Positions 1 to 64,000 of a DNA stretch of 64,000 nt are shown piece by piece. This stretch comes from Hyphomonadaceae bacterium (GTDB lineage: Bacteria; Pseudomonadota; Alphaproteobacteria; Caulobacterales; Aquidulcibacteraceae), in contig JALHQO010000010.1 of NCBI GenBank assembly GCA_022841905.1, positions 62,001-126,000 of the forward strand, given 5' to 3'. Within the stretch, counting starts at the first letter, position 1. Each line of letters starts with the position of its first letter. The position numbers and the translations under genes were made by a program. The notes below the pieces were generated by a model. It searched no databases, had not been told where the DNA came from, and was given only the letters and a program-made list of their open reading frames with translations.

Positions 1-6
1 GTTCGG

Positions 7-924
7 TCATGCGCTCTTTGCAGAGCGCAACGTATCCCACGAAAAGAAGGCGAGGCCCACCCAGATCAACACGAAACTCACGCCACGCAGCAGCGTGAAC
101 GGCTCGCCGAACGCGATGCCGGTTATGAATTGCAGGGTCGGCGCGAGAAATTGCAACAGTCCAAGTGTCGTGAACGACACACGCCGCGCGCCGAAGGCGA
201 ATGCCATCAGCGGGATCGCCGTGATCGGGCCAGCAATCGCCAATAGCACGGAAAGACCGGCATCGCTTCCAAAACTGAGCGGCGCTTGGCTGGACGCCCA
301 GAGGAGCAAGCCAATCGCCAGCGGCATCAGGGCCAAGCTTTCGATCAAAAGCCCCGTCGCCGCCGGCACCGCGGCGCGCTTGCGTATCACGGCGTACACA
401 GACCAGGTGGCGCAGAGCGCCAGCGCCATCCAAGGCGGCGCGCCGAGCGCAAAGCCCTGCACGATGACGCCAAGCAGAGCGAGCGCCAAAGCGATGACGC
501 GCGGCGTGGTGATGCGTTCACGAAAGAATAATACGCCGACGGCGACGCTGACGAGCGGCGCTAGAAAGTACGCCAGCGCCGATTCGATCACGCGCTCGCT
601 GAGCACGAGATAAACGTAAAGCCCCCAATTGATGAAGATGAAGCCGGCCGAGGCGACGAGCGTCGCCAGCATGCGCCGCTTGAACGCCGTCGCGATCTCG
701 CGCCAGCCGGGGCGCCAACCGCTCATCAGAAAAACAGCGATCAATGCCGCCGGCGCGCACCAAACAATGCGCTGCGCCAGCACTTCACGCACATCGACGC
801 TGCCCAGCAATTTCAAATAGAGCGGCAAGAAGCCCCACATGACATACGCAGAAGCCGCGGCAATGAAGCCGGCGCGGCGCTCCGCTTCTGACGGGCTTGT
901 CGTGATCGGCGCGACTTCGCTCAT
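7..924 (-). CDS. rarD: RarD-type EamA family permease
   Basis: Inner-membrane permease of the drug/metabolite transporter superfamily, RarD branch. The family is named from a chloramphenicol-sensitivity locus and its physiological substrate is unknown. The 305-aa product has the usual RarD length and is almost entirely hydrophobic, with about ten membrane segments. Family-typical stretches are YVMWGFLPLYLKLL near residue 27, QRIVW near residue 51 and NWGLYVYLV near residue 100. The ATG overlaps the stop of the upstream acetyltransferase gene by four bases (ATGA), so the two are probably translated together. Assignment rests on recognised family sequence; the substrate cannot be inferred. Confidence 0.9.
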   Translation of the reverse strand: MSEVAPITTSPSEAERRAGFIAAASAYVMWGFLPLYLKLLGSVDVREVLAQRIVWCAPAALIAVFLMSGWRPGWREIATAFKRRMLATLVASAGFIFINWGLYVYLVLSERVIESALAYFLAPLVSVAVGVLFFRERITTPRVIALALALLGVIVQGFALGAPPWMALALCATWSVYAVIRKRAAVPAATGLLIESLALMPLAIGLLLWASSQAPLSFGSDAGLSVLLAIAGPITAIPLMAFAFGARRVSFTTLGLLQFLAPTLQFITGIAFGEPFTLLRGVSFVLIWVGLAFFSWDTLRSAKSA

Positions 925-1352
925 GACGTCGGCGCGCCGTACGGGTTTGAGTTGCGGATGTGCATGAAGCGCTCGGGCGCATCGAGGGCGGTGAAGCCAA
1001 GCGGCTCATAGACGCCGTGCGCGTCTTTGGTGCCGAGCAGCCAGCGGCGCAGGCCTTGGAGTTCGGGGTGTTCGCGGAAGGTGCGCACCAAAGCGCGGCC
1101 AAGCCCTCTGCCCTCTTTGCCCGGCAGAACAATCACGTCGCACAACCAGGCAAACGTCGCCTTGTCGGTGACGAGACGGGCAAAGCCGATCAGCTTGCCA
1201 GCATCGTCACGGCCGATGGCGCACATCGAATTTGCGCACGCACGCGCGACAACGTCGCGCGGAATGCCGGGCGACCAATAGGTGTGGCGCAGCACCGCGT
1301 GAATGGCGTCTATGTCCGTTTCCGACGGTTGTTCGATGGCGATGTGCTGCAT
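921..1352 (-). CDS. GNAT family N-acetyltransferase
   Basis: Small cytoplasmic acetyltransferase of the GNAT fold, 143 aa. The acetyl-CoA pyrophosphate-binding loop is visible as GRGLGRALV at residues 81-89, after the beta-strand CDVIVLPG. The C-terminal YEPLGF is the usual end of a GNAT domain. I chose the ATG at 1352 because it begins a normal GNAT N-terminus (MQHIAIEQPS); an in-frame start at 1457 would add 35 residues unlike GNAT sequence and overlap the upstream gene. It overlaps rarD by four bases. The acceptor substrate is unknown. Confidence 0.85.
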   Translation of the reverse strand: MQHIAIEQPSETDIDAIHAVLRHTYWSPGIPRDVVARACANSMCAIGRDDAGKLIGFARLVTDKATFAWLCDVIVLPGKEGRGLGRALVRTFREHPELQGLRRWLLGTKDAHGVYEPLGFTALDAPERFMHIRNSNPYGAPTS

Positions 1353-1432
1353 GTGTCCCTTTTCGCACCAGATAGGGACGCGCGCGTACGAGCGCCACGC
1401 TTCGGAGCTAAATTGCCCACACTCTGCAGAGA

Positions 1433-1903
1433 TCAGCGTTTGTTCATTTGCTCCCACTCGCGACGGTGCGCGCGATAAGCGTCCACAGCCGTGAGAAAGC
1501 GATCCACGGACTCCCGCTCAGGCGGAAGTAAGGCTCGCGTCGCGCCATCCCTGAACACAACGTTGATCGCATCTTCAGCAATCACAACAAACACGGGACC
1601 GATCTCATCATCGACGCGCAGGTAGGCCCGCGCGAGGGTTTCGGTGGCGGCCGGATGGACGTGCGATTGAGCCCGCGTTATCGAGTCCACGCCGCTACCG
1701 AGAAACTGCCATCGGATCACGTGACCGCGCTCATACAAGGTGAGCGGCGATGTCGCTTCGCCACCGAGCTTCCAATGCGGCCCCCGGACATCAAGCTCCC
1801 GGCCGTTCGCGGCAGCCATAACGAGCGCGTGACTTTCCGTCGCGCGCTCTTTCATGATTTCGAGAGCCGGCCGAGTTTCAGCGGTGGATCCACTATTTGT
1901 CAT
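1433..1903 (-). CDS. hypothetical protein
   Basis: I do not recognise this 156-aa protein. It is hydrophilic, has no signal peptide or membrane segment, and ends in a charged, Arg/Glu-rich helix (about residues 125-156). The middle is beta-like (GHVIRWQFLG, GPVFVVIAEDAINVVF). The start was set at the ATG at 1903 because an earlier in-frame start at 1930 lies only nine residues upstream and adds nothing recognisable. It is in the same direction as the neighbouring GNAT and rarD genes and may share their transcript. Coding is supported by codon pattern and by the absence of a competing gene. Confidence 0.6.
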   Translation of the reverse strand: MTNSGSTAETRPALEIMKERATESHALVMAAANGRELDVRGPHWKLGGEATSPLTLYERGHVIRWQFLGSGVDSITRAQSHVHPAATETLARAYLRVDDEIGPVFVVIAEDAINVVFRDGATRALLPPERESVDRFLTAVDAYRAHRREWEQMNKR

Positions 1904-1955
1904 GAATTGCTTCCGATAAAGACCGCGCACAGGATCGATGCGGCCAAGCCCTACC

Positions 1956-2987
1956 TCACGCCGCCCGTAGGCGTTTGAACAAACCCTTGTTTAACATCAC
2001 TTCTGCGATTTGCACGGCGTTGAGCGCCGCACCTTTGCGGAGATTGTCGCTGACGACCCAAAGCGAGAGGCCGTGTTCGACGGTGTGATCCTCGCGGATG
2101 CGTGACACGAAGGTGGCGAATTCGCCGACGCAGTCGATCGGCGTCGCGTAGCCGCCATCTTCGCGGCTGTCGATCACCATCAGGCCCGGTGACTCGCGCA
2201 GCAGGTCGCGCGCGTCATCGGCAGTGATTTCATTTTCGAATTCGATGTTCACCGCTTCCGAGTGGCCGACGAACACCGGCACGCGTACGCAAGTTGCGGT
2301 CAGCTTGATCTTCGGATCGAGAATCTTCTTGGTCTCGACTTCGATCTTCCACTCTTCAGTGGTGTAGCCGTCATCCATGAAATCGCCGCCGTGCGGGATG
2401 ACGTTGAAGGCGATCTGCTTCGGAAAGTGCTCGGGCACGATCTCATCATTGACGTAGAGCTTCTTGGTTTGCATCCAAAGCTCGTCCATTGCCTCTTTGC
2501 CGGCGCCGGAGACGGATTGATAGGTCGCGACCACAACGCGCTTGATCTTGGCGCGGTCGTGCAGCGGCTTCAGCGCGACGACGAGCTGAGCGGTCGAGCA
2601 GTTCGGATTGGCGATGATGTTGAGTTTGTCGTAGCCGTGAACAGCGTCGGGGTTCACTTCCGGCACGATCAGCGGCACACGCGGATCCATGCGCCAGGCG
2701 CTCGAGTTATCGATGACCACGGCGCCGGTCGCGCCAATCTTCTGCGACCATTCCTTCGACACAGCGCCGCCGGCGCTCATCAACACCAGATCGACGCCAG
2801 TGAAATCAAACGTATCGAGATCTTTGATCTTCAGCGTCCGGTCGCCGTAGCTGACCTCCATGCCCATCGAACGGCGCGAGGCAAGCGCGTACACTTCATC
2901 AGCGGGAAAGAGCCGCTCCTCGAGGATGGTCAACATTTCCCGGCCCACGTTCCCCGTGGCGCCGACGACGGCTACGCGCAATCCCAT
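1956..2987 (-). CDS. asd: aspartate-semialdehyde dehydrogenase
   Basis: Converts L-aspartyl-4-phosphate to L-aspartate-4-semialdehyde with NADPH, the branch point to lysine/diaminopimelate, threonine and methionine. The 343-aa product matches the family length. Visible features are the N-terminal nucleotide-binding motif VVGATGNVGREML (residues 7-19), SAGGAVSKEW near residue 72, and the catalytic cysteine motif NPNCSTAQLVV near residue 130. The C-terminal HGLSLWVVSDNLRKGAA is characteristic. The ATG at 2987 places the Rossmann motif at the normal distance from the start; longer in-frame starts up to 3137 would add an unrelated tail. It stands alone on the minus strand, 80 bp downstream of a GNAT gene. 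Confidence 0.97.
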   Translation of the reverse strand: MGLRVAVVGATGNVGREMLTILEERLFPADEVYALASRRSMGMEVSYGDRTLKIKDLDTFDFTGVDLVLMSAGGAVSKEWSQKIGATGAVVIDNSSAWRMDPRVPLIVPEVNPDAVHGYDKLNIIANPNCSTAQLVVALKPLHDRAKIKRVVVATYQSVSGAGKEAMDELWMQTKKLYVNDEIVPEHFPKQIAFNVIPHGGDFMDDGYTTEEWKIEVETKKILDPKIKLTATCVRVPVFVGHSEAVNIEFENEITADDARDLLRESPGLMVIDSREDGGYATPIDCVGEFATFVSRIREDHTVEHGLSLWVVSDNLRKGAALNAVQIAEVMLNKGLFKRLRAA

Positions 2988-3067
2988 GTGAAGCTCCAAT
3001 TCAGGCCGTATGTAGCGCGCCGGACCCCACTCCGCCACAGGCGAGGCGGAGCGGAATGGCGCTGAGT

Positions 3068-3628
3068 TTAGTGCAAGATCGCAGTGGCGCGCGTCTGGGC
3101 ACGCGCCAAGTCGGGCGCAAAGCTCATGCGTTTGCACGGGACGCTTTCGCCGCGCGCCAGCGAGAAAAGCTTGGCGGTCTCGCCCGTATAAGCAAAACCG
3201 CTCTTCTCCAGCACGCGCCCCGAGGCGGGGTTATCGACGAAGTGGCCCGCTTGCAGTGCGCCCAGCGCGTGCGCCTCCGCGACGAAGTTCGTCAGCGCCT
3301 CGGTGGCGAAGCCCTTCCCCCAGAACGGGCGGCCGAACCAGTAGCCAAGCTCGAACACGCCGCTTTGCTTTTGGTGCGCGCCCATGCAGCCGATCATGCC
3401 TTCGCCCGGCAGATCGATGGCGAAGACGAACTCGCGCGCCAGCGGCTCTCTGGCCTTGAGTGTCATGAGCCAGCCTTCGGCGGCGGTTTCGAGATACGGC
3501 AGCGGCGTCATCGCCAGATTGCGGCCGACGGCCGGATCGTCGCAGAAGCGCGCGATGCGCGCGGCATCGCTCATGCGCACCCGGCGCAGCTTCAACCGCT
3601 TCGTCTTGATCTCGTTCACGTCACGCAT
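3068..3628 (-). CDS. RimJ/RimL-type GNAT acetyltransferase
   Basis: A 186-aa acetyltransferase of the RimJ/RimL-like group, which acetylates N-terminal or small-molecule amines. The N-terminus TKRLKLRRVRMSDAARIARF is typical of the group. The central ELGYWFGRPFWGKGFATEAL contains the acetyl-CoA loop (residues about 93-112). The later NPASGRVLEKSGF (about 133-145) is the usual end of the fold. It follows the rplU-rpmA operon on the same strand but is separated from it by two strong hairpins, so it probably has its own promoter. The substrate is unknown. Confidence 0.85.
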   Translation of the reverse strand: MRDVNEIKTKRLKLRRVRMSDAARIARFCDDPAVGRNLAMTPLPYLETAAEGWLMTLKAREPLAREFVFAIDLPGEGMIGCMGAHQKQSGVFELGYWFGRPFWGKGFATEALTNFVAEAHALGALQAGHFVDNPASGRVLEKSGFAYTGETAKLFSLARGESVPCKRMSFAPDLARAQTRATAILH

Positions 3629-3660
3629 GGCGAGCTCCTAGCTCGTTGCGCGTGGGGCAA

Positions 3661-3692
3661 AGAAAATGGGGCGCCTTGATCCGGGCGCCCCA
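3661..3692 (-). terminator. rho-independent terminator of rplU-rpmA
   Basis: A perfect 9-bp stem (TGGGGCGCC at 3667-3675 with its complement at 3684-3692, 8-nt loop). Read on the minus strand it is followed at once by TTTTCT (3666-3661). This is the layout of an intrinsic terminator downstream of rpmA. Confidence 0.85.
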
Positions 3693-3706
3693 CGCTATTT
3701 CGTGAA

Positions 3707-3733
3707 CCGGATCGCCCTGTTGCGGCGATCCGG
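3707..3733. terminator. second strong hairpin after rpmA
   Basis: A perfect 10-bp stem (CCGGATCGCC at 3707-3716 and its complement at 3724-3733, 7-nt loop), lying 18 bp from the rpmA stop. On the plus strand it is followed by GAACGTTTT. It probably backs up the adjacent terminator or protects the 3' end of the ribosomal-protein mRNA. Confidence 0.6.
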
Positions 3734-3751
3734 GAACGTTTTCCGGCTCGC

Positions 3752-4021
3752 CTACTCGGCTGCTACCTGTGCCGGCATAATCGACACGTAAGTGCGGCCA
3801 TCGCGTTTGGTCGCGAACGCAACTTTGCCTTCACAAAGGGCAAAGAGCGTGTGATCGCGGCCAAGGCCGACGTTGGAACCGGGATGGAATTTGGTGCCGC
3901 GCTGGCGCACGAGGATCTCGCCGCCATTGACGGTCTGGCCGCCAAAACGCTTCACGCCAAGGCGCTGACCCGGCGAGTCGCGACCGTTGCGAGAGCTACC
4001 ACCAGCTTTTTTGTGAGCCAT
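3752..4021 (-). CDS. rpmA: 50S ribosomal protein L27
   Basis: Component of the large ribosomal subunit; in bacteria its N-terminus reaches towards the peptidyl-transferase centre. The 89-aa protein begins [20 protein letters not shown], the highly conserved L27 start without a cleavable prepeptide. It continues with [21 protein letters not shown] and GRDHTLFAL. It lies 9 bp downstream of rplU in the universal L21-L27 operon and is followed by a strong terminator. Confidence 0.99.
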
Positions 4022-4030
4022 GACGCCCTC

Positions 4031-4354
4031 TTATTCCTTGTCGGACTTGCCGCCGATGGCGGTGATCTTGATGTGGCTCTCGGCCTGACGATGACCGATC
4101 TTGCGGCGATAGGTGTTGCGGCGGCGCTTCTTGAACACCGTGACCTTGTCGCCCTTTTTGGTCTCGACCAGCGTGCCGGTGACGGTGACGCCGTCCAGGT
4201 CCTTGCCGAGCTTCAGGCTCTTGCCGTCGCCGGCCATCAGGACGTTGTCGAACGTGATCTTGCCGCCAGCCTTGCCGTCCAGCTTTTCGACGACGATGAC
4301 GTCGTCCTTAGCCACCCGGTATTGCTTACCGCCCGTCTTGATAACCGCGAACAT
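4031..4354 (-). CDS. rplU: 50S ribosomal protein L21
   Basis: Large-subunit ribosomal protein that binds 23S rRNA and depends on L20 for assembly. The 107-aa product starts MFAVIKTGGKQYRVAKDDVI and carries the conserved VTVFKKRRRNTYRRKIGHRQ block near residues 71-90. It is the first gene of the rplU-rpmA operon. The 250 bp upstream (4355-4604), shared with the divergent dcd gene, must hold its promoter; I see GC-rich sequence with an AT-richer GGATATAAGG element at about 4412 but no clear -35/-10 pair. Confidence 0.98.
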   Translation of the reverse strand: MFAVIKTGGKQYRVAKDDVIVVEKLDGKAGGKITFDNVLMAGDGKSLKLGKDLDGVTVTGTLVETKKGDKVTVFKKRRRNTYRRKIGHRQAESHIKITAIGGKSDKE

Positions 4355-4604
4355 CGGACTGCTTCCAATAAACTAGTCACGCCCGGACGAAGCTCGCCCG
4401 GGCGGGGAGCGGGGATATAAGGGAACGCCCGGGGGGCCGTCAATGCGGGTCCGGGATGTTTTGGCCGCCGTTTTGCCGTCTTCTTCACCCCTGCGCCCTC
4501 CGGCGGGCCGGGCAATTGGCGCAGGCGCCCCGGAGCCGTTAAACTTTCTCGAATCGGGCCCAGGTCTTCGCTGGGTCAGCCCCGACCAGACCGGCGGACC
4601 TGTC

Positions 4605-5192
4605 ATGAAGCTCGCGGACAATGAGATCATCGCCTGCCTACGCGACGGGCGCATCAGCATCACGCCGAGCCCGGCCGAGACCGCGATCAATGGCGCCTCG
4701 GTGGATCTCCGCCTCGGGCCGAAATTCCGCGTCTTCTCAATGCACACCGGCTCGCACATCGATCTGGGCACTTCGCGCGCCGAGATCAATGAAGCGATCG
4801 AGCGGACCATGTCGGACGAGATCACGCTCTCCGAAGACGAAGTGTTTTACCTCCACCCCGGCGAACTCGCGCTCGGCGCGACGCTGGAACGCGTCGAACT
4901 CGCGCCAGACATTTGCGGTTCGATCAACGGCCGCTCAAGCCTGGCGCGCCTGGGTCTGATGGTGCACTCGACCGCGCATTTCGTCGATCCGGGCTGGCGC
5001 GGCCAGCTAGTGCTCGAATTCTACAATTGCGGCCGCCTGCCCTTGGGCATGCGCCCCGGCATGTCGGTGTGTGCGATTGCGTTCGAGCCGCTCTCCTCCG
5101 CCGCGACGCGCCATTACGGCGCGAGGCAGGACGCGAAATACGCCGGCCAAACCGGCGCCACCGCCAGCCGCTTCGGCAGCGAGCGCTCCTAA
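4605..5192 (+). CDS. dcd: dCTP deaminase
   Basis: Deaminates dCTP to dUTP, feeding dTMP synthesis; a cytoplasmic homotrimer of the dUTPase fold. The 195-aa protein aligns almost in register with the E. coli enzyme. It keeps [13 protein letters not shown] (Ser111, Arg115), VDPGW (Asp128) and LVLEF with the catalytic Glu138. The ATG at 4605 gives the standard N-terminus MKLADNEI; an in-frame start at 4443 would add 54 residues of non-family sequence. It converges on, and overlaps by four bases with, a pair of minus-strand genes of the same fold that lack parts of this active site. Confidence 0.97.
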
Positions 5193-5623
5193 GCCGCGAC
5201 CGACCAGAACGTCACTTGCGCGATCGCCATGCCGGGCGTCACCCGTATCGGCAACATTGGGAGCAACTGAAACTGAAAGTGATCGACGACGCCCACGTCG
5301 ACCAGTTCGCCATTAATGTGCACGAACATACCCGCGCGCGCGATGTTCGATTTGCCATGAACGATGGGCGCATAGACGCTGCTGCCAAAGCGTTCGCGGC
5401 TCGGCGCCAAATAAAGCGAGCCCGGCTTCAGCAAACGCCCTTCCGGCGCCAGCGCTTCATACGGGGGCAGCTGCGTCGAAGCGCTACCATCGGTGATCTC
5501 GCATAATGCGTCGCCAAGGTGCAGATCAATGCTGTTGGGATTGAGCTTGTCTTCCGCGAACGGATCGAACTCGATCGTGCGATCGAGGATGGCCTGCTTG
5601 ATGGCGTCGCCGGTGAGGATCAC
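5189..5623 (-). CDS. divergent dCTP deaminase-like protein A
   Basis: A 144-aa protein of the dCTP deaminase/dUTPase trimer fold. Family marks are [10 protein letters not shown] (residues 28-37), [13 protein letters not shown] (90-102) and VDVG (108-111), matching [24 protein letters not shown] and VDPG of the canonical Dcd next door. The Ser (92) and Arg (96) of the nucleotide-binding loop are kept. The position of the catalytic glutamate (E138 in Dcd, LVLEF) aligns with Gln119 (FQFQL), so this chain alone may not be a deaminase. It starts with GTG at 5623, overlapping the stop of gene B by four bases (GTGA). It is also short (144 against 195 aa), lacking the insert after the first motif. 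Function unknown. Confidence 0.8.
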
Positions 5624-6141
5624 TTCTTGTACCCCATGTGCAAAGTCGATCGCATCGGCGCATCGCTAAAGCCAAAGGCGCCGCGATAAAGCGACGGCTT
5701 GCCGGTTGTCTTCCAGAACGACGCCTGCCCGATCGGACGATGCGGAAACACCCGCGTTGGCACGGCCGCGATCAGTTCGAGCGTCCAGCGATGCTTCGCG
5801 CCTTGATGTCCAAGATCGGCGGTCACCTGCACGAACAAGCCCGGATAGCCCAGAGCGGGTCGGCCGGTGAGCCGGACGGCGAATGCGTCGCTGCCAATGC
5901 GCTCGGTGGTCGTCGCCAGATAGAGCTTCTTCGGCTCAAGCAGCCACGACCCGTCCACCAGCTCAACGCGCCGCCAGTCAAACAGAAACCGATCCTCGGC
6001 CTGAGTCCAAACAACCTCGAACAACTCGTCCGCAATCGAAAACGTGTAACTCGCGGCATTCACGCGCGCAGCGTCAAACGGATCAATCAAGATCTCTCCG
6101 GATCGAACTGCCGCTTCGATCGAAGCGCGGGAAAGGATCAC
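5620..6141 (-). CDS. divergent dCTP deaminase-like protein B
   Basis: A 173-aa protein of the same fold as Dcd, first gene of a two-gene overlapping pair. The N-terminal MILSRASIEAAVRSGEI resembles the start of protein A. LTGRPALGYPGLFVQ (residues 91-105) aligns with [13 protein letters not shown] of Dcd, but the Ser, Ser and Arg are replaced by Pro95, Ala96 and Tyr99. The glutamate of the LVLEF motif is kept as Glu122 (WTLEL). It therefore shows the opposite loss pattern to protein A. The start is GTG at 6141. An extra C-terminal tail of about 30 residues follows the fold. It could be a structural partner of A, or a regulator or nucleotide-binding protein; I cannot assign a reaction. Confidence 0.78.
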   Translation of the reverse strand: MILSRASIEAAVRSGEILIDPFDAARVNAASYTFSIADELFEVVWTQAEDRFLFDWRRVELVDGSWLLEPKKLYLATTTERIGSDAFAVRLTGRPALGYPGLFVQVTADLGHQGAKHRWTLELIAAVPTRVFPHRPIGQASFWKTTGKPSLYRGAFGFSDAPMRSTLHMGYKK

Positions 6142-6208
6142 CGCCCCGCCTCCGGTCGCGGGGGTGCGAGGTGCAGTCGTGGAGACAGGGGCGTTGGCCG
6201 AAGGGAAC

Positions 6209-6298
6209 TGGCGGAGAGGGAGGGATTCGAACCCTCGATACCCTTGCGAGTACTCCAGTTTTCGAGACTGACGCCTTCAGCCACTCGGCCACCTCTCC
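6209..6298 (-). tRNA. tRNA-Ser (anticodon CGA)
   Basis: Cloverleaf with a long class-II variable arm on the minus strand. The acceptor stem is GGAGAGG (6298-6292) paired with CCTCTCC (6219-6213), with discriminator G at 6212. The anticodon stem CAGT/ACTG encloses a CTCGAAA loop, giving anticodon CGA for codon UCG. The T-arm has GGTTCGAATCC. The 3' CCA is encoded (6211-6209). It lies between the Dcd-like pair and an M28 peptidase gene. Confidence 0.96.
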
Positions 6299-6370
6299 GG
6301 AGGCCCGCTTAATGGCGAGGCACGAGCCGGCTGGCAAGCCCAGTTGCAAGCCTGGCGCCGGGATTTGCTG

Positions 6371-8602
6371 TCACGGGCGGACGGTCGAGACCACGAACGC
6401 GGCGTCGCCCTGCTGGATGGCGGTGCGATCGGCTGGGCGGCGCGCGATGAGGGCGATGCTTTCCGGCGACGTGAATCCCGGGGTTTGGCCGGCGATCAGA
6501 ATGTCGCCCGGTTCGCCTGCGATGGCGAACGTAAGTTCTAGGCTGGCGCCATCGCAGCTGCGGCCGTTGCAGACGAGGGTGGCGAAATCGTCGCCCTCCC
6601 CCGGTTCAGTGAACGCCACGGCGACGCCGTTGAGGCTGGCGCGCACAGCTTGAGCGGCGCGTGGAATGCGCAGGATGATGCGCGCGGCGCCGTTGGCGGC
6701 GATGCGAGCGTTGAGCGTGCGTTCGTCGACGCCTTCGGTCGGTGTGAGTTCAGTCAGGCGCGGCGTTGGCGCCGGGTGGACGGCGGCCGGCGCCATCCAG
6801 GTTTCGCTGGTGTCGCCGGGCAGCAAGAACGCAGCGGTGAAACCGTCGAAGCCCGGCGGCAGAGCGCGCTCGGCTGTGCCGGCGATGACGTGCGCAGTGT
6901 TGGCGTCGGCATCGAGGAAGTAGCTGATGTTGAGCGGCAGCGGACGCGCGGCGCTGGAGCTTGGCGCGAGATAGGCGGCGCCGATCGCAGCGAGCGCGGC
7001 CGCGCCGGTGACGGCGGCGGGGATGCGCCAAGTCGCGCCGCCATTGGCGCGTGCGAGCAGACCGAACCACGTCAGTATGACGATGGCGTATAGCGCGGCG
7101 GTGGCGAACGGATACTCGAAGCCGAGGCCGAGTTCGGTGAGATAAAGCGCCGGGGCCCAGACGACGAGTGCGACCAGCGCAGCGATGGCGGCGCCGATCG
7201 CTTGCGCCGCTTTCCAAACCAAAGCGACGAGGCAACCGAGCGCGTAAGCCACTGCGGGCAGCGCGTAGAGAATGGTGATGCCGCCGAGCAGGAAAGTTGT
7301 CGCAAAGCCCAGCAGCGTGAACCAGAGCATAGCAGACGCTTCCGCGAGCGCTGGCGCGCGCGAAGCGCGGGCGAGAATCAGTGCGAGCAGTGCTGCGACG
7401 AGCGCGATGAGGATGCACCAGGCGCGCGTCGGTTCGGGATGCGCGAAGGCGTAGGCCTCACCAGGGCGCAGGAGCGAAAGCGCAAAGCCTGCGCCAGCAG
7501 CGAGAACGCCAGCAAGGATCAAAGCGAGTGGCGGCGCGGCAAAGGCGAGCCAACGCCCTTCCCTGCCAGCGCGCCAGAAGGCGGCGGCGGCGATCAGCAG
7601 CGCGACGCCAAGCGCGATTTGGGCGGAGAGTTGCGGCGCGCTGACAAAGGCGCGCGCGGCGATGTCGGTGTAAACGTAATCGGCGGCGTCGTCGCGATCG
7701 GCGCTGCTGGCGAAAGCGCGCACGGTGTGGAGAGCGATGTCGCCCGCGTGTTGCAGGCTGGCGGGATCGAGCGAGGCGAGCGAGTCTTGCGGCGTGTGAT
7801 AATCTTCGAGGCCGTCGAGGAGCGCGAGATTCACGATGTCGAGATCGGGGCGAGTCAGCGCGCTGACATCGGTCGAATTGGGCAACAGCGCATAGACGGC
7901 GGCCATCACTGAGTTAGCGATGCCGTGCGGCGCGCCAGCGAATGCGGCGATCGCATCGGCATTGGGCCGATTGGTTTCGAAGAACACGGCAGGGCCGCGC
8001 GTGCCGCGCGCTTCGACATTCACCAGCGCTTCGACCGATTGCATGAGCGGGTCGCTGGCGAACACGTGCGCGCCGAGCAGGCCGGGCTCTTCGCCGTCGC
8101 TGATCAGAAAAATGATGCGGCGCTGAAGCGGCTGATCGCGCACCAAGCGGGCGATTTCGAGCAGCACGCTTGTGCCCAGGCCATCGTCTGCCGCGCCGGG
8201 CGCGGCCGGCACGCTATCATAGTGAGCGGCGGCGAGCACGGCGGGGCCGTCTTGCGGGCCGGCTTGGAAGATAATGTTGCGCACACGCGCGCAATCGATC
8301 TGCGGGCGGCTCTGATTGGGGCGGCAGGCGAATTCATCGCGCAGGTCGGGCGTGAAGCCGAGCGCGCGGATCTCGATCAGCAGGCGTTCGCGCACGGCGT
8401 CTTGCGCGGCGCTATCGACGGGGTGCGGAGTTTCGTCTCCAAGAATCCGGACGAGGCGCGCATGAGCGGCGTTTGCGTCAAACGCATCAGCGCTGTTCGT
8501 GGCGCGCAACGGCGGCGGCGCGACGGCGATGCCAGCGCCCATGAAGCTTACAAAGAGAAGCGCCAGCAGCGCGTAAATCAGAAGCGAACGAAACCCAGCC
8601 AT
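6371..8602 (-). CDS. M28 family metallopeptidase with C-terminal membrane domain
   Basis: A 743-aa membrane protein. An N-terminal signal anchor (LLIYALLALLFVSFMGAG) is followed by a zinc aminopeptidase domain of family M28. Candidate metal ligands are the His of AAHYDSV, the Asp of ADDGLG, the Glu pair of SDGEEPGLLG, the Glu of VNVEARG and the His of DYHTPQD, all in the expected order between about residues 120 and 270. From about residue 325 there are roughly eight hydrophobic segments, then a C-terminal beta-rich domain (about 560-743). This resembles the Fxna/Pff1-like M28 architecture with a periplasmic peptidase domain. It is transcribed alone; the natural substrate is unknown. Confidence 0.88.
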   Translation of the reverse strand: MAGFRSLLIYALLALLFVSFMGAGIAVAPPPLRATNSADAFDANAAHARLVRILGDETPHPVDSAAQDAVRERLLIEIRALGFTPDLRDEFACRPNQSRPQIDCARVRNIIFQAGPQDGPAVLAAAHYDSVPAAPGAADDGLGTSVLLEIARLVRDQPLQRRIIFLISDGEEPGLLGAHVFASDPLMQSVEALVNVEARGTRGPAVFFETNRPNADAIAAFAGAPHGIANSVMAAVYALLPNSTDVSALTRPDLDIVNLALLDGLEDYHTPQDSLASLDPASLQHAGDIALHTVRAFASSADRDDAADYVYTDIAARAFVSAPQLSAQIALGVALLIAAAAFWRAGREGRWLAFAAPPLALILAGVLAAGAGFALSLLRPGEAYAFAHPEPTRAWCILIALVAALLALILARASRAPALAEASAMLWFTLLGFATTFLLGGITILYALPAVAYALGCLVALVWKAAQAIGAAIAALVALVVWAPALYLTELGLGFEYPFATAALYAIVILTWFGLLARANGGATWRIPAAVTGAAALAAIGAAYLAPSSSAARPLPLNISYFLDADANTAHVIAGTAERALPPGFDGFTAAFLLPGDTSETWMAPAAVHPAPTPRLTELTPTEGVDERTLNARIAANGAARIILRIPRAAQAVRASLNGVAVAFTEPGEGDDFATLVCNGRSCDGASLELTFAIAGEPGDILIAGQTPGFTSPESIALIARRPADRTAIQQGDAAFVVSTVRP

Positions 8603-8648
8603 GCGAGGCGCATAGCATCAGACCGCGCGCCGCGCATCCTGGTTCGCC

Positions 8649-10079
8649 CTATTCCGTGACCGCCGGGCCGCCGCCGAAGGCGCGGTAAGTGGCGATGGCG
8701 GCGCGCGCGGCTTGGGCCTCGGCGTCGATGCGCGTGAGTTCGGCGTCGATCAATTGCTGCTCGGCGCGCAGCCTGTCCGAGAGGCTTTGGATGCCGGCGT
8801 CGAAGGCGGCGCGCGAGCCGCGTGCGGTGACGCCGGCCGCATCCTGCGCGGCGCGCGCCGAGACGAGACGCAAGCGGCCCTGGTCGAGCGCCACGAGCGC
8901 GTTGGAGGCCTCCGCGATGGCTTGGATTACGGTGAGGCGATACTGGATCAGGGATTGATCGAATTGCGCATCGCGCTGACGCGAGACGGCGAAACGCCGG
9001 CCCCAATCGAACAGAGGGATCGAGATGAAGGGCGTGCCTGTCGCCAGCGTCGTCCCTGCCCCGGCAGGGCTGCCGATCAATGCGTCGGTGACGTTGATCG
9101 AGCCGGTTAGGTTGAGGCGCGGCAGCAGCTCGGCGCGCGCCGCGCCGAGCGTGGCGGCGGCGGCGAGCGTGTTCGCTTCGGCGCGGGCGACGTCGGGTCG
9201 CAAGCGCAGAAGGTCAGCTGGCGCGGCGGGCGCCGACGCCAATTCCAAATGCGGGACGGATGCGGATGCGTCAGCAAATGCGGCCTGCAGCCCAGGATCG
9301 TCCGTGCCCGGTGCGCGGCCACGCAATACGGCGAGCACGTTTTCCGCGCGGCGCTGTTCGATGACGAGGCCCGGCAAACGCGTGCGTGAGCTTTCAGCGA
9401 GACGGCGTGCATCGGCGGCGTCTGCTTCCGATGCAAAACCGGCGCGGACGCTGATACCGAGAATGCGCGCGAGTTCGTCGGAGACTTCGATCGAGCGCGT
9501 GAGCGCGGCATGGCTCGCATTGGCTGCGCGCAGATCGACATAAGCTTGCGCAACGTCGGCAGCGAGCGCGACTTGCGCACCGCGCCAATCGGCCAGTGCG
9601 CCGCGATTGCTGGCGCCGGCGCCAGCGGCGGCGGGGCCGATGCCGAACAGCGGCAATTCCCACGAACCTTGTACACCGTAGGCGCCGGTCATTTCCTCGC
9701 GATCGCCGACGATGGGCGCATCGCTTTCGACGACACGCGAATATTGGCCGCTGCCGGTGGCGAGCAATTGCGGAAGGAATTGGGTCACGGTCGCCCAGGA
9801 GAGCGCGCGGGCTTCGCGGACGCGCGAGGCGGCGATCTGGATTGTGGGGCCGTCACGGAGGGCTTCATCGACCAGTTGGTTCAACGTGGGGTCGTTAAAG
9901 CCGCGCCACCAATCGGTGACCGGAATGGTCGCGCCGACCGGGGCGTCGCGCCAAGTGGAGGGCAGCGGCGGCGCTTCGGCGCGCTGGCTCGGCATGGTCG
10001 CGCAGCCGGCGGCAGCCAGGGCCGCCGCCAAGGCGGCACCGCGCGCCCAAGCGCCCGATGCGGACGGGAAAGCTGCCAT
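8649..10079 (-). CDS. NodT-family efflux outer-membrane lipoprotein
   Basis: TolC-like outer-membrane channel of RND efflux systems (NodT family), 476 aa. The N-terminus from the ATG at 10079 is a lipoprotein signal ending LAAAGC with the lipidated cysteine at residue 26; an in-frame start at 10355 would bury it behind 92 residues. Two repeats typical of outer-membrane factors are visible: WWRGFNDPTLNQLVDEAL near residue 50, and LPRLNLTGSI and IPLFDWGRR in the second half. It is divergent from a tetR gene that heads the cognate adaptor and RND pump, so the three form one tripartite exporter split over a shared promoter region. Confidence 0.92.
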   Translation of the reverse strand: MAAFPSASGAWARGAALAAALAAAGCATMPSQRAEAPPLPSTWRDAPVGATIPVTDWWRGFNDPTLNQLVDEALRDGPTIQIAASRVREARALSWATVTQFLPQLLATGSGQYSRVVESDAPIVGDREEMTGAYGVQGSWELPLFGIGPAAAGAGASNRGALADWRGAQVALAADVAQAYVDLRAANASHAALTRSIEVSDELARILGISVRAGFASEADAADARRLAESSRTRLPGLVIEQRRAENVLAVLRGRAPGTDDPGLQAAFADASASVPHLELASAPAAPADLLRLRPDVARAEANTLAAAATLGAARAELLPRLNLTGSINVTDALIGSPAGAGTTLATGTPFISIPLFDWGRRFAVSRQRDAQFDQSLIQYRLTVIQAIAEASNALVALDQGRLRLVSARAAQDAAGVTARGSRAAFDAGIQSLSDRLRAEQQLIDAELTRIDAEAQAARAAIATYRAFGGGPAVTE

Positions 10080-10190
10080 ATTCCGAAGACTCCTCAGGGT
10101 CTTAGCCAATCCTTCAGCCGATTCGACTGAGGATTCGTTGCGTGGGTCAGGACTTGGGATTGCAGCTTGACGCCGTCCACTCTTAACATT

Positions 10191-10214
10191 TATAGAACGA
10201 ACATTCGTTTTATA
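10191..10214. promoter_or_regulatory. candidate TetR operator palindrome
   Basis: A 24-bp palindrome in the 183-bp divergent region between the NodT gene and tetR. AACGAA (10196-10201) and TTCGTT (10204-10209) flank a CA centre, and outer TATA arms extend the symmetry with one unpaired position (G10195/T10210). Size and symmetry fit a TetR-family operator that would control both divergent transcripts. The AT-rich flank also suits a -10 region. Confidence 0.7.
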
Positions 10215-10262
10215 TGCAATGCAGCGTAGGGCCGCAAGCCCTGATTGTTCTGAGGACCCCCT

Positions 10263-10865
10263 TTGGCCCGTCTCGCCGATCCCGAACTGGCTGACCGCCG
10301 GCGCCGGCAGATCCTGGACGCTGCGATCGCATGCTTTCGCCGCCGCGGGTTCCACCAGGCGACGATGCAGGAGATCTGCGCCGAAGCGAGCATGAGCGCC
10401 GGCGCCCTCTACCGTTATTACGCGTCAAAGGCCGAGATCATTGGCGCCATCGCCGAAGACAAACACGCCGAGACGGACGTGATGTTCCTCGACGCCGCCC
10501 GCAAGGGATCGGCGGTGGATGCGCTCTCACTGGTCGCGCGCGACTTCTTTCAGAAGTTCGCTGATGGCGATGGCGCGCTGATCGCGGACATCTTCGCCGA
10601 GAGCATTCGTGACGACGCCATCGCGGAAGCGTTGCACAAGATCAATGCCCGCAGCACGGCCTATTGCATCGAAGCAATCAAAACCGGCCAAGCGCGCGGC
10701 GACGTTGATCGCAACCTTGATCCTAAACAGGCCGCCAACGTCTTGTTTGCAGCGATCGAAGGCATAGGTCTGAGGCGCGCGTTCTTGCGCGAAAGCGACC
10801 CCGACGCCGCGCTCGCCGATTTCCGTGAACTCGCACAACGTTATCTGAGCCCTCCCCATGAATAA
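10263..10865 (+). CDS. TetR/AcrR family transcriptional regulator
   Basis: A 200-aa repressor-type regulator. The N-terminal TetR DNA-binding domain spans about residues 14-60 (RRRRQILDAAIACFRRRGF, then MQEICAEASMSAGALYRYYASK, the helix-turn-helix). The C-terminal ligand-binding domain is variable. The reading frame begins with TTG at 10263; no better in-frame start precedes the conserved region. Its stop overlaps the start of the adaptor gene by eight bases. By position it should regulate the efflux genes and itself through the palindrome at 10191-10214. The inducer is unknown. Confidence 0.9.
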   Translation: MARLADPELADRRRRQILDAAIACFRRRGFHQATMQEICAEASMSAGALYRYYASKAEIIGAIAEDKHAETDVMFLDAARKGSAVDALSLVARDFFQKFADGDGALIADIFAESIRDDAIAEALHKINARSTAYCIEAIKTGQARGDVDRNLDPKQAANVLFAAIEGIGLRRAFLRESDPDAALADFRELAQRYLSPPHE

Positions 10866-12153
10866 GCCCGAGCGTCCCGAACTCTTCAATCGCGCCGGAG
10901 GCTTCTTTAAGCGCGCCGCCGATGCTGGCGGACGCGCAGTCCAAGGCGCGCGCGACGCTGGCCAAGGCGCATGGGACAAAGCCAATGAAGGCCAAGACGA
11001 AGCCGGCCGGCGCCGGCGCGTTCTGATCCTGCTCGGCCTCGGCATTGTCGCAGCGATCATCGTAATGTCGGTGCTGAGCCGCTTGGGCGGCGACGGCGCG
11101 GTGCGCACCGAAACGCCGACGGCGCAGACGGTGTCCGTCATCACCACCGCGACGCAGACCTTCAATCCAACGATCTCGCTCGATGGCGAAGCGCGCCCGG
11201 TGCGCGACATTCAAGTCGCCGCGCCGGCATCTGGCGTACGCGTGCTGCAGCTTTTGGTGGACGAAGGCGAATATGTGCGCGTCGGGCAGCCAATGGCGCG
11301 GCTCGATACGAACTTGGCCCAAGCGCAAACACGCGCCGCGGAAGCCAGCGTCGCGGAAGCGGAATCCGCCGCTATCCGTGCGCGCGGCGAATATGAGCGC
11401 GCTGAGTCCATCCGCGACTCCGGCGCGCTTTCGACTGAAGCCATCGAACAGCGCCGCGCCGCCGCGACGGCCGCTGATGCGCGCCTCGCGGCTGCGCGCG
11501 CGCAATTGCAGGAAGTGAACGCGCGTTTGGGCGGCGGCTATGTGCGCGCGCCGGTTGCGGGTCTCGTCATCGATCGCACGGCGGAAGTCGGCCGCTCCGT
11601 GGATGGGCAAGTGCTGTTCCGCATTGCCGCCGGCAACGATCTCGAAGTCGCCGCGCAAGTGGCGGAAGCGGATGCGCTGTCGCTCGAAGTGGGCCAAACG
11701 GCGACGTTCACGTTGATCGACGGCAGCACGGTCGAAGGCCGCCTGCGCCGCGGGCCGGCTTCGATCGACAGCCGCACGCGCACCGGCGAAGCCTTGTTCG
11801 CCCTCCCCTCCGGCAGCCGCGTTCGCGCCGGCATGTATCTGCGCGGGCAAGCGCAGCTCGCGCCGCGCGACGTGATCGCGGTGCCGCAAAGCTCAATCCT
11901 CTACGATGACGGCCAAGCTTATGTGCTGGTGGTCGATGACACGAGCCATGTGCGGCGCGTGAACATCGCGCTCGGCGCACGCAGCGGCGATCAGGTGGAA
12001 ATCACCTCAGGCATCGATCTCAATCAGCGCATCGTCGGTTCCGGCGCGGCGTTCTTGCAAGACGGCGACGAAGTGCGCGTGCTGGCGCCGCAAGCGCCGG
12101 CTGCGCCCGAGACCGAACACAGCGGCGGCGAGCTTCGCGGCCGGGAAGGCTAA
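10858..12153 (+). CDS. RND efflux periplasmic adaptor (MFP)
   Basis: Membrane-fusion protein that links the inner-membrane RND pump to the outer-membrane channel, 431 aa. Unusually, about 58 hydrophilic residues precede the single membrane anchor (VLILLGLGIVAAIIVMSVL, about residues 59-77). After it come the lipoyl/barrel-sandwich halves (ASGVRVLQLLVDEGEYVRVGQ and GYVRAPVAGLVIDRTAEVGR), separated by a coiled-coil hairpin rich in Ala and Glu (about 155-220), and a beta-barrel domain. It overlaps tetR by eight bases and is followed after three bases by the RND gene. Confidence 0.92.
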   Translation: MNKPERPELFNRAGGFFKRAADAGGRAVQGARDAGQGAWDKANEGQDEAGRRRRVLILLGLGIVAAIIVMSVLSRLGGDGAVRTETPTAQTVSVITTATQTFNPTISLDGEARPVRDIQVAAPASGVRVLQLLVDEGEYVRVGQPMARLDTNLAQAQTRAAEASVAEAESAAIRARGEYERAESIRDSGALSTEAIEQRRAAATAADARLAAARAQLQEVNARLGGGYVRAPVAGLVIDRTAEVGRSVDGQVLFRIAAGNDLEVAAQVAEADALSLEVGQTATFTLIDGSTVEGRLRRGPASIDSRTRTGEALFALPSGSRVRAGMYLRGQAQLAPRDVIAVPQSSILYDDGQAYVLVVDDTSHVRRVNIALGARSGDQVEITSGIDLNQRIVGSGAAFLQDGDEVRVLAPQAPAAPETEHSGGELRGREG

Positions 12154-12156
12154 GAC

Positions 12157-15100
12157 ATGGCCTGGAATATTTCCGCCGGCGCGATCCGCAACCCGATCCC
12201 GCCGATCCTGCTGATCTTGACGCTCGTGTTCGCAGGCTGGACCGCCTACGGGCGGCTGCCGATCAACCAATTGCCAAACGTGGACTTCGGCGGTTTCACC
12301 GTCACAGTCGCGCAAGGCGGCGCAGCGCCTGCGGAAATGGAAACGCAGATCACGCAGCGCATCGAAAGCGCGCTGACGTCTGTCGAAGGCGTTGACCGGA
12401 TCAATTCCACCATTTCGCCCGGCGTTTCGACCACCGTGGTCGAGATGGAGAGCGGCGGCGACCTCGGCCGCGCCGTCGAAGACGCGCGCGACGCAATCAA
12501 CCGCATTCGATCGGAATTGCCAGCCGACGTCAGCGAGCCGGTGATCACGCGCATCGACGCGGCCAGCCAGCCAATCGGCTATTACGCGGTCGAAGGCCAA
12601 GGCATGTCGCCCCAGGATGTTTCCTGGTTCATCGATAACGAATTGCAGCGCGAATTGCTCGCGGTCCCAGGCGTCGCGGGCGTAACGCGAACGGGCGGCG
12701 TTGACCGCGAAATCCGCATCGAGCTCGATCCGGCGCGCATGTTGGCGTTCGGCGTCTCGGCCGACGCGGTGAACAACCAGTTGCGCGCGCTCAATGTCGA
12801 TTTGCCCGGCGGCCAGGCGCAGATCAGCGGCCAAGCACAATCCATCCGCGCGCTCGGCGGGGCCGAGACGCTGGCGCAGCTGGAAAACCTGCGCATTACC
12901 GGCTCGGAGGGCCGCATCGTGCGTCTCGCCGATCTCGGCACCGTCACTGATGCGTCCAGCGATATGAACGCAATCTCGCGTTATAACGGCCAGCCGGTTG
13001 TGGGCTTCGCCGTGCTACGCTCGCGCGGCGCCAGCGAAGTGCAGGTGTTCGACCTGATGGACGAGCGCCTGGCGGAAATCGAAGCCGCGCGCCCTGAGAT
13101 CGAAGTCCGCGAAATCTTCTCCACCGTCGAATTCATCCGCGGCATGCACGAAAGCTCGATCCACGCGCTGATCGAAGGCGCGCTGCTGGCCTGCTTGGTC
13201 GTGTTCCTGATCCTGCGCGACTGGCGCGCCACCTTGATCGCCGCCGCCGCCATCCCGCTCTCGATCTTCCCGACTTTCGCGGCGATCGAAGTGTTGGGCT
13301 TTACGCTCAACATGGTGACCTTGATCGCGCTGGCGCTGGTGACCGGCGTCTTGGTCGATGACGCCATCGTCGAGATCGAAAACATAGTCAGGCACATGCG
13401 GATGGGCAAAGCCGCCTACCCCGCAGCACTTGAAGCCGCCGACGAAATCGGCCTCGCCGTCGTTGCAACGACCGGCGCCATCATCGCCGTGTTCGTGCCG
13501 GTGAGCTTCATGGAAGGCGGGATGGGCGTCTTCTTCAAGGAGTTCGGGCTAACCGTCGCGTTCGCGGCGTTCTTCTCGCTCGTCGTCGCGCGTCTGATCA
13601 CGCCGATGATGGCGGCGTTCTTCCTGAGCGACAAAGGCCATGGCGAAGAAGCCAAGCCCGGCACGCTCACCCTCGCCTATCGCGACACGTTGAGCTGGTC
13701 GATCCGCAATCCGTGGAAGACCATTCTTGGCGGCCTGCTCGTCTTCATCATTCCGCTCGGCCTCTTATTCTCCGGCGCTATCGCCGCCGTCGTTATTCCG
13801 CGCTTCGACAACGGCGTCATTCAAGCGCGCGTCGAAATTCCACCCGGCACGCCAGTGCTTGAGTCAGACCGCGTGCTACAACGCATGGCGCTCAGCATTC
13901 GCGAACGGCCGGAAGTCGAGGGCGTGTTCACGGCGATGAACGGCGCCGCCGGCTCCGCGTCGAGCGCCGACTTGTTCGTTTCGCTCGTGCCGCGCGACGA
14001 GCGCGATATTTCGGCCTACGCGATCCAGCAATTGCTGCGCCCAGTGATTTCGGACTATCCGGATTACCGCGCCTCGTTCGTGCAGGATCAAGGCGGCTCG
14101 CAAGGCTCGGACATTACGGTGCAGTTCGTCGGCTCCGATCCGGTTGCGGTGAACGCGGCGGCCGACCGGCTCGCCGCCGCCATGGGCCAACTCGACATGC
14201 TGGCCGACGTGCGCTCCACCTCCGCGCTGCGCCGGCCGGAGCTGCAAATCCGCCCACGGCAAGGCGATCTGGCGCGGTTGGGCGTCAGCGCGTCCAGCCT
14301 CGCCTCAGCGATCCGCATCGCGACAAGCGGCGACGCCGAACAATTCCTGCCCAAGTTCGATCTCGCCGATCGGCAAATCCCGATCCGCGTGACGCTGCGC
14401 CCCGATCGCCGCTCCGATCTCGACGCCATCCGCTCGCTGCCGGTGCAATCCACCAATGGCGACCCTGTGCGCCTCGACGCCGTCGCCGACGTGACCTTCG
14501 CGCTCGGTGAATCGACCATCGAGCGGCGTGATCGCGAGCGCGCAGTGACGGTGGGCGCAAACGTCGTGCCCGGCACCGAGTTGAGCGTCGCGCAGGAAGC
14601 GGTGTTCGCGCTGCCGGAAGCGCAGAACCAACCTGGCGCGCGACTCGCGGCCGGCGGTCAAACCGAAGACTTCGCGGAAATGACGGCAAGCTTCGGCAGC
14701 GCCATGCTATGGGGCGTGATCCTGATCTACATCGTGCTGGTGCTGCTGTTTAAGGACTTCTTTCAGCCGATCACGATCATGACGGCGCTACCGCTCTCGA
14801 TCGGCGGCGCGTTCATCGGCCTCGTCGTCGCCGCACAACCGCTCTCGCTCTTCGCCTTCATCGGCTTGCTGATGCTGATGGGCCTCGTCACCAAGAACTC
14901 GATCCTGCTGGTCGATTTCGCGGTCGAGCGCATGCATGCCGGCATGACGCGTAATGCAGCGCTCATGGAAGCCGGCATGCAACGGGCGCGGCCGATCATC
15001 ATGACGACGTTCGCCATGTCCGGCGGCATGTTGCCGGCAGCGCTCGGCTGGGGCGTAGACGGCACGCTGCGGCAAGGCATGGGCGCGGCGGTGATCGGCG

Positions 15101-15246
15101 GGCTGATGCTCTCGACGCTGCTCAGCTTGGTGTTCGTGCCCGCCATGTTCGTGCTGATCGACCGGCTCGAACGCTGGGTGCAAGGCTTCCTGCCCAAGCC
15201 GCACGTGCCCGACGCTGGCGATCCGGTGCGGACGCCGGCGGAGTAA
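12157..15246 (+). CDS. RND family efflux transporter
   Basis: Proton-driven inner-membrane pump of the HAE1/AcrB-like superfamily, 1029 aa, full length. The N-terminal membrane helix ([19 protein letters not shown]) precedes a large periplasmic domain. Helices 2-6 are clear from about residue 335; [15 protein letters not shown] (about 395-409) carries the paired aspartates of the proton relay. The second half repeats the layout, with [20 protein letters not shown] near residue 907. Together with the adaptor and the divergent NodT lipoprotein it forms a tripartite exporter. Substrates cannot be told from sequence. Confidence 0.95.
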
Positions 15247-15256
15247 TCATCATTTC

Positions 15257-15281
15257 AAGCGGGACCCCAGTGGTCTCGCTT
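15257..15281 (+). terminator. hairpin after the RND gene
   Basis: A 10-bp stem with one G-T pair (AAGCGGGACC at 15257-15266 against GGTCTCGCTT at 15272-15281, 5-nt loop), 11 bp after the RND stop. No T-run follows, so termination is only plausible. The AT-rich stretch right after it (about 15290-15312) may hold the promoter of the next operon. Confidence 0.45.
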
Positions 15282-15313
15282 GCCTGCGACGATATTTCAT
15301 ATATAAAGCTTCC

Positions 15314-17634
<2,321 letters not shown>

Positions 17635-17638
<4 letters not shown>

Positions 17639-18384
17639 GCCACCACGTTTTCATCACTGGCGGCGGCACCGGCATCGGCCTTGCCACCGCACGCGCGCTG
17701 GCGCCGACGGGCGCACGTTTCACGCTGGTGGGCCGCGATGGCGCGCGCGTTGAGAGCGCCGCGGCGGAGTTCGAGCATGCACAGGGTTTCTCCTGCGATG
17801 TCGCGGACGAAGATTCCGTCGCTACTGCGTTTGCTACGGCGCGCGATCGCTATGGCGCCATCGACATCCTCATCAACAATGCCGGCATCACGCCGTCATC
17901 GCCGCTGCACAAAACGACGCTGGCGATGTGGAATCAGACGCTGGCGATCAATCTGACCGGCGCATTTCTTTGCACCCGCGCCGCCTTGCCCGACATGTAC
18001 GATGCGAAGTGGGGCCGCATCGTCAACGTGGCGTCGATCGCAGGCCTGATGGGCGGCGCCTATATCGCTGCGTACTGCGCTTCCAAGCACGGCATGATCG
18101 GCATGACGCGTGCGCTCGCGAAGGAAGCGGCGAAAAACGGTGTCACCGTCAACGCCATCTGCCCCGGCTACGTCGAAACCGACATTGTCGCGCGCGCAGC
18201 CGAGACCATCGCCGCCAAGACCAAGCTTAGCGAAGAAGAAGCGCGTGCTTCGCTCTATGCCGGCAATCCGATGGGGCGGCTGATCAAGCCGGAGGAAGTC
18301 GCCAGCGCCATCGCTTGGCTCTGCAGCGATGGCGCTGCGGCGACAAACGGCGCGGCAATCCCGATGTCGGGCGGCGAGATTTGA
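17635..18384 (+). CDS. short-chain dehydrogenase (3-hydroxyacyl-CoA dehydrogenase-like)
   Basis: A 249-aa classical SDR. It shows the NAD(P) motif TGGGTGIG (residues 8-15), NNAG (81-84), catalytic Ser134 (NVAS), Tyr147 and Lys151 (YCASK), and a C-terminal [11 protein letters not shown]. The ATG at 17635 overlaps the stop of the fusion gene (ATGA). A long in-frame extension upstream runs antisense-like through the fusion gene and is not coding. In the related anthranilate pathway, NAD-dependent 3-hydroxyacyl-CoA oxidation follows hydration, which fits an SDR here. Exact substrate is inferred from context only. Confidence 0.88.
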
Positions 18385-18833
18385 GCGACGCGGTTCGCCT
18401 CTCGCTCCGCCTGCTCGCCGCCGGCCGCCTGATCGAGCGTGAGGTCGACGCCTTGATGCGTGCGCGATTTGATTCGACCATCGCCCGATTCGATTTTCTT
18501 TCCGCGCTCGATCGACACGGGCCGCTGACGCTCGGCGAGGTGTCGCAATACCTGCTTGTGTCCAACGGCAACGTCACGCAGTTGCGAACGCGGCTCGAAA
18601 CGGACGGGCTGATCGCATCGGAACAGGACGCCAACGACCGGCGTGTGCAACGCGTGCGATTGACGCGCGCCGGTGAAAGCGTATTCAAGCGCATGGCCAA
18701 GGCGCACGCGGCTTGCGTCGACGCGCTGTTGCGCGATCTCGGCCCAGCCGACAAGAACGCGCTGATGCGCCTGCTCGACGCCGCGAAGGCGTCGCTCAGG
18801 CGCTCGCTGTCGAAGGGAGGAGCCGCGGCATGA
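18381..18833 (+). CDS. MarR family transcriptional regulator
   Basis: A 150-aa winged-helix regulator embedded in the catabolic operon. The MarR core is clear: [41 protein letters not shown] region (about 36-75) for the recognition helix, then [16 protein letters not shown] (about 80-95), the wing. The start is taken as TTG at 18381, which overlaps the SDR stop (TTGA) as elsewhere in this operon; an ATG at 18315 would add 22 residues inside the SDR gene. MarR proteins often respond to aromatic acids or their CoA esters, so it probably controls this cluster. Confidence 0.85.
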
Positions 18834-19648
18834 TCGGCGATGCGTGGAAGAGCGCGGATTACGCGGCGGAGCATTTCTTGTGGCGCGTCGAAGATCGCGT
18901 CGCCACCGTCACGCTGAACCGGCCGGAGCGGAAAAACCCGCTGACGTTCGAGAGCTATGCCGAGCTGCGCGATCTCTTTCGCCAACTCGTGTATGCCGAC
19001 GATTGCCGCGCGATCGTCCTCACCGGCGCCGGCGGCAACTTCTGCTCCGGCGGCGACGTGCACGACATCATCGCGCCGCTCACCAAAATGACGATGCCGG
19101 AGCTCATGCGCTTCACGCGCATGACTGGCGATCTCGTCAAAGCCATGCGCGCCTGCCCGCAGCCGATTGTGGCTTCGGTCGAAGGCGTCTGCGCTGGCGC
19201 GGGCGCGATCCTGGCGATGGCGAGCGATATTCGCTTCGCAGCGCCCACCGCGAAGACCGCATTCCTGTTCACGCGCGTTGGCCTCGCCGGTTGTGACATG
19301 GGCGCGTGCGCGATCCTGCCGCGCATCATCGGTCACGGCCGTGCGAGCGAATTGCTCTACACCGGTCGCAGCATGAGCGCCGAAGAAGGTGCGGCTTGGG
19401 GCTTTTACAACCGCGTCGTGGACGCGCCGCTTGCCGAAGCCCAGGCGTTCGCGCGCGATCTCGCGCACGGACCCGCGTTCGCGCATTCCATGACCAAGAA
19501 CCAGCTCAACATGGAATGGAACATGAGCCTCGAGCAGGCGCTCGAAGCAGAAGCACAAGCGCAGGCGATTTGCATGCAGACGAAGGATTTCGAGCGCGCT
19601 TACGTTGCCTTCGCGGGCAAGCAGAAGCCGGTGTTCGAAGGCGATTGA
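18830..19648 (+). CDS. enoyl-CoA hydratase/isomerase family protein
   Basis: A 272-aa crotonase-fold enzyme that hydrates, isomerises or opens a CoA-bound ring intermediate. Visible are [17 protein letters not shown] (residues about 26-42), the oxyanion-hole block [15 protein letters not shown] (about 64-78) and [22 protein letters not shown] (about 119-140). The ATG at 18830 overlaps the MarR stop by four bases. Like the SDR, it fits the beta-oxidation-like lower part of the 2-aminobenzoyl-CoA pathway. The generic fold does not fix the substrate. Confidence 0.88.
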
Positions 19649-19649
19649 G

Positions 19650-21227
19650 ATGAGCGGCCATGCCGACACCTTCGTGCGCGACAATCTCCCCCCGCGCGAT
19701 CAATGGCCGGAGCTGCGCTTCACACTGCCGGAGCTGCAGCTTCCTCAAGCATACAATGCTAGCGCCATGCTCGACGCCGCAATCGCCGGCGACCACGGCG
19801 GTCGCAACGCAGTGCTATTCTCTTCGGCGACGCTCACTTACGAAAACCTTCTACAGGAAGCATCGCGCATCGCGCATGTGCTGACGCATGACTTCGGCCT
19901 CGTTCCCGGCAATCGGGTGCTCATTCACGCTTCGAACACGCGCCACTCGATTGCCGTTTGGTGGGGCGTGCTGCGCGCCGGCGGCGTGGCCGTGGGCACG
20001 ATGCCGATGCTGCGCGCGCATGAGCTTGCTGTGATCCTCAACAAGGCGCAGATCAGCCACGCTATCGTTGATGCGCACCGCACGGCCGAGTTGGAGCAAG
20101 CGCGCGCCGACGCGCCGGTATTGAAGCACATCATCTCGACCGACGACCTCGATCGACGTATGGCCGCCGCACCTGTCGCGTTTGCCGCCGTGCCCACCGC
20201 CGCCGACGATCCGGCGCTGATCGCCTTCACCTCCGGCACGACAGGCACGCCGAAGGGCTGCGTTCACTTCCACCGCGACATCGCCGCCATGGCTGAGACG
20301 TTTTCGCGCCACGTGCTTCAGCCTAAAGCAACAGACGTCTTCGTCGGCACGCCGCCATTGGCATTTACGTTTGGGCTTGGCGCCGGCGTGATTTTCCCAG
20401 CAAGCGTCGGCGCGGCGACGGTGATCTGCGACAAGCCCGGCTTCGAGGTGCTGGCCGACACCATCGCGCAGCACAAAGGGACCACGCTCTTCACCTCCCC
20501 GACCGGCTATCGCGCGCTGATGAAGCAGGACCTGAGCAAGCTCGCATCGCTGCACACCTGCGTCTCAGCCGGCGAACACTTGCCGCAAGCGACATCGGAC
20601 CAATGGTTCGAGCGCACAGGCGTTCGCATCATCGACGGCATCGGCGCGACCGAGATGATCCACATCTTCATCTCGGCGCGCGGCGACGAGATCCGGCCGG
20701 GCGCCACAGGCAAAGCGGTGCCGGGCTACGAGGCGATCTTGCTCGACAAGAACGATCGGCCGTTCGAGGGCGAAGGCGAAGGGCGTCTCGCCATTCGCGG
20801 GCCAACCGGTTGCCGCTACCTCGCGGACGAACGGCAGAAGGCCTACGTCGTCAATGGCTGGAACGTCACCGGCGATCTCTATCGGCGCGATGCGGACGGC
20901 TATTTCTGGTACGTCTCGCGCGCTGACGACATGATCATTTCGTCTGGCTATAATATTGGCGCGCCGGAAGTAGAGAACGCTTTGCTCACGCATGATGCCG
21001 TGGCCGAGGCGGCGGTGATCGGTGTCCCCGACGAACAGCGCGGGCAGATCGTGAAGGCGTTCATCGTGCTCAGAGCCGGGGCTGACGTCAGCGCAGAAGC
21101 GCTGCAGGATCACGTCAAGCAAACGATCGCGCCGTACAAATATCCGCGCGCCGTCGAATTCGTCGCCGAGCTGCCAAAGACGCACACCGGCAAGCTGCAA
21201 CGCTTTAAACTCCGCGAGACCCCATGA
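19650..21227 (+). CDS. aryl-CoA ligase (2-aminobenzoate/benzoate-CoA ligase family)
   Basis: A 525-aa ANL-superfamily acid-CoA ligase that activates an aromatic acid with ATP and CoA through an acyl-adenylate. The phosphate loop FTSGTTGTPKGCVHFHRD lies near residue 192. IDGIGATEMIHIFIS near residue 330 is the A5-type motif of benzoate and 2-aminobenzoate CoA ligases. WNVTGDLYRRDADGYFWYVSRADDMIISSGYNI (in pieces near 405-440) and the C-terminal lysine in THTGKLQRFKL complete the family. The start at 19650 follows the hydratase stop directly. It makes the CoA thioester needed by the first enzyme of the operon. Confidence 0.9.
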   Translation: MSGHADTFVRDNLPPRDQWPELRFTLPELQLPQAYNASAMLDAAIAGDHGGRNAVLFSSATLTYENLLQEASRIAHVLTHDFGLVPGNRVLIHASNTRHSIAVWWGVLRAGGVAVGTMPMLRAHELAVILNKAQISHAIVDAHRTAELEQARADAPVLKHIISTDDLDRRMAAAPVAFAAVPTAADDPALIAFTSGTTGTPKGCVHFHRDIAAMAETFSRHVLQPKATDVFVGTPPLAFTFGLGAGVIFPASVGAATVICDKPGFEVLADTIAQHKGTTLFTSPTGYRALMKQDLSKLASLHTCVSAGEHLPQATSDQWFERTGVRIIDGIGATEMIHIFISARGDEIRPGATGKAVPGYEAILLDKNDRPFEGEGEGRLAIRGPTGCRYLADERQKAYVVNGWNVTGDLYRRDADGYFWYVSRADDMIISSGYNIGAPEVENALLTHDAVAEAAVIGVPDEQRGQIVKAFIVLRAGADVSAEALQDHVKQTIAPYKYPRAVEFVAELPKTHTGKLQRFKLRETP

Positions 21228-21637
21228 ACCCGTTCACACGTGACGTTATCGTTCGCTTCGAGCACTGCGACGCGGCCGGCATCATGTTCTATCCGCGTTT
21301 CTTTGCGCTGGTGAACGAAGCGATCGAAGATTGGTTCGCGAGCTTGGGCTTTTCGTTCAAGGCGCTGCATATCGATCAGCGCAAGGCCGTGCCAACCGTG
21401 CGGTTCGAGAGCGAATTTGTCGCGCCGGTGCGCATGGGCGATGTGCTGCGCCAGAGCTTAGGCGTGCAGGCGTTGGGAACATCGTCATTGGAGTTGCGGC
21501 ATCTAGCGGCGGTCGGAGATCGCGCGGTGGCGCGCTTCGACCAAACGATCGTGTTCACGGATCTTGCGAGCATGAAGGCCGAGCCTTGGCCGGCCAATCT
21601 GCGCGCGGCGATCGCCAAGTTCGCGGAAATCGCATGA
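21224..21637 (+). CDS. acyl-CoA thioesterase, 4-hydroxybenzoyl-CoA thioesterase family
   Basis: A 137-aa hotdog-fold thioesterase. The family active-site motif appears as VRFEHCDAAGIMFYPRFF (about residues 10-27) with the catalytic Asp16, followed by VRFESEFVAPVRMGD. Aryl-CoA thioesterases in such clusters release free CoA from dead-end thioesters or the hydroxylated product. Both ends overlap neighbours by four bases (ATGA with the ligase and with ridA), placing it firmly in the same operon. Confidence 0.88.
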   Translation: MNPFTRDVIVRFEHCDAAGIMFYPRFFALVNEAIEDWFASLGFSFKALHIDQRKAVPTVRFESEFVAPVRMGDVLRQSLGVQALGTSSLELRHLAAVGDRAVARFDQTIVFTDLASMKAEPWPANLRAAIAKFAEIA

Positions 21638-22026
21638 GGACGCTCCTCCCCGCCGGCTGGCCGCGCCCCAAGGGTTATTCAAACGGCATCGAAGCGGACG
21701 GGCGTATCGTGTTCGTCGCTGGCCAAATCGGCTGGACGCCAGAGGGCGCATTCGAAGCAACGACACTGCCGGCGCAATTCGTGCAGACGCTCGACAACAC
21801 GCTGGCTGTTCTGCGCGAAGCAGGCGCAGGGCCGGAGCACGTCGCGCGGATGACCTGGTATATCACCGATAAGCGCGCCTATCTCGGTGCACTGGCGGAG
21901 ATTGGCGCGATCTGGCGGGAGAAGATGGGGAAAAATTATCCGGCGATGGCCGTAGTCGAGGTCAAGGCGCTGATCGAGGATGCGGCCCTCATTGAAATCG
22001 AGACAACGGCGGTCGTCCCGCGCTAA
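21634..22026 (+). CDS. RidA family (YjgF/YER057c/UK114) protein
   Basis: A 130-aa RidA-fold protein; the family hydrolyses reactive enamines/imines to ketones and ammonia, and some members act in aromatic amine breakdown. Visible are GRIVFVAGQIGW (about 23-34), QTLDNTLAVLREAGAGPEHV and the C-terminal block NYPAMAVVEVKALIEDAALIEIE. An Arg in the ligand pocket is not obvious at the usual position, so activity is not certain. It starts on ATG at 21634, overlapping the thioesterase stop. A role in hydrolysing the 2-amino-ene intermediate of aminobenzoyl-CoA breakdown is an attractive inference. Confidence 0.85.
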   Translation: MRTLLPAGWPRPKGYSNGIEADGRIVFVAGQIGWTPEGAFEATTLPAQFVQTLDNTLAVLREAGAGPEHVARMTWYITDKRAYLGALAEIGAIWREKMGKNYPAMAVVEVKALIEDAALIEIETTAVVPR

Positions 22027-22046
22027 ACGACACACAGGAGCACCCA

Positions 22047-22331
22047 ATGGCGGACCATAGCCTCTTTATCTTTGTGCGCGTGCAAGGCGCGACGCCGGAA
22101 GCGGTCGGCAATGCGCTGCGCGACGGCAGTGACAAGATCATGGATATCTACTCGATCATGGGCGAATGGGATTTGCTCGTGCGCATCGAGCACCCGGATC
22201 TGAACACGATTCAAAACGTCGTCACCGAGACGATCCGCGCGCACCCGAACGTGGCGCAAACTTACACGATCCTCGGCTATCAGCTCTACGGCTCGAAATG
22301 GCCGGGCTTCGACTTTCCTGACGAGGAATGA
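22047..22331 (+). CDS. stand-alone Lrp/AsnC ligand-binding (RAM) domain protein
   Basis: A 94-aa protein consisting only of the alpha/beta ligand-sensing domain of Lrp/AsnC regulators: LFIFVRVQGATPEAV, then KIMDIYSIMGEWDLLVRIE and HPNVAQTYTILGYQLYGS. There is no helix-turn-helix. Stand-alone RAM proteins oligomerise and bind amino acids, and can act as sensors or modulators of enzymes. It follows ridA by 20 bp and overlaps the hydrolase gene by four bases, so it belongs to the catabolic operon. Confidence 0.82.
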   Translation: MADHSLFIFVRVQGATPEAVGNALRDGSDKIMDIYSIMGEWDLLVRIEHPDLNTIQNVVTETIRAHPNVAQTYTILGYQLYGSKWPGFDFPDEE

Positions 22332-23113
22332 GCCTCGATCTCGAAGCCGAGTACAACAACCGCGCCCGCGTGCCCGAGCATCCGGCGATCATTGCGGGCT
22401 GGGCAAAGGATGCGGCGGCCTATCGTGAAGCGCGACCGCCGCGCGTAGTGCGCTATGGCGATGGCGAGCGGCACACGTTTGATTTGTTCGAGGCGGGCGC
22501 CGGCCCTGCGGTGATGTTCATTCACGGCGGCTACTGGCAAGCGCTAGACAAGAGCTTCTTCTCGCACATGGCGGCGGGATTGAACGCGCTGGGCGTCAGC
22601 GTTGCCGTGCCGAGCTATGATCTTTGCCCGAACGTGCGCGTTGGCGATATCGTCGAGCAGATGCGCATGGCGTGCGCGCTATTGCATCGAGAAACCAATG
22701 CACCGGTCATCGTCAGCGGCCATTCAGCCGGCGGGCATCTTGCCGCGTGCTTACTGGCGAGCGAAGCGCACGTGCCGGCGGCGTACGCGATCTCCGGCCT
22801 GTTCGAATTGGCCCCGCTCGTGCCGACGAGCCTCAACACCGCGCTGCGTTTGGATGATGCCGAGGCGGAGGCGTTGAGTCCCCTCACCTGGCCCGGGCCA
22901 GAGGGCAAGATCCTGGACGCCGTCGTCGGCGCCGATGAGTCGAGCGAGTATTTGCGCCAGAGCGCGGCGATCGTGGAAGCCTGGGGCGCCGAGGGCGTTG
23001 CGACACGCTACGAGGCGATCGCCGGCACGAACCATTTCACGGTCATCGCGCCGCTGACGGATGCCAGCAGTGCGATGTGTGAGCGTCTTCTTGCTTTAGT
23101 GCACGCCGCTTAG
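22328..23113 (+). CDS. alpha/beta hydrolase, kynurenine formamidase-like
   Basis: A 261-aa hydrolase resembling arylformamidases of the AFMID/BNA7 type, which release formate from N-formylkynurenine in tryptophan breakdown. The diagnostic oxyanion motif HGGYW is at residues 66-70. The catalytic triad is Ser133 (GHSAGG), Asp203 (VVGADES) and His236 (GTNHFTV). The N-terminal LEAEYNNRARVPEHP is also typical. It closes the operon and converges on the M16 peptidase gene with a 4-bp overlap. The neighbouring anthranilate-type CoA pathway supports, but does not prove, a kynurenine-route role; no kynureninase or tryptophan dioxygenase is in the window. Confidence 0.82.
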   Translation: MSLDLEAEYNNRARVPEHPAIIAGWAKDAAAYREARPPRVVRYGDGERHTFDLFEAGAGPAVMFIHGGYWQALDKSFFSHMAAGLNALGVSVAVPSYDLCPNVRVGDIVEQMRMACALLHRETNAPVIVSGHSAGGHLAACLLASEAHVPAAYAISGLFELAPLVPTSLNTALRLDDAEAEALSPLTWPGPEGKILDAVVGADESSEYLRQSAAIVEAWGAEGVATRYEAIAGTNHFTVIAPLTDASSAMCERLLALVHAA

Positions 23114-25920
23114 TTCGGCTGCACCACCTCGATCGGCAGACCCAAGGCTTCCAGCTGTGGGCGCACCACGGATGCATCTCCGACAACCACCCAAACGAAC
23201 TGCGCCGGATCGACGACGCTGCGTACTGCATCGTCCATCTGGCCTGCCGTCATGCCGCGATAGCGGCTGGCGATACGCTCCCAATAATCGTCGGGGCGAT
23301 TGTAGAGCGCGTTGCCGCGCAGCGCGCCGAGTACCGAGCCCGCAGTTTCGTATAGGCCCGGCAGCTGGCGGATGTTGCCGTTGATGACGCGCAGATGCTC
23401 AGCGTCGGTGACGCCATTGTCGCTCCGGAAGCTGTTGATCTGCTCCATCAGCACGCGGATGGAGTCGCCCGTGCGGTCGGCTTGCACCGGCGCGTTGATC
23501 ACGTACGGCACGCGGCCTTCACGCAATTGCACGACGCCGGAGAGGCCATAAGACCAGCCGCGCCGCTCACGGATTTCCGTGTTGATGCGCGAGAGGAAAT
23601 TGTTGCCCAACACTTCGTTGCCGGCATTGAGCGTCACCGTGTCGTCGCGGCCGGTGATCGGCAGAACGGCGCCGGCGGAGATCACCGATTGCGGCGATTG
23701 CGGGCGGTCGACAATGACGATGCGCGATTGCGGCGCGGGGATCGGCGCGGAAAAATCCTTGCGCCCAACCGCCACGTCCGCAGCACCCCGCCACGTGCCG
23801 AAGCGCGCGTCGAGCAGGCGTCGGACTTCCGAGAGCGGACGATCCGACACAACGAAGATGCGGGCGGTTTCCGGTCTGATCCAGGTTCGGTGGAACGTGA
23901 CCAGATCGTCGCGATCGAGCCCGCCAACAGATGCTGCGCTCCCGAGACCGGAAGCTGGCCGCCCGTAGGGATGGCTGGCGCCATAGAGCAAGGGCGGCAA
24001 GGCGCGGCCCGCCAAACCGTTTGGCGATGTCGCTTCGGAGGAGATCGCCGCGAGCTGTTGAGCACGCTGGCGCGTGAACTCGGACTCGGCGAAATCTGGC
24101 CGCTGCAAGATGTCGGCCATAAGGTCGAGCGAGAGCGCGAGGTTGGCTGACAGAGCCGTCAGCGTGACGGCAGAGCGATCGAGACTGCCGCCGGTCGAGA
24201 TGGTTGCGCCGAGGCGTTCTTGCTGTTCGGCGATCTGCATCGCGTCCATGCCATCAGCGCCATCAGACATCAGCGACATGGTGAGCGTCTGCAGGCCGAA
24301 CGCGCCTTGCGGATCGGCGGCGATGCCGGCGTCGAAATCGATCGCCACGAGCGTCGCCGGGATGGCGGCGCGGCGCGCATAGACAACCTCGATGCCATTG
24401 GAGAGACGCGCGCGCTCGACGTCCGGGAAATCGAGATCGGCGATTTCGCCGAGTGGCGGCATCGGATCACGCGGCGTCACGGTTGGCGGGCTGTTGTCCG
24501 GCGCCGGGCGATTGGTGGCGGTGGCTTCCGGATAAGGCTCACGCACGCCGGGATCGACGCGTAGTGAATAGACCGGACGCGTGAGCCAACGGCCCATGGC
24601 GTCGCGCACGCTAGCGGGCGTGATGTCACCATACGCGAGCAGATTGCGGCGGAAGAAGCCGGGATCGCCCGCGATCACGGCGCCGTTGGCGAGCGCCACG
24701 GTTTGACCGTTAAAGCCGCCAATTTGCTCGATCGCAAACAACCCAGCAGCAACCTGCCCTGTCGCAACACGTTGGATTTCATCCTCGGTCGGGCCGGAAG
24801 CGACGAAGTCGCGGATAATGCCGTCGAGACGATCGGAGACCGCTTGCACGTCTTGGCCGGGCGCCACGTCGGCGGTGACGAAGAAGAGGCTCAAGCGCTG
24901 GAACGGCAGCACGGACGCGGTCACGGAGACAGCCGTCTGATCGGCGCGCACCAATTCGCGATCGAGCCGCGAAGTGGCGAGGCCGCCGAGCACTTGCGCC
25001 GCAGCGTTCAAGTCCTGCTGGTCTTCGTCGGCAAGGCCCGGCACGGCCCAAACGCGATAGAGACGCGAGTTGGCGACGCGGTCCGTCATCACTTCAGATA
25101 TGGGCGCTGCCAAAGTCGGCACATCAGCGGCGGCCGGCACGTTTTGGCGCCCGCGCGCGATCTGGCCGAAATAGCGCTCAACCAACGGCCGCGCTTCGGC
25201 GGCGTTGATGTCGCCGGTCAGCACGAGCACCGCATTGTTCGGCCCGTAACTATCGCGGAACCACTGGCGCACTTGCTCAAGCGACGCGCCGTCGAGATCG
25301 GCCATCGAGCCGATGGTGGAGTGGCGATACGGGTGGCCCTCGGGGAAGAGGCCTTCGAGGATGCGATAGAACGCCAAGCCGTACGGCTGGTTGTCGCCCT
25401 GACGCTTTTCGTTTTGGACGATGCCGCGCTGCGCATCGAGCGATTGCTGCGTCAGCGCGCCGAGCAAATAGCCCATGCGCTCGCTCTCGATATAGAGGCC
25501 GCGCTCAAGCGCCGGCGCGGGCACGGTTTGAAAATAGTTGGTGCGATCGAACCAAGTGGTGCCGTTCCAATTGGTGGCGCCCATGTCGCGCAGCGGCTCG
25601 ATCAGATTCGGAATATGCTCGGTGCCGTTGAACAGCATGATGTGTTCGAACAGGTGCGCAAAGCCGGTCTGGCCCGGCGGCTCATCCTTGGAGCCGATAT
25701 TGTACCATGCCGCGATGGCGACGATCGGCGCCTTGCGATCTTCGTGAACGAGAACGGTGAGGCCATTGTCGAGAGTGAAGCGTTCATAGGGAACATCGAC
25801 GCCGGCCATGAGCTCTTCGACCGAAGCCGGTTGGCCATTGCCCGCCGCCGGCGCGCCGCCGCTGGCCGTGGCGCACGCCGCGAGTCCCAAAGCCGCCGCC
25901 GCCATAAGAAATGTCCGCAT
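23110..25920 (-). CDS. M16 family zinc peptidase, lipoprotein
   Basis: A 936-aa insulinase/pitrilysin-type peptidase with two M16 halves. The start at 25920 gives a lipoprotein signal ending LGLAAC (Cys16); an in-frame start at 26058 would hide it. The first half carries the inverted zinc motif HLFEH (about residue 80) and the distal glutamate region near 150. The second half begins near residue 490 (RARLSNGIEVVYARRAAIPATL), has no HxxEH, and ends with the paired Arg/Tyr block (RRGWSYG), as in heterodimer-like fused M16B proteins. It is probably anchored in the periplasm and cuts peptides. Single gene, minus strand. Confidence 0.9.
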   Translation of the reverse strand: MRTFLMAAAALGLAACATASGGAPAAGNGQPASVEELMAGVDVPYERFTLDNGLTVLVHEDRKAPIVAIAAWYNIGSKDEPPGQTGFAHLFEHIMLFNGTEHIPNLIEPLRDMGATNWNGTTWFDRTNYFQTVPAPALERGLYIESERMGYLLGALTQQSLDAQRGIVQNEKRQGDNQPYGLAFYRILEGLFPEGHPYRHSTIGSMADLDGASLEQVRQWFRDSYGPNNAVLVLTGDINAAEARPLVERYFGQIARGRQNVPAAADVPTLAAPISEVMTDRVANSRLYRVWAVPGLADEDQQDLNAAAQVLGGLATSRLDRELVRADQTAVSVTASVLPFQRLSLFFVTADVAPGQDVQAVSDRLDGIIRDFVASGPTEDEIQRVATGQVAAGLFAIEQIGGFNGQTVALANGAVIAGDPGFFRRNLLAYGDITPASVRDAMGRWLTRPVYSLRVDPGVREPYPEATATNRPAPDNSPPTVTPRDPMPPLGEIADLDFPDVERARLSNGIEVVYARRAAIPATLVAIDFDAGIAADPQGAFGLQTLTMSLMSDGADGMDAMQIAEQQERLGATISTGGSLDRSAVTLTALSANLALSLDLMADILQRPDFAESEFTRQRAQQLAAISSEATSPNGLAGRALPPLLYGASHPYGRPASGLGSAASVGGLDRDDLVTFHRTWIRPETARIFVVSDRPLSEVRRLLDARFGTWRGAADVAVGRKDFSAPIPAPQSRIVIVDRPQSPQSVISAGAVLPITGRDDTVTLNAGNEVLGNNFLSRINTEIRERRGWSYGLSGVVQLREGRVPYVINAPVQADRTGDSIRVLMEQINSFRSDNGVTDAEHLRVINGNIRQLPGLYETAGSVLGALRGNALYNRPDDYWERIASRYRGMTAGQMDDAVRSVVDPAQFVWVVVGDASVVRPQLEALGLPIEVVQPN

Positions 25921-26064
25921 AACCCGCTCCCCGTTGACCCGCCATTGCACACGGGCGCGGCGCCCAAGTCCAGCAACTGTGCGACGAGCGACGCCCACCT
26001 TTCGGCGGGCGTCGGATTCGAGAGATTGCGGCGGCCAGCCGTTGAGCACGCGCTTCAACTGTTC

Positions 26065-27015
26065 TCAGCGGAGCGATTCCATGAAAGCACGGAGGTCGGC
26101 GGCGGACCGATCGGGCGCCTCCTCCATCGGCATGTGTCCGGTGTCTGGGTAGATCACGAGGCGCGCCCGCGGGATCGCGGCGGCGAGTGCGCGGCTATCC
26201 TCCACCGAGATGATGCGATCGTTCTCGCCATGGATCACCAATGTGGCGATGCCGATGCCCGCGAAGTCCTCGGGCGTGAGCGGCGGATCGCCTCGATTGT
26301 TGCGGTCGGAGGAAAGCAGCGCGCGATGACCCGGCGCGCGGGCGAGATCGACATAACGCTTCACCACTTCGTCGCGCACCATCGACCGGTCGTGATAGGC
26401 GGAAACGAGGCCGCGCTCCGCGAAGAGACGCGGATTGACGTAGCGCAGGATCCCGCGGCCGATCGGATTGCGCAGCAACTGAAAAGCGAGCGGCGTGCGG
26501 CCGCTGCTCTGCTGCTCACGCGGCCAAGCAGCGGCGGCGACGAGCACGAGTGCGTCGAGCTTTTCCGGATGCGCCAACGCGTAACGCACCGCGACGGCGC
26601 CGCCCATGGAGTGCCCGACGAACGTGAAGCGTTGCACGTTAAGCCGCTGCGTGAGTTCTTCGATCAGCTGCGCGTTAGAGCCGGCGGAGAAACTGTAGCC
26701 GGACGGCGCGCGCGTGAGGCCATGGCCCGGCAAGTCCACGCTGATGATGCGGTAGTGGCTCTGCAGCCGTTCGACCCACGGCTCCCACGTGTGCACCGAG
26801 GCGCCAAAGCCATGCACCAGCACGAGCACCGGCGCCGCTTCGGGGCCGTGCACGCGATAATGCATGCGCACGCCGTCGGATAAGTCCATGTACAGCGATG
26901 CGCCGTTGGCGTAGCGGCTCTCGAGCGTCGCGTACGGGATGTCGCGGCTGAACGGCGCGCACGACATCAAGCCCATCACCGCGACCATCACGCCCAAGAC
27001 CCACAAGCGGCGCAT
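26065..27015 (-). CDS. alpha/beta hydrolase, lipoprotein
   Basis: A 316-aa alpha/beta hydrolase with a lipoprotein-type N-terminus (VMGLMSC, Cys near residue 19). Visible are the oxyanion motif HGFGASVHTW (about 68-77), VDLPGHGLT (about 94-102), the nucleophile elbow VGHSMGG (about 134-140), and the C-terminal IHGENDRIISVED and YPDTGHMPMEE carrying the acid and histidine. Substrate unknown; related proteins include epoxide hydrolases and haloperoxidase-like esterases. It is separated from the M16 gene by 144 bp in which I see nothing distinct. Confidence 0.85.
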   Translation of the reverse strand: MRRLWVLGVMVAVMGLMSCAPFSRDIPYATLESRYANGASLYMDLSDGVRMHYRVHGPEAAPVLVLVHGFGASVHTWEPWVERLQSHYRIISVDLPGHGLTRAPSGYSFSAGSNAQLIEELTQRLNVQRFTFVGHSMGGAVAVRYALAHPEKLDALVLVAAAAWPREQQSSGRTPLAFQLLRNPIGRGILRYVNPRLFAERGLVSAYHDRSMVRDEVVKRYVDLARAPGHRALLSSDRNNRGDPPLTPEDFAGIGIATLVIHGENDRIISVEDSRALAAAIPRARLVIYPDTGHMPMEEAPDRSAADLRAFMESLR

Positions 27016-27065
27016 CGGCCATCCTTATCTGTTCGCTAAAGTGTGCGGCAAGGACGGCGCGGGCG

Positions 27066-27752
27066 CTACTCTTGGTTTACACGCCCGGGCAGATTCCCCT
27101 CTTCCGCCAGCCGCACCAGGGCGGGCAGTTGCGCATAGTCCGAGAATGACGCTGCGGGAGCGAGAGCATCGAGCGGCTCGGCGCGATAGCCTTCCGCGTA
27201 GAGAAAGAACATCGCGCCTGTCGCTTTACTTAGGGCCGCATCGACCGAACCATCGCCGACATAGATGATCTCATCGATGCCAGCGCCGCAACCATGGGCG
27301 GCGCTGACCAGCACGCGCGGATCGGGCTTGCGCACGGAGAGCGTGTCGCCGCCGACCAGCATGCTGAAGAACTCGGCGATGCCGAGTTTTTGCAGGATGG
27401 CGCGCGCGTGGGCCTGGTCCTTGTTGGTGCACAGGCCCAATTGATAGCGGCTGGCGAGGTCGCGCAGAGCAGCGAACACGCCGGGAAAGAGACGCGTGAG
27501 CGGATAACCTTGCGCGGCATAGATACGTTTGAATTGTTCGATCCGCTCGGCAAGATCTTCGGGCGCGACGCCGGCGTGAAGATAGCTCCGCGCCACGAGC
27601 GCGCCGATGCCATCGCCGATAAAGCTCTCCACCGCGCGCAGAGTGATGGGCGCGATCCCTTCTTCCGCGAACAGCAGATTGACGGCGGCATGCAAATCTT
27701 CGCCGCCGTCGATCAGCGTGCCGTCGAGGTCGAAGATGATGGCCTTGATCAC
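27066..27752 (-). CDS. cbbZ: HAD phosphatase, phosphoglycolate phosphatase-like
   Basis: A 228-aa haloacid dehalogenase-type phosphatase of the Gph/CbbZ kind, which hydrolyses 2-phosphoglycolate formed by the oxygenase reaction of RuBisCO or by DNA repair. Motif I is IFDLDGTLIDGG (residues 7-18) with both aspartates, motif II is the CTNKD region (about 108-112), motif III is VRKPDP (about 139-144), and motif IV is YVGDGSVD (about 164-171). The start is GTG, overlapping the stop of the cbbP remnant (GTGA). Its position at the end of a broken cbb cluster suggests descent from cbbZ, but it may now serve as a general Gph. Confidence 0.85.
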   Translation of the reverse strand: MIKAIIFDLDGTLIDGGEDLHAAVNLLFAEEGIAPITLRAVESFIGDGIGALVARSYLHAGVAPEDLAERIEQFKRIYAAQGYPLTRLFPGVFAALRDLASRYQLGLCTNKDQAHARAILQKLGIAEFFSMLVGGDTLSVRKPDPRVLVSAAHGCGAGIDEIIYVGDGSVDAALSKATGAMFFLYAEGYRAEPLDALAPAASFSDYAQLPALVRLAEEGNLPGRVNQE

Positions 27753-27952
27753 GGATCGGCTCGCTTCTTGTCACTGGAGAGGCCGCCGCTGAAGACGCGG
27801 CTGGCGCGGAAGTCTTCGCTGTCGAGGGTTGAGAGCGCCGCGGCGTCCTTGATGCCTTCACGCCGAAAGATCTGATCGAACGTGTGCTTGACCGTGCTCG
27901 TGCCTGCGCCGGAAGAGCCGACGACCGAGATGACGGGATGACTCACAGACAT
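27749..27952 (-). pseudogene. cbbP: phosphoribulokinase remnant (N-terminal stub of cbbP)
   Basis: Only 67 codons remain of a gene that normally encodes about 290 aa. Residues 1-37 match the start of proteobacterial phosphoribulokinase closely (HPVISVVGSSGAGTSTVKH, then TFDQIFRREGIK), including the complete P-loop GSSGAGTS. From about residue 38 the sequence (DAAALSTLDSEDFRASR onward) has no kinase character, and the ribulose-5-phosphate-binding and catalytic parts are absent. It lies 7 bp after cbbF and overlaps cbbZ, the normal relative order with the middle deleted. The reading frame is open but cannot encode a working kinase. Confidence 0.88.
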
Positions 27953-27959
27953 CGCCGCC

Positions 27960-29021
27960 TCACGATTTAAACAGGCCGCGCTGATGAAACAGCGGCGCAG
28001 CGTCTTGGGCGTAAGCCGGATCGACGTGATAGTGGCGGACGGACTCGACGTCCTTGGCCGAGCCGAACACCAGCGGCGTGCGCTCGTGCAAGCTCAGCGG
28101 CGTCTTCTCCAGAATCCGCGCGTGACCATCAGTGGCGGCGCCGCCGGCTTGCTCCATCAGCATGGCGACGGGCGCTGCTTCATAGAGAAGACGCAGCCTG
28201 CCCTGCTCGAACCCCTGGCGCGCATCCGCCGGATAGAGATAGACGCCGCCGCGCAGCAAAATACGGTGCGCTTCCGCCACCATCACCGCGAGCCAGCGCG
28301 CGTAACAATCGACGCCGCGCGGGCCCCCTGCGCCTTCGATGCAATCGTCGACGAAAGTGCGCGTCGGCGCCGGCCAGAAGCGGCGGTTCGACATGTTGAT
28401 GGCGATATCCGCTGCGCTGCCGGGAACGCGCAAGCTCGCTTCGGCGCGCTTGAAAGTTTGATCGTCAGGATCGAGCACGAAGAGATCGACGCCCGCGCCA
28501 ACCGTCAGCACCAGAAGCGTGCTGCTCCCGAAAAGGAAGTAACCGGCGGCAAGTTGATCGGCGCACGGACGAAGGAAAGAAGCCTCCGCCGTTTGCGCAG
28601 CGGGCAAAATCGAAAAAATCGCGCCGACAGTGAGATTGACACTGACATTGCCAGAGCCGTCGAGCGGATCAATCGCGACGGCCAACGCTGCGCCTTCGCG
28701 CAACGCGATCGGCGCGTTGCTTTCCTCGGATGCTAGAAAGGCTGTCGGTGTGTGCTTCAGCGCCGCAATGAAGATATCGTTGGCGACGACATCGACGGTC
28801 TTTTGGACGTCGCCATCGGAATTCGTCGCGCCGGTTGCGGCGGAGATATCGCCCGCTAGCGCACCGCGCGCCAAAATGGCCGCCAGATTCCGCGCGCCCG
28901 AGGCGAGCCCCACCACCACTTCGGCAATGTCGCTGCGCTGACGATTGGCGCCGGCCCACGCGATCAGGACGTCGCCGAGATGGTCCAAGGGCGGCGGGGT
29001 TTTCCCCTTTTTCACGACCAT
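27960..29021 (-). CDS. cbbF: class I fructose-1,6-bisphosphatase
   Basis: Hydrolyses fructose-1,6-bisphosphate to fructose-6-phosphate in gluconeogenesis and the Calvin cycle. The 353-aa product has the Mg-binding signature AIDPLDGSGNVSV (about 117-129; family WxxDPLDGSSN), an acidic pair EES near 100, and the C-terminal substrate block GGVYLYPADARQG followed by LLYEAAPVAMLMEQAGG. The ATG at 29021 was chosen; an in-frame start at 29180 would run into the divergent regulator gene. Its neighbours (divergent cbbR, the cbbP stub, cbbZ) show it descends from a cbb operon. It probably persists for gluconeogenesis. Confidence 0.93.
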   Translation of the reverse strand: MVVKKGKTPPPLDHLGDVLIAWAGANRQRSDIAEVVVGLASGARNLAAILARGALAGDISAATGATNSDGDVQKTVDVVANDIFIAALKHTPTAFLASEESNAPIALREGAALAVAIDPLDGSGNVSVNLTVGAIFSILPAAQTAEASFLRPCADQLAAGYFLFGSSTLLVLTVGAGVDLFVLDPDDQTFKRAEASLRVPGSAADIAINMSNRRFWPAPTRTFVDDCIEGAGGPRGVDCYARWLAVMVAEAHRILLRGGVYLYPADARQGFEQGRLRLLYEAAPVAMLMEQAGGAATDGHARILEKTPLSLHERTPLVFGSAKDVESVRHYHVDPAYAQDAAPLFHQRGLFKS

Positions 29022-29128
29022 GTCCGCGCCCTTCGAGGTCGGGCCGAACACCCGTTCAAGGGAAAGCCTTGCGCGGAGGAACGAAAAAGAAAATGTTAAA
29101 AGAACGACGCTACCGAAAGAAAAACTAA

Positions 29129-30073
29129 ATGTCGGATCTCCGTGGGCTCTCCATTCGCCAACTTCGGGCGTTCTCCGCAACGGTGCGGCTGGGCTCGATC
29201 ACAGCGGCGGCCAAGGCCCTGCACGTGACCCCGCCCGCAATCTCCATCCAACTGAAATTGCTCTCGAAACAGGCTGGCGGCGATGTGCTCGAACGTACCG
29301 CTAGCTGGTTTGAGCCGACGGCGCTGGGCGCGGAAATCCTCGAAGCCGCGCACGAGATGGACGGGCTGCTCGACCGCCTGAGCGATCGCATCAACGCTCT
29401 TCACAGCGGCGCGGCTGGGTTGTTGCGGCTCGGCGTCGTCAGCACCGGAAAATACTTCGCGCCGCGCATCGTCGCCGGCTTTCAGCGGGCGCACCCAGGC
29501 ATCGTCGTGAAGCTCGTCATTGGCAATCGCGGCGAGATTCTTACCGGGCTTAGGCAACGCAATTTCGATCTCTGCATCATGGGCCGCCCGCCCGAAGACG
29601 TGCCTGTAATCCGCGAAGAACTGGGCGACCATCCGCACGTGCTGATCGCCCCGCCCGACCACCGGCTCGCTGGCCGCCGCGATATCGCGCACGCCGAATT
29701 GCAGCAGGAGACCTTCCTGGCGCGCGAGGAAGGATCGGGCACGCGCATGCTGATGAACCGGTTTTTGGACCGCGTTGGCGCAGAACGGCCGGTTCAATTG
29801 GTCGATATGGGCACCAATGAAACCATCAAGCAGGCGGTGATGGCGGGGCTCGGCATCGCCATTATCTCCGCCCACACATGCGCTGCGGAACTGGCGGAGG
29901 GGAAGCTCGTTGCACTTGATGCGCGCGGTACGCCGATCGTGCGCCAATGGTACATCATCCATCGCGCCGACCATGAATTGTCCGTGGCGGCGCAGCACTT
30001 TCAGAGCTTTGCCGCAGCGCACAAGAACACGCACTTTCCAGAAGGGTTCGGCGGCATGAACCGGAGCGAATAG
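29129..30073 (+). CDS. cbbR: LysR-type regulator, CbbR-like
   Basis: A 314-aa LysR-type regulator. The N-terminal winged helix-turn-helix (LSIRQLRAFSATVRLGSITAAAKALHVTPPAISIQLKLL, residues about 7-46 in pieces) is followed by a periplasmic-binding-protein-like effector domain from about residue 93. The segment LRLGVVSTGKYFAPRIVAGF is characteristic of CbbR, the activator of Calvin-cycle operons that senses cycle metabolites. It is divergent from cbbF across 107 bp, the classic CbbR/cbb arrangement. Since phosphoribulokinase is destroyed and RuBisCO is absent nearby, it may now control only cbbF and cbbZ. Confidence 0.85.
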   Translation: MSDLRGLSIRQLRAFSATVRLGSITAAAKALHVTPPAISIQLKLLSKQAGGDVLERTASWFEPTALGAEILEAAHEMDGLLDRLSDRINALHSGAAGLLRLGVVSTGKYFAPRIVAGFQRAHPGIVVKLVIGNRGEILTGLRQRNFDLCIMGRPPEDVPVIREELGDHPHVLIAPPDHRLAGRRDIAHAELQQETFLAREEGSGTRMLMNRFLDRVGAERPVQLVDMGTNETIKQAVMAGLGIAIISAHTCAAELAEGKLVALDARGTPIVRQWYIIHRADHELSVAAQHFQSFAAAHKNTHFPEGFGGMNRSE

Positions 30074-30131
30074 CGGGACGTATAATCGTAGGTGGCCCCA
30101 CTCGCAGTTTTTGGCGCTGGACGGTATTGGT

Positions 30132-30149
30132 TGTCGAAATATCTTGACA
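30132..30149. promoter_or_regulatory. candidate PpsR operator upstream of cytochrome c
   Basis: A perfect TGT-N12-ACA palindrome (TGTC at 30132-30135, GACA at 30146-30149), the known PpsR/CrtJ recognition pattern, 56 bp before the cytochrome start. Its TTGACA half could also serve as a -35 element, so repressor binding would block the polymerase. Confidence 0.7.
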
Positions 30150-30205
30150 GTCGCGCGCCCCGGGCGTCGGAGTAGCGCGAATTAGACTCTTCGGGAGGAG
30201 CTTGA

Positions 30206-30721
30206 ATGCGTTCATTGATTGGTGCGGCCGCGCTTGGCTTGGTGCTGGCTGCAGCGGCATGTTCGCCGGCCGCGGACAATTCAGCCGAAGCGCCGCCGAC
30301 GACGACCGCTGAAGCGCCAGCTGAGGCGCCGCCCGCTGCTGAAACGCCCGCCGGCCCGCCGGCCGCGACACAGATCGCACTGAGCATCACCGACGCAAGC
30401 GGCGCACAGCTCACCGGCGACACGGCGCGTGGTCAGCGCATCTTCGCACAATGCGCAACCTGCCACTCGCCCGAGCAAGGTGTGAACCGCGTCGGCCCGT
30501 CGCTCTATGGCATTATCGGCCGTGGATCGGGAACGATCCCGGGCTTCCGTTACTCGGCGGCGAACCAGGCCTCTGACATCGTCTGGACCGAGCAAGAGCT
30601 CTTCACGTACCTGGAAAATCCGCGTGCGAGAATTCCGGGCACGACCATGGCGTTCGTTGGCCTGCGCAATCCGCAGCAACGCGCCGACGTCATCGCCTAC
30701 TTGAAGGCGAACGCCGAATAA
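30206..30721 (+). CDS. anchored class I c-type cytochrome
   Basis: A 171-aa exported monohaem cytochrome. Residues 1-19 form a signal sequence ending AAAAC, a possible lipobox (the -3 position is Ala rather than Leu, so an uncleaved anchor or plain cleavage is not excluded). A low-complexity Ala/Glu/Pro linker of about 35 residues (22-55) follows. The haem motif CATCH is at 83-87 and the axial Met is probably Met148 (GTTMAF), giving a cytochrome c2/c-y-like domain. A good Shine-Dalgarno (GGGAGGAG) precedes the ATG. The upstream TGT-N12-ACA site and absence of pufC make it a candidate electron donor to the photosynthetic reaction centre. Confidence 0.88.
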   Translation: MRSLIGAAALGLVLAAAACSPAADNSAEAPPTTTAEAPAEAPPAAETPAGPPAATQIALSITDASGAQLTGDTARGQRIFAQCATCHSPEQGVNRVGPSLYGIIGRGSGTIPGFRYSAANQASDIVWTEQELFTYLENPRARIPGTTMAFVGLRNPQQRADVIAYLKANAE

Positions 30722-30744
30722 GAACCCTCGTAAAGCATAGCCTC

Positions 30745-30775
30745 AAGGCCGTCGAAGCCCTGCTTCGGCGGCCTT
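30745..30775 (+). terminator. intrinsic terminator of the cytochrome gene
   Basis: A 13-bp stem with one U-G pair (AAGGCCGTCGAAG at 30745-30757, its partner at 30763-30775, 5-nt loop CCCTG), followed by GTTGTATT. It lies 23 bp after the cytochrome stop and just before the end of the converging DUF3833 gene. Confidence 0.8.
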
Positions 30776-30782
30776 GTTGTAT

Positions 30783-31304
30783 TCAGGGCTGGCGGCGGAA
30801 GATGAGGGTGCTGCGGCCCAATTCGAACCCGAACTTGGTGACGCGGGCGACGTTCAGCAGCGTATCTTCCGCCGTCTGCACGAAGGTGTCGTGGAAGCGC
30901 ACCCGCATCCGCCGCGCACCGAGTTTCAGGGAAAACAAATACGACCAGCGCAGCACGCCGCCGCGAACGGCGCCGCGGGCGTCGCCAATCATGTCGTCTG
31001 CGTTGGCGCTGTAGCCGCCGGCGCCGATCGGCGTGATGCGCCAAACGCGTTGTTCGGTAGCGCCATCGTCGAACAGGAAATGCTCGCTCAATACCAGCGC
31101 GCCACCATCCAGGCGGCCATCGAGCTGGATGGCGAAGCGGCGGCGGATGCGGCCGGTGAAATCCTGGAACACGCCCTCGGCGCGCGAGCGCCCGAGCAGA
31201 AAGCGCTCGATCCGCGGGTCCCCCGCAGGCAGTGGATTTACCGCCGGCGCATGAGATCGATCAGGTGAAACGGAAACGACGCGGCGATCAACAACGCTAC
31301 CCAT
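30783..31304 (-). CDS. DUF3833 family protein
   Basis: A protein of about 173 aa resembling the DUF3833 family, small putative lipid-binding-like beta proteins of unknown function. The order of short motifs fits: GVFQDFTGRIRRRFAIQLDGR, then LSEHFLFDDGATEQRVWRI, SANADDMIGDARG, and the C-terminal TLLNVARVTKFGFELG. Many relatives are lipoproteins, but no clear signal is seen here. The start is uncertain; the ATG at 31304 is the nearest in-frame start and overlaps the upstream membrane-protein gene by 67 bp. Function unknown; it is downstream of that membrane protein on the same strand. Confidence 0.7.
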   Translation of the reverse strand: MGSVVDRRVVSVSPDRSHAPAVNPLPAGDPRIERFLLGRSRAEGVFQDFTGRIRRRFAIQLDGRLDGGALVLSEHFLFDDGATEQRVWRITPIGAGGYSANADDMIGDARGAVRGGVLRWSYLFSLKLGARRMRVRFHDTFVQTAEDTLLNVARVTKFGFELGRSTLIFRRQP

Positions 31305-31495
31305 GGCCAACCCGCTCCAACCAAAGCCGCCCTGAGCGCCAACAGCAGCATGACGCCGGGCATTAACGCAAAGAACCAAGTCACCGCCGCGCGCGTGCGC
31401 TGTTCGCGCGCGAGGCTGACGAGCACGATGAACTCAATCGCGATCACCAGCAGAACGACATCCACGGCGCGGCCACTGAGTACGAAGTCCTGCAC
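31238..31495 (-). CDS. small membrane protein of unknown function
   Basis: An 85-aa, very hydrophobic protein with about three membrane segments (VVLLVIAIEFIVLVSLA, AVTWFFALMPGVMLLLALRAA, WVALLIAASFPFHLIDLM) and a basic C-terminus RRR. I do not recognise a family. It lies between tspO and the DUF3833 gene, same direction, 21 bp after the tspO stop, so it may be the tail of the PGC left block or the start of a separate pair with the DUF3833 gene. Confidence 0.65.
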   Translation of the reverse strand: MQDFVLSGRAVDVVLLVIAIEFIVLVSLAREQRTRAAVTWFFALMPGVMLLLALRAALVGAGWPWVALLIAASFPFHLIDLMRRR

Positions 31496-31516
31496 GGCGC
31501 GCTGCTCCGATTACGA

Positions 31517-31999
31517 TCAGCCGAACGGCCCGTTCAGTCGCACCACCTCGTAATTGAGTACGGCGGCCAACGACACCCAGATCAAATACGGCGTCAGCAA
31601 AACACCGGCGAGACGCGAGTGCCGCGCGGTGAAGATGATCAACGCGACGATCGAAAGCCAAAGCGCGACGACTTCGATCAGCGACCAGTCGGGTCGCTGC
31701 AAGCGGAAGAACAGCAAGCTCCACAGCACGTTCAGAAAACCGTTCAACGCAAAGAGGCCAATCAACCATTCGCGCTCAGCGCCCTTCGGTGCGCGCCGCC
31801 ATGTGATGACGGCTGCTGCTGCTGTCAGCGCATAGATGGCTGTCCAAATCGCGCCGAAGGCGGGACCGGGCGGTTGCCAGTCCGGCTTCTGCAAGCCTTG
31901 ATACCAAGCGCCAAGATCAGTGACCGTGCTGCCGAGCGCGCCGACAAACACCGCCGCGGCCGCCGCCACCGCAATCGGGCGCAGCCGCTTCCAGTTCAC
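31517..31999 (-). CDS. tspO: TspO/MBR family tryptophan-rich sensory protein
   Basis: A 160-aa membrane protein of the TspO/CrtK family with five helices and many Trp/Pro residues (WYQGLQKPDWQPPGPAFG near 32-49, FRLQRPDWSLIE near 98-109). In Rhodobacter sphaeroides, TspO is an outer-membrane oxygen-responsive modulator that lowers photosynthesis gene expression and affects tetrapyrrole traffic. The start is GTG at 31999, overlapping the bchP stop (GTGA). It is the last gene of the ppaA-ppsR-bchG-bch2-bchP-tspO block, as in many proteobacterial PGCs where it is called crtK. Confidence 0.92.
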   Translation of the reverse strand: MNWKRLRPIAVAAAAAVFVGALGSTVTDLGAWYQGLQKPDWQPPGPAFGAIWTAIYALTAAAAVITWRRAPKGAEREWLIGLFALNGFLNVLWSLLFFRLQRPDWSLIEVVALWLSIVALIIFTARHSRLAGVLLTPYLIWVSLAAVLNYEVVRLNGPFG

Positions 32000-33192
32000 G
32001 TCGGCGACATGCCGAGCAAGTGTCCCATGTCCTTCATGAAGATGCGCATGTGCGCGGCCGGATCGGCGCGGACGAGTTCCTTGTTCATGTAGGCCTGCCA
32101 CGTGAGGCGCTGCACGTCGGGATCGTCGCACATGGAGACGAAGCGTTCGCGGCGCTTGTCGCTGCGGTACCAGAAGTGCTGCATGATGCCCAAGATCCAG
32201 AAAACTTGGCCGTGGTCGCGCATGAACGTCTTGCGCGCGCTGGCGAGGCTTTGCGGCTTGCCAGTGCTGAGAAACGCGTCCGCCGCTTCGGCCGCAACGC
32301 GTCCGCCAATCATGGCGTAATAGATCCCCTCGCCCGATGCCGGCGCAACGACGCCGGAGGCGTCGCCGGCAAGCACGACGTCGCGACCATTGTCCCAACG
32401 CGCCAGTGGCTTCAGCGGAATCGGCGCGCCTTCCGTGCGAACGGTCTCGCAACCCGAGAGCCCGGAGCTTTCGCGCAGGGCGGTGACAGCGCCGCGGAGC
32501 GAGAAGCCTTTATTGGCGGAGCCGACGCCAATGCTGGCTGTATCGCCGTGCGGGAAAATCCAGGCGTAGAAATCAGGCGAGAGCTTGCCTTGATAATAGA
32601 CGTCGCAGCGGCGGCCGTCGAAGCCGGCTACGCCTTGCGGCGGTGAGCGAATGATTTCGTGATAGGCGAACACGCATGGCATGCGGTCGGCGCCTTTCAC
32701 GGTTTGCTGCGCCACTTTCGAGCGCGCGCCGTCGGCGCCGATGATGACGCGGGCGCGCACGCGGCGGACTGCGTCTTTGTCGGTGTCCTTGTCGTGGTAG
32801 CAAACGACTGCAACGCCATCACCGTCATGCTCGATGCGCAGGAACGAGCCGGCGAGCCGCTCGGCGCCGGCGCCGGCGGCGCGCTCGCGCAGCCATTCGT
32901 CGAAATGTTCGCGGTCGACCATGCCGACGAAGCCGCCTTCGATGGGCATGTCCACTTCGCGGTCAGACGGCGCCACCATGCGCGCCGAGGTCGCGCGCGC
33001 GACCAAAAGATGATCTGGAATTTCAAAGTCGCGAATGAGCCGCGGCGGGATTGCGCCGCCGCACGGCTTAATGCGCCCGGCGCGGTCGAGCAGCAGCACG
33101 GAATAGCCCGCGGTCGCGAGATCGGTGGCGGCGGTTGCGCCAGCGGGGCCGCCGCCAACAACCACAGCGTCATAGGTCAGCTTGGGTGTCAT
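31996..33192 (-). CDS. bchP: geranylgeranyl (bacterio)chlorophyll reductase
   Basis: Flavoprotein that reduces the geranylgeranyl side chain of bacteriochlorophyll to phytyl, the final step of pigment synthesis. The 398-aa protein begins with the FAD motif VVVGGGPAGATAATDLA (about residues 10-26) and has the GR family blocks AGRIKPCGGAIPPRL (about 38-52), ARVIIGADGARSKVAQ and LAGDASGVVAPASGEGIYYAM (about 270-290). It overlaps the upstream bch2 gene and downstream tspO by four bases each, showing tight coupling. Confidence 0.96.
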   Translation of the reverse strand: MTPKLTYDAVVVGGGPAGATAATDLATAGYSVLLLDRAGRIKPCGGAIPPRLIRDFEIPDHLLVARATSARMVAPSDREVDMPIEGGFVGMVDREHFDEWLRERAAGAGAERLAGSFLRIEHDGDGVAVVCYHDKDTDKDAVRRVRARVIIGADGARSKVAQQTVKGADRMPCVFAYHEIIRSPPQGVAGFDGRRCDVYYQGKLSPDFYAWIFPHGDTASIGVGSANKGFSLRGAVTALRESSGLSGCETVRTEGAPIPLKPLARWDNGRDVVLAGDASGVVAPASGEGIYYAMIGGRVAAEAADAFLSTGKPQSLASARKTFMRDHGQVFWILGIMQHFWYRSDKRRERFVSMCDDPDVQRLTWQAYMNKELVRADPAAHMRIFMKDMGHLLGMSPT

Positions 33193-34520
33193 GAGCGCAC
33201 TCCTTCAAGCACGCTCGGCGTGCTCTCTACGCGCGGCGCCGCGGCGCCCATCAAATCAAGGCGCGCCGCAAGCACGGCGGCGCATACAAACAATCCAGCT
33301 TCAAGCGAAAAGACTATTCCGAATGCGCTTGAGGTTTCGGGCAGCAGGACACGCAGCGCGTCCACGCCGGCAGCGCCGGCAAAGCCGCCGCATGCGAAGG
33401 CAATGGCTTGCGCCGCGCCCCACACGCCCATGCGTACGCCTTCGCGCGAACTGCGTCCCTCCCCGGCCAAGCCCATCATCGAGCCGATGGCGGAGACGGC
33501 GAACACACCGTTGGCGAAGCCAAGCACGAACACTGTCGGCTGCAGCGGCCACGCCGGACCAACGAGTGCCGCGCAAGCGAGTGCACCGAGCGCCAGCGCC
33601 GAGCCTACGCAGCCGGCGATCGTCCATTGCCGCATCCACGCGCGCTTCTTGTCCCCGAGACGCGCGCCGAAAGCGCCGACGAGAATCATGCCGAGCAAAA
33701 CGCCGCCATGCTGGATGCCGGCCATTTGCGTCGATTGGCCGGGCGTCATGCCGAAGACGAGACCGGCGAACGGTTCGAGGATGAGGTCTTGCGCGCTGTA
33801 GGCCAGCATCGACACGAAGACGAAAATCGTAAAGCGCCGCGCGAGCGGCTCAGCCCAGATTTCGCGCAAGACTTGCGCGAATGGCGGCTTCTGCTCTTGC
33901 GTCTCGGGCTGGCGCTCGGGCTCCCGCTCAACGCCCCAGACGGCAAACAACGTGACCAGGAACGCTACGCCCGCGACGCCGGTTGCGACGAAGGCCAAGC
34001 GCTGCGGCGAAAACGGATCGAGGAGCGAGCCGGCGACGGCTGCTGTGATGACAATACCGACGATCATCATGATCCAAGTCGTCGCCGCAGCAGCTGGACG
34101 GCGCTGCGGCGCTGTGCGCGTGGCGAGCAAGGCCAGCAATGACGTGCCGCTCGCGCCAACGCCTGCGCCGATCATCGTGAAAGCGAGAATGCCAAGCAGA
34201 ATGCCGAGCACCGGCGAAGACGCCATCAGCAGCGTAGCATCCGTCGCCAACACGCCGCCGAGGCAGAGCACGCCCATGCCGCCGATGATCCACGGCGTGC
34301 GGCGATGGCCCATGTCAGAGCCGTAGCCCCAACGCGGGCGCGAAAGCTGGATGGCGTAGTGCCAAGCCACCAGTGCGGCGGGCAACATGGCAGGCAGAGC
34401 GTATTCCACCACCATGACGCGGTTTAGCGTGGAGGTCGTGAGCACGACGATGGCGCCTAGTGCGCTTTGCACGAGGCCGAGGCGAACGATGCCAAGCCAG
34501 CTCAAGTGCGGATTATTCAT
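33189..34520 (-). CDS. PucC-family MFS protein (bch2/ORF428)
   Basis: A 443-aa member of the PucC/BCD major-facilitator family, found between bchG and bchP in most proteobacterial PGCs (bch2, ORF428). About 12 membrane segments. LNRVMVVEYALPAMLPAALVAWHY and SRPRWGYGSDMGHRRTPWI match the family region, and AYSAQDLILEPFAGLVFG resembles the conserved mid-protein block. Relatives help antenna assembly or pigment delivery; the exact role of this paralogue is not established. The ATG at 34520 overlaps the bchG stop by four bases; an in-frame upstream start would lie deep inside bchG. Confidence 0.9.
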   Translation of the reverse strand: MNNPHLSWLGIVRLGLVQSALGAIVVLTTSTLNRVMVVEYALPAMLPAALVAWHYAIQLSRPRWGYGSDMGHRRTPWIIGGMGVLCLGGVLATDATLLMASSPVLGILLGILAFTMIGAGVGASGTSLLALLATRTAPQRRPAAAATTWIMMIVGIVITAAVAGSLLDPFSPQRLAFVATGVAGVAFLVTLFAVWGVEREPERQPETQEQKPPFAQVLREIWAEPLARRFTIFVFVSMLAYSAQDLILEPFAGLVFGMTPGQSTQMAGIQHGGVLLGMILVGAFGARLGDKKRAWMRQWTIAGCVGSALALGALACAALVGPAWPLQPTVFVLGFANGVFAVSAIGSMMGLAGEGRSSREGVRMGVWGAAQAIAFACGGFAGAAGVDALRVLLPETSSAFGIVFSLEAGLFVCAAVLAARLDLMGAAAPRVESTPSVLEGVRS

Positions 34521-35431
34521 GAGCCGGCTCCGGCGAGGCCGCCGAGAGCGAACGCGCTCACCAGCATGCCCAAGACATAAAGAAGAACGCCCGTGCCGTT
34601 GAACCACGGCGCGAGTTTGCGCGGATCGGTGATGAGCCGCGCCATGAGGTAAATCTGGATGCCAAACGAAACCGTCACGGCGATGGCGTGCAGCGGCTGG
34701 CCCCAGGCGAGCAGAAGCGCGATCACGACGGCCTGCGGCGCCAGCATCACGACGCACGCAAGTTTCGCGGCCTTCTCGACACCCAATTGAACAGGCAGCG
34801 AGCGCACGCCAGTCTGACGATCGCCTTCGATCGCCTTGAAGTCGTTGAGCACCATGATGCCGTGCGCGCCGAAACTGTAGAGCGCGGCGATGATCAGAAT
34901 TTGCGGATTGGGCAGCGCCGCCAGCATGACGGCCGCGCCTGTGAACCAGGTGATGCCTTCATAAGAGAGCGCGCACGCGGCTGGGCCCCACCATCCGCTT
35001 TGCTTCAGGCGCAAAGGCGGCGCGCTATAAATCCACGCGAGCGCCATACCAACAACAGCGGCGCCGAAGACCCAAGGGCCAAGCGCCAGCGCCCAAAGCA
35101 TCGACACGATGGTCCAGCCAATCGCGATCCAGAGCCCCCAGCGCCCAGGGATGCGCCCCGAAGGGATTGGACGGTTCGGTTCGTTGATCGCGTCGACGTG
35201 GCGGTCGTACCAATCGTTGACGGCTTGGCTGGTGGCGCAAATGAGCGGGCCGGCGAGAACGATGCCGGCCAAGGCCATCGGCCAGCGCGCGCTCAAATCT
35301 GCGCCAGAGGAAATGACGCCACAGCCGAACGCCCACATTGGCGGAAACCAGGTGATCGGTTTGAAGAGCTCCAGCACCGCGTTGGGCGCGGGGAAGCTTC
35401 GAAGCGTCACGGCGGCTGTGGTGGGAGCCAT
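34517..35431 (-). CDS. bchG: bacteriochlorophyll synthase
   Basis: UbiA-type membrane prenyltransferase that esterifies bacteriochlorophyllide a with geranylgeranyl diphosphate. About 304 aa. LELFKPITWFPPMWAFGCGV at the N-terminus and the Asp-rich motif NDWYDRHVDAINEPNRPIPSG are diagnostic, and the second block LNDFKAIEGDRQTGVRSLP is present. I favour the ATG at 35431, which gives an N-terminus of family length; a GTG at 35452 would add seven residues and almost touch the palindrome at 35460-35477. A PpsR-like site directly upstream, within the 53 bp after ppsR, suggests separate repression. Confidence 0.94.
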   Translation of the reverse strand: MAPTTAAVTLRSFPAPNAVLELFKPITWFPPMWAFGCGVISSGADLSARWPMALAGIVLAGPLICATSQAVNDWYDRHVDAINEPNRPIPSGRIPGRWGLWIAIGWTIVSMLWALALGPWVFGAAVVGMALAWIYSAPPLRLKQSGWWGPAACALSYEGITWFTGAAVMLAALPNPQILIIAALYSFGAHGIMVLNDFKAIEGDRQTGVRSLPVQLGVEKAAKLACVVMLAPQAVVIALLLAWGQPLHAIAVTVSFGIQIYLMARLITDPRKLAPWFNGTGVLLYVLGMLVSAFALGGLAGAGS

Positions 35432-35459
35432 GCCGAACGCTACAAATGACACTTCAGAC

Positions 35460-35477
35460 TGTCAATTAAAGTTGACG
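35460..35477. promoter_or_regulatory. candidate PpsR operator upstream of bchG
   Basis: TGTCAA (35460-35465) and TTGACG (35472-35477) frame a TGT-N12-ACG palindrome with five of six arm pairs matching. A second, overlapping palindrome (TGACA at 35447-35451, TGTCA at 35460-35464) shares its left arm. It lies between the ppsR stop and bchG start. Confidence 0.65.
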
Positions 35478-35484
35478 GTCGGCG

Positions 35485-36927
35485 TCACTCGCTCGTGTTG
35501 AAATCGCCGAGGCCGTATCTATGCAGCTTCGAATAGAGGCTCTGGCGGCTGAGGCCGAGGATTTCGGCGGCCGACGCGCGATTGTTGCCGGTCAGCTCGA
35601 GCGCCGCTTCTATGCAGAGGCGCTCCACCAAATCGGTCGTTTCGCGCACCAATTCCTTGAGTGTCACACGGCCAACGAGATGAGAAAGTTGCTCGACTGA
35701 GCGCGGCAGCTCACCGGCCACGCTCGGCCGCGGCGCCGGTGTGCGCACCACGCTGCGAATGGTGAAGCCAAAACACGGCGGCTCGCCATCGGCGACGTGT
35801 ACGGCTGAGACTTCCACGTCCTCCTGCTCGCCAAGGCGGGTGCGGAGGATGGTGGCGAAGTTCTTGAGCGAGCCGTGCTGGCGCAGGCTGGACACCAGGA
35901 TGTTCCGGTCGATCTCCGGGCGGCCAAGAAAGCTATCCAGCGATTGGCCCTGCGCCTGCTCTTTGCTGGCGAGACGCGTGAGATCGAGGAACGCGCTGTT
36001 TTCGGCGATGATGCGGAGACTTTCGTCCGTCACCACGAAGGCATCAGGAATGCGTTCCAGAACATCGATCAAGCGCTGCGCCGACTCAGGCACTTGGCCA
36101 GCATCCCCATCGCGCGCGCTCAACCGAATCAGAAATAGCGAGGCGCGGTCTTGCCGGAAGAGCGATGCCGCCACATTGAACGAACGTCCCTCCGCCTGCA
36201 GCGTCGATTGCGCCGTGAGATTTCCGCCACCGTGCGCCATCGCCAGCAACGACACCGCAGCGTCGCGCGAAGTATTGTCAAAAGCTGTTGAAAACGTGCG
36301 TCCAATCAGCGGCGTCGAGACGCCGCCGATCAGCCGCTCAGCGGCCGGATTAGCTTCAATGATCTTGCGCGACGCCGCATCGACGACGATGACGGCTTCC
36401 GACGCGAGTTGAAACAAGAGCCGATAGCGCGACTCAGCTTCGCGCAGACGCGTGTAGTCGCGCTCCATGGTTTGCTGCGCTTGGATGAGGCGCTGTTGCA
36501 GTTCGGCGGTGGCGCGATGATCGCGCCCGATCGCAATGACGCGGCCATCATCGCCCGCATTCACGGCGATGTAGCGCACCGCTACCGATGCGCCGCCGGC
36601 TGTGGGGTGATTGATTTCGCGCCAGCGTGCACCGCTATCGTTTGCGGCGTCGCGGAGCATTTCTTCGATCTTTTGGCGGCTATCGCTGGTGACGGTGTCG
36701 GCCCAGCGGCGATCGAGCCAGCCTTCGAAGCCGTCATTGACCATGTCACGATTGTTGACGGCGAGATCTCTAATGAAGCCGCCGCGATCGATGATCATGG
36801 CGACATCACCGCCAGCGGCGACAACCTTCGCTGCTACCTTGCCGTCGAGCGCGCCCAACAAATTGCGAGCGAACCTCGGTTCGATGCGCTCAGCAGGAGA
36901 CATATGGATCGTCATCGGAACTCGCAC
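35485..36927 (-). CDS. ppsR: PpsR/CrtJ repressor of photosynthesis genes
   Basis: Redox-sensitive repressor that binds TGT-N12-ACA palindromes and shuts down bch, crt and puc genes in oxygen. 480 aa: PAS-like domains (about 30-125, 165-270 and 290-395) and a C-terminal Fis-type helix-turn-helix (LTGNNRASAAEILGLSRQSLYSKLHRYGLG, residues about 440-470). One cysteine (RLCIEAAL, about 432) occupies the place of the redox Cys in the DNA-binding region of CrtJ. The only other Cys is in PPCFGF near 373; none is near the CrtJ Cys249 position. The start is GTG at 36927; an ATG four codons in (36915) is equally possible. It follows ppaA by 28 bp. Confidence 0.95.
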   Translation of the reverse strand: MRVPMTIHMSPAERIEPRFARNLLGALDGKVAAKVVAAGGDVAMIIDRGGFIRDLAVNNRDMVNDGFEGWLDRRWADTVTSDSRQKIEEMLRDAANDSGARWREINHPTAGGASVAVRYIAVNAGDDGRVIAIGRDHRATAELQQRLIQAQQTMERDYTRLREAESRYRLLFQLASEAVIVVDAASRKIIEANPAAERLIGGVSTPLIGRTFSTAFDNTSRDAAVSLLAMAHGGGNLTAQSTLQAEGRSFNVAASLFRQDRASLFLIRLSARDGDAGQVPESAQRLIDVLERIPDAFVVTDESLRIIAENSAFLDLTRLASKEQAQGQSLDSFLGRPEIDRNILVSSLRQHGSLKNFATILRTRLGEQEDVEVSAVHVADGEPPCFGFTIRSVVRTPAPRPSVAGELPRSVEQLSHLVGRVTLKELVRETTDLVERLCIEAALELTGNNRASAAEILGLSRQSLYSKLHRYGLGDFNTSE

Positions 36928-36955
36928 TCGCCTCTACTTCCGGCGCCGCCACGGA

Positions 36956-37840
36956 TCAGTGGCGTGCGAGTTGCCTCACTGCCACCTCAGCCTTGAGCAC
37001 AGCCTCTTTCGCGTCGGTCGCCATAGCGTCGGCGCCGATTGTTGCTACGAGGCCTGGCTGCTCCAGGAAGAGTCGTCCTCCGACCATGACGGTAATGTCT
37101 CGGTTCCTTGACGCTCGCCGAATGGACATAATCATTGGCGCGATTTGATCAAGCCGCTCATCTGAGCTGGCTGTCATGCCGAACAGATCGAACCTGTGAG
37201 CTTGCACGGCGGCGAGGATTTCCTCGATCGCGCCAGACAATTCCGTCCAGGTGCGCCAGCCTGAGCGGCGGAAGAATTCTTCTATAATGACAAGCCCAAA
37301 GGTGTGCTGCTCGCCTGGAGCCGGTGCGAACAAGGCCGCGCGGCCATTGGCTGCCGCGCCTGAATCGACTGGCCCATGCAGGCTGAGTTCGCGCACGATC
37401 TGCTGTAGCTTGCCGAGCGCGATCGTGACGTCCGCGAACGAAACTTGGTCGTCGCTCCAGAATTCCCCTAACCGGCGAGCGGTGGGGCCGAGCAAATCGA
37501 GGTAGATCGCCTCCATAGAGACGCCCTGCTGAAGCAGCCCGCCAATGATGGCCAGAAGCGATTCCTGACCCGATGAAAGCGTATAAAGTGCAAATTTTTC
37601 AGTAGTTTCCGGCCCAAGGGCGATGGCGGCAGGCCGCCGCTCTTCGACGTTTGCTTGGCTGTGCACCAGCATCAAGCGAGGGATAATCTCTCCCTCGACG
37701 AGCCGGGCGAGCTGATCAGATTGTTCGCGCTTAGATTGCGCCCGTTCGCGACTGCTTCGACGTCGCCCGCTCGCGGACTCGAGCTGTTCCGGTTCTTCGC
37801 CGCATAGATCGAATGCCGGCGACTGCGGAAGGCTGGCCAT
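36956..37840 (-). CDS. ppaA: PpaA/AerR cobalamin-binding antirepressor
   Basis: Antagonist of PpsR that binds B12 through a SCHIC-type domain and links light, oxygen and corrinoid supply to photosynthesis genes. The 294-aa protein has a variable N-terminus, a helical cap (about 85-145, with YLDLLGPTARRLGEFWSDD) and a Rossmann-like B12 domain from about 165. GEQHTFGLVIIEEFFRRSGW contains the conserved His expected near the cobalt. MTASSDERLDQIAPMI and VMVGGRLFLEQPGL complete the fold. It heads the minus-strand regulatory block and is divergent from bchF, the usual position of ppaA/aerR beside ppsR. Confidence 0.92.
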   Translation of the reverse strand: MASLPQSPAFDLCGEEPEQLESASGRRRSSRERAQSKREQSDQLARLVEGEIIPRLMLVHSQANVEERRPAAIALGPETTEKFALYTLSSGQESLLAIIGGLLQQGVSMEAIYLDLLGPTARRLGEFWSDDQVSFADVTIALGKLQQIVRELSLHGPVDSGAAANGRAALFAPAPGEQHTFGLVIIEEFFRRSGWRTWTELSGAIEEILAAVQAHRFDLFGMTASSDERLDQIAPMIMSIRRASRNRDITVMVGGRLFLEQPGLVATIGADAMATDAKEAVLKAEVAVRQLARH

Positions 37841-38137
37841 GCATGGGCCCCTTCTACCTGCGGAGTGTCCCTAGTCACGCAGCTCCGCGCCACGCTGCTC
37901 CCGCACGCCGGACCCCTTCGATGAGGTTCGTTGGCAGGCGTTTCCCTCCCAAGAGCACGCCCTCTGACGAGGATCTTTGTTCTCGGTCCTTTACGGTAAG
38001 CAGACTTAACGACGACTGGCGAGCATTAATTTCGTCAAAATCGCGCATCTGTCCATTTTGTTGGACGTTCCATTTCCTTGACAACTCCGATCGCACGGAT
38101 ACGCTTCTGAAGCGACGCGATTATCGGGAGGTCGGCG
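37841..38137. promoter_or_regulatory. ppaA/bchF divergent promoter region
   Basis: 297 bp without a gene, between two divergent operons. It holds the strong PpsR-like palindrome at 38050-38067, a TTGACA element at 38078-38083 that could be the -35 of the bchF promoter (no convincing -10 follows), and the Shine-Dalgarno CGGGAGG just before the bchF GTG. Nothing else stands out in 37841-38040. Confidence 0.65.
38050..38067. promoter_or_regulatory. candidate PpsR operator upstream of bchF
   Basis: TGTCCA (38050-38055) and TGGACG (38062-38067) form a TGT-N12-ACG palindrome with five of six arm pairs matching, 10 bp before a TTGACA element. It would control the long bchF-to-puhE operon and possibly ppaA. 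Confidence 0.68.
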
Positions 38138-40083
<1,946 letters not shown>

Positions 40084-40087
40084 CGCG

Positions 40088-41591
40088 ATGCAATTGACCG
40101 TCTGGACCTATGAAGGCCCGCCCCACGTTGGCGCGATGCGGATCGCGACGGCGATGAAGGGCCTACACTTCGTGCTGCACGCGCCGCAGGGCGATACCTA
40201 CGCCGATCTGCTGTTTACAATGATCGAGCGTCGTGATGCGCGCCCGCCGGTGACCTACACAACCTTCCAGGCGCGCGATCTCGGCGGTGATACTGCAGAG
40301 CTCTTCAAGAATGCCGCGCGTGAAGCGTATGAACGCTTTCAGCCCGAAGCGATGATTGTCGGCGCCTCGTGTACGGCTGAACTCATTCAGGACGATCCAG
40401 CCGGACTCGCCCGCGCGCTGAAACTGCCGATCCCAGTGATCCCGCTCGACCTTCCCTCTTACCAAAAGAAAGAAAACTGGGGCGCGTCGGAGACGTTCTA
40501 CCAATTGGTGCGTACCTTCGCGCCGAAGATCGAAGGTGCACCTGTACGCACGCTAGGCCCGCGTCCGCGCTGCAATATCTTGGGACCGACCGCGCTCGGT
40601 TTTCGTCACCGCGATGATGTTGTCGAAGTAAAGCGCCTGCTCGCCAGCCTCGGTGTAGATGTGAACGTCACCGCGCCGCTGGAAGCGAGGCCATCAGACC
40701 TCGCGCGCCTCGCAGATGCTGACTTTAACGTCGTGCTCTACCCCGAGATCGCCGATGTCGCGGCGCGCTGGCTGGAGCGCATTCACGGCCAGAAAATCGT
40801 CCGCACCGTGCCGATCGGGCAGAATGCAACCAAGGATTTCATCAACGAGATTGCAGCACTCACAGGCATCGATCCAACGCCAATACTGAACGACGCGGAT
40901 GCGCGCCTGCCCTGGTGGTCGCGCTCTGTCGATTCCAATTATCTCACCGGCAAGCGCGCCTTCATCTTCGGCGACGCAACCCACGCCATCGCCGCCGCTC
41001 GCGTTGCGTCAGAAGAGCTTGGCTTCGAAGTTGTAGGGCTCGGCACCTACGCCCGCGAGTTCGCACGCGATGTCCGCGCCGCCGCCGAAAAGCTCGGCCT
41101 GACCGCGCTGATCACGGACGATTACCTCGAAGTCGAGAAAGCCATCGCTGAGCTGCAGCCCGAATTGGTGCTGGGCACGCAGATGGAGCGCCATATCGCC
41201 AAGCGACTCGGCATTGGCTGCGCCGTGATCTCGGCGCCGGCGCACGTGCAAGATTATCCCGCGCGCTTTTCTCCCCAGATGGGCTTCGAAGGCGCGAACG
41301 TGCTGTTCGACACCTGGGTGCATCCACTGGTGATGGGCCTCGAGGAACATTTGCTCGCGATGTTCCGCGAAGACTTCGAGTTCAACGACGCGGCGGGCCC
41401 TTCACACCTCGCTGCGCATCAGCCGGCGCCAACTCCAATCGCAGCGCCAGCCGAAAGCGACATCACCTGGTCCAAGGAAGCGGAAGCCGAACTGGAGAAA
41501 ATTCCGTTCTTCGTGCGCGGCAAAGCTCGCCGCAACGCTGAACGCTTCGCCACCGAACAGGGCCTCGCCATCATTCAGATCGAAACTTTGT

Positions 41592-41620
<29 letters not shown>
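40088..41620 (+). CDS. bchB: light-independent protochlorophyllide reductase subunit B
   Basis: Second half of the DPOR NB component, 510 aa. It begins [20 protein letters not shown] and keeps Asp36 ([10 protein letters not shown]), the unusual aspartate ligand of the NB cluster. A C-terminal domain that helps protochlorophyllide binding is present ([20 protein letters not shown] near 455-475). The last 29 bases overlap the start of bchH, an unusually long overlap for this operon, suggesting coupled translation. Confidence 0.97.
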
Positions 41621-46954
<5,334 letters not shown>

Positions 46955-46958
<4 letters not shown>

Positions 46959-48388
46959 GCGAAAGCGCTCGCCCCCAACCGATGACGTGGCGCCAGTTCT
47001 TGGCGACACTGCTGCCGTTCGCGGACTCGGCGACGACGGAGTTGCCGCTCGGGCAGCTGTTGCGCCTCGCATTGTTCCAAGTTTCCGTCGGCATGGCGGC
47101 TGTGCTGCTGACGGGAACGCTGAACCGCGTGATGATTGTCGAGCTCGGCATCTCCGGCTGGATCGTGGCGCTGATGGTGTCGCTGCCGCTAGTGTTTGCG
47201 CCATTGCGCGCACTGATCGGCTTTAAGTCCGACACGCATCGCTCGGTACTTGGCTGGCGCCGCGGGCCGTACATCTGGTTCGGCTCGATGCTGCAGTTTG
47301 GCGGCTTCGCCATCATGCCGTTCGCGCTTTTGATCCTCTCTGGCGACACGCACGGACCGATCGTGGTCGGCGAGATTGCCGCCGCCCTCGCCTTCCTGCT
47401 CGTCGGCATCGGCATGCACACGACGCAGACGGCGGGCCTGGCGCTTGCCACCGATCTCGCGCCGCCGGAAGCGCGGCCGCGCGTTGTGGCGTTGCTTTAT
47501 GTCATGCTGCTTGCCGGCATGATGATCAGCGCGCTGTTCTTTGGCCTGCTGCTCGCCGACTTTAGCGCGCTGCGTTTGATCCAAGTGATCCAAGGCGCGG
47601 CGGTGGTGACCATGGTTCTAAACTGCGTCGCGCTCTGGAAGCAGGAAGCGCGCAACACCGCGCTCACCGCACCGGACCGCGACCACGCGCCGTTTGCTGA
47701 ACATTGGCGCGCACTGATGGCGGGCGGCCGCACCAGCCGCCTCTTGTGGGCGGTCGGGCTCGGCGCCGCCGCTTTCAGCATGCAGGATGTTCTGCTCGAG
47801 CCCTATGGCGCGCAAGTGCTTGGGCTTTCCGTTGGCGCGACGACCGCGCTCACCGCGCTCTGGGCCTGGGGCGCGCTCGCAGGCTTTGCACTCTCGGCGC
47901 ACCGCCTGGGTGAAGGCGATGAATGCCATCGCCTCGCGGCGTACGGCGCCCTCTTTGGTGTGGTCGCCTTCTCACTGGTCATCTTCGCCGCGCCGCTCAA
48001 CGCGACCGCGCTCTTTTGTGTTGGCGTCGCGGGCATCGGCTTTGGCGGCGGATTGTTTGCTGTTGGCACATTGACCGCTGCGATGGCGCTCGCGCGTGAT
48101 GGACAGTCGGGGCTTGCTCTGGGCGCATGGGGCGCGGTGCAGGCGACGGCCGCAGGCATCGGAATCGCTCTCGGCGGCGCCTTGCGCGACATCGTCGGCG
48201 GGCTTGCAGAAAGCGGTGCGCTTGGACCCGCGCTCACCGGACCTGCGACTGGGTACGGCTTCGTCTATCATCTGGAAATCGGATTGCTCTTCGCCGCGTT
48301 GATCGCGATTGGCCCGCTTGCGCGCCACGCCTCGGCGCATCCTCAAACCACCACGACCAAATTCGGCATGGCCGAGTTTCCCACCTGA
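46955..48388 (+). CDS. lhaA: LhaA, PucC-family LH1 assembly protein
   Basis: Twelve-helix major-facilitator protein of the PucC/LhaA family, needed for efficient LH1 assembly in Rhodobacter. 477 aa. The N-terminus TELPLGQLLRLALFQVSVGMA and LNRVMIVELGISGWIVALMV are LhaA-like; RSVLGWRRGPYIWFG and FSMQDVLLEPYGAQVLGLSV match the family. It lies between bchM and puhA, the invariant position of lhaA. The ATG at 46955 overlaps the bchM stop. A second PucC-family gene (33189-34520) lies in the bchP block. Confidence 0.95.
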
Positions 48389-48409
48389 TCCCCGCCAGGA
48401 GTTACGGCA

Positions 48410-49186
48410 ATGGATGACCAAGTTTATAACGGAGGCCTCGATGTGGCGGAGTGGGTGCTCTATGCCTTCTTCCTCTTCTTCTTTGGCTTGATCGCGTATC
48501 TGCGCCGCGAAGATCGGCGCGAGGGCTATCCGCTCGAAGACGATGTGAGTGGCCGGCATGAACCTTCAGGCGGCTTGTTCTTCACCGCGCAGCCGAAAGT
48601 GTTTCGCCTGCCGCACAATGGCGGGACGATCACCACGCCAATCAAGGCGCGCGACTCCGGCGACTTGAAAGCGCGCCGCACCGCGCCTTGGGCCGGATCA
48701 CCGTTGGAGCCAGTCGGCGATCCGCTGCAGGCCGGCATCGGCCCCGGCGCTTACGCGCAGCGCGCCAAGACGCCTGACCTCATGCTCCACGGCGCGCCGC
48801 GGATCGTGCCGCTTCGCGTCGCCGAGGACTTCTATCTCGACAAGCGCGACCCCGATCCGCGCGGCATGCCTGTGATCGGCGCCGATAACGCGATCGCCGG
48901 CACGGTGACCGACGTGTGGGTGGATCGCTCGGAATACCTGATCCGCTATTTGGAAGTGTCGCTCACCGATGGGGGCAAGCGCATGCTGGTGCCGATGCCG
49001 ATGGCTGTGATCCAACGCGGCCGCAAACGCGTGAAGGTCGTCGCGCTGCTGGCGTCACAGTTTTCGGGCGCGCCGACACTGGCAAGCCCCGACCAAATCA
49101 CGCGCGACGAAGAAGAACGCGTCAGCGCCTATGTCGGCGGCGGCATCCTCTACGCAACACCGGCCCGCGCGGAGCCCTGGCTATGA
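48410..49186 (+). CDS. puhA: reaction centre H subunit
   Basis: H subunit of the type-2 photosynthetic reaction centre: one N-terminal membrane helix (VAEWVLYAFFLFFFGLIAYLR, about 9-29) and a large cytoplasmic PRC-barrel domain that caps L and M and shapes the proton path to QB. 258 aa, normal length. The segment EDRREGYPLEDD after the helix and AGTVTDVWVDRSEYLIRYLEV in the barrel are typical. It has its own Shine-Dalgarno (AGGAGTT) 21 bp after lhaA and its stop overlaps puhB. Confidence 0.97.
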   Translation: MDDQVYNGGLDVAEWVLYAFFLFFFGLIAYLRREDRREGYPLEDDVSGRHEPSGGLFFTAQPKVFRLPHNGGTITTPIKARDSGDLKARRTAPWAGSPLEPVGDPLQAGIGPGAYAQRAKTPDLMLHGAPRIVPLRVAEDFYLDKRDPDPRGMPVIGADNAIAGTVTDVWVDRSEYLIRYLEVSLTDGGKRMLVPMPMAVIQRGRKRVKVVALLASQFSGAPTLASPDQITRDEEERVSAYVGGGILYATPARAEPWL

Positions 49187-49839
49187 GCGAGCACGATTTC
49201 GAGCCCGTTCGCGGTTTGCCAGCAGAACTGCCGGCTGGCGAGCGGCTGGTCTGGCAAGGCGCGCCGGATTGGTGGCCGCTGGCGCAGCGTGCATTTCACG
49301 TGCGCTCGGTCACGGCCTATTTCGGGGTGCTGATGGCTTGGCGCGGCGTGGCGACGGCGCTTGAAGGCGCCACCCTGCTCGCATCGCTTCAATCTGCGCT
49401 GCACGTGGCGCCGATCGCCATTGCGGCGCTGACCCTGCTTTGCGGCTTGGCGCTGCTGACGGCGCGGACGACTGTTTACACGATCACTACAAAACGCGTG
49501 GTGCTGCGCTTTGGCGTTGCTTTGCCGAAGGCGATCAACATTCCGTACACGATTGTCGAAAACGCCGCGCTCAAGAGCTTCAGCGACAAAACCGGCGATC
49601 TCGCGCTCACGCTGACCGAGTCGAACAAGATCGCCTACTTCCTGCTTTGGCCGCACGCGCGCCCATGGAAGCTGGCCCGTCCGGAGCCAACGCTGCGCGC
49701 CGTGGCGGACGGTTCAGTGGTGGCGGCGCGGCTCGCGGAAGCGCTGAAGGCGGCGCACGGCGAACGCGGCGCAGTGATCGCGCCGATCCACACGTCAGAA
49801 CCGGCACAGGCGCCGCACGGCGCACTGAGCCCGGCTTGA
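49183..49839 (+). CDS. puhB: PuhB, reaction centre assembly protein
   Basis: Membrane protein with a PH-like domain that assists reaction-centre assembly; loss in Rhodobacter slows RC accumulation. 218 aa. It starts MSEHDFEPVRGLPAELPAGE, with LVWQGAPDWWPLAQRAFHVR (about 22-41), two or three membrane segments (about 45-100) and a cytoplasmic beta domain TVYTITTKRVVLRFGVALPK. The ATG at 49183 overlaps the puhA stop by four bases; a longer in-frame start lies within puhA and is not used. Confidence 0.93.
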   Translation: MSEHDFEPVRGLPAELPAGERLVWQGAPDWWPLAQRAFHVRSVTAYFGVLMAWRGVATALEGATLLASLQSALHVAPIAIAALTLLCGLALLTARTTVYTITTKRVVLRFGVALPKAINIPYTIVENAALKSFSDKTGDLALTLTESNKIAYFLLWPHARPWKLARPEPTLRAVADGSVVAARLAEALKAAHGERGAVIAPIHTSEPAQAPHGALSPA

Positions 49840-49849
49840 GGATTAGGTC

Positions 49850-50317
49850 ATGAGCAATATCGACAACGAACCATTTCCACGCTTCGCGCTGATCGCCGCG
49901 GGCATTCTGATCGCCGGTTCGATCACGGCCGCCGCCGCGGCGCGCTTCTCGAACACGCAGAATGCTGAATCGGCGGCGTCCGAAAGCGTGCAACCGCTGG
50001 CAGCGCGTGATCTAACCTTCTTCGATATGGAGGATGGATCGGTTCAGGTTCGCGACGCGGCGGGCGCGCAAGTTGTGTTCGTCGCTGCGCCTGGCACCAA
50101 CGGCTTCATTCGCGGCGTCATGCGCGGCATGGCGCGTGACCGGCGCTCTCGCGGCATCGGCCAGGAGCCGGCGTTTCGCCTCGCGCAATGGCCGGACGGG
50201 CGCCTCTCGCTCGAAGATCTCGCGACGGGTCGACAGATCGAGCTCAGCTCATTCGGCGGCAGCAATCGCGCGGCATTTGCACAACTGCTCTACCCCCAAG
50301 CAGCGAGCGTCACCTGA
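49850..50317 (+). CDS. puhC: PuhC, photosynthetic complex assembly protein
   Basis: A 155-aa protein with one N-terminal membrane anchor (FALIAAGILIAGSITAAAAA, about 12-31) and a periplasmic domain (DLTFFDMEDGSVQVRDAAGA, then FIRGVMRGMARDRRSRGIG). The latter block is the family hallmark. PuhC helps organise RC-LH1 in Rhodobacter. It starts 10 bp after puhB and its stop overlaps the next small gene by one base. Confidence 0.93.
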   Translation: MSNIDNEPFPRFALIAAGILIAGSITAAAAARFSNTQNAESAASESVQPLAARDLTFFDMEDGSVQVRDAAGAQVVFVAAPGTNGFIRGVMRGMARDRRSRGIGQEPAFRLAQWPDGRLSLEDLATGRQIELSSFGGSNRAAFAQLLYPQAASVT

Positions 50318-50613
50318 TGAGTCCCTTCGCCCGCCAAGCGCATGACACGCAGTGCACGATTGAGATCGAGCACAGCGAAGACTATCTGCACGCGCACGTC
50401 GAACTGGACGACCAGTCCGATCTGCGGCCTGGCGACCGCGTCAAGGTGCATGGCGCGCCGATCCGCGTCAGCTTCGGCCAGCGGCTAACACTGCGCCGCC
50501 CCGCCACTGTGGAGCGCGCCGGCTGGCTTGAGCGGCAATGGACGCGCCTGACGGGCCGCTTCGAACTCAGCGAATTGTATGAAGTTAGCTTCACGCCACG
50601 GAGACTATTGTGA
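50317..50613 (+). CDS. conserved small PGC protein between puhC and acsF, function unknown
   Basis: A 98-aa protein with no membrane segment. It begins with ATG at 50317 (one-base overlap with puhC) and its stop overlaps the acsF GTG by four bases. The sequence is hydrophilic and beta-like: [40 protein letters not shown] and [10 protein letters not shown]. Small uncharacterised genes occur at this position in other proteobacterial PGCs, so I treat it as a real member. The phrase [11 protein letters not shown] suggests an OB-like or small barrel fold. No function can be assigned. Confidence 0.82.
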
Positions 50614-51692
50614 CCACCGCGACCCTCGACGCGCCGGCTTCTAGCGCTCGGCCGATCAACGAAACGACGCGCATCGCGCAAGAAGACACGGTCTTGAGCC
50701 CGCGCTTCTACACGACCGACTTCGAAGCGATGGACCGCATCGATGTGACGCCGGTGCGCCGGGAATGGGATGCGCTGATCGCGGAACTGGCCGCCGATCC
50801 GAACAAGAACCACTTCAAGCGCACCGAAGCGTTCACCGACGCGTTGGAAGACCTTGACCCGGAACTGCGCAAGGAATGGATCGACTTCCTGGTCAGCTCG
50901 ATCACCGCGGAGTTTTCCGGCTGTGTGCTCTACGCCGAGATCGCCAAGCGTGCGAAGAACCCCGACATCCGGGCGCTGTTCAAATATATGAGCCGCGACG
51001 AGTCGCGCCACGCCGGCTTCATAAATGAAGCGCTGAAGGATTACGGCATCGGCGTCGATCTGGGCTTCCTGACGCGCACCAAGAAGTACACGTTCTTCAA
51101 GCCGAAGTTCATCTTCTACGCGACCTACCTCTCCGAGAAGATCGGTTACGCGCGCTACATCACGATCTTCCGTGAGCTGGAGCGCAACCCCGAGCGCCGC
51201 TTTCATCCAATTTTCAATTGGTTCAAGGAATGGTGCAACGACGAGTTCCGCCATGGCGAAGCCTTCGCCGTGCTGATGCGCAATGACCCGAAGCTGCTCA
51301 CCGGCGGCAATCGGTTCTGGATTCGGTTTTTCCTGACCGCCGTCTACGCCACCATGTATGTGCGCGATCACGCGCGGCCCGCGTTTCACCGCGCGCTCGG
51401 CGTCGATCCGACCGATTACGACTATCGCGTGTTCCGCATCTGCTCGGAAATCACCAAGCAAGTCTTCCCGTTCACGCTCGACACTGACAATCCGAAATTC
51501 CGAGCCACGCTGGAACGCTTGCGTCAGCTGGCCGATGCGATGGGTGAAAACGCGGCGCGCGGCGGCATGTTCGCGGGCTTGCGCAAGATCGGCCTGACTG
51601 CGCAGCTTGCGGTTACGGCGATCAGCCTCTTTCTGCATCCGGTGATCGAACACGAGATGCCGCGCGACGTGCGCATGGCGCCGGCGTGGTGA
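50610..51692 (+). CDS. acsF: aerobic Mg-protoporphyrin IX monomethyl ester cyclase
   Basis: Oxygen-dependent diiron enzyme that forms the isocyclic ring E of (bacterio)chlorophyll. 360 aa, ferritin-like. Diiron ligands lie in [11 protein letters not shown] (about 107-117), DESRHAGF (about 132-139), [10 protein letters not shown] (about 172-181) and DEFRHGEAF (about 214-222). It starts with GTG at 50610. Its presence, with no bchE visible, fits bacteriochlorophyll synthesis under air. puhE follows after 16 bp. Confidence 0.97.
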
Positions 51693-51708
51693 GGGGCGAC
51701 CGCCGTTC

Positions 51709-52497
51709 GTGACGTTTCTCGCGATCACCGCGCCGCTCCTGTTTGCGGCTTTCATCTGGTGGTTCTCCACCGGCGCGATCCTCTGGCTGGATCGGCGGCC
51801 GCGCGAGACGTTCGTATGGAGCTTTGCCGCGGCAAGCGTCATCGCCGTAGGCGCGCTGATCGCGCTGTTTGTGAGCGCCAGCTCTGAGAGCGTGACCGGC
51901 GCTTACATCGCCTTCAGCGCTGCAATCGCTATCTGGGGCTGGCATGAGATGAGCTTCCTCATGGGGTTCATCACCGGCCCGCGCCGGCGGCCGCTGCCGG
52001 CCGGCACAACGGGCTGGCGGCGCTTTTCGCTCGCCACCGCCACCATCATCCATCACGAACTCGCGCTAGCGCTAACTGCGGCGGCGTTCGTGGCGCTGAC
52101 TTGGGGGCAGCCCAATCAGATCGGCACGATCACATTCCTCGTGCTGTGGGCGCTGCGTTTGAGCGCGAAGTTCAATCTTTTTCTCGGCGCGCCCTATCGC
52201 GCAGAGGAAATGCTGCCGCCACATCTGACGCACCTGAAGAGCTATTTCCGCAATCGGCGCATGAACGCCCTCTTCCCGCTTTCGATGGCGAGCGGTGTGG
52301 CGCTCGCTTGGATGCTCGGCGGATTAGCTTTTGCGCCCGACGCGACGGCGTTTACGCAGACGGGCTTTTCGCTGGTGCTGACCCTGACCGTGCTGGGCGT
52401 GATCGAGCACGTGTTCTTGTTCGTGCCGCCGCCGAACGCCCTGCTCTGGGGCTGGGCCGGCGCGAAAGCGGCAGAACGGAACGCGCCGCTCAGCTAG
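51709..52497 (+). CDS. puhE: PuhE (DUF3623), putative photosynthetic complex assembly protein 2
   Basis: A 262-aa polytopic membrane protein of the DUF3623 family, with about eight hydrophobic segments. FIWWFSTGAILWLDRRP near the start, AIAIWGWHEMSFLMGFITGPRR (about 75-96), RLSAKFNLFLGAPYRAEEMLPPHL and VLGVIEHVFLFVPPPNALLWGW are conserved features. In Rhodobacter, puhE loss affects RC assembly and bacteriochlorophyll synthesis. It starts with GTG and is the last gene of the plus-strand PGC block. Its end overlaps the converging idi gene by four bases. Confidence 0.93.
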   Translation: MTFLAITAPLLFAAFIWWFSTGAILWLDRRPRETFVWSFAAASVIAVGALIALFVSASSESVTGAYIAFSAAIAIWGWHEMSFLMGFITGPRRRPLPAGTTGWRRFSLATATIIHHELALALTAAAFVALTWGQPNQIGTITFLVLWALRLSAKFNLFLGAPYRAEEMLPPHLTHLKSYFRNRRMNALFPLSMASGVALAWMLGGLAFAPDATAFTQTGFSLVLTLTVLGVIEHVFLFVPPPNALLWGWAGAKAAERNAPLS

Positions 52498-53057
52498 AGA
52501 CCGAGTTCGTCCCAGCGATCGAGATAGATTCTAAACCATGGCGCGAACGTTTCTGGTTCAGTGCGCAATGCGCGTTGCAGCTCAAGGCGTGTCATCCAGC
52601 GTACGGCGCTGACTTCAATCGGATCCGGCGCAAGGCGCAGCGCTTCGCGCTCGACATCGCCGCGGAAAACGTGGACGCGCTCATGCTCGCGCAGGCCATT
52701 GGTGACGTCAGCGGCGTAGTCCACCACGTTGCAAGCACGCAGGCGCGCGCAAATGCCGAGTTCTTCTTCCAAGCGGCGGTGGGCGCTATCCGCCGGCGTC
52801 TCGCCCCAGGCAGGATGCGAGCAGCAGGTGTTGGCCCATAGGCCGCCGCAATGATATTTGCCCGGCGCACGTTGCTGCAAAAGCAGCGCGTCGCCCGAAA
52901 TGATGAACACCGACACCGCTAGGTGCAGCGCGCCGGTGCGATGCGCTTCCATCTTCTCAAGCGGATAAAGCGAGCCGTCTTCGGCAATGCCAGGGATGAT
53001 CAGCGGCGCAAGCGCCGCATCCGGCGCGCGCGCCAAGCTGGCGTGCGTTTGCCTCAT
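52494..53057 (-). CDS. idi: isopentenyl-diphosphate delta-isomerase type I
   Basis: Interconverts IPP and DMAPP, feeding carotenoid and phytyl-chain synthesis. The 187-aa Nudix-fold enzyme has the active-site cysteine motif [12 protein letters not shown] (about 77-88), the Nudix-like RRLEEELGI and the second catalytic region HERVHVFRG. The ATG at 53057 overlaps the hemA stop by four bases; a longer start inside hemA is unlikely. Isoprenoid supply genes are found in several PGCs, and type I idi here would boost flux to crtE in the same block. Confidence 0.93.
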
Positions 53058-54286
53058 GCGGCGATGACGGAGCGGCTCAGCGCGCACTGCGCCCAGAGCT
53101 CGGACAATGCCGTGACCAGGCGATCGATATCCTCATCGGAGTGCAGCGGTGACGGCGTGATGCGTAGCCGCTCGGTGCCGCGCGGCACGGTCGGATAATT
53201 GATCGGCTGAATATAGATGCCGTAGTGATCGAGCAGCCAATCGCTGATCTGTTTGCACTTCACCGGATCCTTCACCATCACCGGGATGATGTGGCTCGGG
53301 TTTTCCATGCAGGGAATACCGAGCCCTTCAAGCTTGCGGCGAACTTTGGCGACGCGCTCTTGATGGCGCAGCCTCTCGATCTGGCTTTCCTTCAGATGCT
53401 TGATGCTGGCCAGCGCGCCAGCGGCGACCGCCGGCGGCAGTGACGTTGTGAAAATAAAGCCCGAGGCGAAGCTGCGGATGAAGTCGCAGAGCGCTTCAGA
53501 TGCTGTGATGTAGCCGCCGAAGACGCCGAAGGCTTTGCCAAGCGTACCTTCGATCACCGTGAGGCGATGCATCAGGCCTTCGCGCTCTGCGACGCCGCCG
53601 CCGCGTGGGCCATAGAGGCCAACGGCGTGAACTTCGTCGAGATAGGTCATGGCATTGTGTTTTTCGGCGACGTCGCAGATCGCGGCGATCGGCGCCATGT
53701 CGCCATCCATAGAATAGACCGACTCGAACGCGACCAGCTTCGGTCGTGACGGATCGATTGCAGCGAGCTTACGATCCAGGTCCTCGGGATCGTTGTGCTT
53801 GAAGACGATGCATTCGGCGCGGCTATGGCGGATGCCTTCGATCATCGAGGCGTGATTGCCGGCGTCCGACAGAACGACGCAATTCGGCAGCTTCGACGCC
53901 AACGTGCTGAGTGCTGCCCAGTTCGAGACGTAGCCCGACGTGAACAGCAGCGCGGATTCTTTTTGGTGCAGGTCGGCGAGTTCGTGCTCGAGCAGCACGT
54001 GATAGTGATTGGTGCCGGAAATGTTGCGTGTGCCGCCGGCGCCGGCGCCGCAGCGATCGAGCGCTTCGTGCATGGCCGAGACCACTTTGGGATGCTGGCC
54101 CATGCCGAGATAATCGTTGGAGCACCAGACCGTCACCTCGGCCGCGCCATCCTTGGTGTAACGCGTCGCGCGCGGGAAGTTGCCCGCCTTGCGCTCAAGG
54201 TCCGCGAACACGCGGTAGCGGCCCTCTTCGCGCAGTGCGGCGAGTTGGTCCTGGAAGAAGGCTTCGTAGTTCATTCGCGTGCTCAC
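53054..54286 (-). CDS. hemA: 5-aminolevulinate synthase
   Basis: PLP-dependent enzyme that condenses glycine and succinyl-CoA to 5-aminolevulinate, the first step of tetrapyrrole synthesis by the C4 (Shemin) route of alphaproteobacteria. 410 aa, full length. [14 protein letters not shown] (about 54-67) and the PLP lysine in [15 protein letters not shown] (about 243-257) are diagnostic. It lies 56 bp after pufM, separated by a hairpin, and is followed by idi. A PGC-linked copy would raise precursor supply when the puf block is on; whether another copy exists elsewhere is unknown. Confidence 0.97.
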
Positions 54287-54304
54287 TATTCGAATTTCGT
54301 TGGA

Positions 54305-54330
54305 GCGGCCGGAGGATGACCCCCGGCCGC
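54305..54330 (-). terminator. hairpin between pufM and hemA
   Basis: A perfect 8-bp GC stem (GCGGCCGG at 54305-54312 and its complement at 54323-54330) in the 56-bp gap after pufM. No T-run follows on the minus strand, so it may be an attenuating or mRNA-protecting 3' structure rather than a full terminator. Confidence 0.55.
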
Positions 54331-54342
54331 CCGTAGTTCAGC

Positions 54343-55488
54343 TCAGTTGTTCGGCGTCGGGTCAGACGGCGGCGGCAGCTGATCCGGCGAGGTCGTCGGC
54401 GCAGTGCCTTCGATCGGTAAGCCGCCTTCAGGCACGCTCACTTCCGGCGTCGGGATGATCGAGCCATCTGCCGGCGCGGGCGTTAGCGCGCCTGAGCCAT
54501 CCATCGGGACCATCGGTTGATCCGGCAGCGGCAGCGGCGGCCCGACATAGCCAGCGCTGACGTCGTAACCAGGCGCGAAGTTGTGCTCAACAGCCCAGAG
54601 GTACCAGTTATCGACGGCCGTGCCGGTGAGCAGAATGCCGATGCCGCCGGTGAGCGTACACAACACTGCAAACCACCACGCCCAGCGGTGAATGGATTCC
54701 ATCGAGGCGTTGAAGCCCATGGTCCAGCGCCAAAACAACGCAGCGCGCTCTGAAGCCGTGCCGCGATCGGTGATCTGCTCGATCTCGCGCTCGCCGCCGT
54801 AGCGGCTGACAGCGAGAATGGTCGCGCCGTGCATTGCAAATAGGAGCGCTGCACCATAGAGGAACGCGATCGAGAGTGCGTGGAACGGGTTGTAGAACAG
54901 ATTGCCGTAGGTGATCGAGAACGCACCGGTCCAATCCAAGTGCGGGAAGATGCCGAATGGCACCGCCTCGCTCCAGCTGCCCATCAGGATCGGGCGGATG
55001 AAGCCCAGCACCAGATAAAGCCAGATCGCCGAAGCGAATGCCCAGGCCACATGCGTGCCGAGGCCGAGCGAGCGCGCGCGGTTGTAGGTGCGTATCCACC
55101 AAAGGATGATGGAGGTGGTGAGGAAGAAGCCAGCCATGAGCCACCAACCGCCTTGGTTGAGCGGCGGCATGATGTTGAGCCCCTGCTCCGGCGGCGGCGG
55201 CTCAAGCGCGAGCCACGGCAGCTGGCGCACGAACTCGATCGGATCCCAGCCCACCGAAGCCCACATATTGAGCCCAATGATTTCGATCGCGATGAAGCCG
55301 GTGAAGAGCGACGCAACGCCGGTCCAACCCAGATAGATCGGGCCGAGCTGCGCGTTGCCGATCCAACCGAACAGGCGAACGAACATCGGATCGCCCGACC
55401 GCGGTTGATCACCCACAGGAAGTGGCACGCCCGCTTCGTATGGTCCGCGCACTTGAACTTGCGTGAAGATGTTTTGATAGGCGGTCAT
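54343..55488 (-). CDS. pufM: reaction centre M subunit with long C-terminal extension
   Basis: M subunit of the type-2 reaction centre, five membrane helices. Cofactor sites are kept: His of HLDW (accessory pigment), His of NPFHAL (special-pair ligand, M202 equivalent), Tyr of AFLYG (M210), His of MHGATI (M219, iron), Glu of GEREIEQ (M234) and His of SIHRW (M266). The ATG at 55488 overlaps the pufL stop. The protein has 381 aa; typical PufM has about 307-330. After the last helix, roughly 70 residues rich in Pro, Ser, Gly and Glu (from about residue 312 to 381) extend beyond the normal end, on the periplasmic side. Confidence 0.96.
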
Positions 55489-56330
55489 GGCGCCACTCCC
55501 ACGTCCGAGCCCCAAATCGGCAGGTTGAGCCACCAATTCCACCACTCGGGCCAGCCGAGCGTCCAGAACGGGCCGCTAATGATCATGCACACGGCGCTGA
55601 AGAACACCGCCGCCAGCGCCAAGAATAAGCCGAGGCGGTGAATGCCGAGCGTGCCGATCGAATAGCCGAGCACATCGCGGAAGAACGTATCTTCGTGCTC
55701 AGGCGACTTCACTTCTCCGCCCTTGCCCGGATTGGTCGCCGACAGCACGAGCGAACCGTGCAGCGCGAGCGCAAAGCAGGTGACGAAGAAGAACGACACC
55801 GCGATCATGTGCGCGGGATTGTAGTGGAAGTTCAGATACTGGTAGCCGGTGTTCGACACCCAGTCCAAGTGACTGAAGATGCCGTACGGAAATCCGTTGG
55901 CCCAAGCGCCCAGCATGACGGGGCGGATCACGGTCAGCGTAACGTAAGCGCCGATCGCGAATGCAAACGCCACGGGCACATGAATGCCGATGCCGAGCTT
56001 GCGCGCGATTTCAACTTCGCGCAGCGCCCACGAACAGAACGCCCCAATCGCGCAGATCGTCACGACCTGCCAGAGCCCGCCTTCCCTGAGCGGCGCAAGG
56101 CCTAAGCCATACTCCGCGCTCGGCGGATTGATGCTGATGAGCCAGACATTCCATGTCGGTCCCATCGCGGCGCCGTAGAGGATCAGCGCTGTACCGAGCG
56201 CCGAAAAGAAGATCGTCGTGACGCCGAAGAAGCCGACGTAGAACGGCCCGACCCAAAAGTCGAACAGATCCCCGCCGATCAGCGTGCCGCCGCGTACGCG
56301 GTATTTTCTCTCAAAGCTTAGGAGGGCCAT
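55485..56330 (-). CDS. pufL: reaction centre L subunit
   Basis: L subunit of the type-2 reaction centre, 281 aa, five membrane helices. It begins [20 protein letters not shown], as in most PufL. Conserved ligands: His of SHLDW (L153), His of NFHYNPAH (L173, special pair, with the following His for iron, L190), Glu of HEDTFF (L212 region) and His of GIHRLG (L230). It follows pufA after 110 bp containing a stable hairpin and overlaps pufM by four bases. Confidence 0.98.
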
Positions 56331-56398
56331 TGCCTCATGCTCCGCTCGGCAGGCGTATTGTCGTCGCCGTCATTTGAAAAATTCGAGTGGTGCAACGA

Positions 56399-56423
56399 GC
56401 GCGACCGATCAGATCGATCGCGC
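56399..56423 (-). other. pufA-pufL intercistronic mRNA hairpin
   Basis: A stem of 10 pairs with one U-G pair in the minus-strand RNA (arms 56399-56408 and 56414-56423, 5-nt loop), 17 bp after the pufA stop and 68 bp before pufL. In other purple bacteria a hairpin at this place protects the pufBA part of the message and gives antenna excess over reaction centre. Confidence 0.7.
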
Positions 56424-56440
56424 CCGTCGCGTCTCGCCAG

Positions 56441-56617
56441 TTAGCCTAGGCTTTGCTCGATCTGAGCCGTCGGCGCATTCGCGCCTGGGCCTTCGATCCA
56501 GTTGAAGCGGTCGGTGCTAAGCAAGATGAAGTGGATCAACAGTGCGAGCGTGAACAGGAAGACAAACAACCCGATCAGAACGCGCCGTGGATCAAAAAGC
56601 AGCCAAATTCGCCACAT
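56441..56617 (-). CDS. pufA: LH1 antenna alpha polypeptide
   Basis: A 58-aa single-helix antenna protein. It begins [20 protein letters not shown], the classic LH1-alpha N-terminus, continues with a hydrophobic helix containing the bacteriochlorophyll-ligating His in [11 protein letters not shown] (about residue 29), and ends [20 protein letters not shown]. It starts 14 bp downstream of pufB with a purine-rich ribosome site (GGGAGAC). Pairs with PufB around the reaction centre. Confidence 0.97.
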
Positions 56618-56631
56618 GTTTCAGTCTCCCT

Positions 56632-56862
56632 CTATCCGAAGAAAGCCGAAGCCGTGAGGCTGGCCATTTGGATGCCGTCTTGCAGTTCGGCGTAACCGCC
56701 GGGGCCTGGAAGCCACGGACGCCACATCCAAACGAGGATGTGAGCGACGATGGCGATCAGAGTGAAAAGGATGAAGCTTCCCATGAAAACACGGTGAAAC
56801 TCCTTCGCCTCCGCCTCTGTCAGACCTGATAGTGACCCTGTTCGGGCGTCTCTTTCTGACAT
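56632..56862 (-). CDS. pufB: LH1 antenna beta polypeptide
   Basis: A 76-aa single-helix antenna protein. [20 protein letters not shown] is the LH1-beta signature, with the first His in FHRVF and the bacteriochlorophyll-ligating His in [16 protein letters not shown] (about residue 41). It is longer than most beta chains (48-60 aa), with a C-terminal tail of about 22 residues ([22 protein letters not shown]). First gene of pufBALM, 179 bp after bchZ; no PpsR-like palindrome or pufQ-like gene is seen in that gap, which presumably holds the puf promoter. Confidence 0.96.
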
Positions 56863-57041
56863 TTACTTACTCCGGTTCTCCATTTGCCGGAAAAGCCGCG
56901 ACCGTGGAGATACGGTCTTTATTGGTCGCGCTGTTTCCAGAACGACAGATGGCTTGGCGCGGCGACCCCAAACCCAATTCTGTTGTCACGCCCTCAAGCG
57001 GGCGCGAGCGCATGGTCTCCTTGCGTTGGGCTGTGCACGCA

Positions 57042-58496
57042 TCATGCGGATTGCCCTTCGAAAACACTGGCGTGCGCGCGCGTCAGCCGCGTCGGCGTCA
57101 CACGATCCGCACCTTCCGTGCGCGCCAGGCGCTCGGCCGCGTCACGCAGACGCTTGGCCGCGGAAATGCGGACGAGAACAGGTTGCGCATCGATAATCTT
57201 GTCGAACGCGGCTTTGGCGGCATCGTCCCAAGCGATCTCGGTGTGCGTCCGCGCCGGCGTCGCGTCGATCTTGTCGAGCTGCGTGCCGAGCGGAATGATA
57301 TGGAAGAGCGCGTCGAACAACGCGTTGCAGACTTCCTGCACCAGATACGTCGCGCCGGCATAGCCCATGAACGGCGTGCCGGTATGGCGGCGGATAACGG
57401 CGCCAGGAAACGACGCCGGAATGTAGCACGCGCGCGAGCCGACTTCGGCCATGTACATGCGCTCGTTGACGCTGCCGAACATCACCAGCGGCGGCGTGGT
57501 GCGGATCGCTTCGCGGACGGCGGCGTTGTCAGGTTTCAGGCCGGCTGTGCGTGAGAATGCGAAGGTGCACGGCAAGCCGAGATCGTTCTCGAGGAAATTA
57601 CGGACGCCACGCGCGTAAGTCTCGTTGGCGACAATGGCGAAGCTTGCAGTGCCGAAGAAATCTTGCGTGACCGAGCGCCACAAATCCCAGATCGGTTTGA
57701 TCGTGGTGTGCTTCTCTCGCTCGATGAAAGGCTCCGGATCGAGGCCGGTAAGTTCACCGAGTTTGCGGAGGAATTTCGTTGTTGAGTCGAGACCGATCGG
57801 CGCTTGCAGGTAAGGCCGCTCCAGCGTCTCGCACAATTGGCGACCAAACTCGCGGTACATGCAGACGTTCACTTCGGCGAGCGCCAGCTTCTTCACGTCG
57901 GCGAGATGGCTCCCTAGCGGGAATACCATATTCACTTCAGCGCCGACGCCTTCGATCAAACGACGGATTTCGGCGAGGTCCGACGGCATGTTGAACATGC
58001 CGTACATCGGGCCGATGATATTGACCTTCGGCTTCTCGCCCTCTTTGCGCGCCTTCAGTTTCGGCACTTTCTTGGTGCCGAACTGTGTCCAGAGCCAAGT
58101 CAGCGCGCGGTTGGCGCTCTGCCACTGATCTTCGTCGATCGTGCGCGGCAGAAAGCGCTGGATGTTGGTGCCTTCGGGCGTCACGCCGCCGCCGATCATC
58201 TCGGCGATCGAGCCAGTGACGACGACTGCGGGCAAATCGCGATCGAGCGTCTTCCACGCCCGCTTCATCGCGCCTTCAGTGCCGGTCTTGCCGAGTTCAT
58301 CCTCGCCGAGACCAGTGACGACGATCGGCAGTTCGTGCGGCGGCAGGCCGTCCGTGTAGTGAAGCACGGACGTCACGGGCAGATTTTCGCAACCAACGGG
58401 ACCGTCGATAATGACTTGGAGACCCTTCACGGCCGTGAAGGCGTAGACAGCGCCCCAATAGCCGCCGGCGCGATCATGATCGAGGATGAGCGTCAT
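57042..58496 (-). CDS. bchZ: chlorophyllide reductase subunit Z
   Basis: Subunit of the nitrogenase-like chlorophyllide a oxidoreductase (COR) that reduces ring B to give the bacteriochlorin. 484 aa. It starts [21 protein letters not shown] and has the conserved cluster-proximal [23 protein letters not shown] region (about 28-50 in pieces), with a Cys ligand in GPVGCENLP. The GTG/ATG start at 58496 overlaps the bchY stop by four bases. The C-terminal 70 residues resemble the helical tail of DPOR B. Confidence 0.97.
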
Positions 58497-60046
58497 GTGC
58501 CCACCGCCTCTTCCGCCGCACGCGCCGCTTGCATCTTTGCAGCGTAACGCGCCTTGAACTCTGGACGATCTTGCGGCGTCTCTTCCCAGACGCCGGCCGT
58601 GTGACCCGAGCCCACGCCTTCAAAGAATTCGGTCATGCGACCGAAGCGGTCTTTGTTGGCGAGTGCCGAATTAATCACGGTCGCGAGCGAACCAGCGCCC
58701 GCCGGCCCCATGAGCGGCCGCGCGGAAATGAGATTGGTGAAATAGAGCGCCGGGATGGAGCGCTCCTTGGCGTGCTGCACGACGGGCGTTGTACCGATCG
58801 CCAAATCAGGCCCGAACTCTTCGATCGCCGCGACGTCCTGCTCAAGCGATGCGCGAAACTGAATGCGAACGCCTTTGGACTCGAGCCAAGCGCGATCGGG
58901 ATCAGACCATTGCGTGCGCGGGCAAGCCGTGCCGACATACGGCACATCGGCGCCGCTTTCGATCAGCAGCCGCGCAACCAAAAGCTCCGAACCTTCATAG
59001 CCGGAAACTGTGACACGGCCCTTGATCGGCGAACCCGCAAGCGCGCCCGCAATCGCAGGCAGCCACTTGTTCTTCGACGCATCGATCTTGTCCTGCGCAA
59101 TGCCGCAGGCGGCGCCGATAGCGTCGAGCCACGCGGCCGTTCCATCGCGGCCCACAGGCGCGGAACCCACGACCTTGCGGCCAGCGGCTTCGAACTCACG
59201 CACCGAGGCGGTGTAAAACGGATGGATCGCCGCAACCGCGGCGCAATCGAGCCCTGAATACAGCTCGCGCCACTCGCGGGTCGGCACCACTGGGCCGGCG
59301 GCCAAGCCCATCGGCTCAAGCATCATCCCGATGCCGACGGGATCGGCCGGAAACATTTCGCCCAAGAGCGTGATCGTCGGCAATGCCGAGCGTTCGCGCG
59401 GGGCGGCGACCGGCCCCTGCTCGGCTTCGTTGCGTGCGTATTTCAGCATCGCGCCGGCAAGCACATCCTTAGCTTCCGCGTGCGTCGGAATGCCGAAGCC
59501 CGGCACGTCGATGCCAATGATGCGGACGCCGTTGATCTCTTTCGGCAGCAGCTGCAACGGCACGCCCGATGCAGTCGGGACGCAGAGATTGGTTATGATG
59601 ATGGTGTCGTAGTGTTCCGGATCGGCGAGCTTGAACACCGCCTCGCGGATATCCTCGAACAACTTGCCGGTGACGAGCGTTTCCGAATTGAAGGGCACGT
59701 AGCCGACGGTACGGCGCGCGCCATAGAAGTGCGAAGTGAACGTCAGGCCATACACGCAGCAGGCCGAGCCAGAAAGAATCGTCGCCGTTCGGCGCATGCG
59801 CAAGCCGACGCGTAAGCTCCCAAACGCCGGGCACATGCTTTGCGGCTGATCGTGCGGGCCTTTAGGATAGTCCTGCGCGTAGCGGTCAAGAACTTCGGAC
59901 TTGCCCGCGCTCGCGGCGGCTTTCTGCAATTCCGCCGCGCCGGCGTGACAGCCCGCGCCTGCGCTCACAACGTCCGCAACAACAGTCTCCTCCGCGCCGC
60001 TAGCGGCGCTGTCGTAAATCGCTTCGGAGGAAACGCGTTCGCTCAT
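58493..60046 (-). CDS. bchY: chlorophyllide reductase subunit Y
   Basis: Partner of BchZ in COR, 517 aa. Cysteines that should bind the YZ [4Fe-4S] cluster lie in [13 protein letters not shown] (about residue 70), [12 protein letters not shown] (about 95) and [12 protein letters not shown] (about 152). A variable acidic N-terminus of about 45 residues precedes the family core. bchX lies three bases upstream and bchZ overlaps its end, giving the canonical bchXYZ unit. Confidence 0.97.
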
Positions 60047-60049
60047 CCC

Positions 60050-61039
60050 CTACACCGCATCGTAGATGACTTCGAGGGTGGGCTTTTCGACGTGAGTCGC
60101 GCCGCGCATGTCGGCTTGCGTCGCCGGCATGAGCACGACCCCGCCGCCGACTTGGTCCGACTTGAAAAGCCCGAGCAGCTGATCTTGCGTCAGCGGCGTC
60201 GGACGCACGGGCGGCGCGGTCGCGACGTTTGCGCTTAAGCCTTCAAACATCGGGCCCCAGCGATCGCCGGGCGTGCCGATGATCTGGTAGTTCGCCGATT
60301 TGCGGCGGATATCTTCGTCAGCCGGAATGGCGCAGAGCACCGGGATCCCAACCGCTGCCGCAAACGCTGCCGCTTCACCGGTCCCGTCATCCTTATTGAT
60401 GAGCATGCCGGCGACGCCGACATTGCCGCCGAGCTTGCGGAAATACTCAACCGCCGAGCAGACATTGTTGGCAACGTAGAGCGATTGCAGATCGTTCGAG
60501 CCGACGACGATCACCTTCTGGCACATGTCGCGCGCGATCGGCAGACCGAAGCCGCCGCAGACGACGTCGCCCAGGAAGTCGAGCAAAACGTAATCGAAGC
60601 CCCAATCGTGAAAGCCAAGCTTTTCCAGCAATTCGAAGCCGTGAATGATGCCGCGTCCGCCGCAGCCGCGCCCCACCTCGGGGCCGCCGAGCTCCATCGC
60701 AAACACGCCGTCGCGCTGGAAACACACATCCTCGATGCGCACTTCATCGCCGGCAGCTTTCTTGCGAGACGAGGTTTCGATGATCGTCGGGCAGGCTTTG
60801 CCGCCGAACAGCAACGATGTGGTGTCTGACTTCGGATCGCAGCCGATGAGCAGGACGCGCTTGCCTTGCTGGGCCATCATGTAGCTGAGATTGGCGAGCG
60901 CGAAGCTCTTGCCGCTGCCGCCCTTGCCATAGATCGCGATGATCTGGGTTTCTTTGGTCACCTCGCCGGTCGGAACGGGATCGGGTTCGATCGCCGCTTC
61001 CGCGCGCAGGGCTCGATTGTCGAGCAGCGTCACGCTCAT
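60050..61039 (-). CDS. bchX: chlorophyllide reductase iron protein X
   Basis: NifH-like ATPase electron donor of COR. The 329-aa protein has P-loop IYGKGGSGKSFALANLS (about 36-52), cluster cysteines in GRGCGGRG and [11 protein letters not shown], and the BchX-specific DDGTGEAAAFAAAVGIPVL region. The ATG at 61039 overlaps the bchC stop (ATGA); a longer frame to 61210 lies inside bchC and is not used. Confidence 0.97.
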   Translation of the reverse strand: MSVTLLDNRALRAEAAIEPDPVPTGEVTKETQIIAIYGKGGSGKSFALANLSYMMAQQGKRVLLIGCDPKSDTTSLLFGGKACPTIIETSSRKKAAGDEVRIEDVCFQRDGVFAMELGGPEVGRGCGGRGIIHGFELLEKLGFHDWGFDYVLLDFLGDVVCGGFGLPIARDMCQKVIVVGSNDLQSLYVANNVCSAVEYFRKLGGNVGVAGMLINKDDGTGEAAAFAAAVGIPVLCAIPADEDIRRKSANYQIIGTPGDRWGPMFEGLSANVATAPPVRPTPLTQDQLLGLFKSDQVGGGVVLMPATQADMRGATHVEKPTLEVIYDAV

Positions 61040-61971
61040 GCGCAATGTCTCCAGTCCAGAACCATTTTGAGGCAAGAGCTGTCCGTGAACGCGGTCGCGT
61101 AAGCGTCTTCCGCATCTTCCGGGACATGCTCGTGGGTGATCAGTTCGTCGAGCGAGAGCCGGCCGAAGCGCATCAACGCCTGCGTGGCCTGCAAATCTTC
61201 GGGCTTCCATTCGGCGGCGACGCGGAAGCGCGCTTCGCGCATGAAGGTCGGCACGAAAGCAAAGGAAAGCCGCTCTTCGTAGAAGCCCGCGAGGACGATT
61301 TCGCCGCCCTTTGCGAGGCGCTTCACGAACGTGTCGAGCAAGGCGCCTGCCCCGCTGGCATCCATGATGGTGGTGTAGTCCTTGCGCTCGTCTTCGTCGG
61401 GATCAAGCACGGGATAGCCGAACGAGCCGGCGCGACGGACCGGGTTCACATCCCACACCGTTGGCGCCGGCGCGCCCATGGCGACCGTGATTCTGGCCAG
61501 CAAGCGGCCAAGGACGCCGTGTCCGATGATGAGATCCGGCAGCGCACCGCCTGCGATCGCGTGATGCGCGGTTGCAGCGAGCGCCAGCAACACGCCGCGC
61601 GCGCCGAGCCGTTCTTGAATCTGAATCGCGCGCGCGCTTGGCGCGATCAATGTACGCGCAGCGCCGCCGAACAATCCGCGCGCGTCTTTGTAGCAAGTAG
61701 CGCCAGGCAGAAAAACGTATTCGCCAAGGCGATGACGCGCGTTCGCGCCCGTTTCGATAACGCGGCCAACGGATTCGTATCCGGGCACGAGCGGATAACC
61801 CATGCCGGGAAATTGCGGCATACGGCCCGACCAGAGCAGACGTTCAGTGCCGGTGCTGATGCCGCTCCAGGACACTTCGACGACAATGTCGTCTTCGCGC
61901 ACCGGATTGAGATCGAGGTGGCGAACCGCGATTTTCTCAGGGCCTTCAAGAACGACAGCGACGGTGTCCAA
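61036..61971 (-). CDS. bchC: 3-hydroxyethyl bacteriochlorophyllide a dehydrogenase
   Basis: Medium-chain dehydrogenase family enzyme that oxidises the 3-hydroxyethyl to the 3-acetyl group of bacteriochlorophyllide. 311 aa. LVPGYESVGRVIETG (about 77-91) is the MDR signature; IIGHGVLGRLLARI (about 148-161) is the nucleotide-binding motif. It is the first gene after two tandem PpsR-like operators that lie between it and crtF. It overlaps bchX by four bases. Confidence 0.95.
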   Translation of the reverse strand: MDTVAVVLEGPEKIAVRHLDLNPVREDDIVVEVSWSGISTGTERLLWSGRMPQFPGMGYPLVPGYESVGRVIETGANARHRLGEYVFLPGATCYKDARGLFGGAARTLIAPSARAIQIQERLGARGVLLALAATAHHAIAGGALPDLIIGHGVLGRLLARITVAMGAPAPTVWDVNPVRRAGSFGYPVLDPDEDERKDYTTIMDASGAGALLDTFVKRLAKGGEIVLAGFYEERLSFAFVPTFMREARFRVAAEWKPEDLQATQALMRFGRLSLDELITHEHVPEDAEDAYATAFTDSSCLKMVLDWRHCA

Positions 61972-62009
61972 CGAAACTCTCCGGCGAGGCGCCGAGGCGC
62001 TTCAACATG

Positions 62010-62027
62010 TGTCAGATTACGTTGACG
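62010..62027. promoter_or_regulatory. candidate PpsR operator 1 upstream of bchC
   Basis: TGTC (62010-62013) and GACG (62024-62027) frame TGT-N12-ACG, with symmetric TGTCA/TTGACG arms. It starts 39 bp before the bchC ATG and lies 8 bp from a second site. Confidence 0.72.
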
Positions 62028-62035
62028 CTTTTATG

Positions 62036-62053
62036 TGTCAATCAATCTCGACG
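62036..62053. promoter_or_regulatory. candidate PpsR operator 2 upstream of bchC
   Basis: TGTC (62036-62039) and GACG (62050-62053) frame a second TGT-N12-ACG. The 8-bp gap to operator 1 reproduces the tandem spacing described for the CrtJ-bound bchC promoter of R. capsulatus. Confidence 0.7.
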
Positions 62054-62078
62054 CTTGACGGGGGAATATTTGGTCCGG

Positions 62079-63167
62079 TCAGCGCTCAGCGACGAGAACC
62101 TGGAGCAGCGATGGTGTTCGCACCCGCAGCATGCGAACGCCGCGAAATCCGGCCCGGCCGAGCCAGGTTTTGAGGAGACGCGGCGTGCGGGCCTGCCCGC
62201 GGCCCATCGCCAGCAAATAAAGCCCGAAATAGGCATCCGCGACGCGATCCTTGCGCGGCGCTGCGGACATTGGCTCCGCAATCAAAAGCTTTCCGCCGGG
62301 CGCCAACGCCTTGTGAGCCGAGGCCAAAATCTTCGCGACGCCATCATCGTCGTGGTCGTGCAGGATGCGCACGAGGGTGATGAGATCGGCGCCGGGCGGC
62401 AGCGGGTCCCAAAGGAAATCGCCCTCATCGAAGGTTGCTTGCGGTACGTTCGAACGCGCGCGGGCGACAACAGCGGGCAGATCAAAGAGGCGCAACGCGA
62501 TATGCGGCCAGCGTTGGCCAACCGCTGCCAGGAAGCCGCCTTCGCCGCCGCCTACATCCATAACGACGCGATGGCGGCGCAGCGAATAGGCGTCGAGCAC
62601 GTCGGCCGCCACCGAAGGCTGAGTCGCGGCCATCAGCGCCGAATAGTCAGATACGTCACTCTCTCCAGTCGCGCTGGGTTCGCCCGATGTCGCATAGGGC
62701 CAATAGTTCGAGAGATGCTCGCCGCGGCCGCGCCGCAGCAGCGCGACCGGATCGAGGAGATCGGCATAGAGTCGATCGTGGTGCCGGATCATGTCGGCGA
62801 GGCCAGCATTGCCGAGCAGCGCCGCACCCTGCGGCCCCAAAGCGAATCGCTCACCGACAGGCTCGACTAGATCGAAGGCCGCCGCGGCGGATAGCAAACG
62901 CGCCATTGCCGGCGCTGGGACATTTGAAGCCGCCGCTAACGCAGCAACATCGAGCGGCCCGCGCTGAAGGGTTTTGAACACGTCAAGCGCGATGCAGGCG
63001 TGTAGAACTTGCGAGTAAACAAAACCCGCGACGAGATCGAAAAGTGCGTCGGTCCGACGATGCGCAATCCCACGCGTTAGCGGGAAATCAGCGGCAAAAC
63101 GCTGGAATTTTGGGTTCGACAGCAGCGCATTGCGCCATTGGATCCACTGCGCGCTGAGGCCAAGCAT
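62079..63167 (-). CDS. crtF: hydroxyneurosporene/demethylspheroidene O-methyltransferase
   Basis: SAM-dependent O-methyltransferase of the spheroidene/spirilloxanthin carotenoid pathway. The 362-aa protein has an N-terminal helical dimerisation domain (TDALFDLVAGFVYSQVLHACI, about 34-54) and SAM motif VVMDVGGGEGGFLAAVG (about 197-213). The later LVRILHDHDDDGVAKILASAHKAL carries the catalytic-loop histidines. It sits between crtE and bchC, the standard crtEF-bchCXYZ order. Its presence implies methoxylated carotenoids. Confidence 0.93.
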   Translation of the reverse strand: MLGLSAQWIQWRNALLSNPKFQRFAADFPLTRGIAHRRTDALFDLVAGFVYSQVLHACIALDVFKTLQRGPLDVAALAAASNVPAPAMARLLSAAAAFDLVEPVGERFALGPQGAALLGNAGLADMIRHHDRLYADLLDPVALLRRGRGEHLSNYWPYATSGEPSATGESDVSDYSALMAATQPSVAADVLDAYSLRRHRVVMDVGGGEGGFLAAVGQRWPHIALRLFDLPAVVARARSNVPQATFDEGDFLWDPLPPGADLITLVRILHDHDDDGVAKILASAHKALAPGGKLLIAEPMSAAPRKDRVADAYFGLYLLAMGRGQARTPRLLKTWLGRAGFRGVRMLRVRTPSLLQVLVAER

Positions 63168-63173
63168 CGCCGC

Positions 63174-64000
63174 TCACGCGGCGCTGCGCGCCAATTGCTT
63201 CGGCGCAAGGCGCATGGCGGTGAGGCGCACCAAAGCGCGCATGTCTTGAGCGCCTTCACACGGCGGCACCGAGTCGACGGCTTGCTCGACCAGTGCGTTC
63301 AACTGCGCTAGCGCGCCCTTGATCCCGTGCGTGGCAACTGCGCTCGGACGCTCCAAGAGCGCATCCTGCCCGACCGGCTTGCCGCATTCCGCACTCTGCA
63401 CGGCGTCGAGCAGATCATCCGCGACTTGATACGCAGCGCCCAACGTTTCACCGAGCGCACGCCATGGGCCCGCATCCGCGCCGGCGGCGATCGCGCCGGA
63501 CATGGTGGCGGCAACGAACAGCGCGCCCGTTTTGGCTTGATGATAGAGTTCCAGCTCTGGGTTGGGCTCGCTTTCCCAGGCCTGCCCGGCAACGATGCCG
63601 TGCGGCGCGCCGACACCGCGCGCGATCGTTCCAATCAACGGCGCGAGCCGCAAGGGCGCAACCGCGCCCGCCAGCGCCAGACGTTCAATCGCCATAACAA
63701 TCAGGGCATCGCCGGCGAGCAGAGCGATCGGCTCGCCATACATCGAATGAACCGAAGGTTTGCCGCGCCGCGTGGCGGCATTGTCGAAGCACGGCAGATC
63801 GTCGTGAACCAGGGATGCGCAGTGCATCAGTTCGATTGCGGCGGCGGCGGCGTCTGAAATGGCCGGCTGATCGTCGCCGCAAGCTTGCGCAACGGCGAGG
63901 CAGAGCATCGGTCGCACCCGCGCGCCGCCCGGAAAGACCGCATAGCGCAGCGCCTTGGCTAAAAGCGGCGGCGCGGCGGGGGTGTCTGCCCGATCCACCG
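63174..64000 (-). CDS. crtE: geranylgeranyl diphosphate synthase (5' end beyond window)
   Basis: Isoprenyl diphosphate synthase that makes geranylgeranyl diphosphate for carotenoids and the bacteriochlorophyll tail. At least 274 residues are visible. The first aspartate motif is HDDLPCFDNA and the second is QVADDLLDAV. FPGGARVRPMLCLAVAQACG at the visible N-terminus is CrtE-like. The gene runs off the window at 64000; a GTG at 63998 is probably an internal valine, because CrtE usually has 15-25 residues before this point. Its stop lies six bases before crtF. Confidence 0.93.
   Translation of the reverse strand, partial: VDRADTPAAPPLLAKALRYAVFPGGARVRPMLCLAVAQACGDDQPAISDAAAAAIELMHCASLVHDDLPCFDNAATRRGKPSVHSMYGEPIALLAGDALIVMAIERLALAGAVAPLRLAPLIGTIARGVGAPHGIVAGQAWESEPNPELELYHQAKTGALFVAATMSGAIAAGADAGPWRALGETLGAAYQVADDLLDAVQSAECGKPVGQDALLERPSAVATHGIKGALAQLNALVEQAVDSVPPCEGAQDMRALVRLTAMRLAPKQLARSAA

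Follow-up and report, generated by a model that had tools for sequence, protein, structure and literature searches.

Intact alphaproteobacterial Calvin-cycle operons of the type cbbR|cbbF-P-(T)-A-L-S-X are found in Mesorhizobium albiziae (L029), in a Neomegalonema MAG (L026) and in two draft genomes related to the organism studied here, G001 and G017 (each listed as 87% complete). In Caulobacterales phototrophs (Acaudatibacter), Calvin genes lie in such an order inside the photosynthesis cluster, and two phototrophs of Vitreimonas, which we guess to be the genus of the organism studied here, have complete or near-complete Calvin cycles, as already reported (PMC12700997). The locus described here lies in a 64,000-nucleotide stretch of DNA from a Hyphomonadaceae bacterium, analysed whole and termed the window. 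Like Acaudatibacter, it has Calvin genes with the red-type activase cbbX alongside a photosynthesis cluster; unlike in that account, section 10 of which describes no deletion scar (PMC12700997), the operon is broken, and comparison with an intact sister makes its junction legible. Gene order and a divergent cbbR are shared with the intact operons named above, and the truncated cbbP and cbbX tail derive from an operon of that type; unlike in those operons, everything from cbbP to cbbX is gone save 35 and 32 codons. The match to cbbZ is weak (37%) in L029, and the L026 locus has none.

Two other groups bear comparison. Methylobacterium likewise keeps the head of a Calvin operon, cbbF-cbbP, with no Rubisco nearby, and its phosphoribulokinase (PRK) takes part in signalling RuBP levels to QscR. 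One scan returned named loci with a related cbbF, of which we took the best 80 of 87 (one being G001 itself). PRK was near full length in 79 of these 80. Among the 67 that had such a PRK followed by 6 kb or more of sequence, 60 showed no cbbL in that downstream stretch, and 59 of those 60 were Methylobacterium or Methylorubrum by title. PRK is full length in Methylobacterium, unlike the cut copy in the window. The aerobic anoxygenic phototrophs Roseobacter and Erythrobacter are not known to carry Rubisco; the window's genome resembles them in having a photosynthesis cluster with the oxidative cyclase gene acsF and no Rubisco or PRK that we could find. Loss is inferred from absence in those genera, whereas here there is a scar to examine and an intact sister to set beside it. 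No published account of this scar was found in the literature searched, supplements excluded.

Layout of the locus and the fused frame

An earlier note on this DNA had called for a sister genome with an intact operon, and the same-genus genome G001 (MAG ULC027bin2, contig QBMO01000060.1) has one in the same place: cbbR|cbbF-cbbP-cbbA-cbbL-cbbS-cbbX-cbbZ. Features of the window are as follows, with the basis of each call in brackets.

26065–27015, minus strand: alpha/beta hydrolase, next after cbbZ (synteny)
27066–27752, minus strand: cbbZ, phosphoglycolate-phosphatase-like HAD hydrolase, intact (TIGR01449 profile)
27749–27847, minus strand: last 32 codons and stop of cbbX (Rubisco activase) in native frame, downstream part of the fused reading frame (G001 alignment)
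27846–27849: deletion junction (alignment to G001)
27848–27952, minus strand: cbbP codons 1–35 with P-loop, upstream part of the fused reading frame (profile and G001 alignment)
27960–29021, minus strand: cbbF, class I fructose-1,6-bisphosphatase (FBPase), intact (NF006780 profile)
29022–29128: cbbF-cbbR intergenic region (nucleotide comparison with G001 and G017)
29129–30073, plus strand: cbbR, LysR-type regulator, intact (NCBIfam profile; 95% amino acid identity to the G001 copy)
30206–30721, plus strand: cytochrome c gene, common landmark on the cbbR side (PF00034, 40.3 bits)
31996–61971: photosynthesis gene cluster (bchP ... pufLM ... bchC), adjoining the cbb locus (NCBIfam profiles)

The LysR product has CbbR (NF045990) as its top NCBIfam model, at 395.8 bits against a cut-off of 450 that was not reached, and exceeds the next model by 234 bits. 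The FBPase (stop at 27960; start codon set at 29021 by our choice, the open frame reaching 29180) scores 429.9 bits on NF006780, above its cut-off of 358. For the HAD product the top model is phosphoglycolate phosphatase TIGR01449, at 166.5 bits (cut-off of 180 not reached). These profiles and the synteny with G001 and G017 agree with the earlier note, which had a CbbR-like LysR gene diverging from a class I FBPase gene, followed after seven bases by a short frame overlapping a phosphoglycolate-phosphatase-like gene; the spacer is indeed 7 bases (27953–27959), and the overlap with cbbZ is 4 bases. Equally real is the photosynthesis cluster it had placed beside the locus. All ten cluster proteins profiled (bchP, bchG, bchN, bchB, bchH, acsF, pufM, pufL, bchZ and bchC) passed the matching NCBIfam cut-off, BchB via TIGR01278, its top-listed model falling under its own cut-off, and the window holds pufLM, bch genes and acsF, the gene set that marks an aerobic anoxygenic phototroph.

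The short frame (27749–27952, minus strand) is an in-frame fusion of 67 codons, the first 35 of cbbP and the last 32 of cbbX. Residues 1–37 of its product align with positions 1–37 of the PRK profile NF011997 (E 8.2e-13, 48.4 bits; the whole-enzyme cut-off is 362 bits), PF00485 gives 32.3 bits, above cut-off, and a P-loop motif can be read at the N-terminus. The note's reading of about 37 PRK residues with a P-loop is upheld, the G001 alignment giving 35 codons. Its description of the second half as unrelated sequence is not: comparison with G001 identifies this half as the CbbX C-terminus in its native frame. The note's proposal to place the right-hand junction by comparing the tail with cbb genes succeeded, the junction being in cbbX. 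The full PRK catalytic domain (about 290 aa) is absent from the 67-aa product, of which 35 codons are PRK; with a P-loop and without the remaining PRK, it is most likely non-functional.

Compared with G001, the fused frame has seven synonymous differences on the cbbP side, four synonymous and one nonsynonymous on the cbbX side, and no indel. Such a frame might have been retained because it is useful, either encoding a small P-loop/CbbX-tail protein or serving as a translational link that unites cbbF and cbbZ: the fusion is in frame, the 7-nt and 4-nt spacings are kept, there is no stop or frameshift, and synonymous differences outnumber nonsynonymous by 11 to 1. A young neutral scar would show the same pattern, however, since most of the changes would predate the deletion, and an in-frame join has a chance of 1 in 3. 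The fused frame was present in just 1 of 101 genomes searched, not conserved as such in distant genomes, and a P-loop that lacks the remainder of PRK would not be expected to give kinase activity. We consider retention for function improbable.

The deletion junction and the rest of the genome

Window and G001 are collinear on both flanks at 92.4–94.3% nucleotide identity, and at the junction G001 carries 4,654 bp, Rubisco included, that the window is without. The truncated ends of cbbP, cut at codon 35/36, and of cbbX, joined 32 codons ahead of its stop, border this stretch. The comparison bears out the suggestion that one internal deletion, starting inside cbbP, removed the Rubisco genes, and it puts the right-hand end in cbbX. 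Within G001, PRK, the class II aldolase, the Rubisco large subunit and CbbX (TIGR02880, 532 bits) all score above NCBIfam cut-offs, and the small subunit above the Pfam cut-off (PF00101, 130.9 bits). The large subunit has 25hn_A as its best structure chain (1025.5 bits) and scores 888–916 bits against 1bwv, 4f0h, 8bdb and 1bxn, which we take to be red-type, versus about 632 against 1rsc, presumably green-type. Nearness to the red-type enzymes and the linked cbbX mark this as a red-type (form IC/ID) Rubisco.

We hold with high confidence that one recent 4,654-bp deletion in a Calvin-cycle operon beside the photosynthesis cluster left this scar. The left arm of the junction matches G001 through ...GGCATCAAGG and the right arm from GACGCCG. 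Exact microhomology at the join is 1 nt (5 nt with one mismatch allowed), and the longest words common to both breakpoint regions, within 100 nt in G001, are 8 nt and out of register with the join. Repeat-mediated deletion was rejected on these grounds; sharing of 1 nt at the join and the lack of any longer common word point instead to illegitimate or end-joining-type recombination.

These same figures bear on whether the operon is in fact present and 4.65 kb was missed in assembly, or binning misled us. The comparison genomes are themselves drafts, which leaves some room for artefact. Assembly k-mers in common use are longer than 8 nt, however; the synonymous and nonsynonymous differences on both sides show that the stub is not a G001 fragment; and Rubisco and class II aldolase are found nowhere else in the window's genome, so that we judge an artefact very unlikely. 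A strain mixture in the sampled population may lie behind the assembly.

The whole assembly (99.4% complete, 0.37% contamination) was searched by protein family. There were no matches to the Rubisco large subunit (PF00016) or to class II aldolase (PF01116), and PF00485 matched the stub and one uridine kinase. The latter (C1:46752-47294) was rejected as a second PRK: it scores 181.3 bits on the uridine kinase model NF004018 (cut-off 180) and 103.6 of 236 on a PRK model. The earlier note had allowed that the stub could be a duplication scar if Rubisco and an intact PRK lay elsewhere; neither was found in this search. A second FBPase, GlpX, is present.

Relatives at the same address

Rubisco was found in 2 of 30 genus genomes and 3 of 60 family genomes. 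G017 has the whole operon, cbbT included, and G001 the operon without cbbT; between these two, synonymous divergence is low across cbbA-cbbL-cbbS, which may be due to recombination or to expression. The alpha/beta hydrolase follows cbbZ in the window, G001 and G017. In G008 it directly adjoins the cytochrome c gene across a bare 270-bp gap. A blastn comparison of L179:14501-14950 with the corresponding stretches of the window, G001 and G017 matched the cytochrome-upstream end, the hydrolase end and short words, and revealed no cbb remnants. The flanking hydrolase is also missing at the locus in G019. In G044, G036 and G049, which have no related cbbF, the cytochrome c-bchP end of the cluster persists. 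This graded series at one address suggests repeated losses; the species tree (gyrA plus parC, reading frames chosen by similarity) and the photosynthesis-cluster tree conflict. The latter used 20 genes and left out G002, represented by only an 11.6-kb contig; it replaced a 13-gene version in which several taxa were too sparsely covered. rpoB, matched in 24 of 30 genomes, gave no match in G017.

The rarity of Rubisco and the three genomes that keep the cluster end without a related cbbF could also be read as insertion of the operon into G001 and G017, with the window a partial or failed insertion into a lineage that never had it. An empty target site would not, however, contain both outer operon ends together with torn pieces of cbbP and cbbX fused at a single junction, and we give this almost no credence. 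An older gain may have occurred ahead of the G000/G001 split and would leave the deletion reading unaffected.

History, age and meaning

On the deletion reading, the ancestor of the window's lineage would have had the G001 arrangement. The break would have removed most of PRK, the class II aldolase, both Rubisco subunits and most of the activase before being rejoined, leaving the regulator, FBPase, phosphatase and cbbR-cbbF spacer. RuBP would then be neither made nor carboxylated, and the organism left a photoheterotroph, to judge from its genes; cbbF and cbbZ might remain useful in gluconeogenesis and 2-phosphoglycolate clearance, although GlpX provides a second FBPase. The last 44 nt of the spacer (29085–29128) are identical to G001 at 43 of 44 positions and to G017 at 36 of 44 (cbbF, cbbR and cytochrome c genes of G001 and G017 share 63–69% nucleotide identity), and are probably a retained CbbR operator.

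The scar looks young, since the stub differs from the intact genes by only 11 synonymous and one amino-acid change, which would place the deletion within about the final quarter to third of the window's branch. What the earlier note called a fossil of photoautotrophy is thus a real Calvin operon relic whose age was overstated. Its claim of autotrophic ancestry is borne out for a recent ancestor, as gene content; for the family, with three Rubisco-bearing genomes in 60, it is not. Relaxed selection on cbbR, cbbF and cbbZ was looked for and not found, on small counts: omega versus G001 was 0.081, 0.085 and 0.068, and ten replacements were polarised on the window's branch versus eight on that of G001, with 19 unpolarised.

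Many aerobic phototrophic Proteobacteria lack Rubisco, and the case for a loss of autotrophy, or for a gain of photosynthesis on its own, is usually made from what is missing. Here the loss itself can be observed: both breakpoints are located, the DNA of an intact sister differs by about 7%, and the event can be roughly dated. The odds seem to us evenly balanced that one genus repeatedly dismantles its Calvin operon at a fixed address beside the photosynthesis cluster, the passage from photoautotroph to photoheterotroph being frequent, one-step and recent, and the regulator and side enzymes staying under selection for other work. If cultured, a window-like and G001-like pair would be a test system of closely related phototrophs that differ in their operon for CO2 fixation, and could be used to ask how a cell benefits from giving up Rubisco but not light capture.

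Deletion junction and intact sister operon

The four genes described in the earlier note, cbbR, cbbF, a phosphoribulokinase (PRK, cbbP) stub and cbbZ, were confirmed in place beside the photosynthesis gene cluster (31996-61971).

27066-27752, cbbZ
27749-27952 (-), PRK stub of 67 codons, starting 7 nt past cbbF and overlapping cbbZ by 4 nt
27960-29021, cbbF

Window 24001-33000 aligned with the same-genus sister G001 in three collinear blocks (identity 92.4%, 93.2% and 94.3%), and lacked 4,654 bp that G001 has. The stub consists of cbbP up to codon 35 followed by the last 32 codons before the stop of cbbX (Rubisco activase), both in native frame. Because 1 nt is identical on both sides of the join (5 nt, GNCGC, if one mismatch is allowed), placement of the absent stretch is uncertain by one base: it is G001:C147 12842-17495, or shifted one base. 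Shared words in the 100 nt around the breakpoints were at most 8 nt long. The 67-residue query matched in 4 of 101 related genomes. It matched full length in the window's own genome, at residues 1-38 and 31-67 in G001, at residues 1-38 and 33-64 at two sites in G017 (another phototroph of the genus), and at residues 1-37 only in G046, of a different genus. Both G001 sites lie on a single contig, separated by ∼4.7 kb in which Rubisco is located. The cbbP-to-cbbX deletion itself is highly probable; the locus is a real, well-resolved deletion relic, apparently of recent age.

The G001 contig (C147, record QBMO01000060.1) belongs to MAG ULC027bin2, recovered when the Antarctic cyanobacterium Phormidium priestleyi was grown in non-axenic culture; the bin's completeness is put at 95.0% in PMC6202449 vs 87% in the genome listing used here. 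Its gene order is cbbR, cbbF, cbbP, cbbA (class II aldolase), cbbL, cbbS, cbbX, cbbZ, every frame open. PRK, aldolase, Rubisco large subunit and CbbX each scored above their own NCBIfam cut-off; the small subunit passed the PF00101 cut-off, with no NCBIfam match at E 1e-20.

Family searches of the window's genome (3.56 Mb, 27 contigs, 99.4% complete, 0.37% contamination) found no compensating Rubisco or PRK elsewhere: PF00016 (Rubisco) had no matches, and PF00485 matched the stub and one 219-aa protein scoring as uridine kinase. Class II fructose-bisphosphate aldolase (PF01116) likewise had no matches; the operon's own copy went together with Rubisco, so gluconeogenesis would then rest on a class I enzyme. 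The genome also encodes a GlpX-type FBPase, and therefore cbbF is not the sole FBPase.

Age of the deletion and selection on the kept genes

Compared with the intact G001 genes across 66 codons, codon 36 being excluded, the stub shows 11 synonymous changes, 1 nonsynonymous change and no indel. Its synonymous difference, 0.226 per site, lies inside the range of ten neighbouring genes (0.17–0.30 in nine, 0.10 in cytochrome c). If the frame had evolved freely from the split onwards, the window's branch should carry 15–22 amino-acid changes; it carries no more than 1. This limits the free period to no more than about 0.21–0.32 of that branch (95% limit), presuming that the branches are equal, that evolution was neutral once the deletion had occurred and that nothing else constrained the frame.

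Omega values against G001 were 0.081 for cbbR, 0.085 for cbbF and 0.068 for cbbZ. Replacements in these genes, polarised by G017, numbered 6, 3 and 1 on the window's branch and 3, 2 and 3 on that of G001 (unpolarised: 6, 10 and 3); relaxed selection was not clear in these small counts, with cbbR leaning towards relaxation. The 44 nt directly before cbbR are identical at 43/44 positions between window and G001 and at 36/44 with G017. Since this stretch stays more alike than cbbF (63% nucleotide identity) and cbbR (67%) do between G001 and G017, it is a putative CbbR operator that has been kept.

The locus and its possible losses across the genus

Locus landmarks were a cytochrome c gene (PF00034) on one side and an alpha/beta hydrolase gene on the other.

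State of the locus in phototrophs of the genus
G017, first contig: cytochrome c, cbbR, cbbF-P-T, contig ending within cbbT
G017, second contig: T-A-L-S-X-Z, then hydrolase
G001 (L025:11070-13053): as G017, without cbbT between cbbP and cbbA
Window: cbbP-to-cbbX deleted
G008: 270 bp from the start codon of cytochrome c to that of the hydrolase (288 bp from match to match); no cbb genes
G019: cytochrome c, then a thioredoxin/DsbA-like gene (PF13462)

The two G017 contigs overlap exactly over 68 nt, and the cbbT piece matches Transketolase_N. Loss of cbbT from the operon may have preceded the window's deletion, or cbbT may have been gained in G017. Beyond cytochrome c, G019 showed no cbb genes and no orthologous hydrolase; the one hydrolase match, at another point of the stretch examined, was a 32% paralogue.

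Reaction-centre genes occur in 6 of 30 genus genomes (the window's G000, G001, G002, G008, G017 and G019) and in 28 of 101 relatives, and cbbF of the window's kind (E 1e-20) in 3 and 10 of these sets. Rubisco large subunit was found in 2 of 30 genus and 3 of 60 family genomes; both genus genomes with it are given as 87% complete, and draft gaps elsewhere may mask further cases. None was found in G008 or G019, each 99% complete.

In G046 (L014, L226), from another genus of the same family, PRK, FBPase and aldolase are on contig C8 and Rubisco on C4 (186792-187685); pufLM had no match. Its Rubisco is probably of a different form, as tblastn showed no match above 35% identity between its large subunit and G001 CbbL. 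Among named loci (L025-L104), 67 combine a near-full PRK with 6 kb or more of downstream sequence; in 60 of the 67 that sequence has no cbbL, and 59 of the 60 are Methylobacterium or Methylorubrum by title.

A gyrA+parC tree (1,667 sites) covered 15 genomes: all 6 genus phototrophs, 6 of the 24 other members and 3 genomes from other genera. It paired G000 with G001 (100), joined by G019 (99); G008 grouped with G027 (82), its link to the former group at only 52; and G017+G020 (100) fell outside an eight-genome genus clade (96) holding the remaining phototrophs. On this tree the operon would be older than the G017 split, with separate losses in G008 and G019 and a partial one in the window. G027, G020, G018, G005 and G022 had no reaction-centre match though placed among phototrophs, so repeated loss would also need whole-cluster loss or transfer.

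A photosynthesis-cluster tree (20 genes, 8,320 sites, 10 genomes) placed G044, which belongs to a different genus, between G017 and the remaining four (100), and made G008 (87), not G019, the neighbour of G000+G001. This disagreement over G017/G044 and G008/G019 (clusters at G017:C32 and G044:C4) suggests exchange of the cluster between lineages. In G044, G036 and G049, where 2–14 kb past cytochrome c were examined, the end of the cluster is retained, and these genomes have no related cbbF. Between G001 and G017, dS was 0.44 for cbbL, 0.47 for cbbS and 0.76 for cbbA (L012, L011), vs 0.98–1.93 for the other genes compared. Local recombination or codon selection could lie behind the low values; cbbL shows only a slight increase in codon bias (ENC 34.7 vs 37–43), which makes local recombination possible. 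Given the non-phototrophs placed among phototrophs, the tree conflicts, the cbbF-less cluster ends and the low dS, we consider repeated loss of the operon evenly poised between true and false.

Relation to published Calvin operons

According to PMC12700997, 35 of 347 Caulobacterales species have phototrophy genes, Acaudatibacter carries Calvin genes within its photosynthesis cluster, and two Vitreimonas phototrophs have complete and near-complete Calvin cycles. An operon of this type is thus already published for the order. We suspect the genus of the window to be this Vitreimonas; one of the two phototrophs could be G001 or G017. Literature searches found no published report of the scar, its junction or its date. 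Loss of autotrophy via deletion in the operon is an expected kind of event; what is unusual and useful is to see, for one loss, the two ends of the deletion together with an intact sister and an approximate date.
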